Source of the DNA: Nitrosopumilaceae archaeon
Lineage (GTDB): Archaea; Thermoproteota; Nitrososphaeria; Nitrososphaerales; Nitrosopumilaceae
DNA length: 64,000 nucleotides
Direction: 5' to 3'
NCBI GenBank assembly: GCA_022823825.1
Contig: JAJEHG010000051.1
Location: forward strand, 1 to 64,000
The position numbers and the translations under genes are program-made. Positions within the stretch are counted from its first letter, which is position 1; the number at the start of each line of letters is the position of its first letter. A model generated the notes under the pieces. That model was given only the letters and a program-made list of their open reading frames with translations. It was not told the DNA's origin and ran no database searches. This document shows positions 1-64,000 of the stretch, in pieces.

Positions 1-46
1 TTAGTTCACCGGGCATCAAATCCCATACTTTTGGACGTACAAACCC

Positions 47-1294
47 CTAACCATGATCCTTCACCCTTTGTGAATAAGAACCCTTTCCAGAGTCGCGGTG
101 CGTGCTTTTTTCTCCCTCCGCCACGCAGGTCCAAAAGTTGATGTCCTTTTTTAGCATCCAGAATATTATCGTGAGCATCTTGGCGGCCGCTGCAACCCTT
201 GCCTTTGACGTGCCCCGCTTCCTTGCAAGCCGCTCATAAAACCTGCTGACCGGGGTGCTCGTGTTGGAACTCCTTGCAAACGAGGTGTGCACCAGCACCG
301 CCTCCGTGAGAAGGTGTCTCACCAGTGAGTTTCCGGCCTTTGTTATGCGCCCGTGGTGGACCATGCTGGCCGAATTCCTCACTGACGGGACCAAGCCAAA
401 GTACGACGCCAGCTGTCCTGCACTTGAGAACCTGGAGATGTCTCCAATCTCGGATGCCAGTGCAAGCGCGGTGATATTTCCTATTCCCGGGATTGTCGTG
501 AGAATCTTTGCGTGGTGGTTTGCAGCCATGGCGTCGTTTATCCTTGCATCGCAGTCCTCGACGTCCCCGTTCAGGAACCTGATTGCGTCAATGTGCTTTT
601 CGATCCTCCAGTCGTCAATCTTGTGCAGTTCCGCCATGAATCCGGCCGAGAAGGGCTTTCCAGCTATCTTGGTTCCGTTCTGCAGCAGTATGGAATGGAC
701 CAGATTCTTGCGCTTTGTCCTTTCCCTCACAACCCTGTCCCTGTACCGGACAAGCTGCCTTTCCTCCACGGTCATCTCCTCTGGCACGTAGCATCCTGCC
801 AAGTATCCACCTCGAAGCAGGTCTGCCAGCGCCACGGCGTCCACCTTGTCCGTCTTCTTTGTTGACTGCGCAATGAGCCTTGTTGTCAGCGGATTTGACA
901 GCATGACGTCCAGGTTGAGATCGTCCGTAAGAAACCTGTACATGCCGTACCACACAGAGGATGACTCCAAGACGTACCGGGCATTTGCAGGAATCTTTGA
1001 GAACTCTTTTTTGACGGTTTTGCGGCTGCACTCGATCCTGTCGTTTCTGAGAACCCTGCCGGCCGAATCCATCACGGCCACTTGCATGAATACCTTGTGC
1101 AGATCAATTCCGACAAAATACCCCGGCTTGTTGTTGGGGGTCTCTTCTATGACCGTCTTGGCAGTCTTGCGTTTGACAGTCTTGACAGCCATAGGGCCGT
1201 CCCTAGTGCGCCGGCCTGCTTTTAGTGTTTCTTTTCCGGATTGGCCATGACGGGTACCATCCGAACTCTTCGTCTGCGGGATCTTCTTTGCCAC
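47..1294 (-). CDS. IS110-family DEDD transposase
   Basis: This is a 415-residue recombinase for RNA-guided insertion of its own element. The RuvC-like N-terminal domain has GIDLHK at residues 62-67, a candidate Glu at 110 and KTDKVDA at 147-153. The C-terminal transposase_20 domain has IPGIG at 268-272 and GRITKAGN near 315-322, all family hallmarks. The GTG start at 1294 gives a Lys/Arg-rich extension; ATG at 1192 would give 381 residues and is equally compatible with the family. No frameshift or internal stop is present, so the gene looks intact. It is less GC-rich than the genes to its right. Confidence 0.93.
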   Translation of the reverse strand: MAKKIPQTKSSDGTRHGQSGKETLKAGRRTRDGPMAVKTVKRKTAKTVIEETPNNKPGYFVGIDLHKVFMQVAVMDSAGRVLRNDRIECSRKTVKKEFSKIPANARYVLESSSVWYGMYRFLTDDLNLDVMLSNPLTTRLIAQSTKKTDKVDAVALADLLRGGYLAGCYVPEEMTVEERQLVRYRDRVVRERTKRKNLVHSILLQNGTKIAGKPFSAGFMAELHKIDDWRIEKHIDAIRFLNGDVEDCDARINDAMAANHHAKILTTIPGIGNITALALASEIGDISRFSSAGQLASYFGLVPSVRNSASMVHHGRITKAGNSLVRHLLTEAVLVHTSFARSSNTSTPVSRFYERLARKRGTSKARVAAAAKMLTIIFWMLKKDINFWTCVAEGEKSTHRDSGKGSYSQRVKDHG

Positions 1295-1454
1295 ATATGG
1301 TTAGTCCAACTCAAAAACAAACGTTGGGCGCTAAAAGGTAAGAGTTCTGCAACAGGTTTGACAGTATTTCGCATACTGGGAAAAGCTGAAGTGGAAGAGC
1401 TGAAAAATAATAAAGGTTACTGAAATACAAAAGCTAGGCCACATATTCCAATGG
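1295..1454 (-). ncRNA. Candidate IS110 bridge-RNA leader region
   Basis: About 160 bp of AT-rich non-coding DNA lies between the transposase start and the putative right border. In characterised IS110-group elements such as IS621, the bridge RNA comes from the non-coding end upstream of the transposase and is of similar length. I see no open frame here that explains the conservation of space. I did not derive a secondary structure or guide loops, so this rests on position and family knowledge only. Confidence 0.3.
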
Positions 1455-1460
1455 TTAGTT

Positions 1461-1620
1461 TATTGCAGATCTAAAACAGCTATGCAAAATTCTACAAAAG
1501 AGAAAGACGTCCGTCTCGATTCAAGACGTTACCAAATACCTTCAGAATGAATGGAAAAAACTATTTACAAAGCAATTGGACTGAATTGGAAAAGATGTAC
1601 AACGACAGAACATAATAAAT
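1461..1620. other. AT-rich spacer without recognisable gene
   Basis: Together with 1295-1460 this makes a gap of more than 300 bp before the next gene. It is A-rich, unlike the GC-rich surroundings. I see no tRNA, convincing open frame or long inverted repeat in it. Confidence 0.6.
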
Positions 1621-1630
1621 AAATAAATAG
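1621..1630 (+). promoter_or_regulatory. TATA element of the 1652 gene
   Basis: The last of several AAATA repeats is centred about 26 nt before the ATG at 1652, the usual spacing for a leaderless archaeal transcript. Confidence 0.5.
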
Positions 1631-1651
1631 AGCGGGGATGGTGCTGGCAAT

Positions 1652-1906
1652 ATGACAAAAATGATTCAAGTAAATCTTGAAACAGAAGGTATTGACAAAG
1701 ATGAAGCACAGGAATGGGTGCATGAAATTGCCAATATCTACGCCGATATGGAAGTATCCGACGTAAACATATCCGGAAACACGGTTTCTTTCCAAGCCGG
1801 TCTTTCTGGGATGGACGACACAACTTCGGAAGACATAAGACAAAAGATCGACGAGTATAGTACCATGAACGAAACGCTTCAGATTAAAAACGTCTCATGC
1901 AACTAA
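1652..1906 (+). CDS. Small acidic protein of unknown function
   Basis: This 84-residue acidic protein has no signal peptide, membrane segment or cysteine pair that would point to a function; I do not recognise it. The predicted pattern is a strand, a helix around residues 15-30, two strands near 35-50 and a second helix near 58-70, a small alpha/beta fold. A TATA-like AAATAAATAG sits 26 nt before the ATG and a T-rich stretch follows the stop, so it looks like a complete one-gene unit. Its codons are more AT-rich than those of nearly all other genes here, so it may have arrived with, or been exposed by, the adjacent insertion sequence. Confidence 0.65.
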   Translation: MTKMIQVNLETEGIDKDEAQEWVHEIANIYADMEVSDVNISGNTVSFQAGLSGMDDTTSEDIRQKIDEYSTMNETLQIKNVSCN

Positions 1907-1915
1907 ACCAAATTC

Positions 1916-1950
1916 TTATCTTTTTATGACACAAGGCAATAGGCCTTGTG
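1916..1950 (+). terminator. T-run plus hairpin after the 1652 gene
   Basis: A CTTTTTATG tract is followed by a perfect 8-bp stem: CACAAGGC at 1930-1937 and GCCTTGTG at 1943-1950, with a 5-nt loop. Archaeal RNA polymerase stops mainly at T-runs. The hairpin could act for either strand, as the next gene converges from the right. Confidence 0.4.
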
Positions 1951-2074
1951 CGCAATTAAAGAAAAGCATGAGTTCACGTGGCTTTACCCCAATGCTAGAG
2001 GTATTTTGCCATCTCTGCCAGGTGATCCAGTCCGCGGTTCTCCCACGTAGTAAAACACGTGAAGATGTTGCCCA

Positions 2075-2527
2075 TCACACCACGCCGCCGCCACTGTCGT
2101 CGCCGTCACCGTCAAGCCACGCGTCCGCGGCCCCGAGCACGCCCGCCGCCGCGGGGTACGTGACCGCGCGTACCGCGTCGCCATACTCCTGCCACGCGTA
2201 GTCCTGGTGCTCGTCGGACAGCGTGACATCCCTTGTTCTGGTCACCCCGAGAAAGAACGTCACGGTCTTGTGCACCGCGTCGCTGCCGTCCATGAACTCG
2301 TACTCGATGCTCCTTGCAAAGCCCTCGTGCAGGGACACGTCTGAAATCCCGGTCTCCTCCATGACCTCCCTGAGCGCCGCCTGCACGTCCGACTCGCCCG
2401 GCTCCCTCTTTCCCTTTGCAAGGTCCCAGTGCCCGGCCGCGTACCGGAGTACTAGGTACAGGCGCCTCGGGCCCCGCATTACGTACAGGACGACGCCTGC
2501 AGAAATCTCTTCTCGCGCCGCGCTCAC
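2075..2527 (-). CDS. Nudix hydrolase, Ap4A-pyrophosphatase type
   Basis: This 150-residue protein hydrolyses a nucleoside diphosphate linked to another group. The full Nudix box lies at residues 39-61: G-x5-E-x7-REVMEETGI, with the metal-binding glutamates present. The length and the preceding WDLAKGK sequence fit the diadenosine tetraphosphate hydrolase subgroup, but the substrate is not shown by sequence alone. The start is a GTG at 2527 whose GTGA overlaps the TGA of uppS, so translation is probably coupled. An upstream frame extends to 2644 but would lie inside uppS. The Gly/Asp-rich C-terminus is typical of this genome. Confidence 0.88.
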   Translation of the reverse strand: MSAAREEISAGVVLYVMRGPRRLYLVLRYAAGHWDLAKGKREPGESDVQAALREVMEETGISDVSLHEGFARSIEYEFMDGSDAVHKTVTFFLGVTRTRDVTLSDEHQDYAWQEYGDAVRAVTYPAAAGVLGAADAWLDGDGDDSGGGVV

Positions 2528-3318
2528 CGCCCAAGCCTCCGCCTTCTCTTCTGGAACGTGCGGATCGCCCTCATCAGGTCTATCTTTCTGAACTCGGGCC
2601 AGAATATGTCCATGAATACAAGCTCGCTGTACGCGCTCTGCCACATCAGAAACCCGCTCAGCCGCTTCTCGCCGGACGTGCGAAGTATCATGTCCGGCGA
2701 GGGCTGGGGCAGGTGCGACGTGTAGAGGTTCGACTCTATCACGCCCCTGTCAATCTCGTCCACCTTGAGCCTGCCCTCCCGTATCTTCTCCCCTATCTTT
2801 TTCACGGCGTCGACCATCTCGTACTGGCCCCCGTACGCAAGAGCTATGTTCAGGAACCGGCTGTCATACCCCTTGGTGGCCTCGTCAAGACGGTGCAGCA
2901 CGTCGCGTATCGTATCCGGAAGCATCCCTATCCGCCCAATCGCCTTCACCCTCATGCGGCTCCGGTGTATGCGCGGGTCGGCCAGCAGCTTTTCAAGCCT
3001 GGCCCTTATCAGCTCAAAGAGGTCCTGCAGCTCCTGGTCGTTTCTTGACAGGTTCTCCGCCGAGAGCGCGTACAGCGTGACTATCTTGATGTCAAGCTCC
3101 TCGCACCAGTCAAGCAGGTTCTCGACCGCGTCGGCGCCCCTGCCGTGCCCGTCACTTGTCATTGTAAGGTGGCGCCTTGCCCACCTGCGGTTGCCGTCAA
3201 GTATCAGCGCCATGTGGTTCGGTATGTCTCCGGCCCTTATCTCGCGCTCAAGCCTCCCGCTGTACAGGCGGTAAAAGCCAAAGAGGCCAAACGCCGCACT
3301 CCTTATGCCGCCTGCCAT
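2524..3318 (-). CDS. uppS: Cis-prenyltransferase (polyprenyl diphosphate synthase)
   Basis: This enzyme extends an allylic diphosphate with cis isoprene units to make the polyprenyl carrier for glycan transfer; in archaea the product is normally a dolichol-type lipid. The signature DGNRRWAR is at residues 41-48, with Asp41 the catalytic metal ligand, and the conserved C-terminal RTSGEKRLSGF and ELVF-x-FWPEF regions are intact. Length (264 aa) is normal. ATG 3318 lies 26 nt after a TATTATAA element; a TTG at 3327 would be too close to it. It follows the DUF373 gene by about 36 nt and is coupled to the Nudix gene. Confidence 0.93.
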   Translation of the reverse strand: MAGGIRSAAFGLFGFYRLYSGRLEREIRAGDIPNHMALILDGNRRWARRHLTMTSDGHGRGADAVENLLDWCEELDIKIVTLYALSAENLSRNDQELQDLFELIRARLEKLLADPRIHRSRMRVKAIGRIGMLPDTIRDVLHRLDEATKGYDSRFLNIALAYGGQYEMVDAVKKIGEKIREGRLKVDEIDRGVIESNLYTSHLPQPSPDMILRTSGEKRLSGFLMWQSAYSELVFMDIFWPEFRKIDLMRAIRTFQKRRRRLGR

Positions 3319-3335
3319 GCTGTCCAAGCATACCG

Positions 3336-3350
3336 GATATTATTATAACT
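3336..3350 (-). promoter_or_regulatory. TATA element of uppS
   Basis: GATATTATTATAAC on the plus strand reads as a TATA box on the minus strand, centred about 26 nt before ATG 3318. It lies just before and within the end of the upstream DUF373 gene, suggesting an internal promoter. Confidence 0.5.
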
Positions 3351-3354
3351 GCCT

Positions 3355-4530
3355 TTACTTGCCCGGTTCCGTTTCATCGTCGGTGGTAGTGGTGGTGGCG
3401 GCGGCGGTGTCGTCGCCGTCGGCCGCCGCGTCCTTGTCCGTCCTGCGCCTGCGATACTTTTTGAACAGGATGGACGCTATGGCAAGCGTGACTGCCAGCC
3501 CCACAAGAAGCGGTGGAATCAGGGTAAAGGAGCTCTCGTCGTGAATCATGATGTTTGTAAACTGGTACGCAGTCGGATAGATCGCCACCAATACGACCGG
3601 CCTCAGTATGTCGACCGTATGCCTTGGCGTTCCCCCTATCAGGTTGCTCAGCAGCGAGCCGGCAAGTATGGCGCCAAGCCCTATCCACAGTATGGGTAGG
3701 GCTCCCGAAATGAACTGCCCGATCAGAACCTTGTCCGACACCATGGCGACTATATCCGCGTCCAGCTCCCACAAGCTTTCATCCACGGCCCCGATCCCGG
3801 CGGGGACGGACGACATGATGAGGATGATCCCGGTTACCATCGTAAAGATGCGTATGAATCCCATCGGAGTCGGCTTTGACAAGCTGGCCCACGCCCTGTC
3901 TATGTCAAAGGCCCTGATCAGAAATGCCCCTCCCAGTATGCTGATCACTGCGGCAAATATTATCTCTGTAAAGTTAAAGACCGTGGCAATGCCCGCCATC
4001 AGCAGCAGTATTCCGGGGACCCCCAGAAAGAATTTCGAGTACCGGGAATCGTACGCTATGGTCTTCAGGTACTTGCCCAGCACCGCATACGAGTACTCTA
4101 CGCTTCGGCTCACCTTCATCACGACGCGCTGCACCGACACGACGGGCAGCGCGTTCTGTATCACGGGTATGACGCTCTCGTCGTCCTCGCCGTCTGACAC
4201 TATGACGGCGCCGTTTGCGCCAAACTCGCCCTGGATCTTTTTGATCTCCGCGAGTATCTTCTCGTCGGCCTGTACCCCCCTGCTCTTCACGCCCGCGACC
4301 GTGACGACCTCGACCGTATACCCCTTGCTGATGAGATCCTCGTACGTCTTTATGGCGGCAAATATAGAGTTGGAGTCCGCGTCCTCCGGATCCTCCAACG
4401 CCAGCCGCTGGGCCGCCTCTATGCAAGAGTCCCTCCCTATCACAGGGGTCTTGATGCCGGCCTTTTCCCCCACGTCGTTGTCCCTGTCGACGCATATCAC
4501 AAGCAGCTTGTTTGCAGAAGAGGAGCTCAC
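3355..4530 (-). CDS. DUF373 family membrane protein
   Basis: A cytoplasmic alpha/beta N-terminal half starts with LLVICVDRDNDVG and contains the DGEDDESVIPVI stretch. The C-terminal half has about five membrane spans and an Asp/Thr-rich tail. This matches the archaeal DUF373 family, whose function is unknown. The open frame reaches an ATG at 4563, but a clear CTATATAA element at 4567-4575 would put the transcript start near 4546, inside that extension, so GTG 4530 (residue 12 of the long form) is preferred. Co-orientation with uppS hints at envelope or lipid-carrier biology, but that is inference. Confidence 0.85.
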   Translation of the reverse strand: MSSSSANKLLVICVDRDNDVGEKAGIKTPVIGRDSCIEAAQRLALEDPEDADSNSIFAAIKTYEDLISKGYTVEVVTVAGVKSRGVQADEKILAEIKKIQGEFGANGAVIVSDGEDDESVIPVIQNALPVVSVQRVVMKVSRSVEYSYAVLGKYLKTIAYDSRYSKFFLGVPGILLLMAGIATVFNFTEIIFAAVISILGGAFLIRAFDIDRAWASLSKPTPMGFIRIFTMVTGIILIMSSVPAGIGAVDESLWELDADIVAMVSDKVLIGQFISGALPILWIGLGAILAGSLLSNLIGGTPRHTVDILRPVVLVAIYPTAYQFTNIMIHDESSFTLIPPLLVGLAVTLAIASILFKKYRRRRTDKDAAADGDDTAAATTTTTDDETEPGK

Positions 4531-4565
4531 GTCCTTCTCGACCTTGCCTGCGCGCTGCGACATGC

Positions 4566-4576
4566 CGTTATATAGT
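4566..4576 (-). promoter_or_regulatory. TATA element of the DUF373 gene
   Basis: CTATATAA on the minus strand is a near-ideal archaeal TATA box. It predicts a start near 4546 and so argues against ATG 4563 as the translation start. Confidence 0.55.
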
Positions 4577-4733
4577 GCAGATTGCTTTTAACGATTTCCG
4601 GCGCAAGGGCAGAGCCGCCAAGTATGTGGCCGCATGTACGAATATGGCCCGGGTCGGCAGACGGCGGCCCTGCCGGTTACCATCCCGCGGCCGCAGGCCC
4701 CGCGCATCCCGACGCCTGAGATGCCGGCGGCAG

Positions 4734-5744
4734 TCACATTTTCATGCTGAACCAGCCGCCTTGGCCGTCGCTGTTGCTGCTGCTACCCCCCGTGCGCATA
4801 CTTCGCATGTATGAGAGCGCCCCCTGCTCGCCGCCCTCCCCCTCCGGCAGCAGGTTCCAGCATGAGGAGGCGGTGGCAGACACGGTGCCCGTACTCAGCG
4901 AGTACCGGTGCGCCAGCAGCTCGCAGTCGGCTCCGGGCCACTGGCCCCTGCACCCGATGCACAGTATGTGCCGGTCCCTCGGGATTGCAAGCTTTGTGCG
5001 CCTGACCACCTCGTACCTCGAGCCGCCGTACGGGACGACGTCTATGTATCCGTCAGACTCGAACACCTTGACGCTGCGCGGCGCTGGCGCGCCGGCGCCC
5101 GCCATCGCGCGGATTATCATATCTGCGCTGTATTTTTTGACGCCGGCGCTGCCGCTGTTTTTGATCGATACCTGGCTTTCACATGATGTAACGTCGGATT
5201 CCGAGATCATTCCGCTTGATTCGATCGCGTCAGTGACAAACTCGATGTGATCGTTGTTTGCGTCGCTCTGGCTTGTCTCCGCGTCGCTCAGCGCCCTGAT
5301 GTCGGTTCCGTTGCAGTATCCTATTCGCGTGTCGTCCCAGTATTCGGGCCTTATCGTATGCCGGAGCTCCGCGGCCACCGACTCGGGGCCGCTCCTTGAC
5401 GCGATTCCGATTTTAATTCCGCCGCGCATAATTCTTTCAAGCTCGGCGCCAATTTCCTTTAGCGGCATGGTGTGTCCGCCGCCGTAATCGCGCAGCACCC
5501 CCTCGTACCCGAATACTATGGCGCCGAATTTTTTGGAGCTTAAATCCCCCACGAACCGGGTCAGGAGCCTGGCCCTGGTTATGCCACGCGAGTCGGACAT
5601 CTCGTCCCCGCCAAACTTTCTGCGGAGCGCCGCCATGCCCCTCTCCGTTACGACGGGTACTTCGGCCCTTGGATTACCGGCGCGCGCGTCACCGCCGTCG
5701 GCGCCAAGGGCGTCGCCGGTGCCGGTGCCGCTGCCGCCGTCCAT
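4734..5744 (-). CDS. HAD-superfamily-like protein with degraded catalytic motifs
   Basis: The 336-residue protein has the HAD layout: a hydrophobic strand leading to FGYEGVL at residues 78-84 (motif I, normally DxDGTL), IGIASRSG near 112-119 (motif II) and IGCRGQWPGADCELL at 263-277 (motif IV, normally GD...ND). The motif-I aspartates are replaced by Gly and Glu, and the first motif-IV Asp by Cys, so phosphatase activity is doubtful. Residues 1-35 are Gly/Asp/Ala-rich and the last 30 Gly/Ser-rich. ATG 5744 was chosen because an AAATAAAG element lies 26 nt upstream; the frame continues to 5792. It may be a regulatory or binding protein derived from a phosphatase. Confidence 0.6.
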   Translation of the reverse strand: MDGGSGTGTGDALGADGGDARAGNPRAEVPVVTERGMAALRRKFGGDEMSDSRGITRARLLTRFVGDLSSKKFGAIVFGYEGVLRDYGGGHTMPLKEIGAELERIMRGGIKIGIASRSGPESVAAELRHTIRPEYWDDTRIGYCNGTDIRALSDAETSQSDANNDHIEFVTDAIESSGMISESDVTSCESQVSIKNSGSAGVKKYSADMIIRAMAGAGAPAPRSVKVFESDGYIDVVPYGGSRYEVVRRTKLAIPRDRHILCIGCRGQWPGADCELLAHRYSLSTGTVSATASSCWNLLPEGEGGEQGALSYMRSMRTGGSSSNSDGQGGWFSMKM

Positions 5745-5808
5745 ACCCTTGGAGTCTGCGGCGCCCAAATAAAGACTGGTGCGGTGCCGCAAACCGGGGC
5801 GCTGCCAG

Positions 5809-6339
5809 CTACGCGGGAGGCCTTGCGGCGTCGGATCTCTTGGCGTACTCGTCGGACTCTGAGATCAGGGACTCTGTCCTCTGGAGCGACTCGCGCAGTT
5901 GCGCGTCAGATATGCCGTCCAGTCCCCCCTCTTCGATCAGGCTGGCCACCGCCTGGGTCTCTGCCACGTACGTGTTAAACGATCTGAGCGCCTCGCCGTA
6001 CAGTATGTAGCTCTCCTGCCACGCCTCCGGGGGCTTTGAGGTGATGAACTCGCTTATCTGCATGGCAGTCTGCGTCGAGGTGGTCTCCGAGCTTCTGGTG
6101 TACTCGGCCGCCGTGATCTCGCCGTCCAGCAGCATCTCAAACTCGATCGCGGTGGATTCGGCCAGGACCTCGTGTATGTTCCTGACGCTGTCAAGGTATT
6201 CCCTGTGGTCCGATATCACAAAGGTGGCCTGGTTTGACGCGCCGCCGCCGACACCCCCCGGCAGCCAGGCCAGAAAACTTGCGCCGGTAATGCCGGCCAG
6301 TATAACCGCCGTTATGACAATTCCCCGTTTGGAGGCCAA
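5809..6339 (-). CDS. Membrane-anchored extracytoplasmic protein, unknown function
   Basis: This 176-residue protein begins with a short basic stretch and one hydrophobic segment at about residues 5-25, then a mainly helical acidic domain rich in Glu, Ser and Thr. That organisation suggests an N-terminal anchor with the rest outside the membrane. No enzyme motif is visible. TTG 6339 is chosen because TTATAATT lies 26 nt upstream; an open frame to 6543 would run through the promoter region. It is probably lineage-specific. It may be co-expressed with nothing else, as the HAD-like gene downstream has its own TATA element. Confidence 0.6.
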   Translation of the reverse strand: MASKRGIVITAVILAGITGASFLAWLPGGVGGGASNQATFVISDHREYLDSVRNIHEVLAESTAIEFEMLLDGEITAAEYTRSSETTSTQTAMQISEFITSKPPEAWQESYILYGEALRSFNTYVAETQAVASLIEEGGLDGISDAQLRESLQRTESLISESDEYAKRSDAARPPA

Positions 6340-6355
6340 TACCGGCTGTCGGCGT

Positions 6356-6568
6356 CCGTAACTTATAATTCGTAGGCGCGGCGTCACGCGGCTATTCTGA
6401 TCAAAAAATCCATGAAATGCCCGCAATACGTGCAATTCTTGTATTTTTGCATTACAAAACGCACGATTCGGCGATTTTCCCCCTTCCGGGGGAACCTGAA
6501 GGGCGGAATTTATACATAAAAAATTAATTACATTGTTAAACAAATTTCACCGACCCTTACTATATACA
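6356..6568. promoter_or_regulatory. Divergent promoter region
   Basis: TTATAATT near 6362-6369 serves the leftward gene (start 6339) and CTATATAC at 6560-6567 serves the rightward zinc-ribbon gene (start 6591). Both spacings are 26-28 nt. The DNA between them is AT-rich for this genome and holds no convincing gene. Confidence 0.5.
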
Positions 6569-6590
6569 TGCACAGAAAAGCAGCTTTGAA

Positions 6591-6734
6591 ATGGTTGAAG
6601 CATACTGCGTCAAATGCAGAGCAAAACGAGAGATCAAGGATCCGCAAGAGACCCAGCTGAAGAACGGACGACCAGCCGTCAAGGGCACCTGCCCCGAATG
6701 CAGTACCGGGGTCTTTAGGATCGGAAAGCCATAA
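6591..6734 (+). CDS. DUF5679-type zinc-ribbon protein
   Basis: The 47-residue protein has two cysteine pairs, C6-x2-C9 and C34-x2-C37, a small one-zinc ribbon. The opening AYCVKCRAKRE and the middle NGRPAVKGTCPEC match the short DUF5679 domain found in archaea and some bacteria. Its role is unknown; nucleic-acid or protein binding is a family-level guess. The ATG is 28 nt after CTATATAC, giving a leaderless mRNA. It precedes aIF2-beta in the same direction but has its own promoter. Confidence 0.8.
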   Translation: MVEAYCVKCRAKREIKDPQETQLKNGRPAVKGTCPECSTGVFRIGKP

Positions 6735-6797
6735 CACCCGGAGTGTCAACTCCATTTTTTCAAAACCCATATAGCGTGTGCTGTCGGGGGCCCTGTG

Positions 6798-7229
6798 ATG
6801 GCGGCAAAAAGCTACGAGTCCCTGCTCAAGAGGATCGAGGGGGAGATTGGCCGGGGACAGAGGCGAGACGACGGCCGGTCCGCGCGGTTCGAGCTGCCGG
6901 TGGTCGACGTGATGCGGGAGGGGCAGAAGACCTTTCTGCGGAACTTTGCAGAGTTCCCCAAGGTGCTGAGGCGCGATCCGGACAAGCTGCTCCAGTACCT
7001 GTCAAAGGAGTTCGCGGTGCCGGCCGAGCGGATAGGCGACAAGGCCATGTTCATCGGCAGGAGGGACCCCGACGACTTTACGCGGCTGTTCCAGATATAC
7101 GTAAAGGACTACCTCGAGTGCCCCACCTGCAAGAGCCCGGACACGAAGACGTCCAGGGAGAACCGCATATCGTTTCTGATATGCGAGGCGTGCGGGGCAA
7201 AATCCACGCTAAAGGGCAAGTACGCGTGA
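6798..7229 (+). CDS. Translation initiation factor aIF2 subunit beta
   Basis: This is the beta subunit of the archaeal initiator-tRNA carrier aIF2, acting on the small ribosomal subunit. Residues 30-105 are the eIF2B/eIF5 core, with the conserved LPVVDVMREGQKT and NFAEF stretches. The C-terminal zinc ribbon uses C108, C111, C129 and C132. Length (143 aa) is typical. ATG 6798 lies 26 nt after a CATATAG element; a GTG immediately before adds one residue. It is followed 4 nt later by the DUF424 gene, a known archaeal neighbour. Confidence 0.95.
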   Translation: MAAKSYESLLKRIEGEIGRGQRRDDGRSARFELPVVDVMREGQKTFLRNFAEFPKVLRRDPDKLLQYLSKEFAVPAERIGDKAMFIGRRDPDDFTRLFQIYVKDYLECPTCKSPDTKTSRENRISFLICEACGAKSTLKGKYA

Positions 7230-7233
7230 TAGC

Positions 7234-7533
7234 ATGTTTTCGGCGCGCGTATCCGAGTATCAGGGAAACGTGATGCTCAACATGTGCGACGCGGAACTGC
7301 TCGGCAGGCGCGTCGGGCAGGGGAGCGACGATCACACCATGCACATCAGCGAGGAATATTACGGCGGGGAAATAATATCCAGAGAAAAGGCGTCAAAGCT
7401 GCTTAGGGACTCGTCAATTATCAACATGGTCGGCGAGAAGGCCGTCGCGCTGGCCGTCGAGCTCGGCGTCGGCTCAAGGGACGGCGCCAGAATAATATCC
7501 GACGTTCCGTTTCTCCTGATTTTCAAGATGTAG
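7234..7533 (+). CDS. DUF424 family protein
   Basis: The 99-residue protein contains MLNMCDAELLGR and YYGGEIISREKASKLL, followed by a hydrophobic C-terminal helix-strand region, matching DUF424 (COG2412). The family is archaeal and of unknown function, with recurrent linkage to aIF2-beta and other translation genes, which suggests a ribosome-related role (inference). The ATG is 4 nt after the aIF2-beta stop, so the two are one transcript. No metal-binding cluster or membrane segment is present. Confidence 0.88.
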   Translation: MFSARVSEYQGNVMLNMCDAELLGRRVGQGSDDHTMHISEEYYGGEIISREKASKLLRDSSIINMVGEKAVALAVELGVGSRDGARIISDVPFLLIFKM

Positions 7534-7832
7534 GCCGCGCGTCGGGATACGTACGCGCCAAACGATTATTCCAAATTTGAAATCATGGCCCAGAGTACGC
7601 TGCCCGCAGTGCGCGGAATCGTTATTCGCACGGCAAGTCATTTTGTTGTCGGTGATGATATGTGGGGTGACAAATGGCGGGCGCCGCTTCTTTCATGCGG
7701 CACGGGGGCCGGCGCATGCAGCGGTGTGGCGTCGCGCCGCTTGTCCTGCCTGAAATCCGCAGAATGCATCCGGCAACAGGGCCATGCAAGACGGACGGAA
7801 ATCAATTTTAGCCGGCGGCGCGATACGATGCC
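7534..7832. other. Intergenic gap before rio1
   Basis: Nearly 300 bp without a supported gene. Short open frames at 7585-7836 and the opposite strand have poor codon structure and no promoter at the right distance. A CAATTTTAG element at 7803-7811 is the likely TATA box of rio1, exactly 26 nt before its ATG. Confidence 0.55.
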
Positions 7833-8738
7833 ATGAGCAAGGGGACTGGCAGCCATGCCGGCGATGATTACAACGGATATGATGATGGTGGTGATGGTGG
7901 TGGTGGTGGTGATGATGGCATGCTGGACGGCCCTGCCCCCGGCGAGGCGTTTGAGAACATGCTAGAGCCCAAGCTGCACCATCGCCGGCGAAGGGAGATG
8001 GCAGACGGCTTTAAGAAGAACAAGGTGGTAAACGAGGTGCTTGACAAGCCCACCGTGATGACCCTCTACAGGATGATAACAGAGGGCATACTCTCAGGCG
8101 TCAACGGCTCGGTGAGCGCAGGCAAGGAGTCGCTGGTGTTCTGGGGCCTGGGCCCCACAGGTGCGGACGTCGCCCTCAAGATATACCTGGTCAGCACCTC
8201 CAACTTCAAGCGCCGGCAGGCGTACATGGAGGGCGACCCGAGGTTTGCCTCAGTCAGGAAGGGCACGCGCAACATGGTGTATCTCTGGGCAAGAAAGGAG
8301 TTCCGCAACCTGACGCAGTGCGCCGAGGCCGGCATTCCCGTCCCGAGGCCCATTCACGTCGCAAACAACGTCCTTGCAATGGAGTTCATAGGCGCGGGGC
8401 ACGCCCCCGATTCCGACAGAGGCGCCAGGGGCCGCCCCGCCGCGCAGCTGCTGCACTGGCCTGTCGACTACGACGACTACCGCGGGGCCCTGTCCATGCT
8501 CAGGGACATGTATGCAAAGGCAAACCTCGTACACGGGGACTACTCCGAGTATAACATTTTCAAGGTGCACGGCAGGGGGCTTGTCGTGTTCGATCTGGGT
8601 TCTGCAGTGGACCGGCGGCATCCGAACGCGCGCATGCTCCTTCAAAGAGATATTAACAACATTACAAGATTCTTTGAAAAGAAGGGGGTAAGCGTGGACG
8701 ATACAGGCCGTGTCATGGAGGAGATAACATCGTCATGA
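7833..8738 (+). CDS. rio1: RIO1-type serine/threonine protein kinase
   Basis: Rio1 is an atypical kinase/ATPase that acts late in small-subunit maturation. The glycine-rich loop GSVSAGKES is at residues 92-100, the ATP-binding lysine in ALKIY is K116, the catalytic loop HGDYSEYN is at 234-241 with Asp236, and the metal-binding aspartate in VFDLG is D254 (families more often show IDVSQ). Residues 7-35 form a Gly/Asp-rich low-complexity leader encoded by GGT/GAT repeats, which is unusual. The stop overlaps the next ATG (ATGA), and the neighbouring KH gene is a classic partner in small-subunit maturation. Confidence 0.93.
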   Translation: MSKGTGSHAGDDYNGYDDGGDGGGGGDDGMLDGPAPGEAFENMLEPKLHHRRRREMADGFKKNKVVNEVLDKPTVMTLYRMITEGILSGVNGSVSAGKESLVFWGLGPTGADVALKIYLVSTSNFKRRQAYMEGDPRFASVRKGTRNMVYLWARKEFRNLTQCAEAGIPVPRPIHVANNVLAMEFIGAGHAPDSDRGARGRPAAQLLHWPVDYDDYRGALSMLRDMYAKANLVHGDYSEYNIFKVHGRGLVVFDLGSAVDRRHPNARMLLQRDINNITRFFEKKGVSVDDTGRVMEEITSS

Positions 8739-9325
8739 TGTTTGAGAAGATGATCCGCATACCGCACGAGCGGGTGGCGGTACTGATCGGAAAAAAAGGC
8801 GCGGTAAAGTCCGAGATAGAGCTCAGGTGCGGGGTCGCAGTTTCAGTGGACGGCTCGACCGGCGAGGTGTGGGTGTCCGCAGAGGGTGACGCGGCCGGCG
8901 AGGAGTACTCCCCCTTCAAGGCAGTCGAAATAGTAATGGCCATCGGAAGGGGTTTTGCGCCCGACGTCGCCATGACGCTCCTCGAGGACGAGAACTCGCT
9001 GCACGTGATAAGCCTGGCCGATTTCGGGGGCAAGTCGCGCGCCAACATTGAGAGGATAAGGGGTAGGATTATAGGAGAGCGCGGCAGAGCTAGGAAAAAT
9101 ATGGAGCAGCTCAGCGGCACCCGGATATCCGTATATGGGAAGACGGTTTCGATTATCGGGGCCGGAAGCAGGCTGAAGCGCGCCGCCGACGCGGTCGGCG
9201 CAATATCCGGGGGAAGCATGCACGGGTCGGTGTACAACCGGCTTGAGGCCGCGAACCGGCGGCAGAGGCAGGAACGCATGATCCTGTGGGAAGAGAGTAC
9301 GGGTGTCGTTCATGGTTCAGATTAA
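8735..9325 (+). CDS. KH-domain RNA-binding protein, Dim2/Pno1-like
   Basis: Two KH-type modules are visible: a GKKG loop at residues 19-22 and a GERG loop at 114-117. This is the arrangement of archaeal Dim2/Pno1 proteins, which bind the 3' end region of 16S rRNA and work with Rio1 and aIF2-type factors. The protein has 196 residues, a normal length. A GGAGGAGAT ribosome-binding sequence at 8718-8726 precedes the ATG at 8735, which overlaps the rio1 stop. The 3' end overlaps the top6B start by 14 nt. The C-terminus is Arg/Gln-rich. Confidence 0.9.
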   Translation: MMFEKMIRIPHERVAVLIGKKGAVKSEIELRCGVAVSVDGSTGEVWVSAEGDAAGEEYSPFKAVEIVMAIGRGFAPDVAMTLLEDENSLHVISLADFGGKSRANIERIRGRIIGERGRARKNMEQLSGTRISVYGKTVSIIGAGSRLKRAADAVGAISGGSMHGSVYNRLEAANRRQRQERMILWEESTGVVHGSD

Positions 9326-11603
9326 GGAGCGGTTCAACCAGATCTCGCCAAGCGAATTCTTCTACAGCAACAGGGACCTTGCAGGGTTCAGCAACCCCAC
9401 GCGCTCGCTGTATACTGCCGTCCGCGAGCTGGTCGAGAACTCCCTTGACGCATGCGACCAGAAGGGCATACTCCCAAACGTGCACCTCATGATAAAGGCA
9501 GTAGACCCGTCAAAGCCGGATCCGCGCCACTACATACTGACCGTCAAGGACAACGGTCCCGGGGTCGACGCGGACCACATACCGCTTGCGTTTGGAACGG
9601 TCCTGTACGGCTCAAAGTTCGGGCTCAAGCAGGCGCGCGGCATGTTCGGACTCGGGGCCACTATGGCGATACTGTACGGGCAGATCACCACCAACACGCC
9701 GGTCGTGGTGCACAGCTCCGTGGACGGAAAGACGCAGGACAGGTTTGAGATACTGCTAGACATACAGAAGAACAAGCCCGTGATAGTAAAGCACGAGACG
9801 CGCGAGGTGTCCAAGGCGGGGCTGACGGTAAGCATATGCCTGGAGGGCGACTACTCAAAGGCCGGCTCCAAGATACGCGACTATGTGTATGAGACGTCGC
9901 TGATTACCCCGTATGCGACCATAAAGTTTGACGATCCGAAGGGGCAGTCCTTTTCGCACCCCAGGTTCGTAAAGGAGATACCGCCCCCGCCCACCATAAT
10001 CAGGCCGCACCCGCACGGGGTGGACGTGGAGCGCATACGGCGCATGATCGTCGAGTCGCAGTTTGACATACCCGTGGTGAACAGCGCGATGATCTCAAAG
10101 ATATGCAAGGACATTGGCGTCAAAAAGGACGCCGACTTTGCAAAGATAATGTCGCGCACCGCAAAAAAATGGAAGGGGCTCACGAGGCACGTCAGGATCG
10201 TGCTTGCCATAATGTCGTTTTTGAAGATGGGATTTGACGCCATAAGCCGCGTCCGCATAGAGGACGTCGACGTGGCAAACGGACTGATATCATACTGGGA
10301 CTTTGCGACGTCAGATACAAAGTTCGTCCCGATGAGCCGCGACAGCCCCTACTACAGGCAGCTTGCAAACACGGTCCAGGGAGAGCAGCTCGCGGCGTTC
10401 CTCACAAAGCGGTTTCAGCGCGTGGGCGTGAGCACGGCCGCCAAGTTCTCCGAGTTTGCGGGATTCAAGCCGGAGAAGAGGGTGGGCACCCTGACAAACC
10501 GGGAGCTCGTGGGCCTGAGCGACTCGCTTCAAAAGTATGACGCGTTCCTTGCGCCCGACTCCAGCTGTTTGGCGCCGCTTGGCGCCGAGCCGCTTGAAAA
10601 GGGGATTGCAAAGTTCTTTGAGCCGGACTTTTCGGCGGTTGTGCAGCGGCCCGCGTCGGCGTACTCGGGGTTCCCGTTTGTCGTGGAGATGGGGATCGCA
10701 TACGGGGGGCAGATACCGTCCGGGGGCCCGCACGTGTACCGGTTTGCCAACCGCATCCCCCTGCTGTACGACGAGGGGAGCGACGTGGTGCTGAAGGTGG
10801 TAAACGACATCGACTGGGCCCGATACAAGGTAAAGGGCGACCCGCCGTTTGTCATCGTGTCGCACATATGCTCCACGCGCGTCCCGTACAAGACTGCCGG
10901 AAAGGAGAACGTGGCGGACAGGCCCGAGATAGAGCGCGAACTGCGGCTGGCCCTGCAGTACCTGTCCAGAAAGCTTGCCGGCTACATGTCCAAGAGGGGG
11001 CAGGCCGAGGCCGCAAAGAGGCGCGCAAACCTGTATGCGAAATACGTCCCGATGATCGCCCAGTTCTGCACCGAACTGGCCGGCAAAAGGAAAGAGCCGG
11101 CATACCAAAAGGTCCTCCGAAACACGTCCTTTGAGAACATGCGGGACGCGGAGGCCGCATCGGAGACGGCATCGCCGCGGCAGCCCAAGACGGGCGAGCG
11201 CGGCGCAAGCAGCGGCCAGGTCGACAGCGGCGCGTCAGGCGGCAGCCGTGATCAAACCGGGGACGCGGAACCCGCCGGTGCGCCCGACATAAAAGGCAGT
11301 ACTTCTGACACATCAGTTGGGGAAATGAAGGCGTTTGATGACACCGGCGGTACTCTGATCTCCGCCCCCGGCGGCAGGAAAAAGGCCGCGGCCCGAAGAT
11401 CCGCCGCGTCCTCAAAAAAGGCCCGCTCCTCGAAGAGGGCCGCGCAGCAACGGCAGCAACGGCAGCAACAGCAACAGCAGTCGCGCAAGGGAAAAAAGGC
11501 GCTCGTGGCGGCGACTGTAAAGGTGCGACGGCGGCGGCAGCAACAGCAACAGCAGAAAAGCGCCGGCTCCCATGCAGGCAGCGGTAGGAGGTCGGCGCCA
11601 TAA
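9312..11603 (+). CDS. top6B: DNA topoisomerase VI subunit B
   Basis: This is the ATPase subunit of the A2B2 type IIB topoisomerase, which relaxes and decatenates DNA. The GHKL fold is clear: N-box ELVENSLDA at residues 39-47, DNGPG at 80-84 and GMFGLGATMA at 110-119. The H2TH and transducer regions follow to about residue 600. The final 160 residues are an added low-complexity tail rich in Ser, Gly, Lys, Arg and poly-Gln (CAG/CAA repeats near 11450-11560), not needed in characterised enzymes. ATG 9312 is preferred over GTG 9303. It overlaps the KH gene and abuts top6A. Confidence 0.95.
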   Translation: MVQIKERFNQISPSEFFYSNRDLAGFSNPTRSLYTAVRELVENSLDACDQKGILPNVHLMIKAVDPSKPDPRHYILTVKDNGPGVDADHIPLAFGTVLYGSKFGLKQARGMFGLGATMAILYGQITTNTPVVVHSSVDGKTQDRFEILLDIQKNKPVIVKHETREVSKAGLTVSICLEGDYSKAGSKIRDYVYETSLITPYATIKFDDPKGQSFSHPRFVKEIPPPPTIIRPHPHGVDVERIRRMIVESQFDIPVVNSAMISKICKDIGVKKDADFAKIMSRTAKKWKGLTRHVRIVLAIMSFLKMGFDAISRVRIEDVDVANGLISYWDFATSDTKFVPMSRDSPYYRQLANTVQGEQLAAFLTKRFQRVGVSTAAKFSEFAGFKPEKRVGTLTNRELVGLSDSLQKYDAFLAPDSSCLAPLGAEPLEKGIAKFFEPDFSAVVQRPASAYSGFPFVVEMGIAYGGQIPSGGPHVYRFANRIPLLYDEGSDVVLKVVNDIDWARYKVKGDPPFVIVSHICSTRVPYKTAGKENVADRPEIERELRLALQYLSRKLAGYMSKRGQAEAAKRRANLYAKYVPMIAQFCTELAGKRKEPAYQKVLRNTSFENMRDAEAASETASPRQPKTGERGASSGQVDSGASGGSRDQTGDAEPAGAPDIKGSTSDTSVGEMKAFDDTGGTLISAPGGRKKAAARRSAASSKKARSSKRAAQQRQQRQQQQQQSRKGKKALVAATVKVRRRRQQQQQQKSAGSHAGSGRRSAP
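11586..11593 (+). promoter_or_regulatory. Ribosome-binding sequence for top6A
   Basis: AGGAGGT inside the end of top6B lies about 9 nt before the top6A ATG. It fixes that start and shows that internal operon genes use Shine-Dalgarno initiation here. Confidence 0.6.
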
Positions 11604-12733
11604 TGGCGGGCAGCGCAAAGCGCAGGGCCGCAAAAAAGCCAAAGGTCGACGCGGCGACAAAGGCAAAGCTAAAGCAGAAGAACATACTGGGCGAGCTCAA
11701 GGGGCACGGCGCCCGCATATACGGCGACCTCAACGCCGGCAGGTTCCCCTCGTTCTCCATACCAAGCAGGTCCGTGAACAACATCGTATTTGACGACGCG
11801 ACCCGGCAGTACATACTGGGCAGCGCGTCGGCCATGCGCAGCTCGCACAACTCCTCGCAGCTCCGGTCATTCACGCAGCTGATGTGGCTTGCGTTCTTTG
11901 CAAACAGGCTTACAAAGGAGAAAAAGTCCTCGACCCTCAGGGACGTGTACTATTCGTCCCAGGCCTTTGCGATCGAGTTTGAGAACCAGTCCGAGTCGGA
12001 CAACATCATTGTGGACCTGGAGGCCGTTACGTCAAGGCCGCGGGAGGACTTTCACATATTCCCGGAGGAGCGCAGCACCATATTCGGCGACCTCAGCGTG
12101 GAGTACACCATCCCGGGGTACGAGGGCAAGACTATGAACCTCTCAAACCATCCGGACGGGTACTCCATAGGCCCGAGCCTCACCACCGCGGAGCTCGTCG
12201 ACACCAGCGCCGAGATTGTAATCGCGATAGAGAAGGGCGGGCTGTTCACCAGGTTCGTGGAGGAGCAGGTGGACAAGAAATTCAAGTCGATAATAGTGAA
12301 CACCGGGGGGCAGGCTCCGCGCTCCACGCGGACGCTTCTCAAGCGGCTGCACGACGAGATGGGGCTGCCCATAATAATCCTGACTGACGGGGACGTGTAC
12401 GGCGAGCACATCGCCATGGTGATAAAGTCCGGCTCCGCCAACGCGGCGCACCTGCGCGAGCTGACCGTCCCGGACGCAAAGTGGGTCGGGGTCTGGGCCA
12501 CGGACATTGAAAAGTACAAGCTGCCCACCATCCCAATGACAGAGTCTGACATCAAGAGGTGCCACGACCTGAAGAGCGATCCCAGATATGCATACGGCGT
12601 ATGGCGCAAGGAGCTTGACGTGTTCCTGAGGCTCAAGCGCAAGGCCGAACTGGAGGCGTTCTCGAAATACGGGCTCACCAACATCACGGACAAGTACCTT
12701 CCGCAAAAGCTCGAGCTTGCAAAGAGCCTGTAA
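11603..12733 (+). CDS. top6A: DNA topoisomerase VI subunit A (Spo11-like)
   Basis: This is the DNA-cleaving subunit, homologous to Spo11. The catalytic tyrosine lies in RDVYYS at residues 113-118 (Tyr117 by analogy with Spo11), and the TOPRIM metal site comprises Glu210 and TDGD at 261-264. Residues 1-27 are Lys/Ala-rich and basic. Length (376 aa) is normal. The ATG overlaps the top6B stop by one base (TAATG) and is preceded by AGGAGGT, so the subunits are made coordinately. The rio1-KH-top6B-top6A order joins ribosome maturation with DNA topology. Confidence 0.96.
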   Translation: MAGSAKRRAAKKPKVDAATKAKLKQKNILGELKGHGARIYGDLNAGRFPSFSIPSRSVNNIVFDDATRQYILGSASAMRSSHNSSQLRSFTQLMWLAFFANRLTKEKKSSTLRDVYYSSQAFAIEFENQSESDNIIVDLEAVTSRPREDFHIFPEERSTIFGDLSVEYTIPGYEGKTMNLSNHPDGYSIGPSLTTAELVDTSAEIVIAIEKGGLFTRFVEEQVDKKFKSIIVNTGGQAPRSTRTLLKRLHDEMGLPIIILTDGDVYGEHIAMVIKSGSANAAHLRELTVPDAKWVGVWATDIEKYKLPTIPMTESDIKRCHDLKSDPRYAYGVWRKELDVFLRLKRKAELEAFSKYGLTNITDKYLPQKLELAKSL

Positions 12734-12746
12734 CTCTGCACGCCGG

Positions 12747-13205
12747 CTATCGGATTCTCAGCGTGAGCACGCCGTTCCTGTACTTGAAGTCCACTATCTG
12801 CATCTGCTCCGCCCCCTCTATGGGAACCTCCTTTCCGAACCCGCCCGAGCCGCGTATGTACAGCACGCCGTCGATCAGCCGGACGGCTATCTTGTCCTCG
12901 GGGCCCGGCACCTCCGCCACGAACACGGACTCGCCCTCGCCCTTCATCAGGTCGTACATCCAGTTCTTGCTCTCCTGCTCCCTGGCCTTTGTGTACGCGG
13001 GCTTGTGGTCCTGCGCAATCCCCTGCAGCATGCGGACCCAGTAGATCATGGTTATGGCCCCCGCCCCCACCAAAATGAAGCTTGCAAACCCCGCGTCGGT
13101 TCTCTGCGACATAAAGTACACCGCTCCGACAAACATTATCGCTATAACGGGGAGCGCTATTCCAAACGACCGCTCGTTGCTGTAGGCTCCCTTGTAACTT
13201 GCCAA
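12747..13205 (-). CDS. Membrane-tethered Hsp20-like (alpha-crystallin fold) protein
   Basis: The 152-residue protein starts with two hydrophobic segments at about residues 15-32 and 40-58, then a charged linker. The C-terminal domain from about 95 has strands resembling a small heat-shock/CS beta-sandwich: VFVAEVPGPEDKIAVRL, a central VLYIRG and the final GVLTLRI. Fusion of this fold to a membrane hairpin is unusual. TTG 13205 was chosen because AAATATAAAA lies 28 nt upstream; the frame extends to 13310 through that promoter. It converges with top6A, leaving 13 bp between stops. The fold call is by pattern, so moderate. Confidence 0.6.
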   Translation of the reverse strand: MASYKGAYSNERSFGIALPVIAIMFVGAVYFMSQRTDAGFASFILVGAGAITMIYWVRMLQGIAQDHKPAYTKAREQESKNWMYDLMKGEGESVFVAEVPGPEDKIAVRLIDGVLYIRGSGGFGKEVPIEGAEQMQIVDFKYRNGVLTLRIR

Positions 13206-13427
13206 GTACGCTGATTCGTCACCTGCCAAATATAAAAACGATGGTGATCCGGAGGCGGGGGGCGCCGGGGCCGGTCGCCTCTGCGGGCGCCGTCGCAGAA
13301 TGGGGTCCAAGGGTTGCGCAAACCTCGCATACTAATTGATCAGTTTTTTCTGCGCGGGGCCCCGGCCCGAAGGCGAGCGACGTGGGTTTGAGAAGGTTTA
13401 GATTGACAGTACGCCGCGCGCCCTGAC

Positions 13428-14294
13428 ATGCCAAAACTCCGCGTCCCCCCGCACCTGAAGAACTACGACGCGCAGTACGGCAACCTCGCCTCGTACAAGC
13501 ACTACACGCGGCCTGCGGCATACAGGCTGTACGGAAGCTCCTCGAACGCCAAGAGCAAGCACCAGGCCGGAATGCAGGACATACTCCGGATCATGTTTGC
13601 AAACGGGGCGTGCACCACCTGGGACATGTCAAAGCTCATGCTGCGCACCTCCGACGTGTCGCTGATCAGGACAAAGGAGAAGGCATACAGGAGGCTGTTC
13701 CTTGGAAGGTACGACACCAAGAAGCAGTCCGGAGGCATGCTCGACCTGGGACTGGTCGTCAGGGAGAAGAAGGGGCCCTACAGCAGTTACAGGCTCTCGC
13801 TGCACGGGATACTGTACTGCATGGACGTGCTGAACCCGTCCCGCAGCGACGTGGATCGAATGGCCCGCATGTATGCAGGCGTTCTTCCCAAGGTGTTTGG
13901 CAGGTGGGAGGCCCTCAAGTCTGCGGTGGGCACGGACATATACAAGCTGAGAATCCTGGCCAAGGGGATCCTTCTTGACAACGCCGGGTCTGGCAACGCG
14001 CAGCTCTGCGAGATCATGTCGTTTCTGCAGACCAAGTACGCCCGAAGGTTCGAGTCCATCTCCGAGGGCGACCTGGCCGACCAGATATCGTACTGGTTCT
14101 ACACCTTTATGATGTACTACAAGTCGGCCAGCTCCAATGCAAGGATGTCCCAAGGCAGGATCGACAGGACCAGGAGGATGATGCTGCGCGATCCCGAGAT
14201 GCGCGAGTGGTACCGGAGGTTTTTTGGGCAGGCAGTAGATCACTGCCGGGAGAGGCTGAGATCCCTGACTGAGGACGACGGCTGGATTCTCTGA
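13428..14294 (+). CDS. Conserved-looking protein with possible winged-helix N-terminus
   Basis: The 288-residue basic protein is rich in Arg, Tyr and Met with no signal peptide. Residues about 45-125 (DILRIMFANGACTTWDMSK ... GLVVREKKGPYSSYRLSL) read like a winged-helix DNA-binding domain, with a helix, a helix and a two-stranded wing. The C-terminal 150 residues are helical with no known motif. I do not recognise the family. GTTTAGATT lies 26 nt before the ATG, so it is a single leaderless gene. Convergence with the response regulator leaves 11 bp. Confidence 0.6.
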   Translation: MPKLRVPPHLKNYDAQYGNLASYKHYTRPAAYRLYGSSSNAKSKHQAGMQDILRIMFANGACTTWDMSKLMLRTSDVSLIRTKEKAYRRLFLGRYDTKKQSGGMLDLGLVVREKKGPYSSYRLSLHGILYCMDVLNPSRSDVDRMARMYAGVLPKVFGRWEALKSAVGTDIYKLRILAKGILLDNAGSGNAQLCEIMSFLQTKYARRFESISEGDLADQISYWFYTFMMYYKSASSNARMSQGRIDRTRRMMLRDPEMREWYRRFFGQAVDHCRERLRSLTEDDGWIL

Positions 14295-14305
14295 GGGCGG
14301 CCGCG

Positions 14306-14677
14306 CTACCTTGCATACTTTGCGATTGCCCTTGCCAGGTTTGCAAACTCGATGGGCTTCGGCAGCAGTCCCAAGAGCGACGCGTCCACCGCCCTTTTGT
14401 ACTGTGCGTCGTCGATTGCATAGGCCGAGGTGAGTACAACCCGCGCGTCCGGGTCAAGCTTGACTATGTGCAGGAGGGCCTCATAGCCGTCGATGCCGGG
14501 CATCTTAAAGTCCAGCAGGACTATGTCGGGCCAATATTCGGCATACTTTTCGATAGCGTCCTTGCCGTTTGAGGCGGGAATCACTTCGTGCCCGTAGTCA
14601 AGCAGCAGCAGCTGCATAGACTCAAGAAAGTCATGGTCGTCGTCAACCACGAGGATCTTTTTGGGCTTGACGGGCAT
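14306..14677 (-). CDS. Response regulator, receiver domain only
   Basis: This CheY-like protein (123 aa) accepts a phosphate from the upstream kinase. The acidic pocket is Asp12-Asp13, the phospho-acceptor is Asp56 in LLDFKMPG, the switch residue is in VLTSAYA and the lysine is in LPKPIEF. No output domain follows, so it must act through protein contacts. ATG 14677 is preceded at 5 nt by GGAGGTGA (14683-14690), which contains the stop of the kinase gene; this favours it over the GTG at 14686. Kinase and regulator form one operon. Confidence 0.92.
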   Translation of the reverse strand: MPVKPKKILVVDDDHDFLESMQLLLLDYGHEVIPASNGKDAIEKYAEYWPDIVLLDFKMPGIDGYEALLHIVKLDPDARVVLTSAYAIDDAQYKRAVDASLLGLLPKPIEFANLARAIAKYAR

Positions 14678-14682
14678 CGCAG

Positions 14683-14690
14683 TCACCTCC
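14683..14690 (-). promoter_or_regulatory. Ribosome-binding sequence of the response regulator
   Basis: GGAGGTGA on the minus strand includes the kinase stop codon (TGA) and lies 5 nt before ATG 14677, giving coupled translation. Confidence 0.65.
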
Positions 14691-15969
14691 TCTCGCGGCC
14701 TGCCCCGGCCTTTGGGAGCCGCAGCGTAAACACGACCGGATCGCGGCTGGCGCTGATGCTTCCCCCGTGCTGTTCTATGATGTTCCTGCAGCTGACAAGT
14801 CCCAAGCCGGTGCCCTGCGGCTTGGTGGTAAATAGCGGCTCGAAGATTGACGGCATGTGGCTTGCCGGAATCGGGGATCCAGAGTTCTCAAACTCTATAG
14901 TCACCGTTTCGCCATCCGCCAGCCTGATAATTACGCGTCCGTCGCCGTCGTCGCCTATTGCCTGGATCGCGTTAAGCAAAAGATTGTCAAAGACTATCCC
15001 CATCTTTGCCGTATCGCACGTGACGAGCGCGTCGTCCTTGGGCATGCTGATCCTTATGTTGTCCGGGACGTTCACAGAGGCGACGGATCTGCCCAGCATC
15101 TCCAGCACGGATGCCCGAGACATCACGAGCGGAATGTTGCGAAGGCCGCTCATTATGTCGTCGATCTGGCGCGATATACTGCGTATGGCACGCTCCATCC
15201 TGTCGACGACAGATCCGATTACGGTTGGATCGTCCACGAGGCGCCTGATCATGGTAGCCGAGTTCTGTATGGTTCCAAGGGGCGTCTTCATGTCGTGAGC
15301 CATAGCGACTGCAAGCTCGCCCACTGCGGCAGCCTTTCCCATCCTGATCATCTCCGCGGTGTGTCTGCTGAATATCCTCCAGATCAGGAAGATCAGAAAG
15401 ACGTGAGCCACTACGTTGACGATGCCAATAAGCACATGAAGCAGCACGAGGTTGGATAGAAACACGTCCACGTCGTGGCCAAGCTTGTCTGTGAGGCCGT
15501 CGGAGAGCTCGACAAGCCTGTCACCGGTGTGTTTTATGGCGTTGATGTCGGCGATTAATGCAGCGGCGGTGGAGTCGTCAGCAGAGAGGCGCTCCAGGAC
15601 CGCGGCTCTGTATTGTTCAAACGTCTCCCATATCAGGTTCCAGTCGTCCTCAAAGCGCGGCGAGAGCGGGTTGATCTCCACCCCAGACAACGTTCCGCCG
15701 TTCTTCAGGAAGAGTATGTTCGACTCCAGCGCGTCTAGCGCCGCAAGCGTCCGGCCCCTGTCGAGCATCTGGTCGCTTTCTTGGAATAGCTCGTCTCTAA
15801 GCTCATCGCGCACCAAAATTGTCAAAAGCCTGTTCTTTCCGGCCACGTTTACTGAGCTCCCCGTAAGGTTAAGCTGTGACTCGAAATAGATCATGACTAA
15901 AAAGCTTGTAATAATCAGGATGATCTGCGCAGTCACTAGTACCGTGATCTTGTATGCCAGTTTTGTCAT
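14683..15969 (-). CDS. Membrane sensor histidine kinase with PilJ/NarX-like sensor
   Basis: The 428-residue protein has a membrane span at about 8-29, an extracytoplasmic helical region starting SSVNVAGKNRLLTI that resembles PilJ/NarX-type sensors, a second span at about 173-199, a dimerisation domain with phospho-acceptor His225 in MAHDMKTPLG, and an HATPase domain with N-box LLLNAIQAI and G-box GTGLGL. The signal is unknown. ATG 15969 lies 26 nt after AATAAAAAA; a longer frame to 16056 would include the promoter. Such kinases are uncommon enough in marine ammonia-oxidising archaea to suggest lateral origin, which is inference. Confidence 0.92.
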   Translation of the reverse strand: MTKLAYKITVLVTAQIILIITSFLVMIYFESQLNLTGSSVNVAGKNRLLTILVRDELRDELFQESDQMLDRGRTLAALDALESNILFLKNGGTLSGVEINPLSPRFEDDWNLIWETFEQYRAAVLERLSADDSTAAALIADINAIKHTGDRLVELSDGLTDKLGHDVDVFLSNLVLLHVLIGIVNVVAHVFLIFLIWRIFSRHTAEMIRMGKAAAVGELAVAMAHDMKTPLGTIQNSATMIRRLVDDPTVIGSVVDRMERAIRSISRQIDDIMSGLRNIPLVMSRASVLEMLGRSVASVNVPDNIRISMPKDDALVTCDTAKMGIVFDNLLLNAIQAIGDDGDGRVIIRLADGETVTIEFENSGSPIPASHMPSIFEPLFTTKPQGTGLGLVSCRNIIEQHGGSISASRDPVVFTLRLPKAGAGRERR

Positions 15970-15989
15970 GTATCCAATATGGCGCATGC

Positions 15990-16001
15990 GCAATAAAAAA
16001 A
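15990..16001 (-). promoter_or_regulatory. TATA element of the kinase-regulator operon
   Basis: CAATAAAAAAATTATTG forms an AT-rich palindrome centred about 26 nt before ATG 15969. It may also be an operator because of its symmetry. Confidence 0.45.
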
Positions 16002-16188
16002 TTATTGCAATTATGGACGGCCCCCGCATGGCCGCGCATGCCGCGCGCGAACTCACCTGCAGCCCGACAGTCCGTGCAATGCGTTGAATTATTCAATGCC
16101 ACTGGACGCCGTAGGAAACGGACCGCTTCGACGGACGGCCACGGGGGCGCCATGCTGTGTAAAGGCACTCCAGATCTGGATGTATCTT

Positions 16189-16199
16189 CTTATATAACG
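16189..16199 (+). promoter_or_regulatory. TATA element upstream of 16219
   Basis: TCTTATATAAC is a strong TATA box. It is centred 25 nt before an ATG at 16219 but about 205 nt before the secreted-protein ATG at 16400. Confidence 0.55.
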
Positions 16200-16218
16200 C
16201 AGGGTGTAATGGTATGTA

Positions 16219-16407
16219 ATGACCTCAAAAGACGAGGAATCAGGACCTCTTGCCGCGGCGTTGGCCGATACGATCGGGACGACGCCTGCTTTTGCACACC
16301 GCCATCACGCAGGTACTGACTACTGCGCATGCGCATTTGGGAAGGGCGGCGGGCTGGGGCAACCGGTACTGACAGGACGGTCGGGAGGGCCGGGCACGCA
16401 TGGCTAG
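16219..16407 (+). CDS. Possible small upstream ORF (62 aa)
   Basis: This frame starts at the exact leaderless distance from a strong TATA box and ends by overlapping the next gene start (ATGGCTAG). The encoded 62 residues show a modest helix at 10-20, His/Cys residues in the middle and a Gly-rich end, with no recognisable domain. It may be a real translationally coupled small gene or simply the leader of the following gene. A competing 36-residue frame starts at ATG 16209. Coding character is weak. Confidence 0.3.
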   Translation: MTSKDEESGPLAAALADTIGTTPAFAHRHHAGTDYCACAFGKGGGLGQPVLTGRSGGPGTHG

Positions 16408-17011
16408 CAAAAAATTTGGCCTGGTGGTTGCAGTAGTAGCAATTACTGCGGCATCGACGCCATACATACTAGCGGAAGCGGATCCGACCGTCGTGGTTTC
16501 CAGCAAGGCGCAATGGGCCACCAACCTCACCTTTGCAGAGTCCGTTGACAAGGCCGACGCGGCAGTCGTAGGCGAGGTAGTGGGCCTCGACGTCAAGCTC
16601 TTCACAGAGGAGATCGCCGGCGTCGATGGGAACGGTGACGAGTATGCCAGGACCGACCGTGTGCCGATGAGAGAGATAGAGATCCGCATACTAGAGAAGC
16701 TGGCAGACGACGTTGGGTTGGATCCCGGAACCGTCACGGTATACGACCGTTCAGTGTGGGGGGAAACCGGTACAAGTGACGGCCACAAGGCCGTTTACAT
16801 GAACGTGTACGCGTTCGACTACAATCTGGGAGACAAGGGCATCTTCCTGATTGAAGACGACGGGCGCTTGTACGTGTCAGGCTTTGCAGGCTACTATCCA
16901 ATAGTTCCAGGCAAGACCACGATTGCCACTGAGCTGGACAAGGTGGTCGGAAACGATCCGATAGGCCTCGCGGAAGCCAGGGACGCCGTCGCGCCAAGGG
17001 CTCAGGGATAA
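16400..17011 (+). CDS. Secreted protein of unknown function
   Basis: Residues 1-25 are a signal peptide: a Lys pair, a hydrophobic stretch to about residue 18 and a likely cleavage after ILAEA. The remaining 178 residues are acidic, with beta-rich segments (AAVVGEVVGLDV, GTVTVYDRS) and no cysteine. The pattern DKADAAVVGEVV followed later by KGIFLIEDDGRLYVSG resembles secreted domains seen repeatedly in thaumarchaea, but I cannot name a family. Its promoter is probably the TATA box at 16190. No membrane anchor is present at the C-terminus. Confidence 0.75.
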   Translation: MASKKFGLVVAVVAITAASTPYILAEADPTVVVSSKAQWATNLTFAESVDKADAAVVGEVVGLDVKLFTEEIAGVDGNGDEYARTDRVPMREIEIRILEKLADDVGLDPGTVTVYDRSVWGETGTSDGHKAVYMNVYAFDYNLGDKGIFLIEDDGRLYVSGFAGYYPIVPGKTTIATELDKVVGNDPIGLAEARDAVAPRAQG

Positions 17012-17522
17012 CGGCCGCATCTTTTTCTTTTTTTTTTGCGTGTACGCGAATGGAGTCGTCCATTGGGGAGTCATATCGGCCATCCTGCATCCCCAGACTT
17101 CATAGGCAGGAGACCCGGGGCATACTGTATGCGGTGCGGCTTCAGGCCGGTTGGGGTTTCATTTCCAGATGCAAGATGCAGGACATGCCCGGGGCAAGCT
17201 TGGGATTGGCCTGGGAGTGTGCGGCGTTTTACGGGCCGCGCATGCTGAAAAAACACAAGGGCGAGCTTGCCAGCATCCAGAAACCACGGGATGCCTGTCC
17301 TGATCACGGCAGTACGCGTCTAGCAATCCTGATCAAGCAGAGGGGCGGGACGCGGCGGATTAGTGAGGCGGGTCGGGCCGCGCCCGGAATACGGCATGTG
17401 CGTGCAGGCACAGGTGCGCAGGATTCTAATAATTATGGGCGGCGCCAAGACAGGGCAGGCGGGCGGGGCTTTCGGATTAACCGCGGGCTCGATCTGGTTT
17501 TTATTGCCGTGTGGGGGTAGGC
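17012..17522. other. Gap of about 500 bp without a supported gene
   Basis: A T-rich run (TCTTTTTCTTTTTTTTTT, 17021-17037) just after the secreted-protein stop looks like its terminator. Open frames at 17050-17520 and in the next frame have unbalanced composition and no promoter. The A/T element TTTTTATTG at 17499-17507 is the probable promoter of the next gene. I see no RNA gene. Confidence 0.55.
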
Positions 17523-17789
17523 TTGGCAGTTCAAATGACGTCCGATGACAAAAAGGCTGCCAGGCCCAGACTCACCACGAGGGAGATTGTAAAAAAGGGC
17601 TCCATAATAGGCGCCATAGTCACGGTCCCGTCGCTTGTAGTGTTCTTTGCAGTGTGGGTGGTGCTTGACGACATGATGATTGGCGCAGTCAGCGGCGTGA
17701 TAACGCACTTTGTCGCGATGGGTTTTTCACTCAAGATATCAAAGAGGCTGCTGATTGGCAGCGGGGAGCCGTCCCCTTCCGGGCCGTAG
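17523..17789 (+). CDS. Small two-span membrane protein
   Basis: An 88-residue protein with a charged N-terminus ending in TTREIVKKGS, then two hydrophobic helices at about residues 32-50 and 53-70, and a basic end. It has no known domain. TTG 17523 and ATG 17535 are both possible, lying 20 and 32 nt from TTTTTATTG; GTG 17511 is too close. The strong hydrophobic periodicity supports it as a real gene. No functional partner is obvious. Confidence 0.55.
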   Translation: MAVQMTSDDKKAARPRLTTREIVKKGSIIGAIVTVPSLVVFFAVWVVLDDMMIGAVSGVITHFVAMGFSLKISKRLLIGSGEPSPSGP

Positions 17790-17905
17790 TCCCGCCGCGC
17801 AGGGCGCACCACGCCGCGCACCGTGCGAGGCGCCGAAGGGTTGCCGTCCCGGTCCGCCGCGCGCCGCTGTAAACGCTTTATTATCATCCGGGCGCCACCT
17901 GCGCT

Positions 17906-18259
17906 GTGTCACTGTCAAAGATTGAGGATGACCTGACGTCGGAGCTGGGCATAAGCGCCCTGCAGGCAAAGACGTACCTGCTTGTCACGTGCGGCGGCAT
18001 GATGACCCCCGACGAGATTGCCTCCCGCCTGGGCGTGCCAGCATCCGAGGCGCTCGACTCTGCAGAGTCTCTTGTGGAGCTGGGCGCCTTTATCGACATG
18101 CCCGGTGCCAGGTTTGAGGCCATGCATCCCCGGTTTACCGCGGTCAACATGCTCAGGCGCGTATGCGAGCGGCATGGCAGGCCGTTTGGGCGCAACAAGG
18201 TGGTGGATGCAGTAGGGGCGGCCCTTGAGGAGCCGTACGACTCTGCAAGGACTAAATAA
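17906..18259 (+). CDS. TrmB-like winged-helix transcription regulator
   Basis: The 117-residue protein contains a winged-helix domain at about residues 10-75: LGISALQAKTYLLVT, a turn, then EIASRLGVPASEA as recognition helices. This resembles the DNA-binding part of TrmB-type sugar regulators without the effector-binding domain. The final 45 residues are basic and may contact DNA or dimerise. GTG 17906 is 26 nt after CTTTATTATC. Targets are unknown. Two small genes follow in the same direction, the first with its own promoter. Confidence 0.72.
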   Translation: MSLSKIEDDLTSELGISALQAKTYLLVTCGGMMTPDEIASRLGVPASEALDSAESLVELGAFIDMPGARFEAMHPRFTAVNMLRRVCERHGRPFGRNKVVDAVGAALEEPYDSARTK

Positions 18260-18281
18260 AGGACGGGGCGGCGCGCGTATC

Positions 18282-18686
18282 ATGTCATCGGGCGAGGGCG
18301 CTGAGGGCTGCAGCCACCAGCCGGTCTACTATGGCGTCGTGAACATCAACGTCAACGAGCGGACAATCGGCTCCGTGGACGTGTGGCGCTGCGCCGCGTG
18401 CAAAAAGCGCTTTTGCGAGGAAAAGCAGCTGGGAATCGAGGAGCTGGCGGACCTGGTCGGGATGCCCCGCATAGATGCGGATCAGAGGTGGGCAGTCAGC
18501 GTCTGCAAGCTGCAGCAGGACAGGTACAAGTGGAGGCTTGTAAAGTTCAGGAAGGACGACGAGATAAGCCACGAGTGCCTCGACGAGCGGGTGATAAAGC
18601 TCCGCGTCTCGAACTTTGAGATTTCCGACGACCAGCACTGGAGCTTTCTTGTGGATGATCATATCAACAAGGCCGTGGAGATCTGA
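18282..18686 (+). CDS. Unknown protein with cysteine pair
   Basis: The 134-residue protein has WRCAACKKRFCEE at about 35-47, a possible partial zinc or metal site with three cysteines, plus an early Cys-His. The rest is mixed alpha/beta and charged. ATG 18282 lies 26 nt after ACTAAATAAA; a longer frame starts at 18225 inside the previous gene. The family is not recognised. It lies 4 nt upstream of the next gene, so the two probably function together. Confidence 0.62.
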   Translation: MSSGEGAEGCSHQPVYYGVVNINVNERTIGSVDVWRCAACKKRFCEEKQLGIEELADLVGMPRIDADQRWAVSVCKLQQDRYKWRLVKFRKDDEISHECLDERVIKLRVSNFEISDDQHWSFLVDDHINKAVEI

Positions 18687-18690
18687 GGAC

Positions 18691-19011
18691 ATGGCGGCCG
18701 ACTCGCTCAACCTTGACGTGCACATAATCGGGATAGGGGGCACGCAGATGGCCGCCAAGATAGACGGCACGTTCACGCTTGACGGCACCCTGAAGTTTCC
18801 ATTTGAGGCCATAGCCTTTGGCAGGATAGGCGGGCAGAACATAGGGGCCAAGCTGTCAGAGTCGACGGAGTCGGGCCTGAGGGAGGCAGGATACGATCCG
18901 GACGAGGTGGTAATGCAGCTGCAAAGGAGCCTGCTGCAGGGTGACCTGACGCTTCCGGAGGGGCTGTCGCGGGAGACGTTTGCAGATGACGCTGATGCCG
19001 GTGGCAGCTAG
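18691..19011 (+). CDS. Unknown small protein
   Basis: A 106-residue protein with a beta-rich start (LNLDVHIIGIGG), the segment GTFTLDGTLKFPFEAIAFGRIGG, and an acidic helical end around DPDEVVMQLQRSLLQG. No signal peptide, metal site or known domain is visible. ATG 18691 is 4 nt after the previous stop with GAGG just before it, so it is the second gene of an operon. A frame extending back to 18616 would overlap the previous gene by 70 nt. Function unknown. Confidence 0.6.
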   Translation: MAADSLNLDVHIIGIGGTQMAAKIDGTFTLDGTLKFPFEAIAFGRIGGQNIGAKLSESTESGLREAGYDPDEVVMQLQRSLLQGDLTLPEGLSRETFADDADAGGS

Positions 19012-19135
19012 GTGCTGGCGGCGATGACCGCCGCAGGCACGACCGTGGCGCGCCATAGCCGGATGCCGTACCGTGACTGCCGCGACTAGCAGCCGGCAGC
19101 CACAGCCATGATCGCCGGCGCTCACGATCCCCTTT

Positions 19136-19930
19136 CTAGAACTCCGCCTCGCCGAGCGCGCCGGCGCACTGGCATCCGCGCTCGGCGGGTATGTGGCTTA
19201 CCAGCTCCGCCAGCAGCGCCTTTGTGCGCTCCACGTTCCTTGAGAGCGTCTCCATCACCTCCTTTGCCGTCACCGGCTTTTCGGCCCACGCGTCATAGTC
19301 GGTTATGGTCGACACCGACGCATAGCACATCTGGGCCTCCCTGGCAAGCTGGCATTCGGGCACCAGCGTCATGCCGATTATGTCGGCGCCGAGTCCCCTG
19401 TACATCTTGGACTCGGCCTTTGTGGAGAACCGCGGGCCCTCTATGCACACATAGGTCTTGCCCGCCTTCAGCCCGATGCCCCGCTTGCGGGAGGCCCCCG
19501 AAATGGAATCCTGCAGTTCCGGGCAGAACGGGTCGGCCATAGATATGTGGATGACCCTGCCCTTCTCAGAGAACGAGTACTCCCTTGACTTTGTATAGTC
19601 GATATACTGGGAGGGCATGACAAAGTCGCCCGGCCTTAGCTCCTCCCTCAGGCTTCCCACTGCCGACGGCGCTATTATGCGCGTGACGCCCATCTGCCTG
19701 AACGCCTCTATGTTGGCCCTGAAGTTTATCAGGTGCGGCGGAATCCCGTGCTTTCTGCCGTGCCTTGGGAGAAATGCGACCCTTCTGCCCTGGAAGGTCC
19801 CGACCGTAATCGCGTCGGACGGGTCGCCGTATCTGGTGCCGACCCTTACCTCGCGCGAATCCTCGAGCATCTCCGAGTCGTACAGCCCGGTTCCCCCGAA
19901 TATCCCAATCTCCGCCGTGTCCCCGTCCAT
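19136..19930 (-). CDS. mtnP: S-methyl-5'-thioadenosine phosphorylase
   Basis: This enzyme cleaves methylthioadenosine with phosphate to adenine and methylthioribose 1-phosphate. The start [11 protein letters not shown], the phosphate-site region [16 protein letters not shown], the purine-site region ETRFS-like [13 protein letters not shown] and the [10 protein letters not shown]-terminal helix place it in the MTAP branch of the purine nucleoside phosphorylases. Length (264 aa) is normal. It lies 36 nt downstream of apt, which uses the adenine released here, so the two form a salvage pair. Some archaeal members act on inosine or guanosine. Confidence 0.92.
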
Positions 19931-19966
19931 GCTCTATCGCCAGCCTTCTTCCACATACGGGTCAGA

Positions 19967-20530
19967 TTACTCATCGTCGCCATAGCGCACAAGGGCGCCA
20001 TGGTCGTATCCGGATATGGCGGCGGCGCCTCCCAGGCCCGCCAGCTCTATGACAAATGCAAAGCCCGCCACCACGCCCCCGGCGTCTTCCACCAGCTGTC
20101 CTGCCGCCTTTGCGGTGCCGCCCGTTGCAAGCAGGTCGTCGCATATGAGAACCCGCTGCCCCCTCGATACGGACCCGTCCTGTATCTCCAGGCTGCTGTG
20201 CCCGTACTCTAGCTGGTACGACCTCTTCTTGGTGCCCCCGGGCAGCTTGCCGGGCTTGCGTATCATTATCATGCCCTTGTCGTATCTCATCCCCAGCATG
20301 GTCGCTATGATAAACCCCCTGGACTCTATGCCGGCCAGTACGTCCACGCCCGCCATGTCAAACCTCTTCCCAAACTCGCCTGCCACGTGGGCGAGGGCCT
20401 GCGGATCCGCCAGTATGGGCCCAAAGTCACGGAACATGACGCCCTTCTTTGGAAAGTCGGGGTGGTTGCTTATCATATCCTTGAGGTTCACGGCCGCAGT
20501 CTGGGCGGTGTCAATAAATGTCTTGAACAT
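19967..20530 (-). CDS. apt: Adenine phosphoribosyltransferase
   Basis: Apt converts adenine and PRPP to AMP. The PRPP loop is VLICDDLLATGGTA, preceded by the GIESRGFI active-site segment, and the N-terminal region has HPDFPKKGVMFRD, diagnostic of this family. Length (187 aa) is typical. It begins 6 nt after the stop of the large secreted protein, so it is probably transcribed from that gene's promoter, and it is followed by mtnP, the source of free adenine. Confidence 0.94.
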   Translation of the reverse strand: MFKTFIDTAQTAAVNLKDMISNHPDFPKKGVMFRDFGPILADPQALAHVAGEFGKRFDMAGVDVLAGIESRGFIIATMLGMRYDKGMIMIRKPGKLPGGTKKRSYQLEYGHSSLEIQDGSVSRGQRVLICDDLLATGGTAKAAGQLVEDAGGVVAGFAFVIELAGLGGAAAISGYDHGALVRYGDDE

Positions 20531-20536
20531 TTGGCC

Positions 20537-22900
20537 CTACGGCCCCAGCTCAATCTCGGCCTCGGCCGTATTGTCGTGTGTGTCCCTGGCCTTGAGCACG
20601 TACGTGCCCGGGGGCACGTCGTCCGGAATGGCCCACTTTGCAGACGCCACCTTTTCGCCCGTTATGGATATCTTCTGCTCCGAGCCGAGCGGGGTGCCGT
20701 CCTGCGCCGACACCTGGATCCATACGTTCTGCTCTGCCCCTATCACCATTATGTCTATGTACCTGCCTATCGAGTGCTCGCTCTTTATGCCGAGCACCTG
20801 TATCGACATGTTCTCAGGGATCACGTCGACCGGGGCCGAGTGGCTGCTTCCCCCGCTGCTTGCAGTTATGGTCCACGTTCCGAACTTGCCGTGCGAGGGT
20901 ATCATCAGCGCCTCGAGGGCCTTGCTCCTGTCCTCGTCCTTGTCGACCCTGATCGTAGTAGAGAACGTCTCCCGGGTCGTGACGACCTCTCCGTCCGGGT
21001 CCGTCATTGTAATGGTAAGCGGCACCTCTGCGTCGCCCGTGTCGACTGAGACGAGGAACTGCTCGCCCCTATAGTACGGCGGCTTTATGGGCACCACCTC
21101 TATGCTGGAGATGCTCGACTGCAACCCTATGGTGAACTCCTTGGACGTCTTCTCGGTGCCCTTTTCAAGCTCCGCCGTGTATATTCCGTCATCAAAGTCG
21201 TCCAGGTCCAACGCAACCACGCCCCTGCCGTCCGACTGCACGGTGAGGGACTCGGTGTACTGTATGTTGTCGGAGCTGTCCAGTATGTTGAGCCTGATCG
21301 TATCCGACGGCTTTGCAACTATGCTGATTATGGCGACGTCCGAGAACCTATAGTTCACCTGGTCAAGATCGAACCTTATCTTGACCTTTGGCAGCTCGTT
21401 GAGCCCTACAAACAGGAACTGCTTGTAGTCGCCCTGCGTCGCGATTAACGTGTACGTGCCCTCCGCGTCGCTAAAGCTCGTCTCGTAGTCAAACACGACC
21501 GAGTCCGATCCGTTTGTGTTTATTATGTCTGAATATACTACGATGTTGTTCGGGTTTTCAATATTCACCTTTAGCGGCTCGTCGTTTATGGTGGTTATGT
21601 TGAACCGCATGACGTCGTTGCGGTCGTACTTTAGCTTGCTGGACGTTATCTTGATTCCCTTCTCGATCACGACTGACCAAGGCCTGCTTTCTGACGCAAA
21701 GCCGTCTGTAACGACGGTGTTGTAGTCGCCTATCTTCATGTCGGCGCCCACCAGTAACGCCCCCGATACTGACCAGCTGCCCAAGCCGTCCACTTTCACC
21801 ACGTCGGACTTTATCTGCTCTCCGTCAGGGCCGGTCACGTACACCACCAGCGTGCTGCCCGGACGCCCGGAGCCCTCCATCGTGATCCGGTCACCTATCT
21901 TTGCCATCTCCGTTATGCCGGATATGACGAGTGCAGACTGCTGCCCTCCTGCGCCCGGCGCGCCTACGGGCTGCGGCCTCTGTTCTGCGGGACTCAGCCT
22001 CAGGCTGCGCACCACCTCGTCACCCTCTGCGCTCCTTACGGCAAAGTTGACCCTGTCGGCCTGCAGGTCGGAGGGCAGCCTTACTGTGGTTACAAACGTT
22101 CCGTCGCTTCCTGTCATGAACCCCCCAAGTATGCGGTTGTTTATGTAAAAGTCATAGTGCGTGCTGGGCCCGAAATCCTCGCCCGCGGCTCTGATCGTGG
22201 CCCCGACGCTTGGCTTGAGGGGTATTATCCTAAAGTCGGATTCCGAGGTGATGCCCTGTGTCGGCGGCTGTGTCGGCGGCTGTGTCGGCGGTGGCACGCC
22301 GGCTCCCGGATCTCCCGCGCCGTCCGGGGGTCGCGCGTCGTCAACCTCGGGCATCTCGCCCGGTGTCACCCTGCCGGTGGCAACCTCGTCGCCGTCCTGC
22401 CCCACCACCTTCCAGTTGATTCCCGAGACCGCCACGTCGGTCTCGACCCCGAACTTGACGGATCCGCCCGGCTTTAGCGGGACTTCGGTTGTAAACACAA
22501 CGACGCCCTGCGGCGTCTTTTGGCCCGTCCATCCGATCTCAGTCTTGAACGACTTGAAGGCGGCGCCGCTGTCCGAGCTGAGCCACAGCCTCAGCATGGA
22601 CACGTCGGGGGCGCCTTCGGAGCTTGTTACCGTGATGAGATTGGTTCCCCCTACGGATATGCTGGATACTGTAATGTCCTGCTGTTGCTGCTGGGCGTAC
22701 GCGTAGTTTGCGACGCGGTGCGCTGCCTCGCCCGTCTCAGGCCATACCGGCGTATCCGCGGCAGCTGCAATTACGATCATTGCCGCCACCGCGGCGGCCG
22801 GCACCACTGCAATGACGCGGCGGCTTCCTGATGAGGCCGCCATCATAGTCGACGCCCGCATTCCAAGGCTCCGCGCAAAGCGCGGCAGTCCGTTGCTCAT
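20537..22900 (-). CDS. Large secreted protein with Ig-like repeats
   Basis: A 787-residue exported protein. A basic region and hydrophobic core at about residues 28-48 form the signal peptide. A Pro/Thr/Gln linker with three copies of PPTQ lies near 205-215, separating an N-terminal beta domain from several beta-sandwich-like repeats containing motifs such as GSGRPGSTLVVYV, SDVAIISIVAKPSD and GEQFLVSVDTGD. No C-terminal membrane anchor is seen. The family is unknown; a surface or adhesive role is inference. The start may be ATG 22900 or 22861. It leads the apt-mtnP operon, an odd combination. Confidence 0.75.
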   Translation of the reverse strand: MSNGLPRFARSLGMRASTMMAASSGSRRVIAVVPAAAVAAMIVIAAAADTPVWPETGEAAHRVANYAYAQQQQQDITVSSISVGGTNLITVTSSEGAPDVSMLRLWLSSDSGAAFKSFKTEIGWTGQKTPQGVVVFTTEVPLKPGGSVKFGVETDVAVSGINWKVVGQDGDEVATGRVTPGEMPEVDDARPPDGAGDPGAGVPPPTQPPTQPPTQGITSESDFRIIPLKPSVGATIRAAGEDFGPSTHYDFYINNRILGGFMTGSDGTFVTTVRLPSDLQADRVNFAVRSAEGDEVVRSLRLSPAEQRPQPVGAPGAGGQQSALVISGITEMAKIGDRITMEGSGRPGSTLVVYVTGPDGEQIKSDVVKVDGLGSWSVSGALLVGADMKIGDYNTVVTDGFASESRPWSVVIEKGIKITSSKLKYDRNDVMRFNITTINDEPLKVNIENPNNIVVYSDIINTNGSDSVVFDYETSFSDAEGTYTLIATQGDYKQFLFVGLNELPKVKIRFDLDQVNYRFSDVAIISIVAKPSDTIRLNILDSSDNIQYTESLTVQSDGRGVVALDLDDFDDGIYTAELEKGTEKTSKEFTIGLQSSISSIEVVPIKPPYYRGEQFLVSVDTGDAEVPLTITMTDPDGEVVTTRETFSTTIRVDKDEDRSKALEALMIPSHGKFGTWTITASSGGSSHSAPVDVIPENMSIQVLGIKSEHSIGRYIDIMVIGAEQNVWIQVSAQDGTPLGSEQKISITGEKVASAKWAIPDDVPPGTYVLKARDTHDNTAEAEIELGP
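22257..22292. repeat. 12-bp tandem repeat encoding PPTQ
   Basis: Three consecutive copies of the unit TGTGTCGGCGGC (plus strand) encode the PPTQ linker repeats of the large secreted protein. Copy number could vary by slippage. Confidence 0.75.
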
Positions 22901-22987
22901 GCGCCCGGATCATCCCCTGACCCGGCACCGGAATCTACGCATGCAAGACGCGTGCCTGCCAAATGTCACACTCCCATTTGGTGTCCG

Positions 22988-22999
22988 CTGTATATAACC
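22988..22999 (-). promoter_or_regulatory. TATA element of the secreted protein-apt-mtnP operon
   Basis: GGTTATATAC on the minus strand predicts a transcript start near 22968, leaving a leader of about 70 nt before ATG 22900. That leader contains an in-frame 19-codon frame (GTG 22969 to TGA 22907). Confidence 0.5.
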
Positions 23000-23044
23000 C
23001 ACACACGAGCATCCACGTTTGGTTAGCCTGCAAACTTCTTAAGG

Positions 23045-25144
23045 TTATGCCTTTGCCCGCTGGTATCTGTCCAAATCCGCCTTTGCCACCACGTTCTGGT
23101 ACTGCCGTATGCGCTCGGCCATGAGCCTGTAGAGCGACCGGAACCTGTCACGGGTCTTGTCGGACAGAAAGTTCGCCTCACCAAGCGTGATCTTTTCGCA
23201 GATGTACCTTGTGATCTCCTCGTTGCTGAACTCCCCCCATTCGTCGTCGGTATGATCCTGCCATATGGCGGAGAGCTTGGCAAGTATGCCCTTGTAGTCC
23301 TGCTTCTCGTCCAGATCCCCCAGCCCTATGTTGGTGTACCCCTCGCGCCTGAGCTTTATCTCGTAGGTCTGGTTTACCGGGTGCAGGTAGTCCTCCGGCA
23401 GGATGTAGTCCTCTATGGACTCTAGCTTTTTGCCTTCGAGCTCGTAGGATATGGTCTGCACCGGCAGAAAGTCGTTTGCCGCAAGCTGGGCCGACGTCTG
23501 CCTCGACTCGTCCGTATTGTCAAGCAGTATGAACGTCTTGTACCCGTGGTTTCTGTAGAATATGGCAAGCGGCAGGACCGAGTTCTTGCTGTATGCGGCC
23601 ACCACGTTGAGCGGGTTCATCGATATGTTGGGATCCTGCAGAAACTTGTCAAAGGCGTTGAGGTACATGGAGTCGGACATGGTCTCTACGATTATGACGG
23701 GCCTCGAGTTCGTCCCGATCTCCCTGTCGACCACAGACTCCACCTGGCCCCGGGACAGCCCGTACAGGATTGGCGTCAGGGTCTTGTCGTCGGCGTTCCA
23801 ATAGTCGTAGAATATGCGGCTCAGGTGCCTCCGCTTGTCAAGCTCGACTACCAGCAGGTTCCCCGGGGTGTAGTCAAATATCATGAACGGCGAGTGCGTG
23901 GCGTAAAGCACCTGGTTTGATCCGGCGAGGCTCTTTAGCAGGTCCGATATGCCCATCTGCTGCGTCGGGTGCAGGTTCCTTGCAGGCTCGTCAAGCAGCA
24001 GTATGGCCTCCTTTAGCTCCGCCCTCTGGGTCTCGGCTGCAAAGTTCACGATAAACGAGAACGTCCACTTGAATCCCTCCGCCCGGCGGCTCAGCAGCCC
24101 CGTGTTTGTCACGTTCCCGTCCCTGTGCACGTCGGATATCACCACGCTCATGATGTTGCCCGGGTTGTACCTCAGCTCGATCCGTATGGGATCGCCCTTC
24201 CAGGCCGGGTTGAGCCGGGACGTGAGCTTGTTTGACGCGGCGTTGAGCAGCTTGATGCACTTTGAGGGGCTGTTCTTCACCTCCTCCAGCTCGTCCATGT
24301 CGAGCTCCGCCAGATAAAAGAGGTTTCTTACGGTCTCGGCCTTGTCGAACTCCTCCACGTACTCTATCGACCGGCCTGACGCGGCGCCCCTCTCCTCCCT
24401 GACGTATTCGCTGAGGTTTATGTTGCCAAAGATCTTTTTGTAGTCCGAAAAGTAGACGAACCTCGGGTGCAGGTTGGAGCCTACAAAGTTGTCGAGCGCG
24501 ACCCTCTCGCTCTCCCCGCTCAGCAGGCTGTCGAACCTGTTCTCCGGGCTCTCGTAGATCTTCTCCCACTCGGCCACGACCTCCGGCTCCTGTATGGCGA
24601 TGACATGGAACCTGTTGCTGAACTCGGCCATCTGGCTGTCAAAGGACTCCTGCGTCCCCGGGATGGGGCCGTCAAAGAACGACGTGTCCACCTGTATCCG
24701 GAGGTGGTTTGGAATGGTGTCTATGAACGATATTATCTTCCTTGCAAAGTTCTCCCAAGAGTTGAGGTCCCTGCTGCGCCCCTCGTCGACGGGCATGTTG
24801 TCAAACTCGTACTGGACCCCCGGGCTCCGGTTTGTCCTGTACAGCGTCATGCGCCTGATCTCCGGAAGCCCCGGAAAGCGCTCCCTTATCATCTCAATCT
24901 CGTTGGGGTTGAGCTCAAACTGCCCCTCTGCAAGCCTTATCTCGCTCTTGAGCTCCTCGTCCATCTCGTCACACAGGTCAAGCTCCGAGACCTGCTCGTC
25001 CCGGTTCAGGAGGGTGAGGGCCTGGAGTATGGTCGTCTTGCCGCTCTCGTTCCTGCCCACGAACGCGGCCAGGTCGCCTACCGTAATCTCCCCCGAGTCG
25101 TGTATGCAGCGGTATGCCCTGACCCTGAACTTTCGAAGTCTCAT
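23045..25144 (-). CDS. OLD-like ATPase with TOPRIM nuclease domain
   Basis: The 699-residue protein has an ABC/SMC-type ATPase split around a long insert: Walker A GRNESGKT at 30-37, signature-like LSRRAEGFKW at 351-360, Walker B LLLDEP at 382-387 and switch histidine ATHSPF at 415-420. A TOPRIM-like domain follows, with VIIVETMSD (Glu487) and ILLDNTDE (Asp542, Asp545). This is the architecture of OLD-family nucleases and Gabija GajA. No GajB-type helicase or reverse transcriptase lies beside it. The metal site departs from the usual EG/DxD pattern. ATG 25144 has a TATA-like TTAACTTATT about 26 nt upstream. A defence or repair role is inference. Confidence 0.8.
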   Translation of the reverse strand: MRLRKFRVRAYRCIHDSGEITVGDLAAFVGRNESGKTTILQALTLLNRDEQVSELDLCDEMDEELKSEIRLAEGQFELNPNEIEMIRERFPGLPEIRRMTLYRTNRSPGVQYEFDNMPVDEGRSRDLNSWENFARKIISFIDTIPNHLRIQVDTSFFDGPIPGTQESFDSQMAEFSNRFHVIAIQEPEVVAEWEKIYESPENRFDSLLSGESERVALDNFVGSNLHPRFVYFSDYKKIFGNINLSEYVREERGAASGRSIEYVEEFDKAETVRNLFYLAELDMDELEEVKNSPSKCIKLLNAASNKLTSRLNPAWKGDPIRIELRYNPGNIMSVVISDVHRDGNVTNTGLLSRRAEGFKWTFSFIVNFAAETQRAELKEAILLLDEPARNLHPTQQMGISDLLKSLAGSNQVLYATHSPFMIFDYTPGNLLVVELDKRRHLSRIFYDYWNADDKTLTPILYGLSRGQVESVVDREIGTNSRPVIIVETMSDSMYLNAFDKFLQDPNISMNPLNVVAAYSKNSVLPLAIFYRNHGYKTFILLDNTDESRQTSAQLAANDFLPVQTISYELEGKKLESIEDYILPEDYLHPVNQTYEIKLRREGYTNIGLGDLDEKQDYKGILAKLSAIWQDHTDDEWGEFSNEEITRYICEKITLGEANFLSDKTRDRFRSLYRLMAERIRQYQNVVAKADLDRYQRAKA

Positions 25145-25670
25145 CGCGCCATTGTTGCGCGCCTACGATTTAACTTATTCGTGCATTTGCCCGTGCCTGA
25201 TGCCGGGGAGTCAGTGGCGGCGCGCCAAGCCGCGTTGTGATGACGGTGCCGCGGTGGCAACAGTCCCGATGTCGGCCCCGGCGCAGCTTCAAGCGCCATC
25301 GCGATGGTGGCGGCTGTGGTGGGGGTGGTGGCGGCGGCAACGAGTCCTGCAATGGCGTCAGACGCGGGCGCCGCGATGCGTGGGGGGAGGGGTGGCAGGG
25401 TAGGAAAAGAGGGGATTTTTCTGGAGTCTGCGGCCTGTCCTGCAAAGGGGCGGCGACTGCGCAGGATACGGCGACAAGAGCTTTGCAGCGGCCGCGGCCG
25501 GAACCCGGAAGATGCGGCCGCCTTGCCGCGCGCCGTGACGGCTGCGCGCCCGCGCCCGTATGTGTAAGTTGCGCAACAAGCACTCACATCCACCGCGCAT
25601 TGTCGCGCGCACGCGAATCCTCGCCCGTACGACTGTCAAGTAGATATATGGGCGTCCCCGCATGCACTGC
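25145..25670. other. Gap of about 525 bp without a supported gene
   Basis: Very GC-rich with GGT/GGC-type runs near 25300-25345. All six frames show overlapping short open frames of biased composition, the usual artefact of such DNA. Two promoters bound it: TTAACTTATT at 25168-25178 (leftward) and TAGATATATG at 25641-25650 (rightward). I see no RNA gene or long inverted repeat. Confidence 0.5.
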
Positions 25671-26153
25671 ATGGCGTCTAGAAGGACATTCGTGATCTTT
25701 GTGCTCCCAATCATACTGTCCCTGTCACTTGCAACCGCCGTGATGGCCGACGTGCTCGACAAGCCGGGCCGCGAGATGCAGATGTGGCCCCCGCAGTCGT
25801 CAGGCGGGCACGGAACGGCATACACACCCGTCCCGCATTCCTCAGATGACGGCATACTCATCGTGGGGCTCTCCGAATCGTACAGGGCCGGCGGCCAGAT
25901 TGCCGTCGGCGTCTCTGTCAGTGACGCGTCGTTTGACTGCGGCGATCTCTACATTACCATATACGACCGTGACGGTGCAGTCCTGGCCCAAGAGGCGTCC
26001 TTTGAGCAGTGCTTTGCGGATGCCGGCATCGACCTCCCCGTGGAGGGCAACTTTGAGGCCGCGGTGGGCCCCCCAGGTTCGTATGTGATCGTGGCGGAGA
26101 TGCGCCATGACGGTGAGACGATATCTGCCCCGGGAGAGTTTGTCGTTGAGTAG
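25671..26153 (+). CDS. Small secreted protein
   Basis: The 160-residue protein opens with a signal peptide: basic residues, a hydrophobic core at about 6-22 and a probable cut after AVMA. The mature part contains SSDDGILIVGLSESYRAGG and a beta-rich domain with two cysteines (FDCGDL and FEQCF) that could form a disulfide. The ending GSYVIVAEMRHDGETISAPG resembles a single Ig-like domain. ATG 25671 lies 26 nt after GATATATG, making it leaderless; an upstream ATG at 25662 is too close. Function unknown. Confidence 0.7.
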   Translation: MASRRTFVIFVLPIILSLSLATAVMADVLDKPGREMQMWPPQSSGGHGTAYTPVPHSSDDGILIVGLSESYRAGGQIAVGVSVSDASFDCGDLYITIYDRDGAVLAQEASFEQCFADAGIDLPVEGNFEAAVGPPGSYVIVAEMRHDGETISAPGEFVVE

Positions 26154-26303
26154 GCGTTGTTGCCGTCGGGGACGTGGCGGCAGGTGCGGCCTCCGTATCT
26201 GCACAGAGAGCGGCGCATATCGCCACTTTAGCAACAATAATAGCACTGCTGGCAGGCAGGGTGCTTGGATGCCTGGCGCGGGATACAGAGGGTTGGTGCT
26301 ATA

Positions 26304-27479
26304 ATGGACAAAAAGGAGCGAGAGTTGGAACTCGAGGAGATTGAAAGGATAAAGGCCGAGCTGGCAGAGCTAAGGCGCCGCAAGGACATTCTAGATGCCA
26401 TTCCTCCAAAAAAAAGGCGCGCGACAAGGGCCAAAAAGCAGACAGGCCCCGCATCCCCACCGTCAGACGCCTCTGAGGCCGCAGGAGCCAGGAAGCCGCG
26501 CCCCAAAAAGCAGGGCCGGGCCGACAGCGGCAGCTCCGGTTCTGGCGCGCCCCCCGACTCCGCAGATGCCAGTGACGCCTCTGCGCGCGGCTCCAAGGAG
26601 CCAGAGCGTGCGCCCCCCGAAGGCGGCAAGAAGCCCGCCCGCAAGAGTGCGCGCAAATCAACCACTGCTGCTGCTGCTGCCACCGCCGCCGCCACAGTGA
26701 CAAAGCCTGCAGTGGAACCCAGCGCAAAGCGCTCCGCCGCCAAGGCCGCGGCTGCAAAGAAGGGCGCGGCAAAAAAGAAGACCGGTGCGGCGGCTGCAAA
26801 GAAGGGCGCGGCCAAGGCCGCGGCAAAAAAGAAGACCGGTGCGGCGGCTGCAAAGAAGGGCGCGGCCAAGGCCCCTGCAGAGAAGGGGAAGAAGATTCCT
26901 GCTTCCTCCAAATCCCCCGATGATCATACCTCCGACTCTGCCAAGAAGATAAAGAAGAAGGGGAGCGGCACGGCCAAGGCGGCAAAGTCCGGCCCCGCGT
27001 CAAAAAAACCCGCATCCGGCAAGGCAAAGGAAGAGAAGGTGCCTGAACTCACGCTTGAGGAAAAGCTCGAAAGCGAGCTTACCGAAGAGGAGATTGAGAG
27101 GTTTCAGATCGAAAAGGTGAACATGGAGCAGCTCATCAGGAAGGTGTGCGACATACTGGTCGAGCACGAGTCGGCCGGCATGCTGCAAAACAACCTGTGG
27201 AAGAAGCTAAAGCTGTCCGACATGACCGGATCCCGCCTCGCGCTCAAGCTTGAACGCATGGGCACGATTACCAGGGAAAAGCTGCTTGAGAACGGCAGGT
27301 GGACATACAAGCTTATACTCAAAAAGACCCCCATAAGCACGCAGTCAATAGAGGACGCCCCGTGCCTCGTCTGCAAGGTGGAGCAGAAATGCACGCTTGA
27401 CGGCGAGATAAGCCCCCGCACGTGTCCGTACCTGGAGGACTGGGTGGTCTCCATGATAAAGAAGCCCAGATTCAAATGA
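26304..27479 (+). CDS. RPC34/POLR3F-like RNA polymerase subunit with Lys/Ala-rich insert
   Basis: The C-terminal 130 residues carry a winged-helix domain and a cysteine set C354, C357, C363, C374. The C-x2-C-x5-C-x10-C spacing, with GEISPRTC before the last cysteine, matches the iron-sulfur end of eukaryotic RPC34/POLR3F. Archaeal orthologues are reported in Crenarchaeota and Thaumarchaeota. Residues 1-32 form a charged helix. About 35-240 is Lys/Ala/Pro-rich with histone H1-like KKGAAKKKTGAAA repeats, not part of known RPC34. The start could instead be TTG 26265, with AACAATAATAG about 26 nt upstream. It overlaps rlmE by 4 nt. Confidence 0.82.
   Translation: MDKKERELELEEIERIKAELAELRRRKDILDAIPPKKRRATRAKKQTGPASPPSDASEAAGARKPRPKKQGRADSGSSGSGAPPDSADASDASARGSKEPERAPPEGGKKPARKSARKSTTAAAAATAAATVTKPAVEPSAKRSAAKAAAAKKGAAKKKTGAAAAKKGAAKAAAKKKTGAAAAKKGAAKAPAEKGKKIPASSKSPDDHTSDSAKKIKKKGSGTAKAAKSGPASKKPASGKAKEEKVPELTLEEKLESELTEEEIERFQIEKVNMEQLIRKVCDILVEHESAGMLQNNLWKKLKLSDMTGSRLALKLERMGTITREKLLENGRWTYKLILKKTPISTQSIEDAPCLVCKVEQKCTLDGEISPRTCPYLEDWVVSMIKKPRFK
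26748..26866 (+). repeat. Tandem repeats encoding Lys/Ala segments
   Basis: A 23-bp block GCGGCTGCAAAGAAGGGCGC.. occurs at 26748, 26790 and 26844. The longer unit from 26766 recurs at 26820 with a 54-bp period. The repeat encodes AAAKKGAAK-type segments and could expand or contract by recombination. Confidence 0.8.
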
Positions 27480-28075
27480 AGCTGCAAGACGCCCGCAGGG
27501 ACCAGTACAGACGGCTTGCCCACGAGCAGGGCTACAGGAGCAGGGCCGCGTACAAGCTAAAGGAGCTCAACAAGTCGTACCGCATCATAGGGCCCGGATT
27601 CTACGTCCTCGACCTGGGATGCGCCCCGGGCGGCTGGACGCAGATGGCCGTCAGGCTTGCCGGAAACCGGGGCAAGGTGGTGGGGGTCGATACGTCCTAC
27701 GTCGAGGAGGTGCCGGGAGCCCACATAATGCGGCGCGACATTGCAGAGGAGGGGCTTGCAGATATGGTCATATCGTACTTTGGGCGCAAGGCAAACGCGG
27801 TCGTATGCGACCTGTCGCCAAAGGTAAGCGGAAACTGGTCGGTGGACCATGCAAGGCAGATATCGCTCAACTATGACTGCGCCAAGATAATGGGCGCGGT
27901 TTTGGCGCGCAGGGGAAACGCAGTGTTCAAGGTCTTTGACGGGCAGTACTCTGCGGAGTTTCGGGACTATGTGAGGGAGCAGTTCTCAAAGTTCCACAGC
28001 ACAAAGCCAAAGGCAAGCCGCAAGCAGAGCAGCGAGCTGTACTACGTATGCCTGGGGTACGTGGGCCCGGACTAG
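27476..28075 (+). CDS. rlmE: Ribosomal RNA 2'-O-methyltransferase, RlmE/FtsJ family
   Basis: FtsJ-type enzymes methylate a ribose in 23S rRNA with S-adenosylmethionine. The SAM motif DLGCAPGGW is at residues 46-54; the catalytic tetrad is suggested by Lys28 in AYKLKEL, Asp in VVCDLSP, Lys in VFKVFDG and Glu in SSELYYV. Length (199 aa) is typical. ATG 27476 overlaps the stop of the RPC34-like gene (ATGA), so translation is coupled. The 3' end overlaps the convergent trm1 gene by 4 bp. A frame from 27422 adds an unlikely extension. Confidence 0.93.
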   Translation: MKLQDARRDQYRRLAHEQGYRSRAAYKLKELNKSYRIIGPGFYVLDLGCAPGGWTQMAVRLAGNRGKVVGVDTSYVEEVPGAHIMRRDIAEEGLADMVISYFGRKANAVVCDLSPKVSGNWSVDHARQISLNYDCAKIMGAVLARRGNAVFKVFDGQYSAEFRDYVREQFSKFHSTKPKASRKQSSELYYVCLGYVGPD

Positions 28076-29262
28076 CGGACAGCCGCCTGCCTGAAGGCGT
28101 CTGTCGCCGCGTCGGGGGGCGCGTCGGTCCTGAACCCGGTGGGCGCCAGCGACGTCCGGGACGCAGAATACCCGGCTTCGCGCAGGCCGGTCAGCACGCG
28201 CGCCATGCGCGGGGGCGACACCCCCGTCCGGGACGCCATCTCGTCTAGCGTATAGAACAGGCCCGTCCCCTGCACGGCCGACTCCTCGCGCGCCCTCTCA
28301 AGGTGCGTATGCAGGGCGCCGTCCGGGGCGTGCCCCATGTTTAGCGCCCTCCGCACCATGCTGTTTACGAACTCCCCGTCAAAGAGGGGCCCGCGCCACA
28401 GGGGCCCCGCGCGCCGGGTCTCCGAGCCGCACGCGCGGCACTCCCGCTCTGCGCGCGGCCCCAGCCAGCGGCCCCCGCACGCGTCGCAGTGAGTCGCATA
28501 CCCAATCTCCTCGCGGGCGGCCCCCGCATGCCCCACCCTTATGCGCGCATACATCCTGTAGTAGTGCATGTCCGACGATACGAATATCGGGGATATCGAC
28601 ACCCCGAGCCTGGCCGCGACCGCCCTGAGGCATCCCAGCACTATCCTGATTGCAGTCTCGCTGCCGTATGTGGTGCCCCTGGTAGGCATGCCGCCGTACC
28701 TGTTCTGGCACGCCTCGTCAAACAGCCCGTTGAGTACCTGCAGGTCCGTCGCAGCACAGGACAGCAGCCCCCCGTGCATGAGGGACCTTAGCGCGCAGTC
28801 AAAGAACGGGGCCGGTGATCCGAACGGATCGATGTCCACTATGGCGCCCCTCCTCCCCCTTGTGGCATGATCCGAGAGGAACCTGCAGGCCTCGAGGTTC
28901 GAGAAGGAGACTTCCGCGTCGAGCCCGTTTAGAAGGGCCGCCTCCCTCGCAAGCGATACCGCCTTCGGGTTGACATCGTTGATGTGGATGTGGCGTATCG
29001 CGCCAGTCTCGTTTGCCGCCCTCAGGCCCCTTGCCCCCACTCCGGCAAGCGGCTCGAGCATGGTCGGCGGCCCGTCAAACCCGTCAAGATGCGCGGCGTA
29101 CGCGACAGTCGAGACGTCGCGGTTTGCCCTGGACCTCGGGTTGAAGAACGCCGTGTCCCTCGGGGGCGCCTCGCCGTCAAGCGCGCCGGACGGCACGAGC
29201 AGCCTGGTACGGCCCTCCGTAATCTCCCTTATCGCGTCGTCCGCCCCGCCGTGATCCTGCAT
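28072..29262 (-). CDS. trm1: tRNA (guanine-26,N2-N2) dimethyltransferase
   Basis: Trm1 methylates G26 of tRNA twice. Diagnostic features are NPRSRANRDVS, the SAM loop EPLAGVGARGLRA, DIDPFGSPAPF for the catalytic site, and the zinc ribbon CDACGGRW...CRACGS near residues 270-295. A C-terminal winged-helix region follows. Length is about 396 residues, normal for archaea. ATG 29262 and GTG 29268 are both possible; the minus-strand ACCATATACTG element lies 26-32 nt upstream. The open frame continues to 29814 across rnhB, which is spurious. It is divergent from rnhB. Confidence 0.93.
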   Translation of the reverse strand: MQDHGGADDAIREITEGRTRLLVPSGALDGEAPPRDTAFFNPRSRANRDVSTVAYAAHLDGFDGPPTMLEPLAGVGARGLRAANETGAIRHIHINDVNPKAVSLAREAALLNGLDAEVSFSNLEACRFLSDHATRGRRGAIVDIDPFGSPAPFFDCALRSLMHGGLLSCAATDLQVLNGLFDEACQNRYGGMPTRGTTYGSETAIRIVLGCLRAVAARLGVSISPIFVSSDMHYYRMYARIRVGHAGAAREEIGYATHCDACGGRWLGPRAERECRACGSETRRAGPLWRGPLFDGEFVNSMVRRALNMGHAPDGALHTHLERAREESAVQGTGLFYTLDEMASRTGVSPPRMARVLTGLREAGYSASRTSLAPTGFRTDAPPDAATDAFRQAAVR

Positions 29263-29288
29263 CTTCACCACTGTTGCGTGTAGTGGTT

Positions 29289-29309
29289 GCAGTATATGGT
29301 TTATTACTA
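29289..29309. promoter_or_regulatory. Overlapping divergent TATA elements of trm1 and rnhB
   Basis: AGTATATGGTTTATTACT carries a leftward TATA box (centre near 29294) and a rightward one (centre near 29304). They sit 26-32 nt from the trm1 and rnhB starts. They overlap, so the genes may compete for TBP. Confidence 0.5.
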
Positions 29310-29329
29310 ATAGCCGGGGCCGACGCGTA

Positions 29330-29959
29330 TTGATAGTCTGCGGGGTCGACGATGCGGGGCGGGGCTCCATGCTGGGGCCGCTCGTGATAGCAGGCGTCTG
29401 CCTACGTGACGACCAGGTATCACGCCTCAAAAAGATGGGGGTGCGCGACTCCAAAAAGCACACCCCTGCCGCGCGCAAGAGGCTGTCTGGCATGATAAGG
29501 GAGGTTGCCGACTCGTACCACGTGGTGCACGTGCCGCCCCGCTCGATTGACGCAAGCGTGCGCCAGCACGGCCTCAACAGGCTGGAGGCCAAGTATATGG
29601 CAAGGGTGATCTCAAGGCTCGGGCCCGACTCGGCCCTTGTAGACTCTTGCGACACGGATACCGCAAGGTTCGGCAGGCGCATATCGCGCATGTCGGGGAA
29701 CTGCCGCGTCAGGTCGTACCACCACGCGGACAGCCGGTTTGTGATAGTGTCCGCCGCGTCCATCCTGGCAAAGGTCGCGCGCGACGAGGCGATAGGGCGC
29801 CTTGCCAGGAACAACCCCGGGATTGGAAGCGGGTATCCAAGCGACCGCAGATCCGTCTCTTTTCTCAGGTCGTACTATAAGAGAAACCACGCGGTGCCCT
29901 CCTACGCGCGCAAGAGCTGGAGGCCGGTGAAGCTCCTACTCGGGGCGCGTCGCGTATAG
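29330..29959 (+). CDS. rnhB: Ribonuclease HII
   Basis: RNase HII removes RNA from RNA-DNA hybrids and single ribonucleotides from DNA. The opening VCGVDDAGRGSMLGPLVIAG is the family signature, but the usual DEAGRG has Asp8 in place of Glu. Later active-site regions are SALVDSCDTD and HHADSRFVIVSAASILAKV. Length (209 aa) is normal. TTG 29330 is 26 nt after TTTATTACT. The Glu-to-Asp change is conservative and may keep activity, but it is worth checking. Confidence 0.92.
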   Translation: MIVCGVDDAGRGSMLGPLVIAGVCLRDDQVSRLKKMGVRDSKKHTPAARKRLSGMIREVADSYHVVHVPPRSIDASVRQHGLNRLEAKYMARVISRLGPDSALVDSCDTDTARFGRRISRMSGNCRVRSYHHADSRFVIVSAASILAKVARDEAIGRLARNNPGIGSGYPSDRRSVSFLRSYYKRNHAVPSYARKSWRPVKLLLGARRV

Positions 29960-30025
29960 CAGGGGCAGCGGCAACAATTGCAGCAGCAACGGCGGCGACG
30001 TATGATCCGCCGGCCGCGGCGCGTG

Positions 30026-30706
30026 TCAGTCCGGATACCTTGCGATTACCATCGCGTGATCCTTGTCGTACGGCTCCAGGTTTATGGACTCGACGATCTC
30101 AAACTCGCCGCTCAATTTTTCAGTCTCCTGCCTTATTACCTCCCCCGGCTCCTTTATCACGTCTATGCTGCGCGTCTTTATCACAAGAAACAGGTACCCG
30201 CCCCTTTTTAGGAACATCCTGCAGTTTGCCATCGCTATGCCCGTCTGGTCCGGCTGCGCAATGTCGACGTATGCCACGTCCACCTTGCCGAACACCGCGA
30301 AATAATCGCCCGGCATCCTCGCGTCCTGCATGACGGGTATGATGTTCGGCCTGTGCGATGCCACCCTGTCCATAAAGTCCCGGGCCACCCTGCTTGCGTG
30401 CTCTATTCCAAACAGGATGCCCGACTGCCCGATCATGTCCGATACGTGGCTAGCAGTCGTGCCCGTCGAGACGCCCAGGTACAGTACCCGGGACCCGTTC
30501 TCAAACGGAAAGGTCTCAAGCCCGTTCATGACGGCGGCCGCGAGCTTGGATCTGAACGGATCCCATATGCGGTACTCGGTCTTCTTCCTTACGAGCAGCT
30601 TTTCGCCGTACACCCTGTTTCCGGGGACCTGGTTCTCCGTGGCTGGCCTGTCCCTGCCTTCGAACTTTGTCAGGATGAACGGGGGAAACGGGTCTGGAGC
30701 GGCCAT
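30026..30706 (-). CDS. flpA: Fibrillarin-like rRNA/tRNA 2'-O-methyltransferase
   Basis: Fibrillarin is the methyltransferase of the box C/D ribonucleoprotein, guided by C/D RNAs. The N-terminal lobe ends with NRVYGEKLL and TEYRIWDPFRSKLAAA, followed by the SAM loop LYLGVSTGTTASHVSD and DVAYVDIAQPDQ. These segments are family-specific. Length (226 aa) is usual. It lies 110 nt downstream of nop5 in the same direction, the conserved archaeal fibrillarin-Nop5 arrangement. Confidence 0.96.
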   Translation of the reverse strand: MAAPDPFPPFILTKFEGRDRPATENQVPGNRVYGEKLLVRKKTEYRIWDPFRSKLAAAVMNGLETFPFENGSRVLYLGVSTGTTASHVSDMIGQSGILFGIEHASRVARDFMDRVASHRPNIIPVMQDARMPGDYFAVFGKVDVAYVDIAQPDQTGIAMANCRMFLKRGGYLFLVIKTRSIDVIKEPGEVIRQETEKLSGEFEIVESINLEPYDKDHAMVIARYPD

Positions 30707-30817
30707 GCGCAGTCTGTCGCTTGCATGTCAGGCGTATGAACGTATGCAGACGCAGGCAAGAGCGGGCCGTCGCGCAAGCCGATGGAGGCGCATGATCACC
30801 GGAGGCCGCAGTCACCG

Positions 30818-32395
30818 CTACCGGAATCTCTTTCCCCTCTTCCTGTCTGCAGGCTTTCTGCCGCGCTTGTTTGCGCGGAATCTCGATGCGGCCGGCTTTG
30901 ACGCGCCCTGCCTTGCAGCCCTTGCGGGCCCGCCCTTCCTGCCGCCGCCCTTGCCGGGGTAGCGGCCGTGGCCGTAGCTTCGGTCGCCGTCATTGCCACC
31001 ATTATCATCATCATTGTCATCACCATTCCACCGGCGGCCGCCGTAGTCGTCACGGCCGCGCCCATAGCCCTTTCGCCCCCCTCGGGCCGCGCGCCCCTCT
31101 GACGCCTCGGTCCTCTTGCGGGACCACTCCGGGCGTCCTCTCCCCGTGCGACTGCCGCCGCCGCCCCTCTTGCCTGAGCGGCCGCTGCCGCCGCCGCCGC
31201 CCCCGCGGCCATAGCCCGGCCTTGGGGCCGTCCCGCTGCCCCTCTCCACCGGTTCCCGGAACTTTTCGCCTATCTCGCCTATCCTTATGTTCATCTTCTC
31301 CAAGAGCGTCCTGTTGAGCTCCCCGCCCTCGCTGTACACGTCGACCCGGGCCGCTATGACGGCCTTTGCGGCTATTGCCCGCGCAATCTTGCCGCGCTGC
31401 CACCGCGGCGCCGCGTGCACCAACGGATGCTGGAACAGCAGTCCGTGCTTTGGCGGCTCGGAGCCGGTCTTCAGCGAGCGGAACAGTGCCCGCTCGGCCC
31501 CTAGGACTTGTATCGTGCTGGCGGGCAGCGATGCCATCTTCTTTATGCTGCCGATTCTTGCAAGCATCCTTGCGCTCAGGGCGGTGCCCAGTATTGCGGC
31601 CAGGTTGGGAGCCACGGTTCCCATCTCCCTTTCCACCAGCGCCTCCAGCCTCCTGCGCAGATCGTAAAACGAGATCAGCTGCCCCGCCATGGTCTGCACC
31701 ATCTCAAGGCTCTGGTCAGCAATCTCGCCGCCCCTGCTGTTTGACGCGGCGACAAGAAGCATCTCAGTCTTCTCGCTTGGAAAGCCCGCCGCCTCAAACG
31801 ACTCGGCCGTCAGGCCGTCGCGACGGCCCGCCAGCACTATGCGGGCGTACCCCTCTATGCTGTCCACCATGTTCTCAAGCTCCGGAAAGTGGAGGCCGTA
31901 CCACTCACGTGTCCGGGAGCTGAGCGCGTTGGCAACCTTGTCTATCTCGTCAAGCGAGTTGACGGCCTGTATGACGTGCAGGTCGGAGCTGCCGGATATC
32001 TCGGTCACCTTTGATGACGACAGTCCCATGGCAAAGTCCCTCAGCTTTGAGATGGCGTCCCTCGCATCAGACGCAAGGCCCGACGATATGATCATCTGCT
32101 GCTTTGAGGCCCGGGCATCCTCGGCTTCCTGCCCCCTGAGCGCCTGGGCGTCGACGGACTCCCTTTTTAGCACGCTGAGCAGGGCGTCGTCGCCCGTGTA
32201 TACCGCGGTGTTCAGGGACTCCAGATACGGCCCGAGGCCGCTGCACGACCGCGGCGCCCTGCCTTCCTTTATCTCCAGATAGTCCGGCACGGGATCCTCA
32301 AAGGCAAAGGTTTTTGCAACCGTGCCGTCCTCCTCGCTTACGATTATTACTCCAAGCTCGGTGAGCAGCGCCCTGTACCGGCCGACCATGCGCAT
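30818..32395 (-). CDS. nop5: Box C/D RNP protein Nop5 (Nop56/58-like) with Arg/Gly tail
   Basis: Nop5 bridges fibrillarin and L7Ae on C/D guide RNAs. The N-terminal fibrillarin-binding domain, a coiled coil near residues 120-230 and the NOP domain (VAPNLAAILGTALSARMLAR, then GAERALF and HGLLFQHPLV) are present. After about residue 390 a Gly/Arg/Asp-rich tail of over 130 residues replaces the short basic tail usual in archaea. The tail resembles RGG/GAR domains of eukaryotic nucleolar proteins. ATG 32395 or 32389 lies about 20-26 nt after CTTTTTAAG. Confidence 0.94.
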   Translation of the reverse strand: MRMVGRYRALLTELGVIIVSEEDGTVAKTFAFEDPVPDYLEIKEGRAPRSCSGLGPYLESLNTAVYTGDDALLSVLKRESVDAQALRGQEAEDARASKQQMIISSGLASDARDAISKLRDFAMGLSSSKVTEISGSSDLHVIQAVNSLDEIDKVANALSSRTREWYGLHFPELENMVDSIEGYARIVLAGRRDGLTAESFEAAGFPSEKTEMLLVAASNSRGGEIADQSLEMVQTMAGQLISFYDLRRRLEALVEREMGTVAPNLAAILGTALSARMLARIGSIKKMASLPASTIQVLGAERALFRSLKTGSEPPKHGLLFQHPLVHAAPRWQRGKIARAIAAKAVIAARVDVYSEGGELNRTLLEKMNIRIGEIGEKFREPVERGSGTAPRPGYGRGGGGGGSGRSGKRGGGGSRTGRGRPEWSRKRTEASEGRAARGGRKGYGRGRDDYGGRRWNGDDNDDDNGGNDGDRSYGHGRYPGKGGGRKGGPARAARQGASKPAASRFRANKRGRKPADRKRGKRFR

Positions 32396-32512
32396 GGCGT
32401 ATTTGCGGCCCTTAAAAAGATACTATGCGCGCAGCGTCCGGCCCGCCCGCGCGTAACCGGGAAAATACGCCGGATGTGGAACGACTGCGCGCGCCTGCAG
32501 CAGGTCACATGC

Positions 32513-32525
32513 GGGGGGGGGGGGG
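32513..32525. repeat. Homopolymeric G13 tract
   Basis: Thirteen consecutive G residues lie between the divergent nop5 and pyrD promoters, about 90-100 bp from the pyrD TATA element. Such tracts are slippage-prone, and sequencing error is also possible here. The gap 32396-32640 otherwise contains no gene. Confidence 0.8.
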
Positions 32526-32610
32526 CGGCGCCGATCCGGCCACGCAGGTCCGGGCGCGGGGTACGGCAGGGCCCGCCGGGGACGGACCCCCGAGCCGGCC
32601 ATGCTGCATC

Positions 32611-32627
32611 CAATTAACCGTTATATT
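32611..32627 (+). promoter_or_regulatory. TATA element of pyrD-pyrK
   Basis: CAATTAACCGTTATATT contains two A/T clusters. The first is centred 26 nt before ATG 32641 and defines that start over upstream in-frame codons. Confidence 0.5.
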
Positions 32628-32640
32628 CAAAGCACATCGC

Positions 32641-33564
32641 ATGACAGTTGTGAGCGACAGTCCCCCCCTGCGGACCGAGATTGGCCCCATCAGGCTCGAG
32701 AGGCCCGCCATGCTTGCCTCCGGCATACTCGGGATCTCCATGGACGTCTTTGAGAGCCTGTACGACGCGGGGGCCGGCGCCGTCGTGACAAAGTCGCTAA
32801 GCCGCGAGCCGTGGGAGGGGTACCCGAATCCGACCGTCGTTGGGCTCGGAAACGGGGGATGGATAAACGCAGTGGGGCTCTCAAACCCGGGGGCGCGCAA
32901 CTTTGCGCCCATGATAAGGGGGAACAGCAGGGTGCCCGTGGTGGTCAGCATGGTGGGTTCCGTCGCGTCGGAGTTTGTGGACATGATATCCGAGTTCTCC
33001 GGCTGCATGGTAACCGCGTACGAGCTCAACATGTCGTGCCCGCACGTTGAAAAGGTGGGCCTCGAGGTGGGGGACGACCCCGAGCTGGTGGCCGGAATCG
33101 TGCGCGCAGTAAAGGGTGCCGCGGCCGACGTGCCGGTGGCAATAAAGGTCGGGCTGGGGTCGTCAAACTATCTAGACACCGTGTCCGCCGCGGCCGACGC
33201 CGGGGCCGACGCGGTTACCGCCATCAACACGATACGGTCTATTGCCATTGATGCGGACGCGCAGACGCCCATCCTCAGCCACGGGTACGGCGGCCTGTCC
33301 GGGACGCCGATAAAGCCGGTCGCCCTGCGGTGCGTCTACGAGATTGCGTCCAGCTATGAAATTCCGATAATGGGGTGCGGCGGGATATCCACGTGGGAGG
33401 ACGCCGTGGAGTTCATCCTGGCCGGCGCCTCCGCGGTGCAGGTTGGCAGCGCGCTTGGCGGCCGCGACTACGAACTCTTCGGGGAGATAAACCGCGGGAT
33501 CGCGTCATATATGGAGCGCAAGGGCATCGCAAGCATAAGGGGGATGGTGGGGCTTGCCAGATAG
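32641..33564 (+). CDS. pyrD: Dihydroorotate dehydrogenase, catalytic subunit (type IB)
   Basis: PyrD oxidises dihydroorotate to orotate in pyrimidine synthesis. The FMN barrel shows NGGWINAVGLSNPG, the active-site loop ELNMSCPHVE with its cysteine, VAIKVGL with the FMN lysine, and GCGGISTWEDAVEF near the phosphate site. Length (307 aa) fits type IB. The next gene encodes the PyrK electron-transfer partner and overlaps by 11 nt. ATG 32641 is supported by the TATA element; the longer frame from 32425 crosses the G13 tract. Confidence 0.95.
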   Translation: MTVVSDSPPLRTEIGPIRLERPAMLASGILGISMDVFESLYDAGAGAVVTKSLSREPWEGYPNPTVVGLGNGGWINAVGLSNPGARNFAPMIRGNSRVPVVVSMVGSVASEFVDMISEFSGCMVTAYELNMSCPHVEKVGLEVGDDPELVAGIVRAVKGAAADVPVAIKVGLGSSNYLDTVSAAADAGADAVTAINTIRSIAIDADAQTPILSHGYGGLSGTPIKPVALRCVYEIASSYEIPIMGCGGISTWEDAVEFILAGASAVQVGSALGGRDYELFGEINRGIASYMERKGIASIRGMVGLAR

Positions 33565-34408
33565 GACGCGCGACCACCCGTTTCCGGTGACGGTGGAGGG
33601 CGTGACGGACGAGACCCCCACCGTGCGCACCCTGACGTTCTCAGACGACGTGATGGCGTCTGCAAGGCCGGGACAGTTTGCCATGGTGTGGGTGCCGGGC
33701 TCGTACGAGCTTCCGATGAGCGTGATGGTTGCGCCGGGGGAGGGACGCGCCGCATTTACGGTGAGGCGCCACGGCCCTGCATCGACCTCGCTTTACAACG
33801 TGAACCGGGGTGACAGGATCGGCGTCCGCGGCCCCTATGGAAACTCGTTTGATGTGCGCGACGGAAGGCTCCTGCTGGTCGGCGGGGGGACGGGACTCGT
33901 GCCGCTCATGAGGCTTGCGTCCCACGCGGGTGCAGGCGGCAGCGGCGGCAACCACAGAATCACCCTGGTGATGGGGGCCCGCACAGAGTCGGAGGTATTT
34001 TTTGAGGACATGGCGTCGGGGATGCTCTCCGCGTGCCCCGGCAGCCGCGTCGTGGTTTGCACCGACGACGGCACGCGCGGGACAAAGGGGCTGGTCACGG
34101 ACGTGGTGGACGGCATGCTTGCCGCGGACGGCGCAGGCAGCTTTGACGCGGTGTACACGTGCGGGCCGGAACCCATGATGTACAAGGTGATGCAGTCCGC
34201 CCACAAGGGCGGCATCTTTGCCCAGGCCAGCCTCGAGCGCGTGATGAAGTGCGGCGCAGGCATATGCGGCAGCTGCGTGGCGGGCCCCGACGTGGTATGC
34301 CGGGACGGCACCGTGTTTGACGCCGACCACCTGCTGCGCTCAAACCCCGAGTTCGGCCGCACATACAGGGACAAGTCCGGAGTGGCCGCCCACTGGCCGC
34401 AGCCATGA
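33554..34408 (+). CDS. pyrK: Dihydroorotate dehydrogenase electron-transfer subunit
   Basis: PyrK passes electrons from PyrD to NAD through FAD and a [2Fe-2S] centre. The FAD domain has RPGQFAMVWVPG, the NAD domain LLVGGGTGLVPLMRLA, and the C-terminal cluster ligands are C-x4-C-x2-C-x7-C in KCGAGICGSCVAGPDVVC. Length (284 aa) is slightly long because of a glycine-rich loop. TTG 33554 lies inside the end of pyrD, preceded by GGTGGGG. This two-subunit form is standard in archaea. Confidence 0.94.
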   Translation: MPDRTRDHPFPVTVEGVTDETPTVRTLTFSDDVMASARPGQFAMVWVPGSYELPMSVMVAPGEGRAAFTVRRHGPASTSLYNVNRGDRIGVRGPYGNSFDVRDGRLLLVGGGTGLVPLMRLASHAGAGGSGGNHRITLVMGARTESEVFFEDMASGMLSACPGSRVVVCTDDGTRGTKGLVTDVVDGMLAADGAGSFDAVYTCGPEPMMYKVMQSAHKGGIFAQASLERVMKCGAGICGSCVAGPDVVCRDGTVFDADHLLRSNPEFGRTYRDKSGVAAHWPQP

Positions 34409-34555
34409 CGCGTCGAGTATCCCCCTCCTCCGCAGCCGGCCCTAGCCCCTGCGCAAACACGTGCGGCGCGGCAGGTGCGTGTGTCTGACTCCCCGCCCAC
34501 GCCTTTTTATAGCTAGCAAGGTTTAAAACAAATCAAAGGGGGCAGAAAGCTGAAT

Positions 34556-36280
34556 TTGCCCAGCCCCAAGATCGTGCTTACAGCGGATCGTACACTGATG
34601 TCGATCTACAGAGGACTCTCGCTTGCTTCGTTCTTTGGCTGCGCCCCTGCGATAGACCCCTACCGCGACAAGAAGAGCCTGCTGTACCGCATACTGGGAA
34701 ACCAGGTCACGCCAAAGATCCTGTTTGACTTTATCTGCAACTACATACCGCACACCAACGGCGTTGCAGACTACGCCCCGTACGGGCTGCGAAAGCTCGA
34801 GGCGGGACTCCTCAGGGACGGCTTTGCAAGGGAGGACGTGGTGGTGGCCCATCCGGACCACATTGAAAAATTCATCGGGCCGGAGACGCTTGCAATAGGC
34901 ACCTACGAGATGGACCCGCTTGGAATGGGACCCGTTACAATGACGTTCACGTACGGACGCAAACAGATATCGTACGACGAATACTACAACGCGGAGCTGC
35001 ACCGGCGCATAAAGGCCGCAAAGGAAAAGACCGGATCAAAGGCAAAGGTGATCTCCGGTGCGTCCGGCACGTGGCAGTACAATTACGATCCCGAAAAGAT
35101 AGAAGAGTTCGGGATATACGCCATACTGGAGGGCGAGCTGGGCGGCATCGCGCCCGAGATTGACGGGCACGCCGGGCGCTTTTTCAACTATCTGATCAAC
35201 GGCGACTTTGAGAACATGGATCCGTTCCGCAAGAGAAGCGACTTTAAGGTGAACATAAAGGAGTTTGAGCGCCACGACAAAAAGATCTACGGCAGGTTCG
35301 TCAACTTTTGGAGCAGGCCCGATCTTGAGGAGATACCGGAGATCGTGGAGCCGAGCATACACGGGATGGTCGAGGTCATGCGCGGCTGCGGCCGGGGGTG
35401 CAAGTTCTGCGACGTGACCCTCCGGTCGCTCAGGTACTACCCGCCTGAAAAGGTCAAAAAGGAGATTGAGGTCAACATGAAAAAGGGCAACGCAAAATCG
35501 GCCTGGATCCACAGCGACGACATATTCGTGTATGGCATGGATCCCCGCACGTCAAAGGGCATGGAGCCCAACCGGGAGGCGCTCGAGGAGCTCTTTACCG
35601 CCGTAATGTCGACGGGCGTGCCGCACACCAACCCGACGCACGGCACCCTTGCGGGTGCAATCGCCGACGAGCGGCTCATCCCGAACATATCAAAGATAAT
35701 CCGCGCGGGCCCCGACAACATGATCGGCGTGCAGGCCGGCTTTGAGACCGGCAGCCTGCGGCTCATTGACAAGTACGCGGACCGCAAGCTTGCGCCGTAC
35801 TCGCCAAGCGAGTGGCACTGGGTCGTCAAGGAGGGGGTAAAGACGCTCAACGACCACTACTGGGTTCCCGCGTTCACGCTGATAATGGGGCTTGACAACG
35901 ACGAGACGCCGGAGGACTCGTGGGAGACCATCGAGCTGCTAAGCGACCTTGAGCGGGAACAGCCAAACTCCATGTTTACAACGACTGCGCTGACGTTCGT
36001 GCCCATAGGACTGCTTGAAAAGTCGGACTTTTTCAACATCGGAAACGAGATGCTTCCCGCGCAGCTCGGAGTGCTGTACAAGACATGGCAGCACAACTTC
36101 AAGTACGGCATACAGAAGTTCATGAACAAGACGGGCTCCGCGGGGCCGCAGAGGTACTTTTTCAACATGCTTGCAAGATCGCTTGGCGGCGTGCCGCTGG
36201 GCGCCATGGAGAGATACGCCCGCAAAAAGAGCCGCGACCACGAGCGCGTAATAGAAGAGATAAAGGCAAAGTACTGGTAG
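34556..36280 (+). CDS. Radical SAM enzyme with possible B12-binding-type N-terminus
   Basis: The 574-residue protein carries the radical SAM cluster motif C-x3-C-x2-C at residues 278-285 (RGCGRGCKFCDV) in a TIM-barrel-like middle region. The N-terminal 200 residues (starting KIVLTADRTLMS) look like a Rossmann-type domain comparable to cobalamin-binding domains but without an obvious DxHxxG site. The substrate is not evident. Lipid-modifying radical SAM enzymes of archaea (GDGT ring or tetraether synthases) have similar size, but I see no specific evidence for that. TTG 34556 follows GTTTAAAAC at about 32 nt. It is monocistronic. Confidence 0.85.
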   Translation: MPSPKIVLTADRTLMSIYRGLSLASFFGCAPAIDPYRDKKSLLYRILGNQVTPKILFDFICNYIPHTNGVADYAPYGLRKLEAGLLRDGFAREDVVVAHPDHIEKFIGPETLAIGTYEMDPLGMGPVTMTFTYGRKQISYDEYYNAELHRRIKAAKEKTGSKAKVISGASGTWQYNYDPEKIEEFGIYAILEGELGGIAPEIDGHAGRFFNYLINGDFENMDPFRKRSDFKVNIKEFERHDKKIYGRFVNFWSRPDLEEIPEIVEPSIHGMVEVMRGCGRGCKFCDVTLRSLRYYPPEKVKKEIEVNMKKGNAKSAWIHSDDIFVYGMDPRTSKGMEPNREALEELFTAVMSTGVPHTNPTHGTLAGAIADERLIPNISKIIRAGPDNMIGVQAGFETGSLRLIDKYADRKLAPYSPSEWHWVVKEGVKTLNDHYWVPAFTLIMGLDNDETPEDSWETIELLSDLEREQPNSMFTTTALTFVPIGLLEKSDFFNIGNEMLPAQLGVLYKTWQHNFKYGIQKFMNKTGSAGPQRYFFNMLARSLGGVPLGAMERYARKKSRDHERVIEEIKAKYW

Positions 36281-36576
36281 CCGCATGCGCGCTGAGCGCG
36301 ATGCCTGCACGTCTTTCACGCTCTTGCAGTTTTCACGCTCTTGCCGCTTCTTTCGGGCCCGACTCTTTTCGGGGGCGCGGGCCGGCCGCGGCGGGGCAGT
36401 GTTTGCTGCGGCCGCTTCCAATCAGGGCGGCAGGGCCTCAAGCCCGCGCATGCAGGTAGATCGTCTTGATCTTGCGCGGCGCCCACTCCGCATCAGGAAG
36501 AGAAGGCGCGGGCAGAGCCAAGCACCCATTCAAACCGCTTGCAAATACATAAATTCATAGAAGAGGCCGTCCTTTC
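36281..36576. other. Intergenic gap before S30e
   Basis: Nearly 300 bp without a supported gene. TTTCACGCTCTTGC occurs twice, at 36314-36327 and 36331-36344, in a pyrimidine-rich stretch just after the radical SAM stop. TACATAAATT at 36546-36556 is the S30e TATA element, 26 nt before its ATG. Confidence 0.55.
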
Positions 36577-36759
36577 ATGGCAACTCACGGTTCGCTCACA
36601 AAGGCAGGCAAGGTCCGCGGCCAGACCCCCAAGGTAGAGGGCCGCAAGATTGTAGGAACCAGCTCCAGCCTCCGCAACAAGAGCAACTTTAGAAAGCGGT
36701 TCGTTCTTGGAAGATTCCCGGGTCAGAACAAGCCGGGTCAGAGAAGGCGAAGACGCTAG
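36577..36759 (+). CDS. rps30e: Small ribosomal subunit protein eS30
   Basis: The 60-residue protein contains HGSLTKAGKVRGQTPKVE and ends in a run of arginines, matching archaeal S30e, an rRNA-binding protein of the small subunit. It is full length and very basic. The ATG is leaderless with a TATA element at the standard distance. It stands alone rather than in a ribosomal operon. Confidence 0.95.
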   Translation: MATHGSLTKAGKVRGQTPKVEGRKIVGTSSSLRNKSNFRKRFVLGRFPGQNKPGQRRRRR

Positions 36760-36870
36760 GCCCCGATTCATGACGCGCCAAGGGAGCGGCACGCTGTTCG
36801 GCACTACATGGCTGACTCCAGCACGTCACTGATTACGAAACAATATCTAGGAGATTGCCACAGTTAAGAA

Positions 36871-37926
36871 ATGCAAGGGAGCGTCGGGCAGACCGCCGGA
36901 ATCGTCCATCGCGGGATAGCGCCTACCGTCGTTCTGGTGCTGCTTGCGGCAGTCGGTGGCATGGTCGCGGCTGCACCTGTCGACGAGGGCGCGTATGCGC
37001 AACAACAGCAGCAGCAAGACGGCGCACACCTTGAGTTTTACACAAACAGCAAGGTGTACGCACCGGACCACAAGCTCCAGGTGTACGGCATAGGGCTCCC
37101 AGAGGAGACGCTTATCGTGCGCCTCTTTGCGCCGGACGGATCCATTGCAAAGTTCGATCAGGTGACCACCAATCCGGACGGCTCGTTTAACTATGACCTG
37201 CTGATCTGGCCGCAGCCGTCCTCCAGCTTTTCATACGGGACGTACGCGGTGGAGGCCATCAGCACGGCACAGAACGGCGCGTCGCGCATAATAGACGTGA
37301 GGTTCACCTCGACGTCTGAGCTAGTCGACGTGCCGGTGGAGCGCTACGTCAACACGCTGGTCTTTGCGCCGGAGACGGCCGCAATCAACCAGCCGTTCCG
37401 GGTGTTCGTGCAGACCACCAGCGACGGGCTGCTCATCGGAAACGACCCGTCGGATCTATTGGAGAGCACGCACGTGCACCTGCCGTCTGGCGCATACGTG
37501 CCACTCTCCGAGTCGTTTGAGACGCTGCACCAAGGCCTGTACTTTGTAGAGTACGTCCCGACAGAGGAGGGCACGCACATATTCCACGTGGTGGCCTTCA
37601 ACCGCGGGACCACGTCGCACGGCTCGGCCGCCACCAACGTACTGAGCCAGGATCTGGGCGGAATCTCAGAGCAGATAATCTCGCTCAACAGGATCCTGGA
37701 CGAAACCTCCGAGGAGCTCGACGTGCTAAAGTCCGAGATAGAGGGGTTCGACTCGACGCTTGACCAGGCAAGCAGCAAGATAGATGAGAGTACGGGGACC
37801 ATATCCACGTCGGTGGCCTTTATAAGCGAGGCATCCTCGCAGCTCAACTCGCTCCTGTTTCCGATTATAGCCTCGATTGGAATTATCGTGGCGCTTCAGA
37901 TTGCAATACTTGCGCGCCGCAGGTGA
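36871..37926 (+). CDS. Surface protein with C-terminal anchor and coiled coil
   Basis: A 351-residue exported protein. The signal peptide ends near AYAQ, followed by a Gln-rich patch. Residues about 55-260 contain two beta-rich domains (DHKLQVYGIGLPEETLIV; ATINQ-like INQPFRVFVQTT). A heptad-rich segment at about 265-315 predicts a coiled coil, and residues about 325-347 form one membrane helix followed by a few arginines. This layout projects the beta domains outward. The family name is unknown. CAATATC lies 26 nt before the ATG. It lies directly upstream of the giant protease. Confidence 0.75.
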   Translation: MQGSVGQTAGIVHRGIAPTVVLVLLAAVGGMVAAAPVDEGAYAQQQQQQDGAHLEFYTNSKVYAPDHKLQVYGIGLPEETLIVRLFAPDGSIAKFDQVTTNPDGSFNYDLLIWPQPSSSFSYGTYAVEAISTAQNGASRIIDVRFTSTSELVDVPVERYVNTLVFAPETAAINQPFRVFVQTTSDGLLIGNDPSDLLESTHVHLPSGAYVPLSESFETLHQGLYFVEYVPTEEGTHIFHVVAFNRGTTSHGSAATNVLSQDLGGISEQIISLNRILDETSEELDVLKSEIEGFDSTLDQASSKIDESTGTISTSVAFISEASSQLNSLLFPIIASIGIIVALQIAILARRR

Positions 37927-37967
37927 TCGACTCACGGTTATAATGCCCGTATGAGGCTACCATCTGT

Positions 37968-40900
37968 ATGGCTACAAGAAACCGCCGCGCAAGCGCCGCG
38001 GCGGCCTGCGCAGTCGTGGCCGCGCTGGCGGTGGTGTTGGGTGCGGCGGCGGCGACGGCGACAGTACCCGGACTGACGAACGGTCTGGGGTCCCTTGGCG
38101 CATACGATCCGTGGGCGACGTATGTGACGGGCCTGGCCGCAGGCTCTGCCCATGCCGCATCCCCCGCGTACGACGCGTCCCCCTACAAGACGGCTGCCGC
38201 ATCGTACCCGGCGCCGTCGTGGGCGCCGTCTTGGAGCATCTTCTCAGAGGAGCCATCCGGGTGGCTTTGGCAAGATTCGGGCGCCGGGGGGATCTCCGCA
38301 TACCACGGGACCTACGACTCTGCAATTATCAGGTTTGACTCCGGATCCCTTGATGGCAACGCGGGGGCAAGCTGGGCGGACGGGGACAGCCGCCGCTACC
38401 TGGTCTTTGGCAGCGGAAGCTGGACGGATCGCGGCAATGCCGCGTCATCCGCACCGTCGTCGGCACACTCATCGTCGTCGCCTTCCCCCGCCCAACCCCG
38501 CACGCTTCAGGACGGCACGGCCCAGCGGCCCGGCGGCGGATTTTTCACGATCGCCACGCTGCACCCCGAGTCCGCATCCGATCTCTCCTCAAGGGGGTTC
38601 GTGGTAATCCCCGACAGGCCGCTTGACTGGCACGCGCCGCCCGCCACCGCGGCAGGATCCCCCGCTGGAATGCCGGGCTCCAATGAAGTCCCGCACCTGC
38701 ATGTTGCATCCGGCTCCGGCGGGGCCGGCAGCGGGGACGCAACCGGCATACTGGACATAGTGGGACTCGGGGCCGGCGGAGGGGACGGCGTCGGCGCCGC
38801 CGAGAGATACGGCGCCACGGGCAGCGGCGTTACCATCGCCATTGTGGATACGGGCGTGGACTTTTCAAACCCCGACATTCAACACGCACTTGCAAGGGAT
38901 CCCATCACGAACCATCCCGTCATGCTCGATCCCGATGGGCAGGGCGTGGTCATAACCAACAGCACGTTTTATGCGAGCATATCGGACAGCGGGACGGTCA
39001 GGAACCATGCGGGTGAGGTCCCAGAGGGGTTTGACTCCGTCGTGTACGTGGCCGAAGACGGCGGCGTCTATCTGGACATTGAACGGGGCGGCAGGGGAAC
39101 CACCATACCGGTGTACAACTCGCTCTACCCGCAGATCGGAAGCGCCCCCGTACTGAACGGGACGCTTGATCATGACATGCGGATAGGACTCGACGACAGG
39201 GACTACATACGCTCGCAGAGCGGCGCGTACAGGCTGGGCGCGATGTTCCAGATGGGGGCGCCGGGACTCGGGAGCGGGCCGCCTCCCAGGATCCAGGTGG
39301 TGCCGGTCCTGGTGGTCGACTCCGCCCGGCCGGGCGTGTATGACACCATAATACCGGACATGAGCACCTCGTGGCAGGACTATACCCGCGAGCAGAGCAA
39401 CCCGGAACTGGACTTTGACTTTACAGACGATCGCCCCGTCGTCCTTGGAAGCGGCGGGGAGTTTCTCACGTACGATTCGGACGGGGACGGGACGGTCGAT
39501 TACACGGCGGGGACGGCCGGGGCGAGGGTGCTGGACGTGTTTGCCGTAATGAACGACACGCTGACGTCGCACCAGAACGAGGCGCTCGGGGCGGTCAACG
39601 GGACGCTGCTTCCGGGACTCGACCCCGACGGCCGGTTCTTTGGCGTGATGACCGACTACGGGGGGCACGGCACGGCGAGCTCCGCCACGATCGTGTCGGC
39701 AGGCAAGATGACATACGACATCTACAACGACACGGGCAGCTACGTCATAGGGGGCGTGGCGCCGGACGCGCGCATACTCCCGGTAAAGGCGCTCTGGCTC
39801 GGGGACGCGCTGTACGGTTGGCTCTGGGCGGCCGGCTTTGACAACGAGGGCTCCGCGTGGTCGTATTCCGGGGCCCCGCGGGCCGACATCATATCGAACA
39901 GCTGGGGCGTCTCGACGTTTCCAAACGTGGGCGCCGCGCCGGGCCACGACATGCTCTCCCTCGTAGTCGATATGCTTTCCGTGCCGCGCTCCTTTGACGA
40001 CAGCTATCCCGGGGTGGTCGTTGTGTCAAGCGCCGGCAACTCGGGTCACGGATACGGGACGCTCGGAACGCCGGGCGCGTCCTCCTTTGGAATATCTGCG
40101 GGGGCCAGTACGAACAACGTCTTTGTGGGGTACGGTCCCTTCAAGGACCAACCGAGGTTCGGAGGCAGCGGCGGCGGCGTCGACGACAACAGCACCGGCG
40201 CGGCCGACCGCGCCCCGCGCTCGTACCACCGCGGACACGTGGTAGACTTTAGCGGCAGGGGCCCCGGCATAATCGGAGACGTCAGGCCCGACATGGTCAG
40301 CGTGGGGGCATACGGATTCGTGCCCCGCAGCATGATGGGCGCGTCCCAGAATGCGGACACGCGCGACCCGTTCGCGCTGTTCGGGGGAACCAGCATGGCG
40401 GGGCCCGCTATAGCGGGCGCGGCGGCCGTAGTCATGAGCGAGATGACAAAGAACCAGATCGACTACGACCCGTTTGTGATAAAGAACGTCCTGATGTCCA
40501 CCGCGCGCGACATGGGCAACGATCCGTTCGTGCAGGGCGCGGGCCTCGCCGACGCGGGGGCCGCCCTAGGGTTCGTCCACAAAGAGGACGGGATCTTTGC
40601 GGTGCACAACGACGACTCCTATCAGAACATACGCGGCATACTCCGGCCGGCGATATCGTCTGCAAACATCACGGACACGGGGATAGGCAAGTTCGACCTT
40701 CCCGACCGCGACATACCCATGACTGCGTGGTTTGCAGGCCACCTGCAGCCCGGCTCGAGGGCCGCGGCCACGTTCACAATCGAGAATCCGGGGCCCGGCG
40801 CAGTCGACGTGTCCATATCGCCGCAGAAGATGTCGCTTGTGAGCCACACTAGTCTCAACGGCACCACCGTACCGCGGCAGCATGATCCCGCACTCAACGA

Positions 40901-42611
40901 TACCGACGCGTACATTCCAAACTACGTGAGACTCGCCGACGTGCGCCCCGACGAGGGCCTTGCCGGCCTGTTCGGAGATGGAAGGACGATTCCTGCCGGC
41001 GCGTCGCTGCTTGTGCTCAGCGTCAACTTTGCATTCTCCGATTTTATGAACATGTCCGCCGACGTGTACGCCGACGACATAGGGATAGCATCTCTGTACC
41101 TGTACGACTGGGTTGACAGGGACGGGGACATGGAGATAACAAGCGACGAGCTCCTGCTTGTGACGCGGGGCGGCTCGTGGGGTACGGTGCAGGAGATCCG
41201 CGTGTCGGATCCCGCCGACAAGTTCGAGGGCGTTCCGATGGCCGGAATATATCCGGTGCCGCTCAGATACTCCTACTGGGTGGGGCCCAACGGCGCCAAT
41301 GCAACGGCGCTGGACTATACTGTGTCGGCAAGCTACTACGCGAGGGAGAAATGGGAGGACGTCTGGCCGGCGCGGTCCTCGGTATCCGTCCCGCCACAGG
41401 ACTCGAAGCAGGTTGACGTCACGCTGATCATACCCGACGATGCAGGCGCGGGCATACACCACGGGTTCGTCTCCTTTGAGGGTGACCGTCACACTGCAAA
41501 CGTGCCGGTGTCGTTTGCAGTAACGCCCGTCGTACATGATGCGGGATCCCGGATCGTCTTTGGCGGCGGAGGCGCCCCGGCAAACGCGTCAGGATCCGGG
41601 GCGGCGGAGGCATCCCCGCCACATCCGGACGTCACGTACTCCAACGGCCATACGAGGGGCGCCTTTGACATGGTGGGGCGCTACATGGCGGGGGACTGGC
41701 GGCACCACCACTTTGAGGTTGCAGACCCGGCCATAAGCGCGGCCTCGGTCAGGATATCCTGGGAGTCGGAGGACACGAGCGTGTCTGCATTCGTTGCCGA
41801 TCCCACAGGCCGCATAATCCAGACAAACGTCCCGTCCGGCGTCTTTGGACACTTTCTCGACTGGCCGTCAGTCGACTGGCTTGGCAGCACGCCGTTCAGC
41901 GAGGGCGGGGGGTTCTATCCCGTATCCGGAGACGCAGAGGACGCGTCATCCACATTCATGACGGTTCCGATCAACGGCACCGGGACGTACGCCATAATGA
42001 CCCACACGACCCTGTACGGGGGCGACTCAGTCACAGAGCCCATGAGCATAGAGGTCAGGTTCTATGGTGGTGGTGGCGAGGGAGATGGTGGCGGTGTCGA
42101 TGTATATGGTGACAATGGTGCAGGACAGGATGTCGACAGCCCCGGGTCTGGCACGGGCGCCGGTTCGACTGACCCCGCTGCCGCCACAGACGGCGATGAT
42201 AACGACCGTCATGATCCAGATGCTGCACAAAGGGACACAACTGCTGACGGGGCGGCGGCATCCGCGCCATTGCCCCCGTCCGAACCGGCCGCCTCCGACG
42301 TTCAACTGCCACCTGCAGACGACACGGGCCAGCCTGCCACAGGCTTGGTGTCTGCAGCAACCGCAGAGGAGGCCGGCCCCGGGTTTGGCACGGGCGCCGC
42401 AGCGGGTCTGGCGGCGGGAGCCGCCATAACGGCCGCGGTCTTCATAGCGATAAAAAGAGCCAGGCCGGCATCAGTGCGGCGAGAGTCGCCGGACACGGAT
42501 GCCGTCGGCGCAGCGCACGGCAATGACAATGACAACCTCCGCAGTGGCCACGCCGGTGACGGTGACGGTGACAACGACGACAACAGGAACGGCAGATACG
42601 GCGCGCTCTGA
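37968..42611 (+). CDS. Giant cell-surface subtilisin-like serine protease
   Basis: This 1547-residue exported S8-family protease has catalytic Asp294 in AIVDTGVD, His567 in YGGHGTAS, oxyanion Asn691 in SAGNSGH and Ser809 in GGTSMAGP. The Asp-His interval is about 270 residues, far longer than in subtilisin, so it contains an inserted domain. A signal peptide lies at about 10-32, beta-rich domains follow the catalytic unit, and a Gly/Asp/Ser/Pro-rich stalk (about 1365-1475) precedes a membrane helix near 1475-1497 and a basic, then Asp/Asn-rich tail. GGTTATAATG is 26-28 nt upstream. A role in processing or host interaction is inference. Confidence 0.93.
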   Translation: MATRNRRASAAAACAVVAALAVVLGAAAATATVPGLTNGLGSLGAYDPWATYVTGLAAGSAHAASPAYDASPYKTAAASYPAPSWAPSWSIFSEEPSGWLWQDSGAGGISAYHGTYDSAIIRFDSGSLDGNAGASWADGDSRRYLVFGSGSWTDRGNAASSAPSSAHSSSSPSPAQPRTLQDGTAQRPGGGFFTIATLHPESASDLSSRGFVVIPDRPLDWHAPPATAAGSPAGMPGSNEVPHLHVASGSGGAGSGDATGILDIVGLGAGGGDGVGAAERYGATGSGVTIAIVDTGVDFSNPDIQHALARDPITNHPVMLDPDGQGVVITNSTFYASISDSGTVRNHAGEVPEGFDSVVYVAEDGGVYLDIERGGRGTTIPVYNSLYPQIGSAPVLNGTLDHDMRIGLDDRDYIRSQSGAYRLGAMFQMGAPGLGSGPPPRIQVVPVLVVDSARPGVYDTIIPDMSTSWQDYTREQSNPELDFDFTDDRPVVLGSGGEFLTYDSDGDGTVDYTAGTAGARVLDVFAVMNDTLTSHQNEALGAVNGTLLPGLDPDGRFFGVMTDYGGHGTASSATIVSAGKMTYDIYNDTGSYVIGGVAPDARILPVKALWLGDALYGWLWAAGFDNEGSAWSYSGAPRADIISNSWGVSTFPNVGAAPGHDMLSLVVDMLSVPRSFDDSYPGVVVVSSAGNSGHGYGTLGTPGASSFGISAGASTNNVFVGYGPFKDQPRFGGSGGGVDDNSTGAADRAPRSYHRGHVVDFSGRGPGIIGDVRPDMVSVGAYGFVPRSMMGASQNADTRDPFALFGGTSMAGPAIAGAAAVVMSEMTKNQIDYDPFVIKNVLMSTARDMGNDPFVQGAGLADAGAALGFVHKEDGIFAVHNDDSYQNIRGILRPAISSANITDTGIGKFDLPDRDIPMTAWFAGHLQPGSRAAATFTIENPGPGAVDVSISPQKMSLVSHTSLNGTTVPRQHDPALNDTDAYIPNYVRLADVRPDEGLAGLFGDGRTIPAGASLLVLSVNFAFSDFMNMSADVYADDIGIASLYLYDWVDRDGDMEITSDELLLVTRGGSWGTVQEIRVSDPADKFEGVPMAGIYPVPLRYSYWVGPNGANATALDYTVSASYYAREKWEDVWPARSSVSVPPQDSKQVDVTLIIPDDAGAGIHHGFVSFEGDRHTANVPVSFAVTPVVHDAGSRIVFGGGGAPANASGSGAAEASPPHPDVTYSNGHTRGAFDMVGRYMAGDWRHHHFEVADPAISAASVRISWESEDTSVSAFVADPTGRIIQTNVPSGVFGHFLDWPSVDWLGSTPFSEGGGFYPVSGDAEDASSTFMTVPINGTGTYAIMTHTTLYGGDSVTEPMSIEVRFYGGGGEGDGGGVDVYGDNGAGQDVDSPGSGTGAGSTDPAAATDGDDNDRHDPDAAQRDTTADGAAASAPLPPSEPAASDVQLPPADDTGQPATGLVSAATAEEAGPGFGTGAAAGLAAGAAITAAVFIAIKRARPASVRRESPDTDAVGAAHGNDNDNLRSGHAGDGDGDNDDNRNGRYGAL

Positions 42612-42640
42612 GCGGGGTTCCGGGTGCGCGCCTGTCCGGC

Positions 42641-43372
42641 CTAGGTTGTCTTGATTCTCACAACGTCCTGGTTCTCACATATCGCATAATTGCACAACGC
42701 CGTGTCAATGCAGTAATGCGCAGAATCCGGCGAGATTTTTCGCCGCACCTTTGAATCCCGGGTATGCCCGAATATCTGCCTCGTGTGCGGTATGTCCACA
42801 AACTCACCATAGTCGCACCATATCAGGCCGCCCACGCTGTTGAGCCCGCCCCTGCTGCGCCCGGCCTCCAAAAACGGGTGCGGGACGCTCCTGTCCGACG
42901 CCCCGGCAAGATCCTCGGCTGCGCGATATAGGACATCCTGCACAGGTTCCGATTCCGTCCTGCGCTGCTGCGCGTACAGCGTGTCTGAGAATCCAGCATG
43001 GGTGCACAGCCATCCGGTACCCGCCGCCCCTATCCAGTAGTAGAGGCGCAGCTTGGCCCAGTCTATCCCGTACGAGTCAATGACGCGCCACTTTGCATCC
43101 GAGTACCCGCTGCACCTGTAATCTGCATTGCCCGTCATATAGTGCAGGTCGTGGTTCCCAAGCAAGTGTATCCTGCCGCCCTCCTCACCGTCACGTTCGA
43201 GAGAGCGCACGAGCCATTCTGCAGTCCGTTCCGCCATCCCAGGACTGTCGTCAAAGTCGTCAAAATAGTCGCCCAGAAATACAGTCAGGTCGGGGCGCTC
43301 CCGGCTTATGATCTCCTCGGCCGTCTGATACCGGTGGTGTATGTCCGGTATGACGAGGGTTTTGCTCCCCAT
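42641..43372 (-). CDS. Calcineurin-like metallophosphoesterase
   Basis: The 243-residue enzyme shows all metallophosphoesterase motifs: DIHH (D-x-H), GDYFDD (GD-x-x-D), GNHDLHY (GNHD), then WLCTHAGFS and FGHTRD. It therefore binds two metals and hydrolyses phosphoesters, but the substrate is not indicated. The fold resembles small protein-phosphatase-like members. ATG 43372 is 26 nt after GTATTAG; two upstream codons in the longer frame to 43390 lie at the promoter edge. It is divergent from radA. Confidence 0.88.
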   Translation of the reverse strand: MGSKTLVIPDIHHRYQTAEEIISRERPDLTVFLGDYFDDFDDSPGMAERTAEWLVRSLERDGEEGGRIHLLGNHDLHYMTGNADYRCSGYSDAKWRVIDSYGIDWAKLRLYYWIGAAGTGWLCTHAGFSDTLYAQQRRTESEPVQDVLYRAAEDLAGASDRSVPHPFLEAGRSRGGLNSVGGLIWCDYGEFVDIPHTRQIFGHTRDSKVRRKISPDSAHYCIDTALCNYAICENQDVVRIKTT

Positions 43373-43392
43373 GACACGCCTGTGGCACATAG

Positions 43393-43513
43393 GCTAATAC
43401 CTGTTTGCCGCATCCCGTGCAGCAAGCCCCCCAGGATCGGTGCGCATAGTCCATCACCGCCGCACGAAAGTACTGCGGTTATAGTACCGTACCTATCAAA
43501 TAGATATCTTTAT
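43393..43513. promoter_or_regulatory. Divergent promoter region of phosphoesterase and radA
   Basis: GTATTAG (minus, centre near 43398) serves the phosphoesterase. AAATAGATATCTTTATTAT at 43498-43516 serves radA, about 25 nt before its ATG. The A/T cluster upstream of radA is longer than most and may also hold a TFB element. Confidence 0.5.
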
Positions 43514-43529
43514 TATACCGTACTTTTTT

Positions 43530-44816
43530 ATGCCACATATGGAGGACATGAAACTCAGCAGCTTGGAGGGCGTCGGCCCAGTTACAACACGCAAGCTGTC
43601 TGATGCAGGAATCCACAACGTCATGGATCTCATAGTCCGCGGCCCCGTCGAAATTTCGGAGATAACCGGGATGGAGAAGGACACTGCCGAGAAGATCGTC
43701 AACAAGGCCAGGCAGCACCTGGTCGACGGCGGCAAGCTGGCCGGGGACTTTGTGAGTGCAAGCGAGATCTACGATAACAGGCAGAAGATCGGGCGCATTA
43801 CGACCGGTACCGACTGTCTCGACTCCCTCTTTGGCGGAGGACTTGAAACCCAGGCACTTACTGAGGTGTATGGCGAGTTTGGATGCGGCAAGACGCAGTT
43901 CGCCCACACCATGTCGGTGATGGTCCAGAAATCCAAGGAGGAAGGGGGACTCGAGGGCGGTGTTCTGTATATAGACACGGAGAACACGTTTAGGCCCGAG
44001 AGGATCGTCTCGATTGCAAAGGCCCACGGCATGGATCCCCTGCAGGTTCTGCAGAACATTACCGTGGCACGCGCGCACAGCAGCTCTCACCAGACGCTGA
44101 TTCTGGAGGGCGCGGGTCCGGTAATCGAGGCAAACAACATCAAGCTGATTGTTGCAGACTCGGCAGTAGGGTTGTTCCGTTCCGAATACCTCGGACGCGG
44201 AACCCTCTCAAACAGGCAGCAGAAGATCAACCATTTCGTACACCTGCTGTCACGCTATGCAGAGATCTACAACTGCGCCGCAATTGCAACCAACCAGGTC
44301 ATGGCATCCCCTGACGTCTTCTTCGGGGATCCGACCCGGCCCATAGGCGGAAACGTAGTCGCCCACACGAGCACCTACCGGATCTACTTTAAAAAGTCCG
44401 GCAGGAAGCGAATCGCCCGCATGGTCGACAGCCCGCACCACCCAGAGGAAGAGGTACTCTTCGCCTTGGGCGAGGCGGGCGTGATGGACCTAGAGGATGC
44501 AGAGGCCGCGGCCAAGACCAAAAAGACAAAGTCTGCTTCCGCTGCCGCCGCGGACGTGACAGCTACGGCTGCCGCTGCTTCCGCTGCCGCCGCGGCAGCG
44601 GCAGCGGCAAAACCCGGAGACGCGGCGCCCGCCGATCCCAAGGCGTCCTCTCCTGCCGCCGCCTCCAAGGCCAAGGCTGCCCCAGCCAAAAAGGCAAAGT
44701 CTGCAAAGACCGCAGACGATGCCGCCCCGGCAGCGGAGTCCGCGACGGACGTCCCTGAGGCAGCCGACCTTGACGAGGAGATAGACCTCACAGACGTAGA
44801 GCTCTCCGACGAGTAG
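43530..44816 (+). CDS. radA: DNA repair and recombination protein RadA, with long C-terminal tail
   Basis: RadA is the archaeal Rad51/RecA recombinase. The N-terminal helix-hairpin-helix begins SSLEGVGPVTTRKL; Walker A GEFGCGKTQ is at residues 115-123; Walker B LIVADSA is at 207-212; the ATP-cap and DNA-binding loops follow through GGNVVAHTSTYR. The normal protein would end near residue 320. Here about 105 further residues follow: Ala/Lys-rich, then acidic ending EEIDLTDVELSDE. Such a tail is not typical of RadA. ATG 43530 follows AGATATC by about 25 nt; ATG 43539 is an alternative. Confidence 0.96.
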   Translation: MPHMEDMKLSSLEGVGPVTTRKLSDAGIHNVMDLIVRGPVEISEITGMEKDTAEKIVNKARQHLVDGGKLAGDFVSASEIYDNRQKIGRITTGTDCLDSLFGGGLETQALTEVYGEFGCGKTQFAHTMSVMVQKSKEEGGLEGGVLYIDTENTFRPERIVSIAKAHGMDPLQVLQNITVARAHSSSHQTLILEGAGPVIEANNIKLIVADSAVGLFRSEYLGRGTLSNRQQKINHFVHLLSRYAEIYNCAAIATNQVMASPDVFFGDPTRPIGGNVVAHTSTYRIYFKKSGRKRIARMVDSPHHPEEEVLFALGEAGVMDLEDAEAAAKTKKTKSASAAAADVTATAAAASAAAAAAAAAKPGDAAPADPKASSPAAASKAKAAPAKKAKSAKTADDAAPAAESATDVPEAADLDEEIDLTDVELSDE

Positions 44817-44998
44817 CCCTATTCCTTTTTTTTCTTTTTTTCAAAGACGTAGGAACCGCCGCCCGCGCCCGGCCCTATGCGCGGCCGCCTTCTTGCACGG
44901 CTACCTGTGGGCGACTCGAGTCCGTACGCGTAATGCTCTACCAAGCAAGGAGGCCGGGCAGTCTGCGGCAACTGCCTGCGCAAGGGCCTGTAGATATA

Positions 44999-45010
44999 CT
45001 AGATTAAATA
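44999..45010 (+). promoter_or_regulatory. TATA element of rpl21e operon
   Basis: CTAGATTAAATAG is centred 26 nt before ATG 45032. It drives rpl21e and probably rpoF and later genes. The DNA between radA and this site (44817-44998) begins with a T-rich terminator and has no gene. Confidence 0.55.
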
Positions 45011-45031
45011 GGGTTCAGAGTCCGCCCCTGC

Positions 45032-45334
45032 ATGGCAACCAAAAAGTCGCACGGCCGCTCCCACGGATTCAGGCACAAGTCCCGCTCCGTCATGAAGAAA
45101 AAGGCCCCCCGCGGCGTGTCATTTCTGCTGCGCGAATACCAGACGGGACAGCAGGCGCTCGTCATAATAGACCCGCGGCAGCACAAGGGACTCCCCCACA
45201 GGAGGTACCATGGCAAGGTCGGGGTAGTAACTGAGGTAGGCCGGAGGGCCGTAACGCTTGACGTAAAGCTCGGAAACAAGACCAAAACCTTAATCACGAG
45301 GCTGGATCACATAAAGCCGTTCGGTGTGTCGTAA
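45032..45334 (+). CDS. rpl21e: Large ribosomal subunit protein eL21
   Basis: The 100-residue basic protein has the archaeal/eukaryotic L21e pattern: SHGRSHGFRHKSR at the start, an SH3-like core with LVIIDPRQHKGLPHRRYHGKVGVV and the final ITRLDHIKPF. It is full length. Its stop overlaps the rpoF start (TAATG), matching the conserved archaeal order rpl21e-rpoF-DUF655-ksgA. Confidence 0.97.
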   Translation: MATKKSHGRSHGFRHKSRSVMKKKAPRGVSFLLREYQTGQQALVIIDPRQHKGLPHRRYHGKVGVVTEVGRRAVTLDVKLGNKTKTLITRLDHIKPFGVS

Positions 45335-45663
45335 TGGAAGAGGTACAAGACAGACAATCCATCTCGCTCGCGGAGGTAAGGGAGATACTCGGCAAGGTGG
45401 AGCCGGAGGACATGGACCAGATACAGCGCTGGACGTTTGACTATGTCTCAAAATTTGCCACTACGGACTCCAAGAATGCGGCGGAGATGAAAAAACTCCT
45501 CATCAAGGACTGCGGCCTCACGGAGGACGAGGCAGTCGAGATCGTGAACATAAGGCCCACCAGCATGGCCGAGCTGCGTTCATTTACGTTCGGGTGGAAA
45601 AAGCTCATACTTGCAGAGACCCTGGAAAAGATGCTCAAGATAGTGCGAGAGCACTCCCCCTAG
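45334..45663 (+). CDS. rpoF: DNA-directed RNA polymerase subunit F (Rpb4-like)
   Basis: RpoF pairs with RpoE to form the stalk of archaeal RNA polymerase. The 109-residue protein is all helical, with SLAEVREILGKVE and the HRDC-like DEAVEIVNIRPTSMAELRSF region typical of the Rpb4 family. Start overlaps rpl21e by one base. A linker of about 135 bp with CGG/CAG-type repeats separates it from the DUF655 gene. Confidence 0.94.
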   Translation: MEEVQDRQSISLAEVREILGKVEPEDMDQIQRWTFDYVSKFATTDSKNAAEMKKLLIKDCGLTEDEAVEIVNIRPTSMAELRSFTFGWKKLILAETLEKMLKIVREHSP

Positions 45664-45799
45664 TTCGGGTATGATGACGGTGACCATAACTATGATTATG
45701 TGCCGACGGCAACAATAACCGTAACGGTGGCGGCAGCGGCAGTAGTAGTTGGTGAAAAGGATTGCGTCTGCTGCTTTCTAATCCGGGGGCAGGTCTGCG

Positions 45800-46369
45800 T
45801 TGAACGCCGACCCGCCAAAGGCAAGAACGTACGAGGAGTATGCGTACGTGCTCGGACCCACGCGCCGCGGCCGCTCGTCCGTCGTCAGGGGCAAGGAGGG
45901 TACGATAGTAACGGCGGTGGGCGAGAACAAGCTCACGCTGCTGGAGTTGCTTGGCGTGCCGGGATCCGGGTTTGCAAACGGCGAGCGGCTCCGCATCGGC
46001 AGGACCGGCAGGATAAAGGTGGCGTCGGTTCTGGGAAAGGTCTCATATGAGACGCTGTCAGAGTCCGCCAAGAACGAGCTGCAGGGGGTGATAACCACGA
46101 TCGTGGCAAACAACGAGCAAAAATTTGTATCATACCTCAACAACGCCGGCCCGATAACCCCCCGCGTGCACGCGCTGGAGCTGATACCCGGCATAGGCAA
46201 GACGTACATGAATGCGATGCTTGACGAGCGGGAGCGCCAACGGTTTGAGAGCTATGCGGATCTGCAGGAGCGGGTGGGCCTCAGCGACCCCGTCGGGCAC
46301 ATAGCCGAGCGCATAGTATCTGAGATGAGCGGCCAGAGCAGGCGAGTCAACATATTTGTAAAGAGGTAG
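45800..46369 (+). CDS. DUF655 family putative RNA-binding protein
   Basis: The 189-residue protein has an OB-like beta domain (EEYAYVLGPTRRGRSS, then VVRGKEGTIVTAVGENKLTLLEL) and a C-terminal helix-hairpin-helix around ELIPGIGKTYMNAML. This is the DUF655 architecture (COG1491), predicted to bind RNA. The family is archaeal and repeatedly sits between rpoF and ksgA, which suggests a link to rRNA maturation. The start is TTG 45800. It lies 10 nt upstream of ksgA. Confidence 0.9.
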   Translation: MNADPPKARTYEEYAYVLGPTRRGRSSVVRGKEGTIVTAVGENKLTLLELLGVPGSGFANGERLRIGRTGRIKVASVLGKVSYETLSESAKNELQGVITTIVANNEQKFVSYLNNAGPITPRVHALELIPGIGKTYMNAMLDERERQRFESYADLQERVGLSDPVGHIAERIVSEMSGQSRRVNIFVKR

Positions 46370-46379
46370 GCGCCCGGAA

Positions 46380-47540
46380 ATGACGCCGACTGCAGCCACG
46401 CCCGCCGCCCTTGGGGCCGCCGTCGTGCGCAGGGGCGCGCCTGTCCCGGCCGCCGCACTGCGCGGTCATCCTGCAGACCCGCCCCCCAACGGCCGGGGCG
46501 CATCCCGCGGGCGAAAGTCAGTACCGGGCGGCCCTGCCAGCGGCGGGGGCGGGGGTGGCGGCAGCTGGGCCACCGGAAGCACCCGCCAAAAGAAGGGAAT
46601 GGGGCAGCATTTTCTGGTATCCAAGGGCGTGGCCGAGCGCATAGTTTCGGCCGCCGGGATCAGGGACGGCGAGGCGGTGTTTGAACTGGGAACGGGGCGC
46701 GGAATACTGACCGGCCTGCTGTGCAAAAGGGCCGCCCGCGTGGTCTCCGTTGAACTTGACCGGGAACTGGCAGACGAGACGCGCACGGCGCTCTCAAGGT
46801 TTGGAAACCTGCGGGTGGTGCGGGGCGACGGGCTCGGCCCTGAGAAGGCGGGGGACACGGCAGACGGCCGCTCCACGGTGTCCACCTCTGACTGCGCCGT
46901 CTTTGTATCTAACCTGCCCTACTCGCGCAGCCGGCGTGCGGTGGAGCAGCTTGCATCCTCCGGCTTTGAGCGCTGCATCATAATGGTCCAAAAAGAGTTC
47001 GCGTCAAAACTGCTCGCAGGCGCCCTGCCCCGCGGGGGGAATGGCCGACGCGGCGGCGACGGCGACTGCAGCGGCCCGCACGCGCGCGGCAGGAGACGCG
47101 CAATCAGCGTGGTGGCCCAGTACTGTTTTGAGATACGCGCCATGATGGACGTGCCGGCCTCCTGCTTTGAGCCCAGGCCCGGGGTGGACTCGGTGGTCCT
47201 TGTGATGGTTCGGAGGCGTACGCTTGAGGGCGCCCGGATCTCGATGATCAACCGCATCTTCTCATACAGGCGCAAGCGAATTTCCACCCTGATGGATATG
47301 ATCTGTGGCGACAGTAGCAGGAGTAGAGGCGGTAGCGACGCTGCCCGCGACCGCAACCATAACGGGGGCAACCATAACAGCCGCGGCAGGGATGCCGGCA
47401 GTCGCCTCCCCGGCCGCCGGACGCATGCAGGCGGCACACATAGCGAGGCACGCGGCGGCTCGGACAGGCCGCTGCGCCTCGACGACCTGTCCGTTCAGGA
47501 TATAGTGGATCTGGCGGACTCTGTGCTTGCAAGGGTGTGA
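46380..47540 (+). CDS. ksgA: 16S rRNA adenine dimethyltransferase (KsgA/Dim1) with low-complexity inserts
   Basis: KsgA dimethylates two adjacent adenosines in the 3' hairpin of 16S rRNA. Visible motifs are GMGQHFLVSKGVAERI, the SAM loop ELGTGRGILTGLL, VELDREL and NLPYSRSR with the catalytic NLPY. Three additions are unusual: an N-terminal Ala/Gly/Pro-rich extension of about 65 residues, an Arg/Gly insert near 222-243 and an Arg/Asn/Gly insert near 318-370 before the final LSVQDIVDLADSVL helix. The conserved core is intact. The ATG is 10 nt after the DUF655 stop. Confidence 0.93.
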   Translation: MTPTAATPAALGAAVVRRGAPVPAAALRGHPADPPPNGRGASRGRKSVPGGPASGGGGGGGSWATGSTRQKKGMGQHFLVSKGVAERIVSAAGIRDGEAVFELGTGRGILTGLLCKRAARVVSVELDRELADETRTALSRFGNLRVVRGDGLGPEKAGDTADGRSTVSTSDCAVFVSNLPYSRSRRAVEQLASSGFERCIIMVQKEFASKLLAGALPRGGNGRRGGDGDCSGPHARGRRRAISVVAQYCFEIRAMMDVPASCFEPRPGVDSVVLVMVRRRTLEGARISMINRIFSYRRKRISTLMDMICGDSSRSRGGSDAARDRNHNGGNHNSRGRDAGSRLPGRRTHAGGTHSEARGGSDRPLRLDDLSVQDIVDLADSVLARV

Positions 47541-48167
47541 ATGATGACGGACGCGCCATGTGACTCTGCCGCGGGCCGTGCGCGGGGGGGGCGCCCACCC
47601 GAACGAACGAAACCTGTAGTGGAGCAGGACGAGTACCCGCCGTCGGAGGACACCTTTTTTCTTGCGGACTACATAGGACGCGCGCCCAGGGGCCTGGCGG
47701 CCCTTGACGTGGGAAGCGGCTCCGGGTACATCACGAGACTGCTGCGCGACTCGTTTGGTTTCGTGGTTGGGACCGACATCAACTGCAGGGTGCTCCGGAA
47801 CCAGTCTGGCGCGTACCGCACGGAGAACCTGGTATGCTGCAGCGGCTCTGACGCGATACGCGCAGAGTTCGACCTTGCGGTGTGCAACCCCCCGTACCTT
47901 GCGACGGATTCAGTCACGTTCGAGTCGACTGACGGGGGGCCGGGCGGCCTGGAGGTGCCGGCCCGCATACTGGACTCGGTATTCCGCAACGTGCGCCCCG
48001 GCGGCAGGTTTGCCATCGTAACCAGCACGCTCTCGGACTATGACGGCCTGATGGGGCACGCCGTCAGGGCGGGCTTTGCCGACGCCCGCATCGTGGCGAG
48101 AAAGAAGCTGTTCTTTGAGGAGCTGTTGCTGGTGGAGTGCTCAGTGGCAGCGGCGACGGGCGCCTAG
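47541..48167 (+). CDS. HemK-like protein N5-glutamine methyltransferase (Mtq2 type)
   Basis: Archaeal and eukaryotic Mtq2 enzymes methylate the GGQ glutamine of release factor aRF1. The 208-residue protein has YPPSEDTFF at 32-40 (YEPSEDTFL in most members), SAM loop DVGSGSG at 56-62, and catalytic NPPY at 116-119. The first 25 residues are poorly conserved and Arg/Gly-rich. It starts immediately after the ksgA stop, completing the conserved ksgA-mtq2 pair, and overlaps the convergent icd gene by 4 bp. Confidence 0.93.
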   Translation: MMTDAPCDSAAGRARGGRPPERTKPVVEQDEYPPSEDTFFLADYIGRAPRGLAALDVGSGSGYITRLLRDSFGFVVGTDINCRVLRNQSGAYRTENLVCCSGSDAIRAEFDLAVCNPPYLATDSVTFESTDGGPGGLEVPARILDSVFRNVRPGGRFAIVTSTLSDYDGLMGHAVRAGFADARIVARKKLFFEELLLVECSVAAATGA

Positions 48168-49198
48168 CGGCGCAGGGCCTCCTTTGCCTTTGCGCATATG
48201 GCGTCTGTCATCTGGGTGGTCTTTGCATCTCCCCCGATGTCCCACGTCACGGTCCTGCCCTCGTTGACCACCGACTCGGTGGCGGCAAATATGGCGTCGG
48301 CGATGTCCGCCTCGCCGAGATATTTTGCCATCCACGCCCCCGAGCATATGGCCGCGACCGGGTTCACGACGTTCTGGCCCGCAAACTGCGGGGCGCTGCC
48401 GTGGGCAGCCTCGAACATTGCAAAGCGGTCACCGATGTTTGCAGAGTATATGAGTCCGATTGACCCCACGAGCCCGGATGCCAGCTCGGATACAATGTCC
48501 ATGAAGAGGTTCGTGCTGACCAGGACCGCCCCGTTGAACTGGGCCGGGTTGACCACGAGCTGCTGCATTATGTTGTCTATGTAGATCTCGGAGAGCTCCA
48601 TCTCCGTGTTGAGCACGCCCCGCTGCGCCGCGTCCCAGAATATCCCGTCAGTCTCCTTCAGTATGTTTCTCTTCGTGATCGCGACCATCTTCTTCATGCC
48701 GTGGTCAGACGCCCACCTGACGGCGGCGTTTATGATGCGCTCGCTGCCCTGCCTCGTTATCTTCCTGATTGCAATGGCCGTATCCTCCGTTATGCGGGCC
48801 TCTATCCCGGTATAGAGCCCCTCCGTCGCCTCCCTAAAGCAGACGCAGTCAAGCCCGGCGTCCGGCGAGAGACGGCTGTACGTCTTGGTGGGCCTGATGT
48901 TCGCATACAGGTCAAACTTCTGCCGCAGCGTGACGGCCACGCTCCTCGGGGCGTTGGGCACTGGTATCGTCGTGGTGGGCCCCTTGAAGCAGGTATCTGA
49001 CCCCTCCAGTATCCCCATGGTCTCGTCTGGGATGTACGACTTGTCCGCCCTGCCGTTGCGGTCCCACTGCTCCGAGCCGGCCTCGCACATTACAATCTCC
49101 GCCTGGAGGCCGCACTCCCCGACCACCGTGAGCATGGCGTCCACCACCTCCGGTCCTATGCCGTCGCCCTTCATCACGGCCGCGGTCTTTGTGCCCAA
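48164..49198 (-). CDS. icd: Isocitrate dehydrogenase family protein
   Basis: This enzyme oxidises isocitrate to 2-oxoglutarate; the related isopropylmalate enzyme is the alternative. Key segments are GDGIGPEVVDA, REATEGLYTGIE, ITKRNILKETDG with the catalytic lysine, and SANIGDRFAMFEAAHGSAPQFAGQNVVNP, where ANIGD and NVVNP favour isocitrate over isopropylmalate (normally APDIAG). Length (344 aa) fits the short archaeal/NAD type. TTG 49198 is 26 nt after a TTAAATAATAT element. In thaumarchaea it would supply 2-oxoglutarate for glutamate synthesis. Confidence 0.85.
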   Translation of the reverse strand: MGTKTAAVMKGDGIGPEVVDAMLTVVGECGLQAEIVMCEAGSEQWDRNGRADKSYIPDETMGILEGSDTCFKGPTTTIPVPNAPRSVAVTLRQKFDLYANIRPTKTYSRLSPDAGLDCVCFREATEGLYTGIEARITEDTAIAIRKITRQGSERIINAAVRWASDHGMKKMVAITKRNILKETDGIFWDAAQRGVLNTEMELSEIYIDNIMQQLVVNPAQFNGAVLVSTNLFMDIVSELASGLVGSIGLIYSANIGDRFAMFEAAHGSAPQFAGQNVVNPVAAICSGAWMAKYLGEADIADAIFAATESVVNEGRTVTWDIGGDAKTTQMTDAICAKAKEALRR

Positions 49199-49543
49199 GT
49201 CATGCTGAGACGGGCGCGATATTATTTAATTCTTTGAGGCGGTGTGGCGTACACCGTCACGTCGTTCGCGTGGGAGGCGGTCGACAACCCTACGCCGTTG
49301 CAGCATACTCTACAGGTCGACATCACTGTAAGCTAGCATATGCAAAAAAAAGTACAGACTTTTTTGGGGGGCAGCAGCCCCAGGCAACCAGTGCGCCAAG
49401 CGTTCCCATTTTTTACCGCTCTTCTTCCCGCCTGCTGCCGGCAGCGCCGCCGTCTTTGGTGTTCCGCGCTGGGGGGAGGGGCCTGCGCCATGATCGACCC
49501 ATACGGCCTATAGTACGTGTTTAATACCATCCCTCTGCCAGAT
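49199..49543. other. Gap with two inverted repeats and two promoters
   Basis: Leftward icd promoter: ATATTATTTAAT at 49219-49230. Rightward promoter of the next gene: TTTAATACC near 49519-49527. Between them lie an A/T-rich palindrome and an adjacent G/C hairpin at 49346-49381. I see no open frame of convincing composition. Confidence 0.6.
49346..49381. repeat. Adjacent A/T and G/C inverted repeats
   Basis: AAAAAAGT (46-53 in this line) and ACTTTTTT pair perfectly around ACAG at 49346-49365. Immediately after it GGGG...CCCC flank CAGCAG at 49368-49381. In either direction the T-run could terminate transcription; an operator is also possible. Confidence 0.6.
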
Positions 49544-50326
49544 ATGGTTGTGAAGATTGTCCAGATCTCTGATCTGCATGTAGGTTCCCAGTTCCTTCCA
49601 GAAAAGTTCGAGGCGCTACTCTCCGAGGTCAACGGCATGCGTCCCGATGTCATTGTCGTTACGGGCGACCTGACAAACGAGGGGCTGGTCAAGGAGTATG
49701 AGAGGGCAAGGTCGCTGATCTCACGGTTTGACGCCGGCAAGATAATCGCCATAAGCGGAAACCACGACTACCGCAACACGGGCTACCTGCTCTTCAGAAA
49801 GTACTTTCCCTTCCAGTCGGTCAACGAGCTTGGCGACAACATAGTGCTGATAACGGTGGGCACCGCCCGCCCAGACAGGAACGACGGCGAGGTGGGCTAC
49901 CGCCAGAACCTGTGGATTGAACGGACCCTGCAAAAGTACGCCGGAAAGACAAAGATTGTGGCAATGCACCACCACCTGATAGCCATTCCAGACACTGGAT
50001 CCGACCAGCTCACGGTGGTGGACGCCGGCGACGTGCTGAGGACGATCCTCGAGACCGGCGTTGACCTAGTCTTGTGCGGGCACAAGCACAGGCCCTGGAT
50101 GTGGGCCTTTGGCGGGCTGACCGTGGTCAACGCGGGCACGGCCACATCCGAGCGCGTCCGCGGACTGTTTGAGAACACGTACAACATAGTCACGATAAAC
50201 GACAAGACGGGCAAGGTGGACGTGGACCTCAAGATGGTGGGGGGCCGCAGGCTGCCGCTCAACGACATCGTAAGGAACTACGCCCAGTTTCACGAGGAGT
50301 ACAGCACCACCACCACTCCGGCATGA
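49544..50326 (+). CDS. Metallophosphoesterase (3',5'-cyclic nucleotide phosphodiesterase-like)
   Basis: The 260-residue protein has DLHVG (D-x-H), TGDLTNEG (GD-x-x-x-x), SGNHDYRN (GNHD), AMHHHLI and CGHKHRP, the full motif set of the calcineurin-like family in the cAMP-phosphodiesterase/CpdA-like arrangement. The natural substrate is unknown. ATG 49544 is 24 nt after TTTAATACC; an upstream GTG at 49517 lies at the promoter itself. No neighbour suggests a pathway. Confidence 0.88.
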   Translation: MVVKIVQISDLHVGSQFLPEKFEALLSEVNGMRPDVIVVTGDLTNEGLVKEYERARSLISRFDAGKIIAISGNHDYRNTGYLLFRKYFPFQSVNELGDNIVLITVGTARPDRNDGEVGYRQNLWIERTLQKYAGKTKIVAMHHHLIAIPDTGSDQLTVVDAGDVLRTILETGVDLVLCGHKHRPWMWAFGGLTVVNAGTATSERVRGLFENTYNIVTINDKTGKVDVDLKMVGGRRLPLNDIVRNYAQFHEEYSTTTTPA

Positions 50327-50374
50327 CTGCCGCGGGCGGGGAGGAGAGGCCCAATGAAGGACGCCATCGACAGA

Positions 50375-50388
50375 ATCAATTTAATTGT
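50375..50388 (+). promoter_or_regulatory. TATA element of tRNA-Ser
   Basis: TCAATTTAATTG is about 30 nt before the tRNA 5' end, consistent with transcription from its own TATA/BRE promoter. Confidence 0.5.
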
Positions 50389-50410
50389 GCGGCTTGGCGT
50401 CTTCCTGCGT

Positions 50411-50497
50411 GCGGGGATCGCCTAGCCCGGTAGGGCGTGGGATTGCTAATCCCATGTTCGAAAGAACTCGGGGGTTCAAATCCCCCTCCCCGCGCCA
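50411..50497 (+). tRNA. tRNA-Ser(GCU)
   Basis: The acceptor GCGGGGA pairs with TCCCCGC. The D-arm GCCT...GGGC, the anticodon stem TGGGA/TCCCA with loop TTGCTAA (anticodon GCT), and a long variable arm GTTC/GAAC with a GAAA loop identify a class II serine tRNA reading AGC/AGU. The T-arm has GGTTCAAATCC. The discriminator is G and the CCA end is encoded at 50495-50497. No intron is present. Confidence 0.97.
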
Positions 50498-50694
50498 TTT
50501 TCGCCTACCGTCTCCGGCCGCCCGAATCCAGTCGGGGTGGCTCGCGCCGCGCCAGAACGGGTATCGAACCGCATGCAGTGCCGGGGTACGCGGATCACGC
50601 CTGGTGCGCGCCCCCAGTTTCTGCATCCATCGGCTGCAGCGCCGTCCATTTCCACTCCATTAAACCTTAATACTCCTGACGCCCAGCCTGTGGC

Positions 50695-50856
50695 ATGGGG
50701 CGCAGAAAGACTCAGAAGATAATACGCACGGGCCCAAAGAACGCCACGACGGGGCTGTGCCCGGCCTGCCAGACCATCGGCAAGGTGTTCCTTCTCGGAC
50801 CTCCCGGCGAGGAGAGGGGCAAGTGCGAAAAATGCAGGCAAGAGTTTGAGCTGTAA
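50695..50856 (+). CDS. Small zinc-ribbon protein
   Basis: The 53-residue basic protein has C22-x2-C25 and C44-x2-C47, one zinc ribbon, after a basic N-terminus. It was found by reading the sequence directly because it is short. CTTAATACT lies 26 nt before the ATG, a leaderless start that supports it. The family is not recognised; a nucleic-acid role is a guess. It has no operon partner. Confidence 0.72.
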   Translation: MGRRKTQKIIRTGPKNATTGLCPACQTIGKVFLLGPPGEERGKCEKCRQEFEL

Positions 50857-51035
50857 CCGGGACTCGAGGGACTACACCTGCACGCCTTTTATACTGCCCG
50901 CCCTGTCGGGGCCGCGGATGCGGCAGGGGTGCCGTTACAAGCCAAATATATGATCAAAAATTGTCCGCCTAGCCGAGCTGCACGCCGCACGACACATAGG
51001 ATATCTTTTTTTAGATCCACATCTGACAATGATCG

Positions 51036-51206
51036 ATGAGTACTGAAGCTGAGACCATCTATGACCGCGTGTCTGCACTTGAAGAAGAGGTTGCAGTGCT
51101 ACGAAGCGAGGTTGATCTGCTCAAAAGGGCGCTGCGCAACAAGATCGCCCGTCACGAGATATCCATGATCAAGGAAGGCAAGGATGTCGAGAGCATTATT
51201 GACTAG
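51036..51206 (+). CDS. Small coiled-coil protein
   Basis: The 56-residue protein is a single charged helix with heptad spacing of Val, Leu and Ile (VSALEEEVAVLRSEVDLLKR), a likely dimerising coiled coil, followed by a short basic linker and an acidic end. TTTTTTTAG lies 26 nt before the ATG. No DNA-binding motif is seen. Function unknown. It lies after the zinc-ribbon gene, in the same direction but with its own promoter. Confidence 0.68.
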   Translation: MSTEAETIYDRVSALEEEVAVLRSEVDLLKRALRNKIARHEISMIKEGKDVESIID

Positions 51207-51347
51207 ACGCGGCGGCAATAGCGGCAGCAACAACGCGCGCCAGGCGGCGGCAGGACGCCGGGCATACTTTGGTTTGTAGTTGGCGCTCGCCAGTTGCGCT
51301 CGGAGTGCGCGGCCCGAATGACGGCTAGGCCGCGCGGCCCGCCGGCG

Positions 51348-52547
51348 TCACCTGACGACCCTCTCGATGTAACTCGACGGCTCCTTCAGCTCCCTTGTAG
51401 TGGGCAGCTCGTGTATCATGTCTGAGAACGCGTCTCTGCCGCGCGCGTCGTATACGGCCCTTGCAAAGTCGCGCCCCATGTTCTTCCTCACCTTGTACGT
51501 GCTCAGGTCGGTCCCCATGAACGTGCCCAGGTACCTTGCAAAGTCTTCGTCGCCCCCAAGGATGCTCTCAACTGCCAGCGCCGCCATCCCCTCCATTGTG
51601 GTGAATGCCGAATGGTGCCTCTGTATGGGGCCTAACCACTCCATGTACGTCTCGTGTATGTCCGGAATGGCGCGCTCTATGGTCGGATCTATCTCGACGT
51701 GCGTGTACGTCATGATGTCAGGGCCGATCTGCTCTATCAGGAAATGATCCGGGTTCAGAAAGAAGAACAGGTTGGCCCTCTTTGCAAACGGAAAGTCGTC
51801 CGGCACCGCCTGCAGCTGGCAGTGCTCTGCAAGCATGTTTACGGTGTCCGTGTCCAGGCCCATTATGGTCTCTGCAAGCCGTTCGTTTATCGTGTTTACG
51901 TGCGCTGCCGCCTCCGCGTTTGCGCGGTGCAGGTTTCCCTGCGCCGAGTGTATCATCTCCTCAAGCACGGTCATCTTTACGGCCCCGACGTACCCGGAGT
52001 TTACCTCGCCAAACCGGGACTCGTACGGCTCGCCCTGCCTGTACAGTATTATCCTCGGATACCTTGAGAGGACGAACTTGTTGAGGTATATCACAGAGTC
52101 CAGGTAGTCGCCGTATGTCGTGGTTATCTTTGAGATGTACTGTATGGCATAGGTCGAGTACACCAGATATTTGGCGGTGTCCCTCTCCATCAGGCCCGCT
52201 ATCGCCGCCTGGTCCTCTGACGCGACCGCCTCGAACAGGTCGGTCACGAACGCCCGCGCGTCCTCGCTGCCCGCAAAGACCTTTGCGGCCTTCAGCCTCT
52301 TGAGGCCGTCGAGCTCCGGATACTCCAGCCTGAGCCCCTCCTGGCACCTTGCGCCGAGGAACTCCTCGGCCTTTTGCACGTATGCGGGGAATATCCCCCC
52401 TGCGACCTGTTCCAGCTCATCGAACCTGACCCTGTCCCCCAGGCTCTCGGCGGCCTTTGCGCCGAGGCTCTCAATCTCGGCCTCCTCGCTGATCTCGACT
52501 GAAAGCTGGCCAAACAGGGCCTCGGCAAACTCGTCGAACTCCTTCAA
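51348..52547 (-). CDS. Conserved-looking cytoplasmic protein of unknown function
   Basis: The 399-residue protein is acidic and mainly helical. A segment at about 196-214 contains EEMIHSAQGNLHRANAEAA, which could bind a metal through Glu and His, and PIQRHHSAFTTMEG lies further on, but the pattern does not match HExxH zinc proteases or ferritins. I assign no function. TTG 52547 is chosen because TTAAATT lies 26 nt upstream; the frame runs on to 52664. The length suggests an enzyme. The convergent short gene at 51036-51206 is 141 bp away. Confidence 0.65.
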   Translation of the reverse strand: MKEFDEFAEALFGQLSVEISEEAEIESLGAKAAESLGDRVRFDELEQVAGGIFPAYVQKAEEFLGARCQEGLRLEYPELDGLKRLKAAKVFAGSEDARAFVTDLFEAVASEDQAAIAGLMERDTAKYLVYSTYAIQYISKITTTYGDYLDSVIYLNKFVLSRYPRIILYRQGEPYESRFGEVNSGYVGAVKMTVLEEMIHSAQGNLHRANAEAAAHVNTINERLAETIMGLDTDTVNMLAEHCQLQAVPDDFPFAKRANLFFFLNPDHFLIEQIGPDIMTYTHVEIDPTIERAIPDIHETYMEWLGPIQRHHSAFTTMEGMAALAVESILGGDEDFARYLGTFMGTDLSTYKVRKNMGRDFARAVYDARGRDAFSDMIHELPTTRELKEPSSYIERVVR

Positions 52548-52682
52548 CGCGCATGCAACGAACGACTGCAATTTAACGCTAACCTGACTTGTGCGCGCGC
52601 GGCCGGCCCGTGCACGCCCCCCCCACCCTTCACGAACGCCGACTGCAACAACAGTGAAATACAAAAGACGCCACGGTATGTC

Positions 52683-53057
52683 ATGGTGTCAGCCGTTGTC
52701 ATCCCGATTATAGTGGTGGCCATCGTGGGACTTGTCGGGTACCTCGTATACCGGTATCTGGTGATGGAGGCGTCAGCCCGGCGGACCGTCACCCGGACGC
52801 TGCGGCGATACCGCATAGAGAAGACCCCGTCGGAGATAATACGTGAGTACCACATGATCAGGGGCCAGTCCCTCTCGGAGGGGGAGATCCGCGGCATGGA
52901 AAAAGAGTACATGCTCAACGAGCCGGACAAGTTCCTTGAGATGTACGACGAGATAAGGGACAAACCGGTGCGAAACGGCGCAGGAAGCCAGGGCGGCGAC
53001 GGCAGCGACTCCGGATCTACAAGCGGTCACAAAGGCGGCTCGATTGGGGACAGGTAG
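52683..53057 (+). CDS. Small single-span membrane protein
   Basis: The 124-residue protein begins with a hydrophobic helix at about residues 4-26, followed by an Arg-rich cytoplasmic helix (ARRTVTRTLRRYRIEK) and an acidic, mainly helical domain. The last 25 residues are Gly/Ser-rich. No catalytic motif is seen. GTGAAATAC lies 24 nt before the ATG. The neighbour on the right, in the opposite direction, encodes a prohibitin-like protein; a functional link is not shown. Confidence 0.65.
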   Translation: MVSAVVIPIIVVAIVGLVGYLVYRYLVMEASARRTVTRTLRRYRIEKTPSEIIREYHMIRGQSLSEGEIRGMEKEYMLNEPDKFLEMYDEIRDKPVRNGAGSQGGDGSDSGSTSGHKGGSIGDR

Positions 53058-53130
53058 CTGGCTCGAGATTCATCATATCATGCCCGCACGATGTTGCGCG
53101 GTCTCGTACATGCCGCAACCGGAGCCACGG

Positions 53131-53988
53131 TTACGGCGACACTGGAATCTGTATGAACGGCGTCCCGCCCTCGCCTACGACAAGCGGCAGCTGGCCGTCC
53201 CATGCCTGGGTCTTTAGCCACTCCAGATAGTTGGGATTCTCTGCAAGCGCCTGGTTGATGATTGAAATGGCCTCTGCCTCGCCCTTTGCCTCTGCGATGT
53301 TCGCGTTTGCGACTCCGACCGCGTTGGCCTCCCTCTGCTTTGCCTCCACCTCTATCCTTCTCAGGTCGTTTTCAGCCTTTAGCGCCTTTTGCTCCGCCTC
53401 CACCTTTGCCTCGATGGCCTGGGCAAAGAGCGGCGAGAACTCAAAGTCTGTTATCGATATGACCTCTGTTACCACATTGAACTGCGCAAGCCTCTCCCGG
53501 ATGGACGACTCTATGTCCTGCTTTACAAGAGGCCTCTTTGTAATCAGCTCCTCCGCGTTGTAGTTTGCAGTAACCTGCTTTACGGTCTCCTCTATGGCAG
53601 GCTGTATGACCCTGCTCTCATAGTCCAGTCCCAGGTTCTTGTACAGCGTGTGCACGTGCTCCCTGTGGGGGTGATAGTTGACCGTAACCGTGGTCTCGAC
53701 TGTCTGGAGGTCCTTTGAGGCGCTCCTCGTCTCCTTTTCGTACTTTAGCGTCCTGACCTCTATGCTTACGACGTCGTCCTGGAACGGCACTACAAAGTGC
53801 AGCCCCTCGTCAAGCGGCGGGGCCGTGAGGTCTACCGCGTTCCAGTGCAGCAGCACGCCCCTGTGCCCGGCGTCCACTATCTTGACTGACGCAAAGACCA
53901 CGACTCCGATTACAATCAGGATGATGATTCCTATTGCGACCCCCCTCGCCGCGCTGGTGTTAACCTTTGGCGACTGGTACCTTGACAT
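53131..53988 (-). CDS. SPFH/prohibitin-family membrane protein
   Basis: One membrane helix at about residues 14-36 anchors an SPFH domain (DAGHRGVLLHWNAVD, EGLHFVVPFQD, then ETTVTVNYHPHREHV) and a long coiled-coil helix around residues 185-245, with Glu/Ala repeats as in prohibitins. These proteins assemble large rings that organise membrane proteases and lipid domains. Length (285 aa) is normal. No FtsH or NfeD gene is adjacent. A minus-strand AGTATAATAAGG element lies 27 nt before the ATG. Confidence 0.9.
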   Translation of the reverse strand: MSRYQSPKVNTSAARGVAIGIIILIVIGVVVFASVKIVDAGHRGVLLHWNAVDLTAPPLDEGLHFVVPFQDDVVSIEVRTLKYEKETRSASKDLQTVETTVTVNYHPHREHVHTLYKNLGLDYESRVIQPAIEETVKQVTANYNAEELITKRPLVKQDIESSIRERLAQFNVVTEVISITDFEFSPLFAQAIEAKVEAEQKALKAENDLRRIEVEAKQREANAVGVANANIAEAKGEAEAISIINQALAENPNYLEWLKTQAWDGQLPLVVGEGGTPFIQIPVSP

Positions 53989-54092
53989 GTTTTGAGGTGG
54001 GACGTCTGCCTTATTATACTATCCTGAGCCCTTCTCCCAGGCCCCGCCCCTGCACTCTCAACAGATTTAACGTATGGGTGTGTACATGCGGC

Positions 54093-54641
54093 ATGGTAAC
54101 TGGCGAATACTGGTGGCTCATATACCTGCTGTTCCTGGCGATCCCGCTTGCAAGGATAATCCCGCGGCTCGTCTCGCGAACCCGGATGCCCGGGTATGAC
54201 GATGAACGTGCGCGCCGTCCCGGCGCGGGCGGCGCGTCGGGCGGCGCCGGTGACCGCGGCTATCGCGGTCGTGACGGTGTCGGCGCAGACCCGGAACGCG
54301 TAGGGCGGCCGGGAGCGGCGCCAGCGTCGGGGCAGGACGCAGCGGACGGCGGGCGGCCGGCCTTTGCCGAGCCCCGCGGCCGGCGCGACGCGCCCCGGGA
54401 CGGGCCGGCGCCAAAAGCAGAGCAGACCGACGAGATGATCGTGCTGGGCGCGATGCACCGGGGCGCCAAGACGTTTGCGTCGATTCAGAAGAAGACAGGC
54501 ATGGACGACGGCTCGCTGAACAAGGCCCTTGAGAACCTGGAGGGGCGCCAGATGATAAAGATAGTCACAAGAAAGGGACTCATGGGGACGAAGGTCGAGA
54601 TATACCCGACGGACAAGGGGTTCCGCAAGTATTACTCGTGA
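54093..54641 (+). CDS. Membrane-tethered winged-helix protein
   Basis: Residues about 5-25 form one membrane helix (EYWWLIYLLFLAIPLARII), then a Gly/Arg/Asp-rich linker of about 80 residues, then a C-terminal winged-helix domain: ILGAMHRGAKTFASIQKKTGMDDGSLNKALENLEGRQM with a basic wing ending in TDKGFRKYYS. This suggests a transcription regulator or DNA-tethering protein fixed at the membrane. GATTTAACG lies 26 nt before the ATG. The linker matches the low-complexity style elsewhere in the window. The quoted DNA-binding domain is a pattern call. Confidence 0.65.
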   Translation: MVTGEYWWLIYLLFLAIPLARIIPRLVSRTRMPGYDDERARRPGAGGASGGAGDRGYRGRDGVGADPERVGRPGAAPASGQDAADGGRPAFAEPRGRRDAPRDGPAPKAEQTDEMIVLGAMHRGAKTFASIQKKTGMDDGSLNKALENLEGRQMIKIVTRKGLMGTKVEIYPTDKGFRKYYS

Positions 54642-54727
54642 TTAGACATGGCGCACCCGCTGCTGCCGGGGGTGGCTGCCGGATCACTCTACTGTAGAGC
54701 GGATGGCAATGTCACGGTGGTGGTGTG

Positions 54728-54844
54728 TGCCGGGGGCGGGTTTCGAACCCGCGACCTCCAGATTATGAGTCTTGCCTTCTTTTTGGAGAACCGCTAGAGC
54801 CTGCCAACCGAACTGGCACTCTAACCAGGCTGAGCTACCCCGGC
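54728..54844 (-). tRNA. tRNA-Met(CAU), elongator, with intron
   Basis: Read on the minus strand, GCCGGGG pairs with CCCCGGC, the D-arm begins GCTCAGCC, and after removal of 42 nt the anticodon stem CCAGA/TCTGG frames loop CTCATAA (anticodon CAT). The T-arm is GCGGGTTCGAAACCCGC and the discriminator is A. CCA is not encoded. The sequence closely resembles archaeal elongator Met tRNA. TTAAAT lies about 29 nt upstream. Ile tRNA with a modified CAU anticodon is a less likely alternative. Confidence 0.93.
54771..54812 (-). other. Non-canonical intron in tRNA-Met
   Basis: The 42-nt insert interrupts the anticodon stem, between tRNA positions 30 and 31 if the BHB is respected. TGCC just before the 5' junction pairs with GGCA just before the 3' junction, giving the 4-bp central helix flanked by AG^T and AG^A bulges. 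GAG/CTC forms the outer helix and TTC/GAA plus TTGG/CCAA the intron stem. This is a bulge-helix-bulge for the archaeal splicing endonuclease. Position 37/38 is the usual site. Confidence 0.8.
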
Positions 54845-54947
54845 ATGACTGTCGCGTATTTTGGTGGGAAATTAAATGCTACGTCGCGGCCGCAAACTTC
54901 TGGGATCGCCCGTTGCGGTTAGTTACGACGGTGCCGTGTGGTGGCAG

Positions 54948-56726
54948 CTACGCCTGCGGCGCCGCGCCGGACTCCGCTGTGCTGTCAGTAAACGAGTCGT
55001 TTCGGCCGTACGTCTCTGAGATCTTAGACCAGTTCGGATTCGCGTCGTGCACCCAGAGGAACTTTCTCTGCAGGGCAGCCGTGTACAGCTTACCCCATTC
55101 CGTCTTGGTCTCGTCAGTCCAGGCCTTTACCACGCGCGGGTCGATATAGTTCCGCAGGGACGTGCCGAGGTTGTAGTCCCGCGTCTCCTCTTTCAGGTCT
55201 ATCTGAAGCCTCATCTTCTCAAGCCTGTCACTGTGCCTTGCCTTTTGCCTCTCTATCTGTTCCTTTAGCCTTCTGATCCGCTTCCTCTTGTTCTTCTTTT
55301 GGATCGCGGTTTTGGGCTTTGCGTCCCTTGCCTTTTTGAGGTTGGCCTGGGCCTTTTCCCACGGCTTTTTAGATTCTACTTCCTTCAACTTTGCCCTGTT
55401 CTTCTTCAATGACTCTTCAAAGTTCTTTGGTATGGTCCTCTTGTGGTTGCACGTTTTGGCCGCCTCTAGATTGGCGCGCTTTGCATAATCAAGTTTTTTG
55501 TGCTGGCTCGCGTCCTTTACATCCGCGTGTTCTGCAAGGTATTTCTTGACGACCTTTGTGGCGCTGTACGTCCTGAAGACCTTTGCGCTGAGTCCCTTTA
55601 CAATCCCGGAATAGTACGCGTTGACGTGGCTTGAGCGTATGCCGTCGAATATCTCGTCCTTGGATTTTTTGCCGGATATTATCTCCTTCAGGTTGGCGCG
55701 CAGCCTCTCGTCGTGCGGATTGTCGCACTCGATGGCCTCCTCCCACCTGACGCTGTCCTTGCCAAGAAAGTCGAACTTTATCGCGTTGTCTAATATCGCG
55801 ACGTGCTCCTTTCGCAGCGTGGTGGCTCCCACCGTGTCGGCCTCGTCGGGATCCTTCTCGTCGCCTACCCTCATTGCCGTGCGGTATATCAGATAGCACA
55901 CGGTCGATATCTTGCGCTTTTTGGGATCCCGGGATGCCATGTCTCTGGCTACGCTGTCAAGTATCCGGTCTATGCCGGAGGAGAGTTTCTCGGCCTTGAG
56001 GTACTTTGCCCTGTCCATGCTCTGCTTTATCTCGGACGTGTCCGCGAGCCACACGTACTTTGTCTTCTGCGTCAGGTAGTCCGTCCAGCTTGCAAGCCAC
56101 GTGGCGCCCCTGTTCTCTACGATGTCCTTCCACCGGCCCTCCGGCTTGGGAGCATCCTTGCTCATGTTGAGTATGACGTCCCCCTTGGTGATGCGCGGCT
56201 TCCACCTCCCCCTCAGCGGGTGGGCCCCCCTGCCGATGAATATTCCCGGGGGCTCTGCCATGTAGTTTCCCACGTCGACCTCCTTGTCGTCCAGGACGGC
56301 CTTGCCGTACTTTGCCTTTAGTTCTTCGCGGATCTCCTTTCTTTTGGCCGCGGCCTCCTTCCTCTCCTCCTTTGTCATAGCGTCCTTGCGGTCCTTTTCC
56401 ATGTCGACTATTCTGTACGCCTCTGCAAAGTCCACGTCCTTGTACTCGAGTCCCTTGTATTCGGGGCCCAGTACCTTGGCAAGGTCCTTTGTAAAGTTGG
56501 ACTGGAACACGGCGTCCTGCACGTACGGCGTGTCCTTCTTCTTTGCCCACTGGTACGCCATCTCCTCCGGGAGTAGGTCGGGTTTGATCTTCTTGCCCCT
56601 TATCGTTATCGAGAACTTTTTCGACTCGTACTCGGGCGGGAATATGATGCCGTTGTGCCGCAGCGTCTTCCACCGTTTTTTGTTATTGCTGCTAGTCTTC
56701 TCCTTCTTCTTCCTACTGCCTGCCAT
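54948..56726 (-). CDS. top1B: DNA topoisomerase IB (eukaryotic type)
   Basis: This type IB enzyme relaxes supercoils through a 3'-phosphotyrosine. The 592-residue protein contains the core region GIIFPPEYE, YRTAMRVGDEKD (first catalytic Arg region), KVFRTYSAT (second Arg), NHKRTIPKNFEESL (active-site His region) and the C-terminal SLRNYIDPR with catalytic Tyr527. A Lys/Glu-rich linker coiled coil lies before the Tyr domain. Topoisomerase IB is reported as a thaumarchaeal hallmark shared with eukaryotes. ATG 56726 is preferred to 56792 because ATATTGATATA elements lie between them. Confidence 0.95.
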   Translation of the reverse strand: MAGSRKKKEKTSSNNKKRWKTLRHNGIIFPPEYESKKFSITIRGKKIKPDLLPEEMAYQWAKKKDTPYVQDAVFQSNFTKDLAKVLGPEYKGLEYKDVDFAEAYRIVDMEKDRKDAMTKEERKEAAAKRKEIREELKAKYGKAVLDDKEVDVGNYMAEPPGIFIGRGAHPLRGRWKPRITKGDVILNMSKDAPKPEGRWKDIVENRGATWLASWTDYLTQKTKYVWLADTSEIKQSMDRAKYLKAEKLSSGIDRILDSVARDMASRDPKKRKISTVCYLIYRTAMRVGDEKDPDEADTVGATTLRKEHVAILDNAIKFDFLGKDSVRWEEAIECDNPHDERLRANLKEIISGKKSKDEIFDGIRSSHVNAYYSGIVKGLSAKVFRTYSATKVVKKYLAEHADVKDASQHKKLDYAKRANLEAAKTCNHKRTIPKNFEESLKKNRAKLKEVESKKPWEKAQANLKKARDAKPKTAIQKKNKRKRIRRLKEQIERQKARHSDRLEKMRLQIDLKEETRDYNLGTSLRNYIDPRVVKAWTDETKTEWGKLYTAALQRKFLWVHDANPNWSKISETYGRNDSFTDSTAESGAAPQA

Positions 56727-56831
56727 CGCGAAACCCGAATCAGACTGACGCGCGCCAATGTGTATATCAATATAACGTGCGTCAGGCGGCACGCAGGCCC
56801 TCCTGCCGCCGGCCGTGGCCGGCCGTCGTGC

Positions 56832-57686
56832 TCACTTGGGAAAGAGCTCCTCGCTCATGTACCTCTCAAACTCGATGTCCGACTTTTCCCTCTTTGCCTT
56901 CATGAACATCTCGGCGTCGGCCCCCACCACGTACCGCGGCAGCATCTCCTCGTCGTTGATGGCCCCGATTACCGCATCTGCCACCTGCGAGGGCGGCGTG
57001 CCCATCTCCACCATCATCTTGATTCCCGCAAGCATGTGGTCGGTCAGCACCCTGTACTTGGGATCCGAGCACGACTCGGGAATCCTCATCGAGTCAAAGA
57101 ACCCGGTCTTTACGACGCCCGGCTCGATCAGCGTGGCCCTGATCCCAAACTGCCCGAGCTCGTACCTGAGGCACTCTGTCAGCCCCTCTAGCGCGAACTT
57201 TGAGCTGATGTACGCGGGGGAGCCCGGCAGCCCCATACGCCCCACCACGGAGCTGATGTTTATGATGTCGCCGGATCCCTGCCTGCGCATGATGGGGGCG
57301 GCCTCCTGTATTATCTGCACGATGCTAAAAAAGTTGGTCTCAAACTGTTTTCTGAACTCTGGCAGCGGCACGTCCTCCGTGCAGCCAAACTGCCCGTATC
57401 CGGCGTTGTTCACCAGCACGTCAAGCCTCTGGTTGTATGACGCGGCCTCCGATACTGCCGACACGACGGCCTTCTCGCTGTCGACGTCCATGCCCGGTAT
57501 TATCGTGATTGGAAGTTCCTCCTCACTTCCGTCTTCAGCATTCACCTTGAGGGCAGCGGATACCTTGTTGTCGCTGGCGCTCCCACGAACCCCTGCAAAC
57601 GTGCGGTACCCGTTTCTTGCAAGCGCCAGCGCGGTCGCCGCGCCTATTCCAGAAGATGCGCCGGTGACGAGCGCGACCTTTTCCAT
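56832..57686 (-). CDS. Short-chain dehydrogenase/reductase
   Basis: A 284-residue SDR with TGASSGIG for the NAD(P) site near residues 7-14, VNNAGYG, NISSVVGRMG and the active-site YISSK (Tyr-x3-Lys). It acts on an alcohol or carbonyl substrate that sequence cannot specify. Length and C-terminal region suggest the classical family that acts on lipids or sugars. ATG 57686 (MEKVALVTG) is 26 nt after GATAAATAC; two upstream ATGs lie closer. It is monocistronic. Confidence 0.9.
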   Translation of the reverse strand: MEKVALVTGASSGIGAATALALARNGYRTFAGVRGSASDNKVSAALKVNAEDGSEEELPITIIPGMDVDSEKAVVSAVSEAASYNQRLDVLVNNAGYGQFGCTEDVPLPEFRKQFETNFFSIVQIIQEAAPIMRRQGSGDIINISSVVGRMGLPGSPAYISSKFALEGLTECLRYELGQFGIRATLIEPGVVKTGFFDSMRIPESCSDPKYRVLTDHMLAGIKMMVEMGTPPSQVADAVIGAINDEEMLPRYVVGADAEMFMKAKREKSDIEFERYMSEELFPK

Positions 57687-57810
57687 GCGCATGATCCGCA
57701 CGCTCCGTATTTATCACCTGCGGACGGACCGCTACTCCGTCGTCTCCATGCCGCGAGTGGACCGCAGGGTGCCGCATTGCGCCCGGCGCGCGCACGCTGC
57801 AGTGGTGCTC

Positions 57811-58425
57811 CTACTGCGCCTTCCAGATGTACCAGGTGGCCACCGTCCTGTAGGGCCGCCACCCCTCTGCAATTCTTCGGACGTCGTCCTCAGACGGCAT
57901 TTCCGGCATGCCGTAAAACAGCATCACCCCCTTTCTGAGGCCCAGGTCGCCGGCGGGCAGGACGTCCATGCGCCCGAGCCCGAACATCAGGAATATCTCG
58001 GCAGTCCACCTGCCGACGCCCTTCACCTGCGTGAGCATCTCGGTTATCTCGTCGTCTGACATCCTGCCGGCCCTGTCAAGCCGTATGCGGCCCGCCTCGA
58101 TCATCTCGGATATCTTCTTTATGCACTCGGCCTTTCTGACGGAAAGCCCGGTCTCCCTCAGTTTCGAGTCCGGCGTGCCAAGCACGTCCGCGGGCCTAGG
58201 GTAGGGCGCGTCGTACATGGCCCTGAACCTCTTGGATATGGCCCCTGCAGAATGGCCCGACAGCTGCTGCGTGATTATGGCCTCCACAAGCGAGCGGTAC
58301 CTGTTCCGGGACGGCCTGATCTCGACGCCGGCCGGCACCATTTTGATCACCTTTGCAAGGACGGGGTCCCTTTGCAGGCGTCGCCGCGCATGCGACATGG
58401 CGCGGGACCCACCAGGTACGGCCAT
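57811..58425 (-). CDS. DNA-3-methyladenine glycosylase, AlkA-like HhH-GPD
   Basis: This glycosylase removes alkylated bases to begin base-excision repair. The helix-hairpin-helix LTQVKGVGRWTAEIFLMF is followed by the catalytic aspartate in LPAGDLGL, typical of the AlkA branch; the start of the HhH-GPD domain is AIITQQLSG. No iron-sulfur cysteines are present. Length (204 aa) is short but complete. GTTTACATACC lies 26 nt before ATG 58425. It is encoded beside a DNA helicase. Confidence 0.9.
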   Translation of the reverse strand: MAVPGGSRAMSHARRRLQRDPVLAKVIKMVPAGVEIRPSRNRYRSLVEAIITQQLSGHSAGAISKRFRAMYDAPYPRPADVLGTPDSKLRETGLSVRKAECIKKISEMIEAGRIRLDRAGRMSDDEITEMLTQVKGVGRWTAEIFLMFGLGRMDVLPAGDLGLRKGVMLFYGMPEMPSEDDVRRIAEGWRPYRTVATWYIWKAQ

Positions 58426-58488
58426 GCCCGCTGTGCGGCACGTCGGTATGTAAACCCCTCTGCCCCGGAAGCAGCCGTCCGGGACGTA

Positions 58489-61320
58489 TTAGACTATCGG
58501 ACTGCACCCCTCAAACGAGTCGAGCAGGGAGGTGGCCTGGCCGCCGTTTATCCGCTCAAACACCTCAAGCGACGCCGCCTTGTGCAGGTACTGGTTGTTG
58601 TTGCCGCACCTGTATGACATCGTGCACCGGGGGCATCCGGACTCTGCCGTGCAGGGGCACTCGCCCACTATGCGCGCCCCGCGCTCAAAGGCAGTCTCAA
58701 GCCTGTCGTAGAGCGCCCTGCTTGCGCCGCTGCCGCCTATCACCCCGTCATGCACGAATATCATTCCTGACGAGCCCATCGATATCCCGCCCAGGTTGCG
58801 GGAGGCCCCGCCCGTTATCATGTTGCTTCCCTCTATTACCACGTGCTCTGTCGCATGGTATCCGCTTGTCATGATATACCCCCCTTCAAGCCTCTCCGGG
58901 ACCGTGGCGCTTGCACGCATGTCGTATCCCTGCCCCGTCGCGTTATTGCGCATCTCGTCGGCCGCCCTCTGTATCGTATCGTCCGGGGACGGCGCGCAGA
59001 ATACGATTCCCTTTGTCACGTACGTGTACTCCAGGGGCCTGTCAAGATCCACCGAATCCGGCGCCGCCGCCGCCACTCCCTCCGGGTCGAGCCCCACACC
59101 GTCCTCGTCGCCGTACCGGCCCCCGGCGCCGCCCGGGCCGCTGTCCGCCCAGTTGATCTTTACGTACCCGGTCACGGTCTTTTTTATGCGCAGCCTGCAG
59201 AACGCGGTCTCTATGCCGTTTACCATCCTCTTCTCCATGACCTCCTCTATGCCGGGGTATTCGGACGTGAGCGCCCTCGTATAGTACGGGTGGTCCCGCG
59301 GCAGCTCCTCTATGACGGCATGCTGCCTTTTCGGATAGTCAAACTCGGTTACCTCGTACGGCCTGCCCGCAAGAAAGTAGACTGCGCCCTCGTGCAGCTC
59401 CTCCAGCGCGATCGGGCACACCCTGTCTGCCGCCTTTCGGCCCCCGGCTATGATGTCTACCGACTCGCCCATGCCCCTGATGCTGTACCTGTCAAGTATT
59501 CCACCTGCCGCCGCGCCGCCGCCCCTGCCCGGAACTATAAAGCCGCCCGCGCGCCTGAGTCTCCCCTGCGATATGTGCCGCCCGATGACCCCGGCGTGCT
59601 CCTCCTCTTCCTCCGGGGTGATGGGCATGTCGTGCGCCATTGCCAGTATCTGGCACTCCTCGACGTAGGGGTTCCTCGGGTCAATGTACAGCTTTTCGGT
59701 ATCCTCGAAATAGTCTCCGGGGTGGTTCCTGTAATACTGGGATATGGGATCGTTTCCAAGCGCCAGGAACGCGTAGCCGCGCCGCCCCTCGCTTCTTGCC
59801 GCCCTTCCAATCCTCTGTATCAGCCTGTTTATCGGGGAGGGCGCCGAGACGACGCAGTCGGTGCCCCCCACGTCGATCCCAAGCTCAAGCGTGGGAGTGC
59901 ACGATACGGCCTGGAGCGAGCCCTCCCGGAACTCGTTTTCGGTCGCGACCCGGTGGCCTGGCAGAAGCCCCGCCCTGTGCACCTTTATCCTCACGCCGGC
60001 CCTCTGGCAGTATATCGCGAGCAGTTCGGCGTTGCGGTGCGAGTTGCTGAACACCATCGTCTGGCGCCCCGACGCGGCGAACCTCTTGGTCAGGTGAGAC
60101 ATCAGCGTCCGGGGGCTGCGAAGCGATGGGAACAGCATGGCAAACTCGATGCTCCTGCCCCTGCCTCCGCCGCGCACGGTGTTGATGCAGTCGATCCCGA
60201 ACAGGTCGGCGCAAAAGCGCCCCGGTTCGTCAAGCGTTGCCGACGCGGCCACGTACTGCGGGCGGCGGCGGCCACCGCCACTGCTGCTGCCGCCGCTGCT
60301 GCCTCCTGCAATCCTTGCAAGCCTCCTTATGACGTGGTGCACGTTGCTGCCAAATATGCCCGAGTAGGAATGGGCCTCGTCCACCACGATGATTCTGACC
60401 GTGCGCAGTATGCGGCCCAGCTGGGTCCGGCGCCACATGTGGTAGTGCAGCAGGTCAAAGTTGGTCACCAGTATGTGCGGTGGGCTGCCCGTTATCCTCC
60501 TTCTTGCTGGGGCGTCCGTATCCCCGTCGTACGCCTCAGCAGAGAGACCCGCCGCCTCCGAAAGCCTCCGGATCTTTGGCAGCTGGTCGCGCGCAAGGGC
60601 CTTTGTGGGATACGTTATGATTGCGTGTATGCGCCTCACGGCGCGGCGGCGGCCGTTGCCGTCACCGTCCGCACCTCCGCGCATGTCCTCTTCCCCATCA
60701 TTGACCGCGTCCGTTATCCTCTGAATCACCGGTATGAGAAAGGCCTCTGTCTTTCCGGACGCGGTCGGGGCCTCGATTACCGTGTCCTTGCCGGACGTGA
60801 TGCTCTTGATTGCGTCATGCTGGAACCTGTAGAGCCTGTTTATCCCGGACTCTTTGAGGGCCGCGGCGAGCCTGCCGTCCAGTCCCGCATCGTCCGGACT
60901 AGGCCCGTACTCGGGCTCCGCCTCCCTGATCACCCTGTAGTCTGCAACATAGTCCTTTTTCGAGTACAGGACGTCGCGCATGATCTTGTCGGGCCTCTCG
61001 TCCCCGATCATGTCTTCAATCTCGGACTCGGATCTGACCATGTCCAGAGCTGCTGCACCCCTGGCGTCTGGCGGCTCTGACGGTGCGCCTGCTGCCGCAG
61101 CAGCTGTCGCCGCGGCCGCTTTTGCCGCATCCGGCGCGCACGTACCGGGCGGCCCGCCCTCGTCATACCTGACAAGAAACTCCAAGAACGACTCGTCCGG
61201 GTTGGGGTTGTACGCGACAAGATCCTGCAGCTCGCATCCGCTACACGAGACGTGCATCCTGCCGTCAAATGTGCGCGACATCTCCATGCCGGAGCCGCAT
61301 GCGGGGCACGTGAACTTCAT
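58489..61320 (-). CDS. MrfA/Hrq1-like SF2 DNA helicase with C-terminal cysteine cluster
   Basis: The 943-residue enzyme starts with a zinc ribbon (FTCPACGSGME...CSGCEL), then a linker, the DEAD-box core with APTASGKTEAF and VVDEAHSYSG, a second RecA-like domain with TLELGIDVGGTD and RIGRAARSEGRRG, and a C-terminal DUF1998-like domain with clustered cysteines in GECPCTAESGCPRCTMSYRC. That architecture matches MrfA/Hrq1 helicases, which repair crosslinks and mitomycin damage in studied organisms. Several Gly/Ser-rich inserts lie in the core. ATG 61320 follows AATAAATCG by 26 nt. It is upstream of the AlkA-like gene, which has its own promoter. Confidence 0.9.
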   Translation of the reverse strand: MKFTCPACGSGMEMSRTFDGRMHVSCSGCELQDLVAYNPNPDESFLEFLVRYDEGGPPGTCAPDAAKAAAATAAAAAGAPSEPPDARGAAALDMVRSESEIEDMIGDERPDKIMRDVLYSKKDYVADYRVIREAEPEYGPSPDDAGLDGRLAAALKESGINRLYRFQHDAIKSITSGKDTVIEAPTASGKTEAFLIPVIQRITDAVNDGEEDMRGGADGDGNGRRRAVRRIHAIITYPTKALARDQLPKIRRLSEAAGLSAEAYDGDTDAPARRRITGSPPHILVTNFDLLHYHMWRRTQLGRILRTVRIIVVDEAHSYSGIFGSNVHHVIRRLARIAGGSSGGSSSGGGRRRPQYVAASATLDEPGRFCADLFGIDCINTVRGGGRGRSIEFAMLFPSLRSPRTLMSHLTKRFAASGRQTMVFSNSHRNAELLAIYCQRAGVRIKVHRAGLLPGHRVATENEFREGSLQAVSCTPTLELGIDVGGTDCVVSAPSPINRLIQRIGRAARSEGRRGYAFLALGNDPISQYYRNHPGDYFEDTEKLYIDPRNPYVEECQILAMAHDMPITPEEEEEHAGVIGRHISQGRLRRAGGFIVPGRGGGAAAGGILDRYSIRGMGESVDIIAGGRKAADRVCPIALEELHEGAVYFLAGRPYEVTEFDYPKRQHAVIEELPRDHPYYTRALTSEYPGIEEVMEKRMVNGIETAFCRLRIKKTVTGYVKINWADSGPGGAGGRYGDEDGVGLDPEGVAAAAPDSVDLDRPLEYTYVTKGIVFCAPSPDDTIQRAADEMRNNATGQGYDMRASATVPERLEGGYIMTSGYHATEHVVIEGSNMITGGASRNLGGISMGSSGMIFVHDGVIGGSGASRALYDRLETAFERGARIVGECPCTAESGCPRCTMSYRCGNNNQYLHKAASLEVFERINGGQATSLLDSFEGCSPIV

Positions 61321-61568
61321 GCGGCCGCATTACGGTGCATGCGATTTATTGCTTGGGGTTGTTGTATGCTCCGTCTGTTGTATGCGCTGTCACAATATGA
61401 CGCGGCCCGGGGAGGAGGGGAGACGGTTGCATCTGCCAAGGTGCGTGACGGCCGGCGCCGTGGTGAAAACAGCTCCCATACAGGACGGGCGCCAACGCCT
61501 GCGGGGGCCGGACTTGCCGCAGGGGCGCCGGATTGAGATATTAGTTACGTACGGACATCGGGGATAGG

Positions 61569-62372
61569 ATGGACGGGCAGCTTGGATATGATGAGATTTA
61601 CAACATGGACTGCCTGCAGGGGCTGGAGCTCGTGCGGCCATCGTCCGTGGACCTGGTGGTCACCGACCCGCCGTTTGCAATCGACTTTAGGCCGAAGCGC
61701 CCAAACTACAACCGCAGGGGCTCGCGCGTCCTTGACGGGTACAGCGAGATAAGCAGCGACGACTATTACGAGTTTACAAAACGATGGATGCAGCTCTCCT
61801 CGGCGGCGCTAAAGGAGTCAGGCAGCATGTACGTCTTCTCTGGATGGAACAACCTCTCCGACGTCCTGAACGCGATCCGCGACGTCAGACTCACCGTCGT
61901 GAACCACATCGTATGGAAGTACCAGTTCGGGGTCGTGACCAAAAACAGGTACGTCACATCGCACTACCACTGCCTGTTCGTGTGCAAAGACGACTCCAAG
62001 CGGAGGTTCTACCCGTACTCTAGGTTTTCAAAGGACGAGCGCACACCGGAGGGGCGCAGCCTGCACTACAGGGACAAGGAGGACGTCTGGCAGATAAACC
62101 GCGAGTACTGGCGCGGCTCCAAAAAGACCCCCACAAAGCTGCCGGCCGAGCTGATAAGAAAGATCCTGGCGTACTCTAGCAGGAAGGGCGACGTGGTCAT
62201 GGACCCGTTTCTTGGATCAGGCCAGGTCGCCGTGGTCGCAAAGTCCGAGGGGCGCCGATATGTCGGATTCGAGATCGTCCCCGAGTACTACAGGTTTGCA
62301 AAGAGCCGGCTTGACGAGGGCCGTTACCGCATCAGTGCAAATGACGACGGCGGCGGCGGTGATTGTTGCTGA
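61569..62372 (+). CDS. Solitary DNA methyltransferase (adenine-N6 or cytosine-N4, beta class)
   Basis: Motif IV DPPF is at residues 33-36, followed by a target-recognition region, then motif I DPFLGSG at 212-218, the beta-class order. It adds a methyl group to a base amino group; the target site is unknown. Length (267 aa) is normal. No restriction endonuclease or specificity gene is next to it, so it may be a regulatory or protective solitary enzyme. GATATTAGTTAC lies about 23 nt before the ATG. The C-terminus is Asp/Gly-rich. Confidence 0.92.
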   Translation: MDGQLGYDEIYNMDCLQGLELVRPSSVDLVVTDPPFAIDFRPKRPNYNRRGSRVLDGYSEISSDDYYEFTKRWMQLSSAALKESGSMYVFSGWNNLSDVLNAIRDVRLTVVNHIVWKYQFGVVTKNRYVTSHYHCLFVCKDDSKRRFYPYSRFSKDERTPEGRSLHYRDKEDVWQINREYWRGSKKTPTKLPAELIRKILAYSSRKGDVVMDPFLGSGQVAVVAKSEGRRYVGFEIVPEYYRFAKSRLDEGRYRISANDDGGGGDCC

Positions 62373-62409
62373 CCGCGCGTAGGACGCGGCTGTAGCGCTG
62401 GCGCTCTGA

Positions 62410-62889
62410 CTATGCGGCGCGCCCGCTATCGTCCTGCGCGGACCCGGCTGCTGCCACCCTGTCTTTTGCAGAGGCGCCTTTGCCATCACCGCTGCTGCTA
62501 CCTCCACCACCACCACCATCATCACCACTACTACCACCGTCACCTCGCATCGCGCCATTCCCTTTTTGCCCGATCTTCTTTGATATTGCGCTGCGCAGCT
62601 CCTCGTCGCTCTTGCCGCCGGGGCTTATGCCCGCAGAGCGCGCAATCATCTCGAGCTTTTCACGCTCTGACTCGACGGGCCCTGATATACGCGGGATTCC
62701 ATCCGCCGCATCCTGCATTCCCTTTACGTGCTCCTCGATGCCGTCCTTTGCCCTGTTGTACTCGTTGACGGCCTTTCCAATCTTCCTCGCGGCACCCGGA
62801 AGCTTGCCGGTCCCGAGTATGAGCACCAGAGCTACAAATATGATTATCACCCACTCCGTTCCGCCTACGCTGAGCCCGTACCACTGCAT
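62410..62889 (-). CDS. tatA: Twin-arginine translocase protein TatA/TatE
   Basis: TatA forms the export pore for folded proteins with twin-arginine signals. The 159-residue protein has a short N-terminus, one membrane helix at about 9-29 (GGTEWVIIIFVALVLILGTGKLPG) and the amphipathic helix AARKIGKAVNEY, the family signature. The rest is an acidic helix and a Gly/Ser/Asp-rich tail of about 50 residues, longer than usual. ATG 62889 is chosen because TTTAATTTC lies 27 nt upstream. TatC is not in this window. Confidence 0.9.
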   Translation of the reverse strand: MQWYGLSVGGTEWVIIIFVALVLILGTGKLPGAARKIGKAVNEYNRAKDGIEEHVKGMQDAADGIPRISGPVESEREKLEMIARSAGISPGGKSDEELRSAISKKIGQKGNGAMRGDGGSSGDDGGGGGGSSSGDGKGASAKDRVAAAGSAQDDSGRAA

Positions 62890-63159
62890 GATGATAATAT
62901 TTGGTGGCACTGAAATTAAACCTATAGCGTTCATGGGTACCGCCCGCCCATGTCAGCCCCGTCGCAGTTGTGGCATTTCCCGTCGCCGCGCGAATACGCG
63001 GTTTCCTCACGCAACTGCCTGTTTTTTAACCGCAGATCTTGCCAGTCCGCAGACCCGCCCATCTCAATTTTTCACACGCGCGCGAACCAACGAGCATCGC
63101 CACAGTCATGACGGTAGTTGCCATTGGATGCCCCGCTGCGGCCGCCGCCAGCTACACCA

Positions 63160-63894
63160 TTACTTGAACGCGGCAACCATTATGGCGCCGCCCATCAGGT
63201 CCTTCTCAAACTCGACGCGCCCAAACCTCTCAAGCAGCATGTCCTCCAGCCGCCCGTTCTGGGGCCACCTCTGAAACGTCCCGTGCAGCGTGCCGAACTT
63301 TAGGCCCAGCCTGCCGCCTGCGCACAGGGCCAGTACGGGCAGCAGTACACGGAGGTATGCCGAGACGCCGGCCCTCACCAGCGCGTTGTCCGGCTTGCCC
63401 AGGTCCACTATTACCAGCCTGCCGCCCTCTTTGAGGACGCGGTGCATCTCATCTACTGCGGCCCCGAGGTCGATTGCGTCCCTCAGGGAGTAGCCGCACA
63501 GCACCGCGTCAAAGGTGCCGTCCCCAAACGGCATGTGCTCAAAGACGCCGCATGCCGAGTCCGGCGCGTCCTCAAACAGGGAGCCCGTGTTCTTTAGCAT
63601 CGGGACGAGCGGGTCGTACAGCGTTACTGCAATCTTGCCGCGCGCGGCGTCCACTGCAGTGCGCGACATGTTCCCGAACCCCGAGCCCGCGTCCAGTATG
63701 CGGTCGCCGGCAGACACCCTGCCCGTTATCGCGCGCCGGCGGTGCTCGGAGTCCTTGCCCAGGGATATGATGCGGTTCACCTTGTCGTATACCGGTATGA
63801 TCTCTCGGAGTACCGCGATTACCTCCGGCCAGTAGGCGCTGCCAAGCCCGCGTCCCGGCTCCCCGCTGTCCTCCGTCCCGGGATCCATGGCCAT
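63160..63894 (-). CDS. UbiE/MenG-like SAM methyltransferase
   Basis: This SAM-dependent enzyme resembles demethylmenaquinone methyltransferase, which performs the last step of menaquinone synthesis. The ~244-residue protein has IIPVYDKVNRIISLGKD, SAM loop DAGSGFGNMSR, FDAVLCGYSLRD and EMHRVLKEGGRLVIVDLG, typical of the UbiE family. Quinone specificity is inferred. The start near ATG 63894 is 20 nt after the preceding gene's stop, so they are co-transcribed. A longer frame to 63978 overlaps the upstream gene. Confidence 0.82.
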   Translation of the reverse strand: MAMDPGTEDSGEPGRGLGSAYWPEVIAVLREIIPVYDKVNRIISLGKDSEHRRRAITGRVSAGDRILDAGSGFGNMSRTAVDAARGKIAVTLYDPLVPMLKNTGSLFEDAPDSACGVFEHMPFGDGTFDAVLCGYSLRDAIDLGAAVDEMHRVLKEGGRLVIVDLGKPDNALVRAGVSAYLRVLLPVLALCAGGRLGLKFGTLHGTFQRWPQNGRLEDMLLERFGRVEFEKDLMGGAIMVAAFK

Positions 63895-63913
63895 GCCACC
63901 GACGCCGCCCGAC

Positions 63914-64000
63914 TCATGCGGAAAATTCTGGCATCTTGCCTGCAAGCTCCTGCAGGCTCTCGTCGGACATCTTTTCAAACTCCCGGGTGCCGTCGGGTAT
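63914..64000 (-). CDS. 3' end of an unidentified gene (partial)
   Basis: The last 28 codons of a leftward gene end at TGA 63914-63916. The visible C-terminus, ending ELAGKMPEFSA, is acidic and helical, with no diagnostic motif. It probably shares a transcript with the UbiE/MenG-like gene. The rest lies outside the window. Confidence 0.6.
   Translation of the reverse strand: MPDGTREFEKMSDESLQELAGKMPEFSA

What the first reader, a model, noticed from the sequence alone, without database searches (positions are those of the whole stretch)
1..1460. IS110 element with a candidate bridge-RNA leader and matching TTAGTT borders
Seen: an intact DEDD transposase, TTAGTT at 1-6 and 1455-1460, and about 160 bp of non-coding DNA upstream of the transposase. 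Known: IS110-group elements produce a bridge RNA from that position. Inference: this may be an archaeal RNA-guided recombinase with its own guide in a high-GC symbiont genome.
Basis: partly seen in the sequence, partly recalled or inferred. Interest (0 to 1): 0.6.

Follow-up and report, generated by a model that had tools for sequence, protein, structure and literature searches.

The report
Archaeal jumping gene with RNA guide
The contig starts inside an archaeal jumping gene whose enzyme is very probably steered by a guide RNA, but the guide lies after the enzyme gene (mostly cut off here), not before it as first thought; the supposed leader is the tail of a host gene that the element split.

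Summary
The window opens inside an IS110-superfamily element of the IS1111 type. The DEDD transposase is real (47-1294, minus strand); the borders and the leader are not. The left end is at 1303, fixed by other copies and by a TAACCATATGTG terminus shared across Nitrosopumilaceae. Bases 1304-1423 are the 3' end of a host gene that the element interrupts. Base 1 is the contig end and cuts the element inside its right-end RNA. Contig C46 carries the missing end: joining the two flanks at one TA restores the gene in frame.

The bridge/seek RNA lies downstream of the transposase. It has two guide loops, 12 base pairs with compensatory changes, and target and donor guides that match each element's own flanks better than other elements' (permutation p about 1e-5 and 1e-3). 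The guide order is that of IS1111; the IS110 order gives no signal. Twenty held-out loci score 8.0/9 on the right target (shuffled 4.8). The window's truncated guide matches the C46 flank 9/9.

New details: a TATA-like box at a fixed place in the right end and a GTG start 9 bases inside the left end, so circle closure would form a leaderless promoter (inferred). Known kind; archaeal members newly dissected as far as the papers searched show.

The parts
1..1303 (-). Part of an IS1111-type element: complete left end and transposase, right end cut off by the contig start; full length estimated at about 1.46 kb
   Evidence: Copies in the same genome begin homology at TAACCATATGTGG; window base 1 is contig base 1; intact relatives C55a and C55b are 1474 and 1479 bp
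1302..1303 (-). TA core dinucleotide at the left junction
   Evidence: Shared core in copies; one TA restores the host frame
1290..1297 (-). Left half of the subterminal inverted repeat, TATGTGGC (partner GCCACATA in the right end on contig C46)
   Evidence: 8/8 inverted match, fixed offsets
47..1294 (-). DEDD/serine recombinase (transposase), 415 aa, GTG start 9 bases inside the left end
   Evidence: Pfam PF01548 and PF02371, NF033542, D64 E110 D149 D152 S308, same GTG in 14 copies
1..52 (-). First half of the bridge/seek RNA; overlaps the transposase stop codon; cut at the contig end
   Evidence: Covariance model match 17.2 bits, E 0.0058, truncated at the 3' side
26..34 (-). Right-target guide, CCAAAAGTA
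   Evidence: Pairs 9/9 with the C46 right flank TACTTTTGG; other right ends score 3-7
11..24 (-). Small hairpin inside the target loop, GGGATTTGATGCCC
   Evidence: Position and form shared with other copies
2..9 (-). Left-target guide, GTGAACTA
   Evidence: 6 of 7 positions match the left flank plus core TGGACTA
1304..1423 (+).
   Evidence: In-frame rejoin with contig C46 and gap-free intact homologues at 49-57% identity

Best explanation
This is an archaeal IS1111-type element encoding a DEDD/serine recombinase and, directly downstream on the same strand, a bridge (seek) RNA. Inferred mechanism: the ends join into a circle; the junction places a TATA-like box of the right end about 31 bases before a GTG just inside the left end, so a leaderless transposase message that also contains the RNA is made. 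Loop 1 of the RNA pairs with a target around a TA/TG core (5' guide with the right top strand, 3' guide with the left bottom strand). Loop 2 pairs in the same order with the donor junction (left end and right end). The recombinase then exchanges strands at the core. In the window this placed the element inside a small host gene. Shown by sequence comparison: borders, insertion site, RNA structure, guide-target and guide-donor matches, box and start positions. Inferred: circle formation, transcription, RNA binding and catalysis.
For: Borders from copies. In-frame empty site from contigs C7 and C46 with intact homologues and the only 9/9 guide match. RNA covariation: 97.6% of cells pair, 12 pairs changed on both sides, 0/500 shuffles, same stems from RNAalifold. 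Guide matches: right target 7.56/9 against 4.56, left target 5.72/7 against 3.92, p 1/100000 each; donor guides p 66 and 78 in 100000. Reversed (IS110) order null. Twenty held-out loci 7.98/9 against 4.84 shuffled. The model finds the RNA just downstream of transposases in distant archaea. Fixed TATA-like box and subterminal repeats.
Against: No RNA or activity data. The window copy lacks half of its RNA and its right end, and the C7/C46 join is not sequenced across (about 20 bases missing). C55a matches its right flank poorly (5/9), and L198 and L199 are weak (5.5 and 6 of 9). L038's 3' donor guide does not match well (3/7). Single-sequence folds of the RNA are not more stable than shuffles (z -0.90 and +1.17). 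Copies within G060 families share ancestry, so they are not fully independent.
Confidence: 0.9

Rival explanations
1. One reading: an IS110-group element from 1 to 1460 with a bridge RNA in an upstream leader at 1295-1454.
For: TTAGTT is present at both places; IS110-group elements do carry the RNA upstream (PMC11208160).
Against: Other copies and relatives end at TAACCATATGTG; 1304-1423 is host coding sequence; no unusual fold; no model match there; TTAGTT at chance frequency; IS110 guide order null.
Confidence: 0.02
2. The downstream region is only a structured terminus bound by the protein; targets are chosen by the protein, not by RNA pairing.
For: A conserved terminus would be needed in any case; there are no RNA data.
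Against: Stems covary as RNA, with 15 G-U cells that would be A-C mismatches on the other strand. The loop segments follow each copy's own flanks, including co-change in G060: guide AAATATAT with target TGTATTTAC, and AAATGTAT with TGCATTTAC or TACATTTAC.
Confidence: 0.03
3. The element is as described, but contigs C7 and C46 are not two sides of one insertion, so the host-gene reading rests on a false join.
For: The junction is not sequenced across; several copies share the same right end.
Against: One continuous frame across a single TA, gap-free homologues in the genus, and C46 is the only right end with a 9/9 guide match. The left border at 1303 does not depend on the join.
Confidence: 0.05

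Closest known systems
IS1111 group with seekRNA (ISEc11, ISPa11, ISKpn4, ISPst6; Siddiquee et al. 2024, PMC11187229)
   Same: RNA downstream of the transposase; [quoted passage not shown] subterminal inverted repeats; circle-junction promoter (there shown, here inferred)
   Different: Archaeal; TATA-like box and leaderless GTG instead of -35/-10; longer transposase with an N-terminal extension (about 360-416 aa against 330-350); motif GLVPSVRNSA instead of GL-P----S(t)G in the window copy
IS621 and the IS110 group with bridge RNA (Durrant et al. 2024, PMC11208160; PMC11208158)
   Same: DEDD plus serine recombinase; one RNA with a target loop and a donor loop, each with two guides that include a core dinucleotide
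   Different: There the RNA is in the left end and the guide order is reversed; core CT instead of TA/TG
ISCro4 transposase (PDB 9t56)
   Same: Homologous over residues 59-387 (E 3.5e-11)
   Different: Distant bacterial sequence

Membership tests
IS110 superfamily (DEDD recombinases) | RuvC-like DEDD domain plus Tnp domain with conserved serine | tested here: met
   PF01548 and PF02371, NF033542 above cut-off, D64 E110 D149 D152 S308
IS110 superfamily (bridge RNA) | RNA with target and donor loops complementary to own target and own ends | tested here: met
   on relatives and on the first half of the window copy
IS110 superfamily (bridge RNA) | RNA expressed, bound to the enzyme, required for recombination | not testable with these tools
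   No RNA-seq or assay available
IS1111 group | Long non-coding region with the RNA downstream of the transposase | tested here: met
   in the window only the first 52 bases
IS1111 group | Top-strand complement precedes bottom-strand match in the RNA | tested here: met
   Order tested both ways
IS1111 group | Subterminal inverted repeats of 7-17 bp | tested here: met
   8 bp for the window element (left end C7, right end C46); 5-8 bp across the set, so some relatives fall short
IS1111 group | Transposase of 330-350 aa with GL-P----S(t)G motif, in the IS1111 branch of a tree | tested here: inconclusive
   415 aa and GLVPSVRNSA in the window copy; GLVPSTHSSG in L013; no tree with reference proteins was made
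IS110 group (IS621 type) | Bridge RNA upstream of the transposase | tested here: not met
   Left border at 1303 with the GTG 9 bases inside; upstream bases are host gene

The most novel reading that the evidence does not exclude
Archaeal IS1111-type elements form a distinct variant in which circle closure builds a TATA-box promoter for a leaderless recombinase message, and the recombinase stop codon commonly lies in the first stem of the bridge RNA, so that translation and guide-RNA maturation are coupled on one transcript.
Probability: 0.35. Interest if true: 0.5.

Novelty: new member of a known kind. Interest (0 to 1): 0.38.

Why it matters
It gives a comparative dissection of bridge RNAs in archaea, with borders, empty site, guides and donor matches worked out and tested against shuffles. 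It indicates that the same RNA layout reaches from ammonia-oxidising archaea to Archaeoglobi, Thermoplasmata and methanogen relatives. One genome (G060) holds at least 28 copies at many sites with co-changing guides and targets, a ready natural data set for targeting specificity. Programmable recombinases are of practical interest, and archaeal ones are little described in the papers searched.

Tried and rejected
Upstream-leader bridge RNA: rejected on borders, host coding sequence, fold and model. TTAGTT as a terminal repeat: rejected, chance frequency. Rfam: no bridge-RNA match in 1-3000, only a sub-threshold RsmY hit. IS110 guide order: null. For G060 family A I first took the right end to run to GGTCTA; homology of the terminus (CACATGGATA) and the guide matches put it 13 bases earlier, making TGCATAMGGTCTA target sequence. 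Viral contigs: one distant relative only. Search for 1290-1680 in relatives: only weak, short matches. Neighbouring genes of the window did not lie within the short homologue loci, so gene order could not support the join. No structure prediction was run because the fold was not in question. No protein tree against IS110/IS1111 references was made because reference proteins were not at hand.

Full report
1. The transposase is real: 415 aa on the minus strand, 47-1294, with both IS110 Pfam domains, NF033542 'IS110 family RNA-guided transposase' at 243 bits, and homology to the IS621 and ISCro4 enzymes of known structure. The catalytic set is D64, E110, D149, D152, S308, which I equate by motif with D11, E60, D102, D105, S241 of IS621 (PMC11208158). 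TTAGTT is at both stated places, but it is no more frequent than chance (6 against 9.4 expected).

2. The borders. Window base 1 is base 1 of contig C7, so the window alone cannot show a border there. Other copies in the same genome (C55:26131-, C55:29411-, and a C29 fragment) all begin at TAACCATATGTGG, and relatives in other Nitrosopumilaceae and order-level genomes have close variants of it. The left border is therefore at 1303, not 1460. Four contig ends in the same genome (C47, C46, C14, C45) share one right end up to CACATAGATA and then differ; the assembly broke inside this repeat.

3. What the 'leader' is. The window's right-target guide (CCAAAAGTA, 26-34 minus) predicts a flank TACTTTTGG. 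Contig C46 has exactly that after its right end (9/9; the other right ends score 3-7). Joining the C7 left flank, one TA and the C46 right flank gives the open frame MREYEAYDVKARKKVKILEPKVVQLKNKRWALKGKSSATGLTVFRILGKAEVEELKNNKGY. Relatives encode gap-free intact homologues at 49-57% identity. So 1304-1423 is the 3' end of a split host gene (weak DUF5679 similarity). It does not fold unusually (z -0.17) and the bridge-RNA model does not match it.

4. The RNA. Downstream of the transposase the copies carry a conserved region. Eleven sequences aligned (A2) support an outer stem, two loop-closing stems and a hairpin inside loop 2: 97.6% of cells pair, 12 pairs show changes on both sides, no shuffle of 500 reaches this, and sliding by 1-3 columns gives 34-44% pairing. 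RNAalifold predicts the same stems unaided. Fifteen cells are G-U on this strand, which favours the strand shared with the transposase. Single-sequence folds are not more stable than shuffles, so the case rests on covariation. A covariance model finds in the window only 1-52 minus, cut by the contig end. In distant archaea it finds the RNA directly downstream of the transposase: L096 Methanophagales, L064 and L041 Thermoplasmata, L042, L043 and L045 Archaeoglobi, L044 Methanomassiliicoccales, and also in one Bdellovibrionales contig, L046.

5. The guides. Each loop has a 5' and a 3' segment around a small hairpin. In loop 1 the 5' segment pairs with core plus right flank (top strand) and the 3' segment has the sense of left flank plus core (pairs with the bottom strand). 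With one representative per group (nine elements, C7/C46 left out) the right-target score is 7.56/9 against 4.56 for other elements' targets, and the left-target score 5.72/7 against 3.92, p 1/100000 each. In loop 2 the 5' segment pairs with the left end and the 3' segment equals the right end plus core, p 66 and 78 in 100000. For example both donor guide and right end read ATGGATG in L014 and ATGGATA in L119. Testing the opposite order used by IS110 gives no signal (p 0.18 to 0.90). Twenty further loci not used to set this up (19 in G060, one in G146) score 7.98/9 against 4.84 for shuffled flanks; for the G146 locus the right-end core was read as one base short and the flank padded by one base in the script. 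In G060 a guide change A to G accompanies a target change T to C at the matching position (L126, L185, L193 against L128, L186, L197). These copies share ancestry, so they are not fully independent. An unoccupied site in G060 (AAGTTC-TG-CATTCACGCAC beside L119) matches the flanks of L126 and L128.

6. Filing. The RNA position, guide order and subterminal repeats (TATGTGGC/GCCACATA in this element; 5-8 bp across the set) are those of IS1111 (PMC11187229; PMC11208160). Against a plain IS1111 label: the transposase is longer, with an N-terminal extension starting at a GTG 9 bases inside the left end, the motif is GLVPSVRNSA, and no tree was made.

7. Mechanism beyond the RNA. Every right end examined has an A/T-rich box (TTTATAAA or similar) at about -23 to -16 from its end. 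In the joined circle this lies about 31 bases before the GTG, the spacing expected of an archaeal TATA box to a leaderless start (own knowledge). This parallels the junction promoter described for ISEc11 (PMC11187229). In intact copies the transposase stop codon lies between -12 and +45 of the RNA start, most often inside the first stem. Both points suggest one message for enzyme and RNA; this is inference.

8. Host. The genome is placed in the same genus as G141, whose locus matches Nitrosopumilus sp. D6 (L037/L118), and in a different genus of the same family from G059, whose locus matches Cenarchaeum sp. MEX2-MAG13 (L039/L120). Window G+C is 54-64%. Whether it is a symbiont was not tested.

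9. Limits. No expression or activity data. The window copy's own RNA is half missing. Hairpin borders in the guide test were set by eye from the structure, after I had seen some of the matches; the held-out set and the reversed-order control are the safeguards. The contig join is strong but unsequenced. The literature search covered open-licence papers only.

Noticed in passing
window 1438-1457 minus: A degenerate left-end-like sequence, TAACCAT-TGGAAT-ATGTGGC, 135 bp upstream of the real left end; zero expected by chance. Possibly a relic of an older insertion.
   Followed up: partly
window 6594-6728 plus: A second, apparently intact paralogue of the interrupted small host gene (51% identity).
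   Followed up: no
G000 contigs C47, C46, C14, C45, C44, C43 (ends): At least six more right ends of this element type sit at contig ends, so the assembly broke at these repeats; C43 and C44 insert next to a 40-bp palindrome.
   Followed up: partly
L126 and L128 (G060): Right ends carry tandem partial duplications of the RNA region bounded by copies of ATAGATG or TG, as if the recombinase had joined the right end to its own donor-guide or transposase sequence.
   Followed up: no
L119 639-760, L126, L128 (G060): Family B copies insert into a short repeat with inverted ends GTATGAGGTCA/TGACCTCATAC, itself present empty beside L119.
   Followed up: partly
L124 (G060), minus strand near 826, 2941, 3322, 3727: A repeated sequence GCAGAAATAATCAAATGTGCCTGAAAC resembling the left end recurs at about 400-bp spacing.
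   Followed up: no
G000:C45:11145-12143 and 18929-19921: Two more distant IS110-family transposases in the same genome (31-33% identity).
   Followed up: no
G000:C55:29389-29400: The left flank of copy C55b, read on the other strand, contains TACTTTTGG, the window element's own right target.
   Followed up: no
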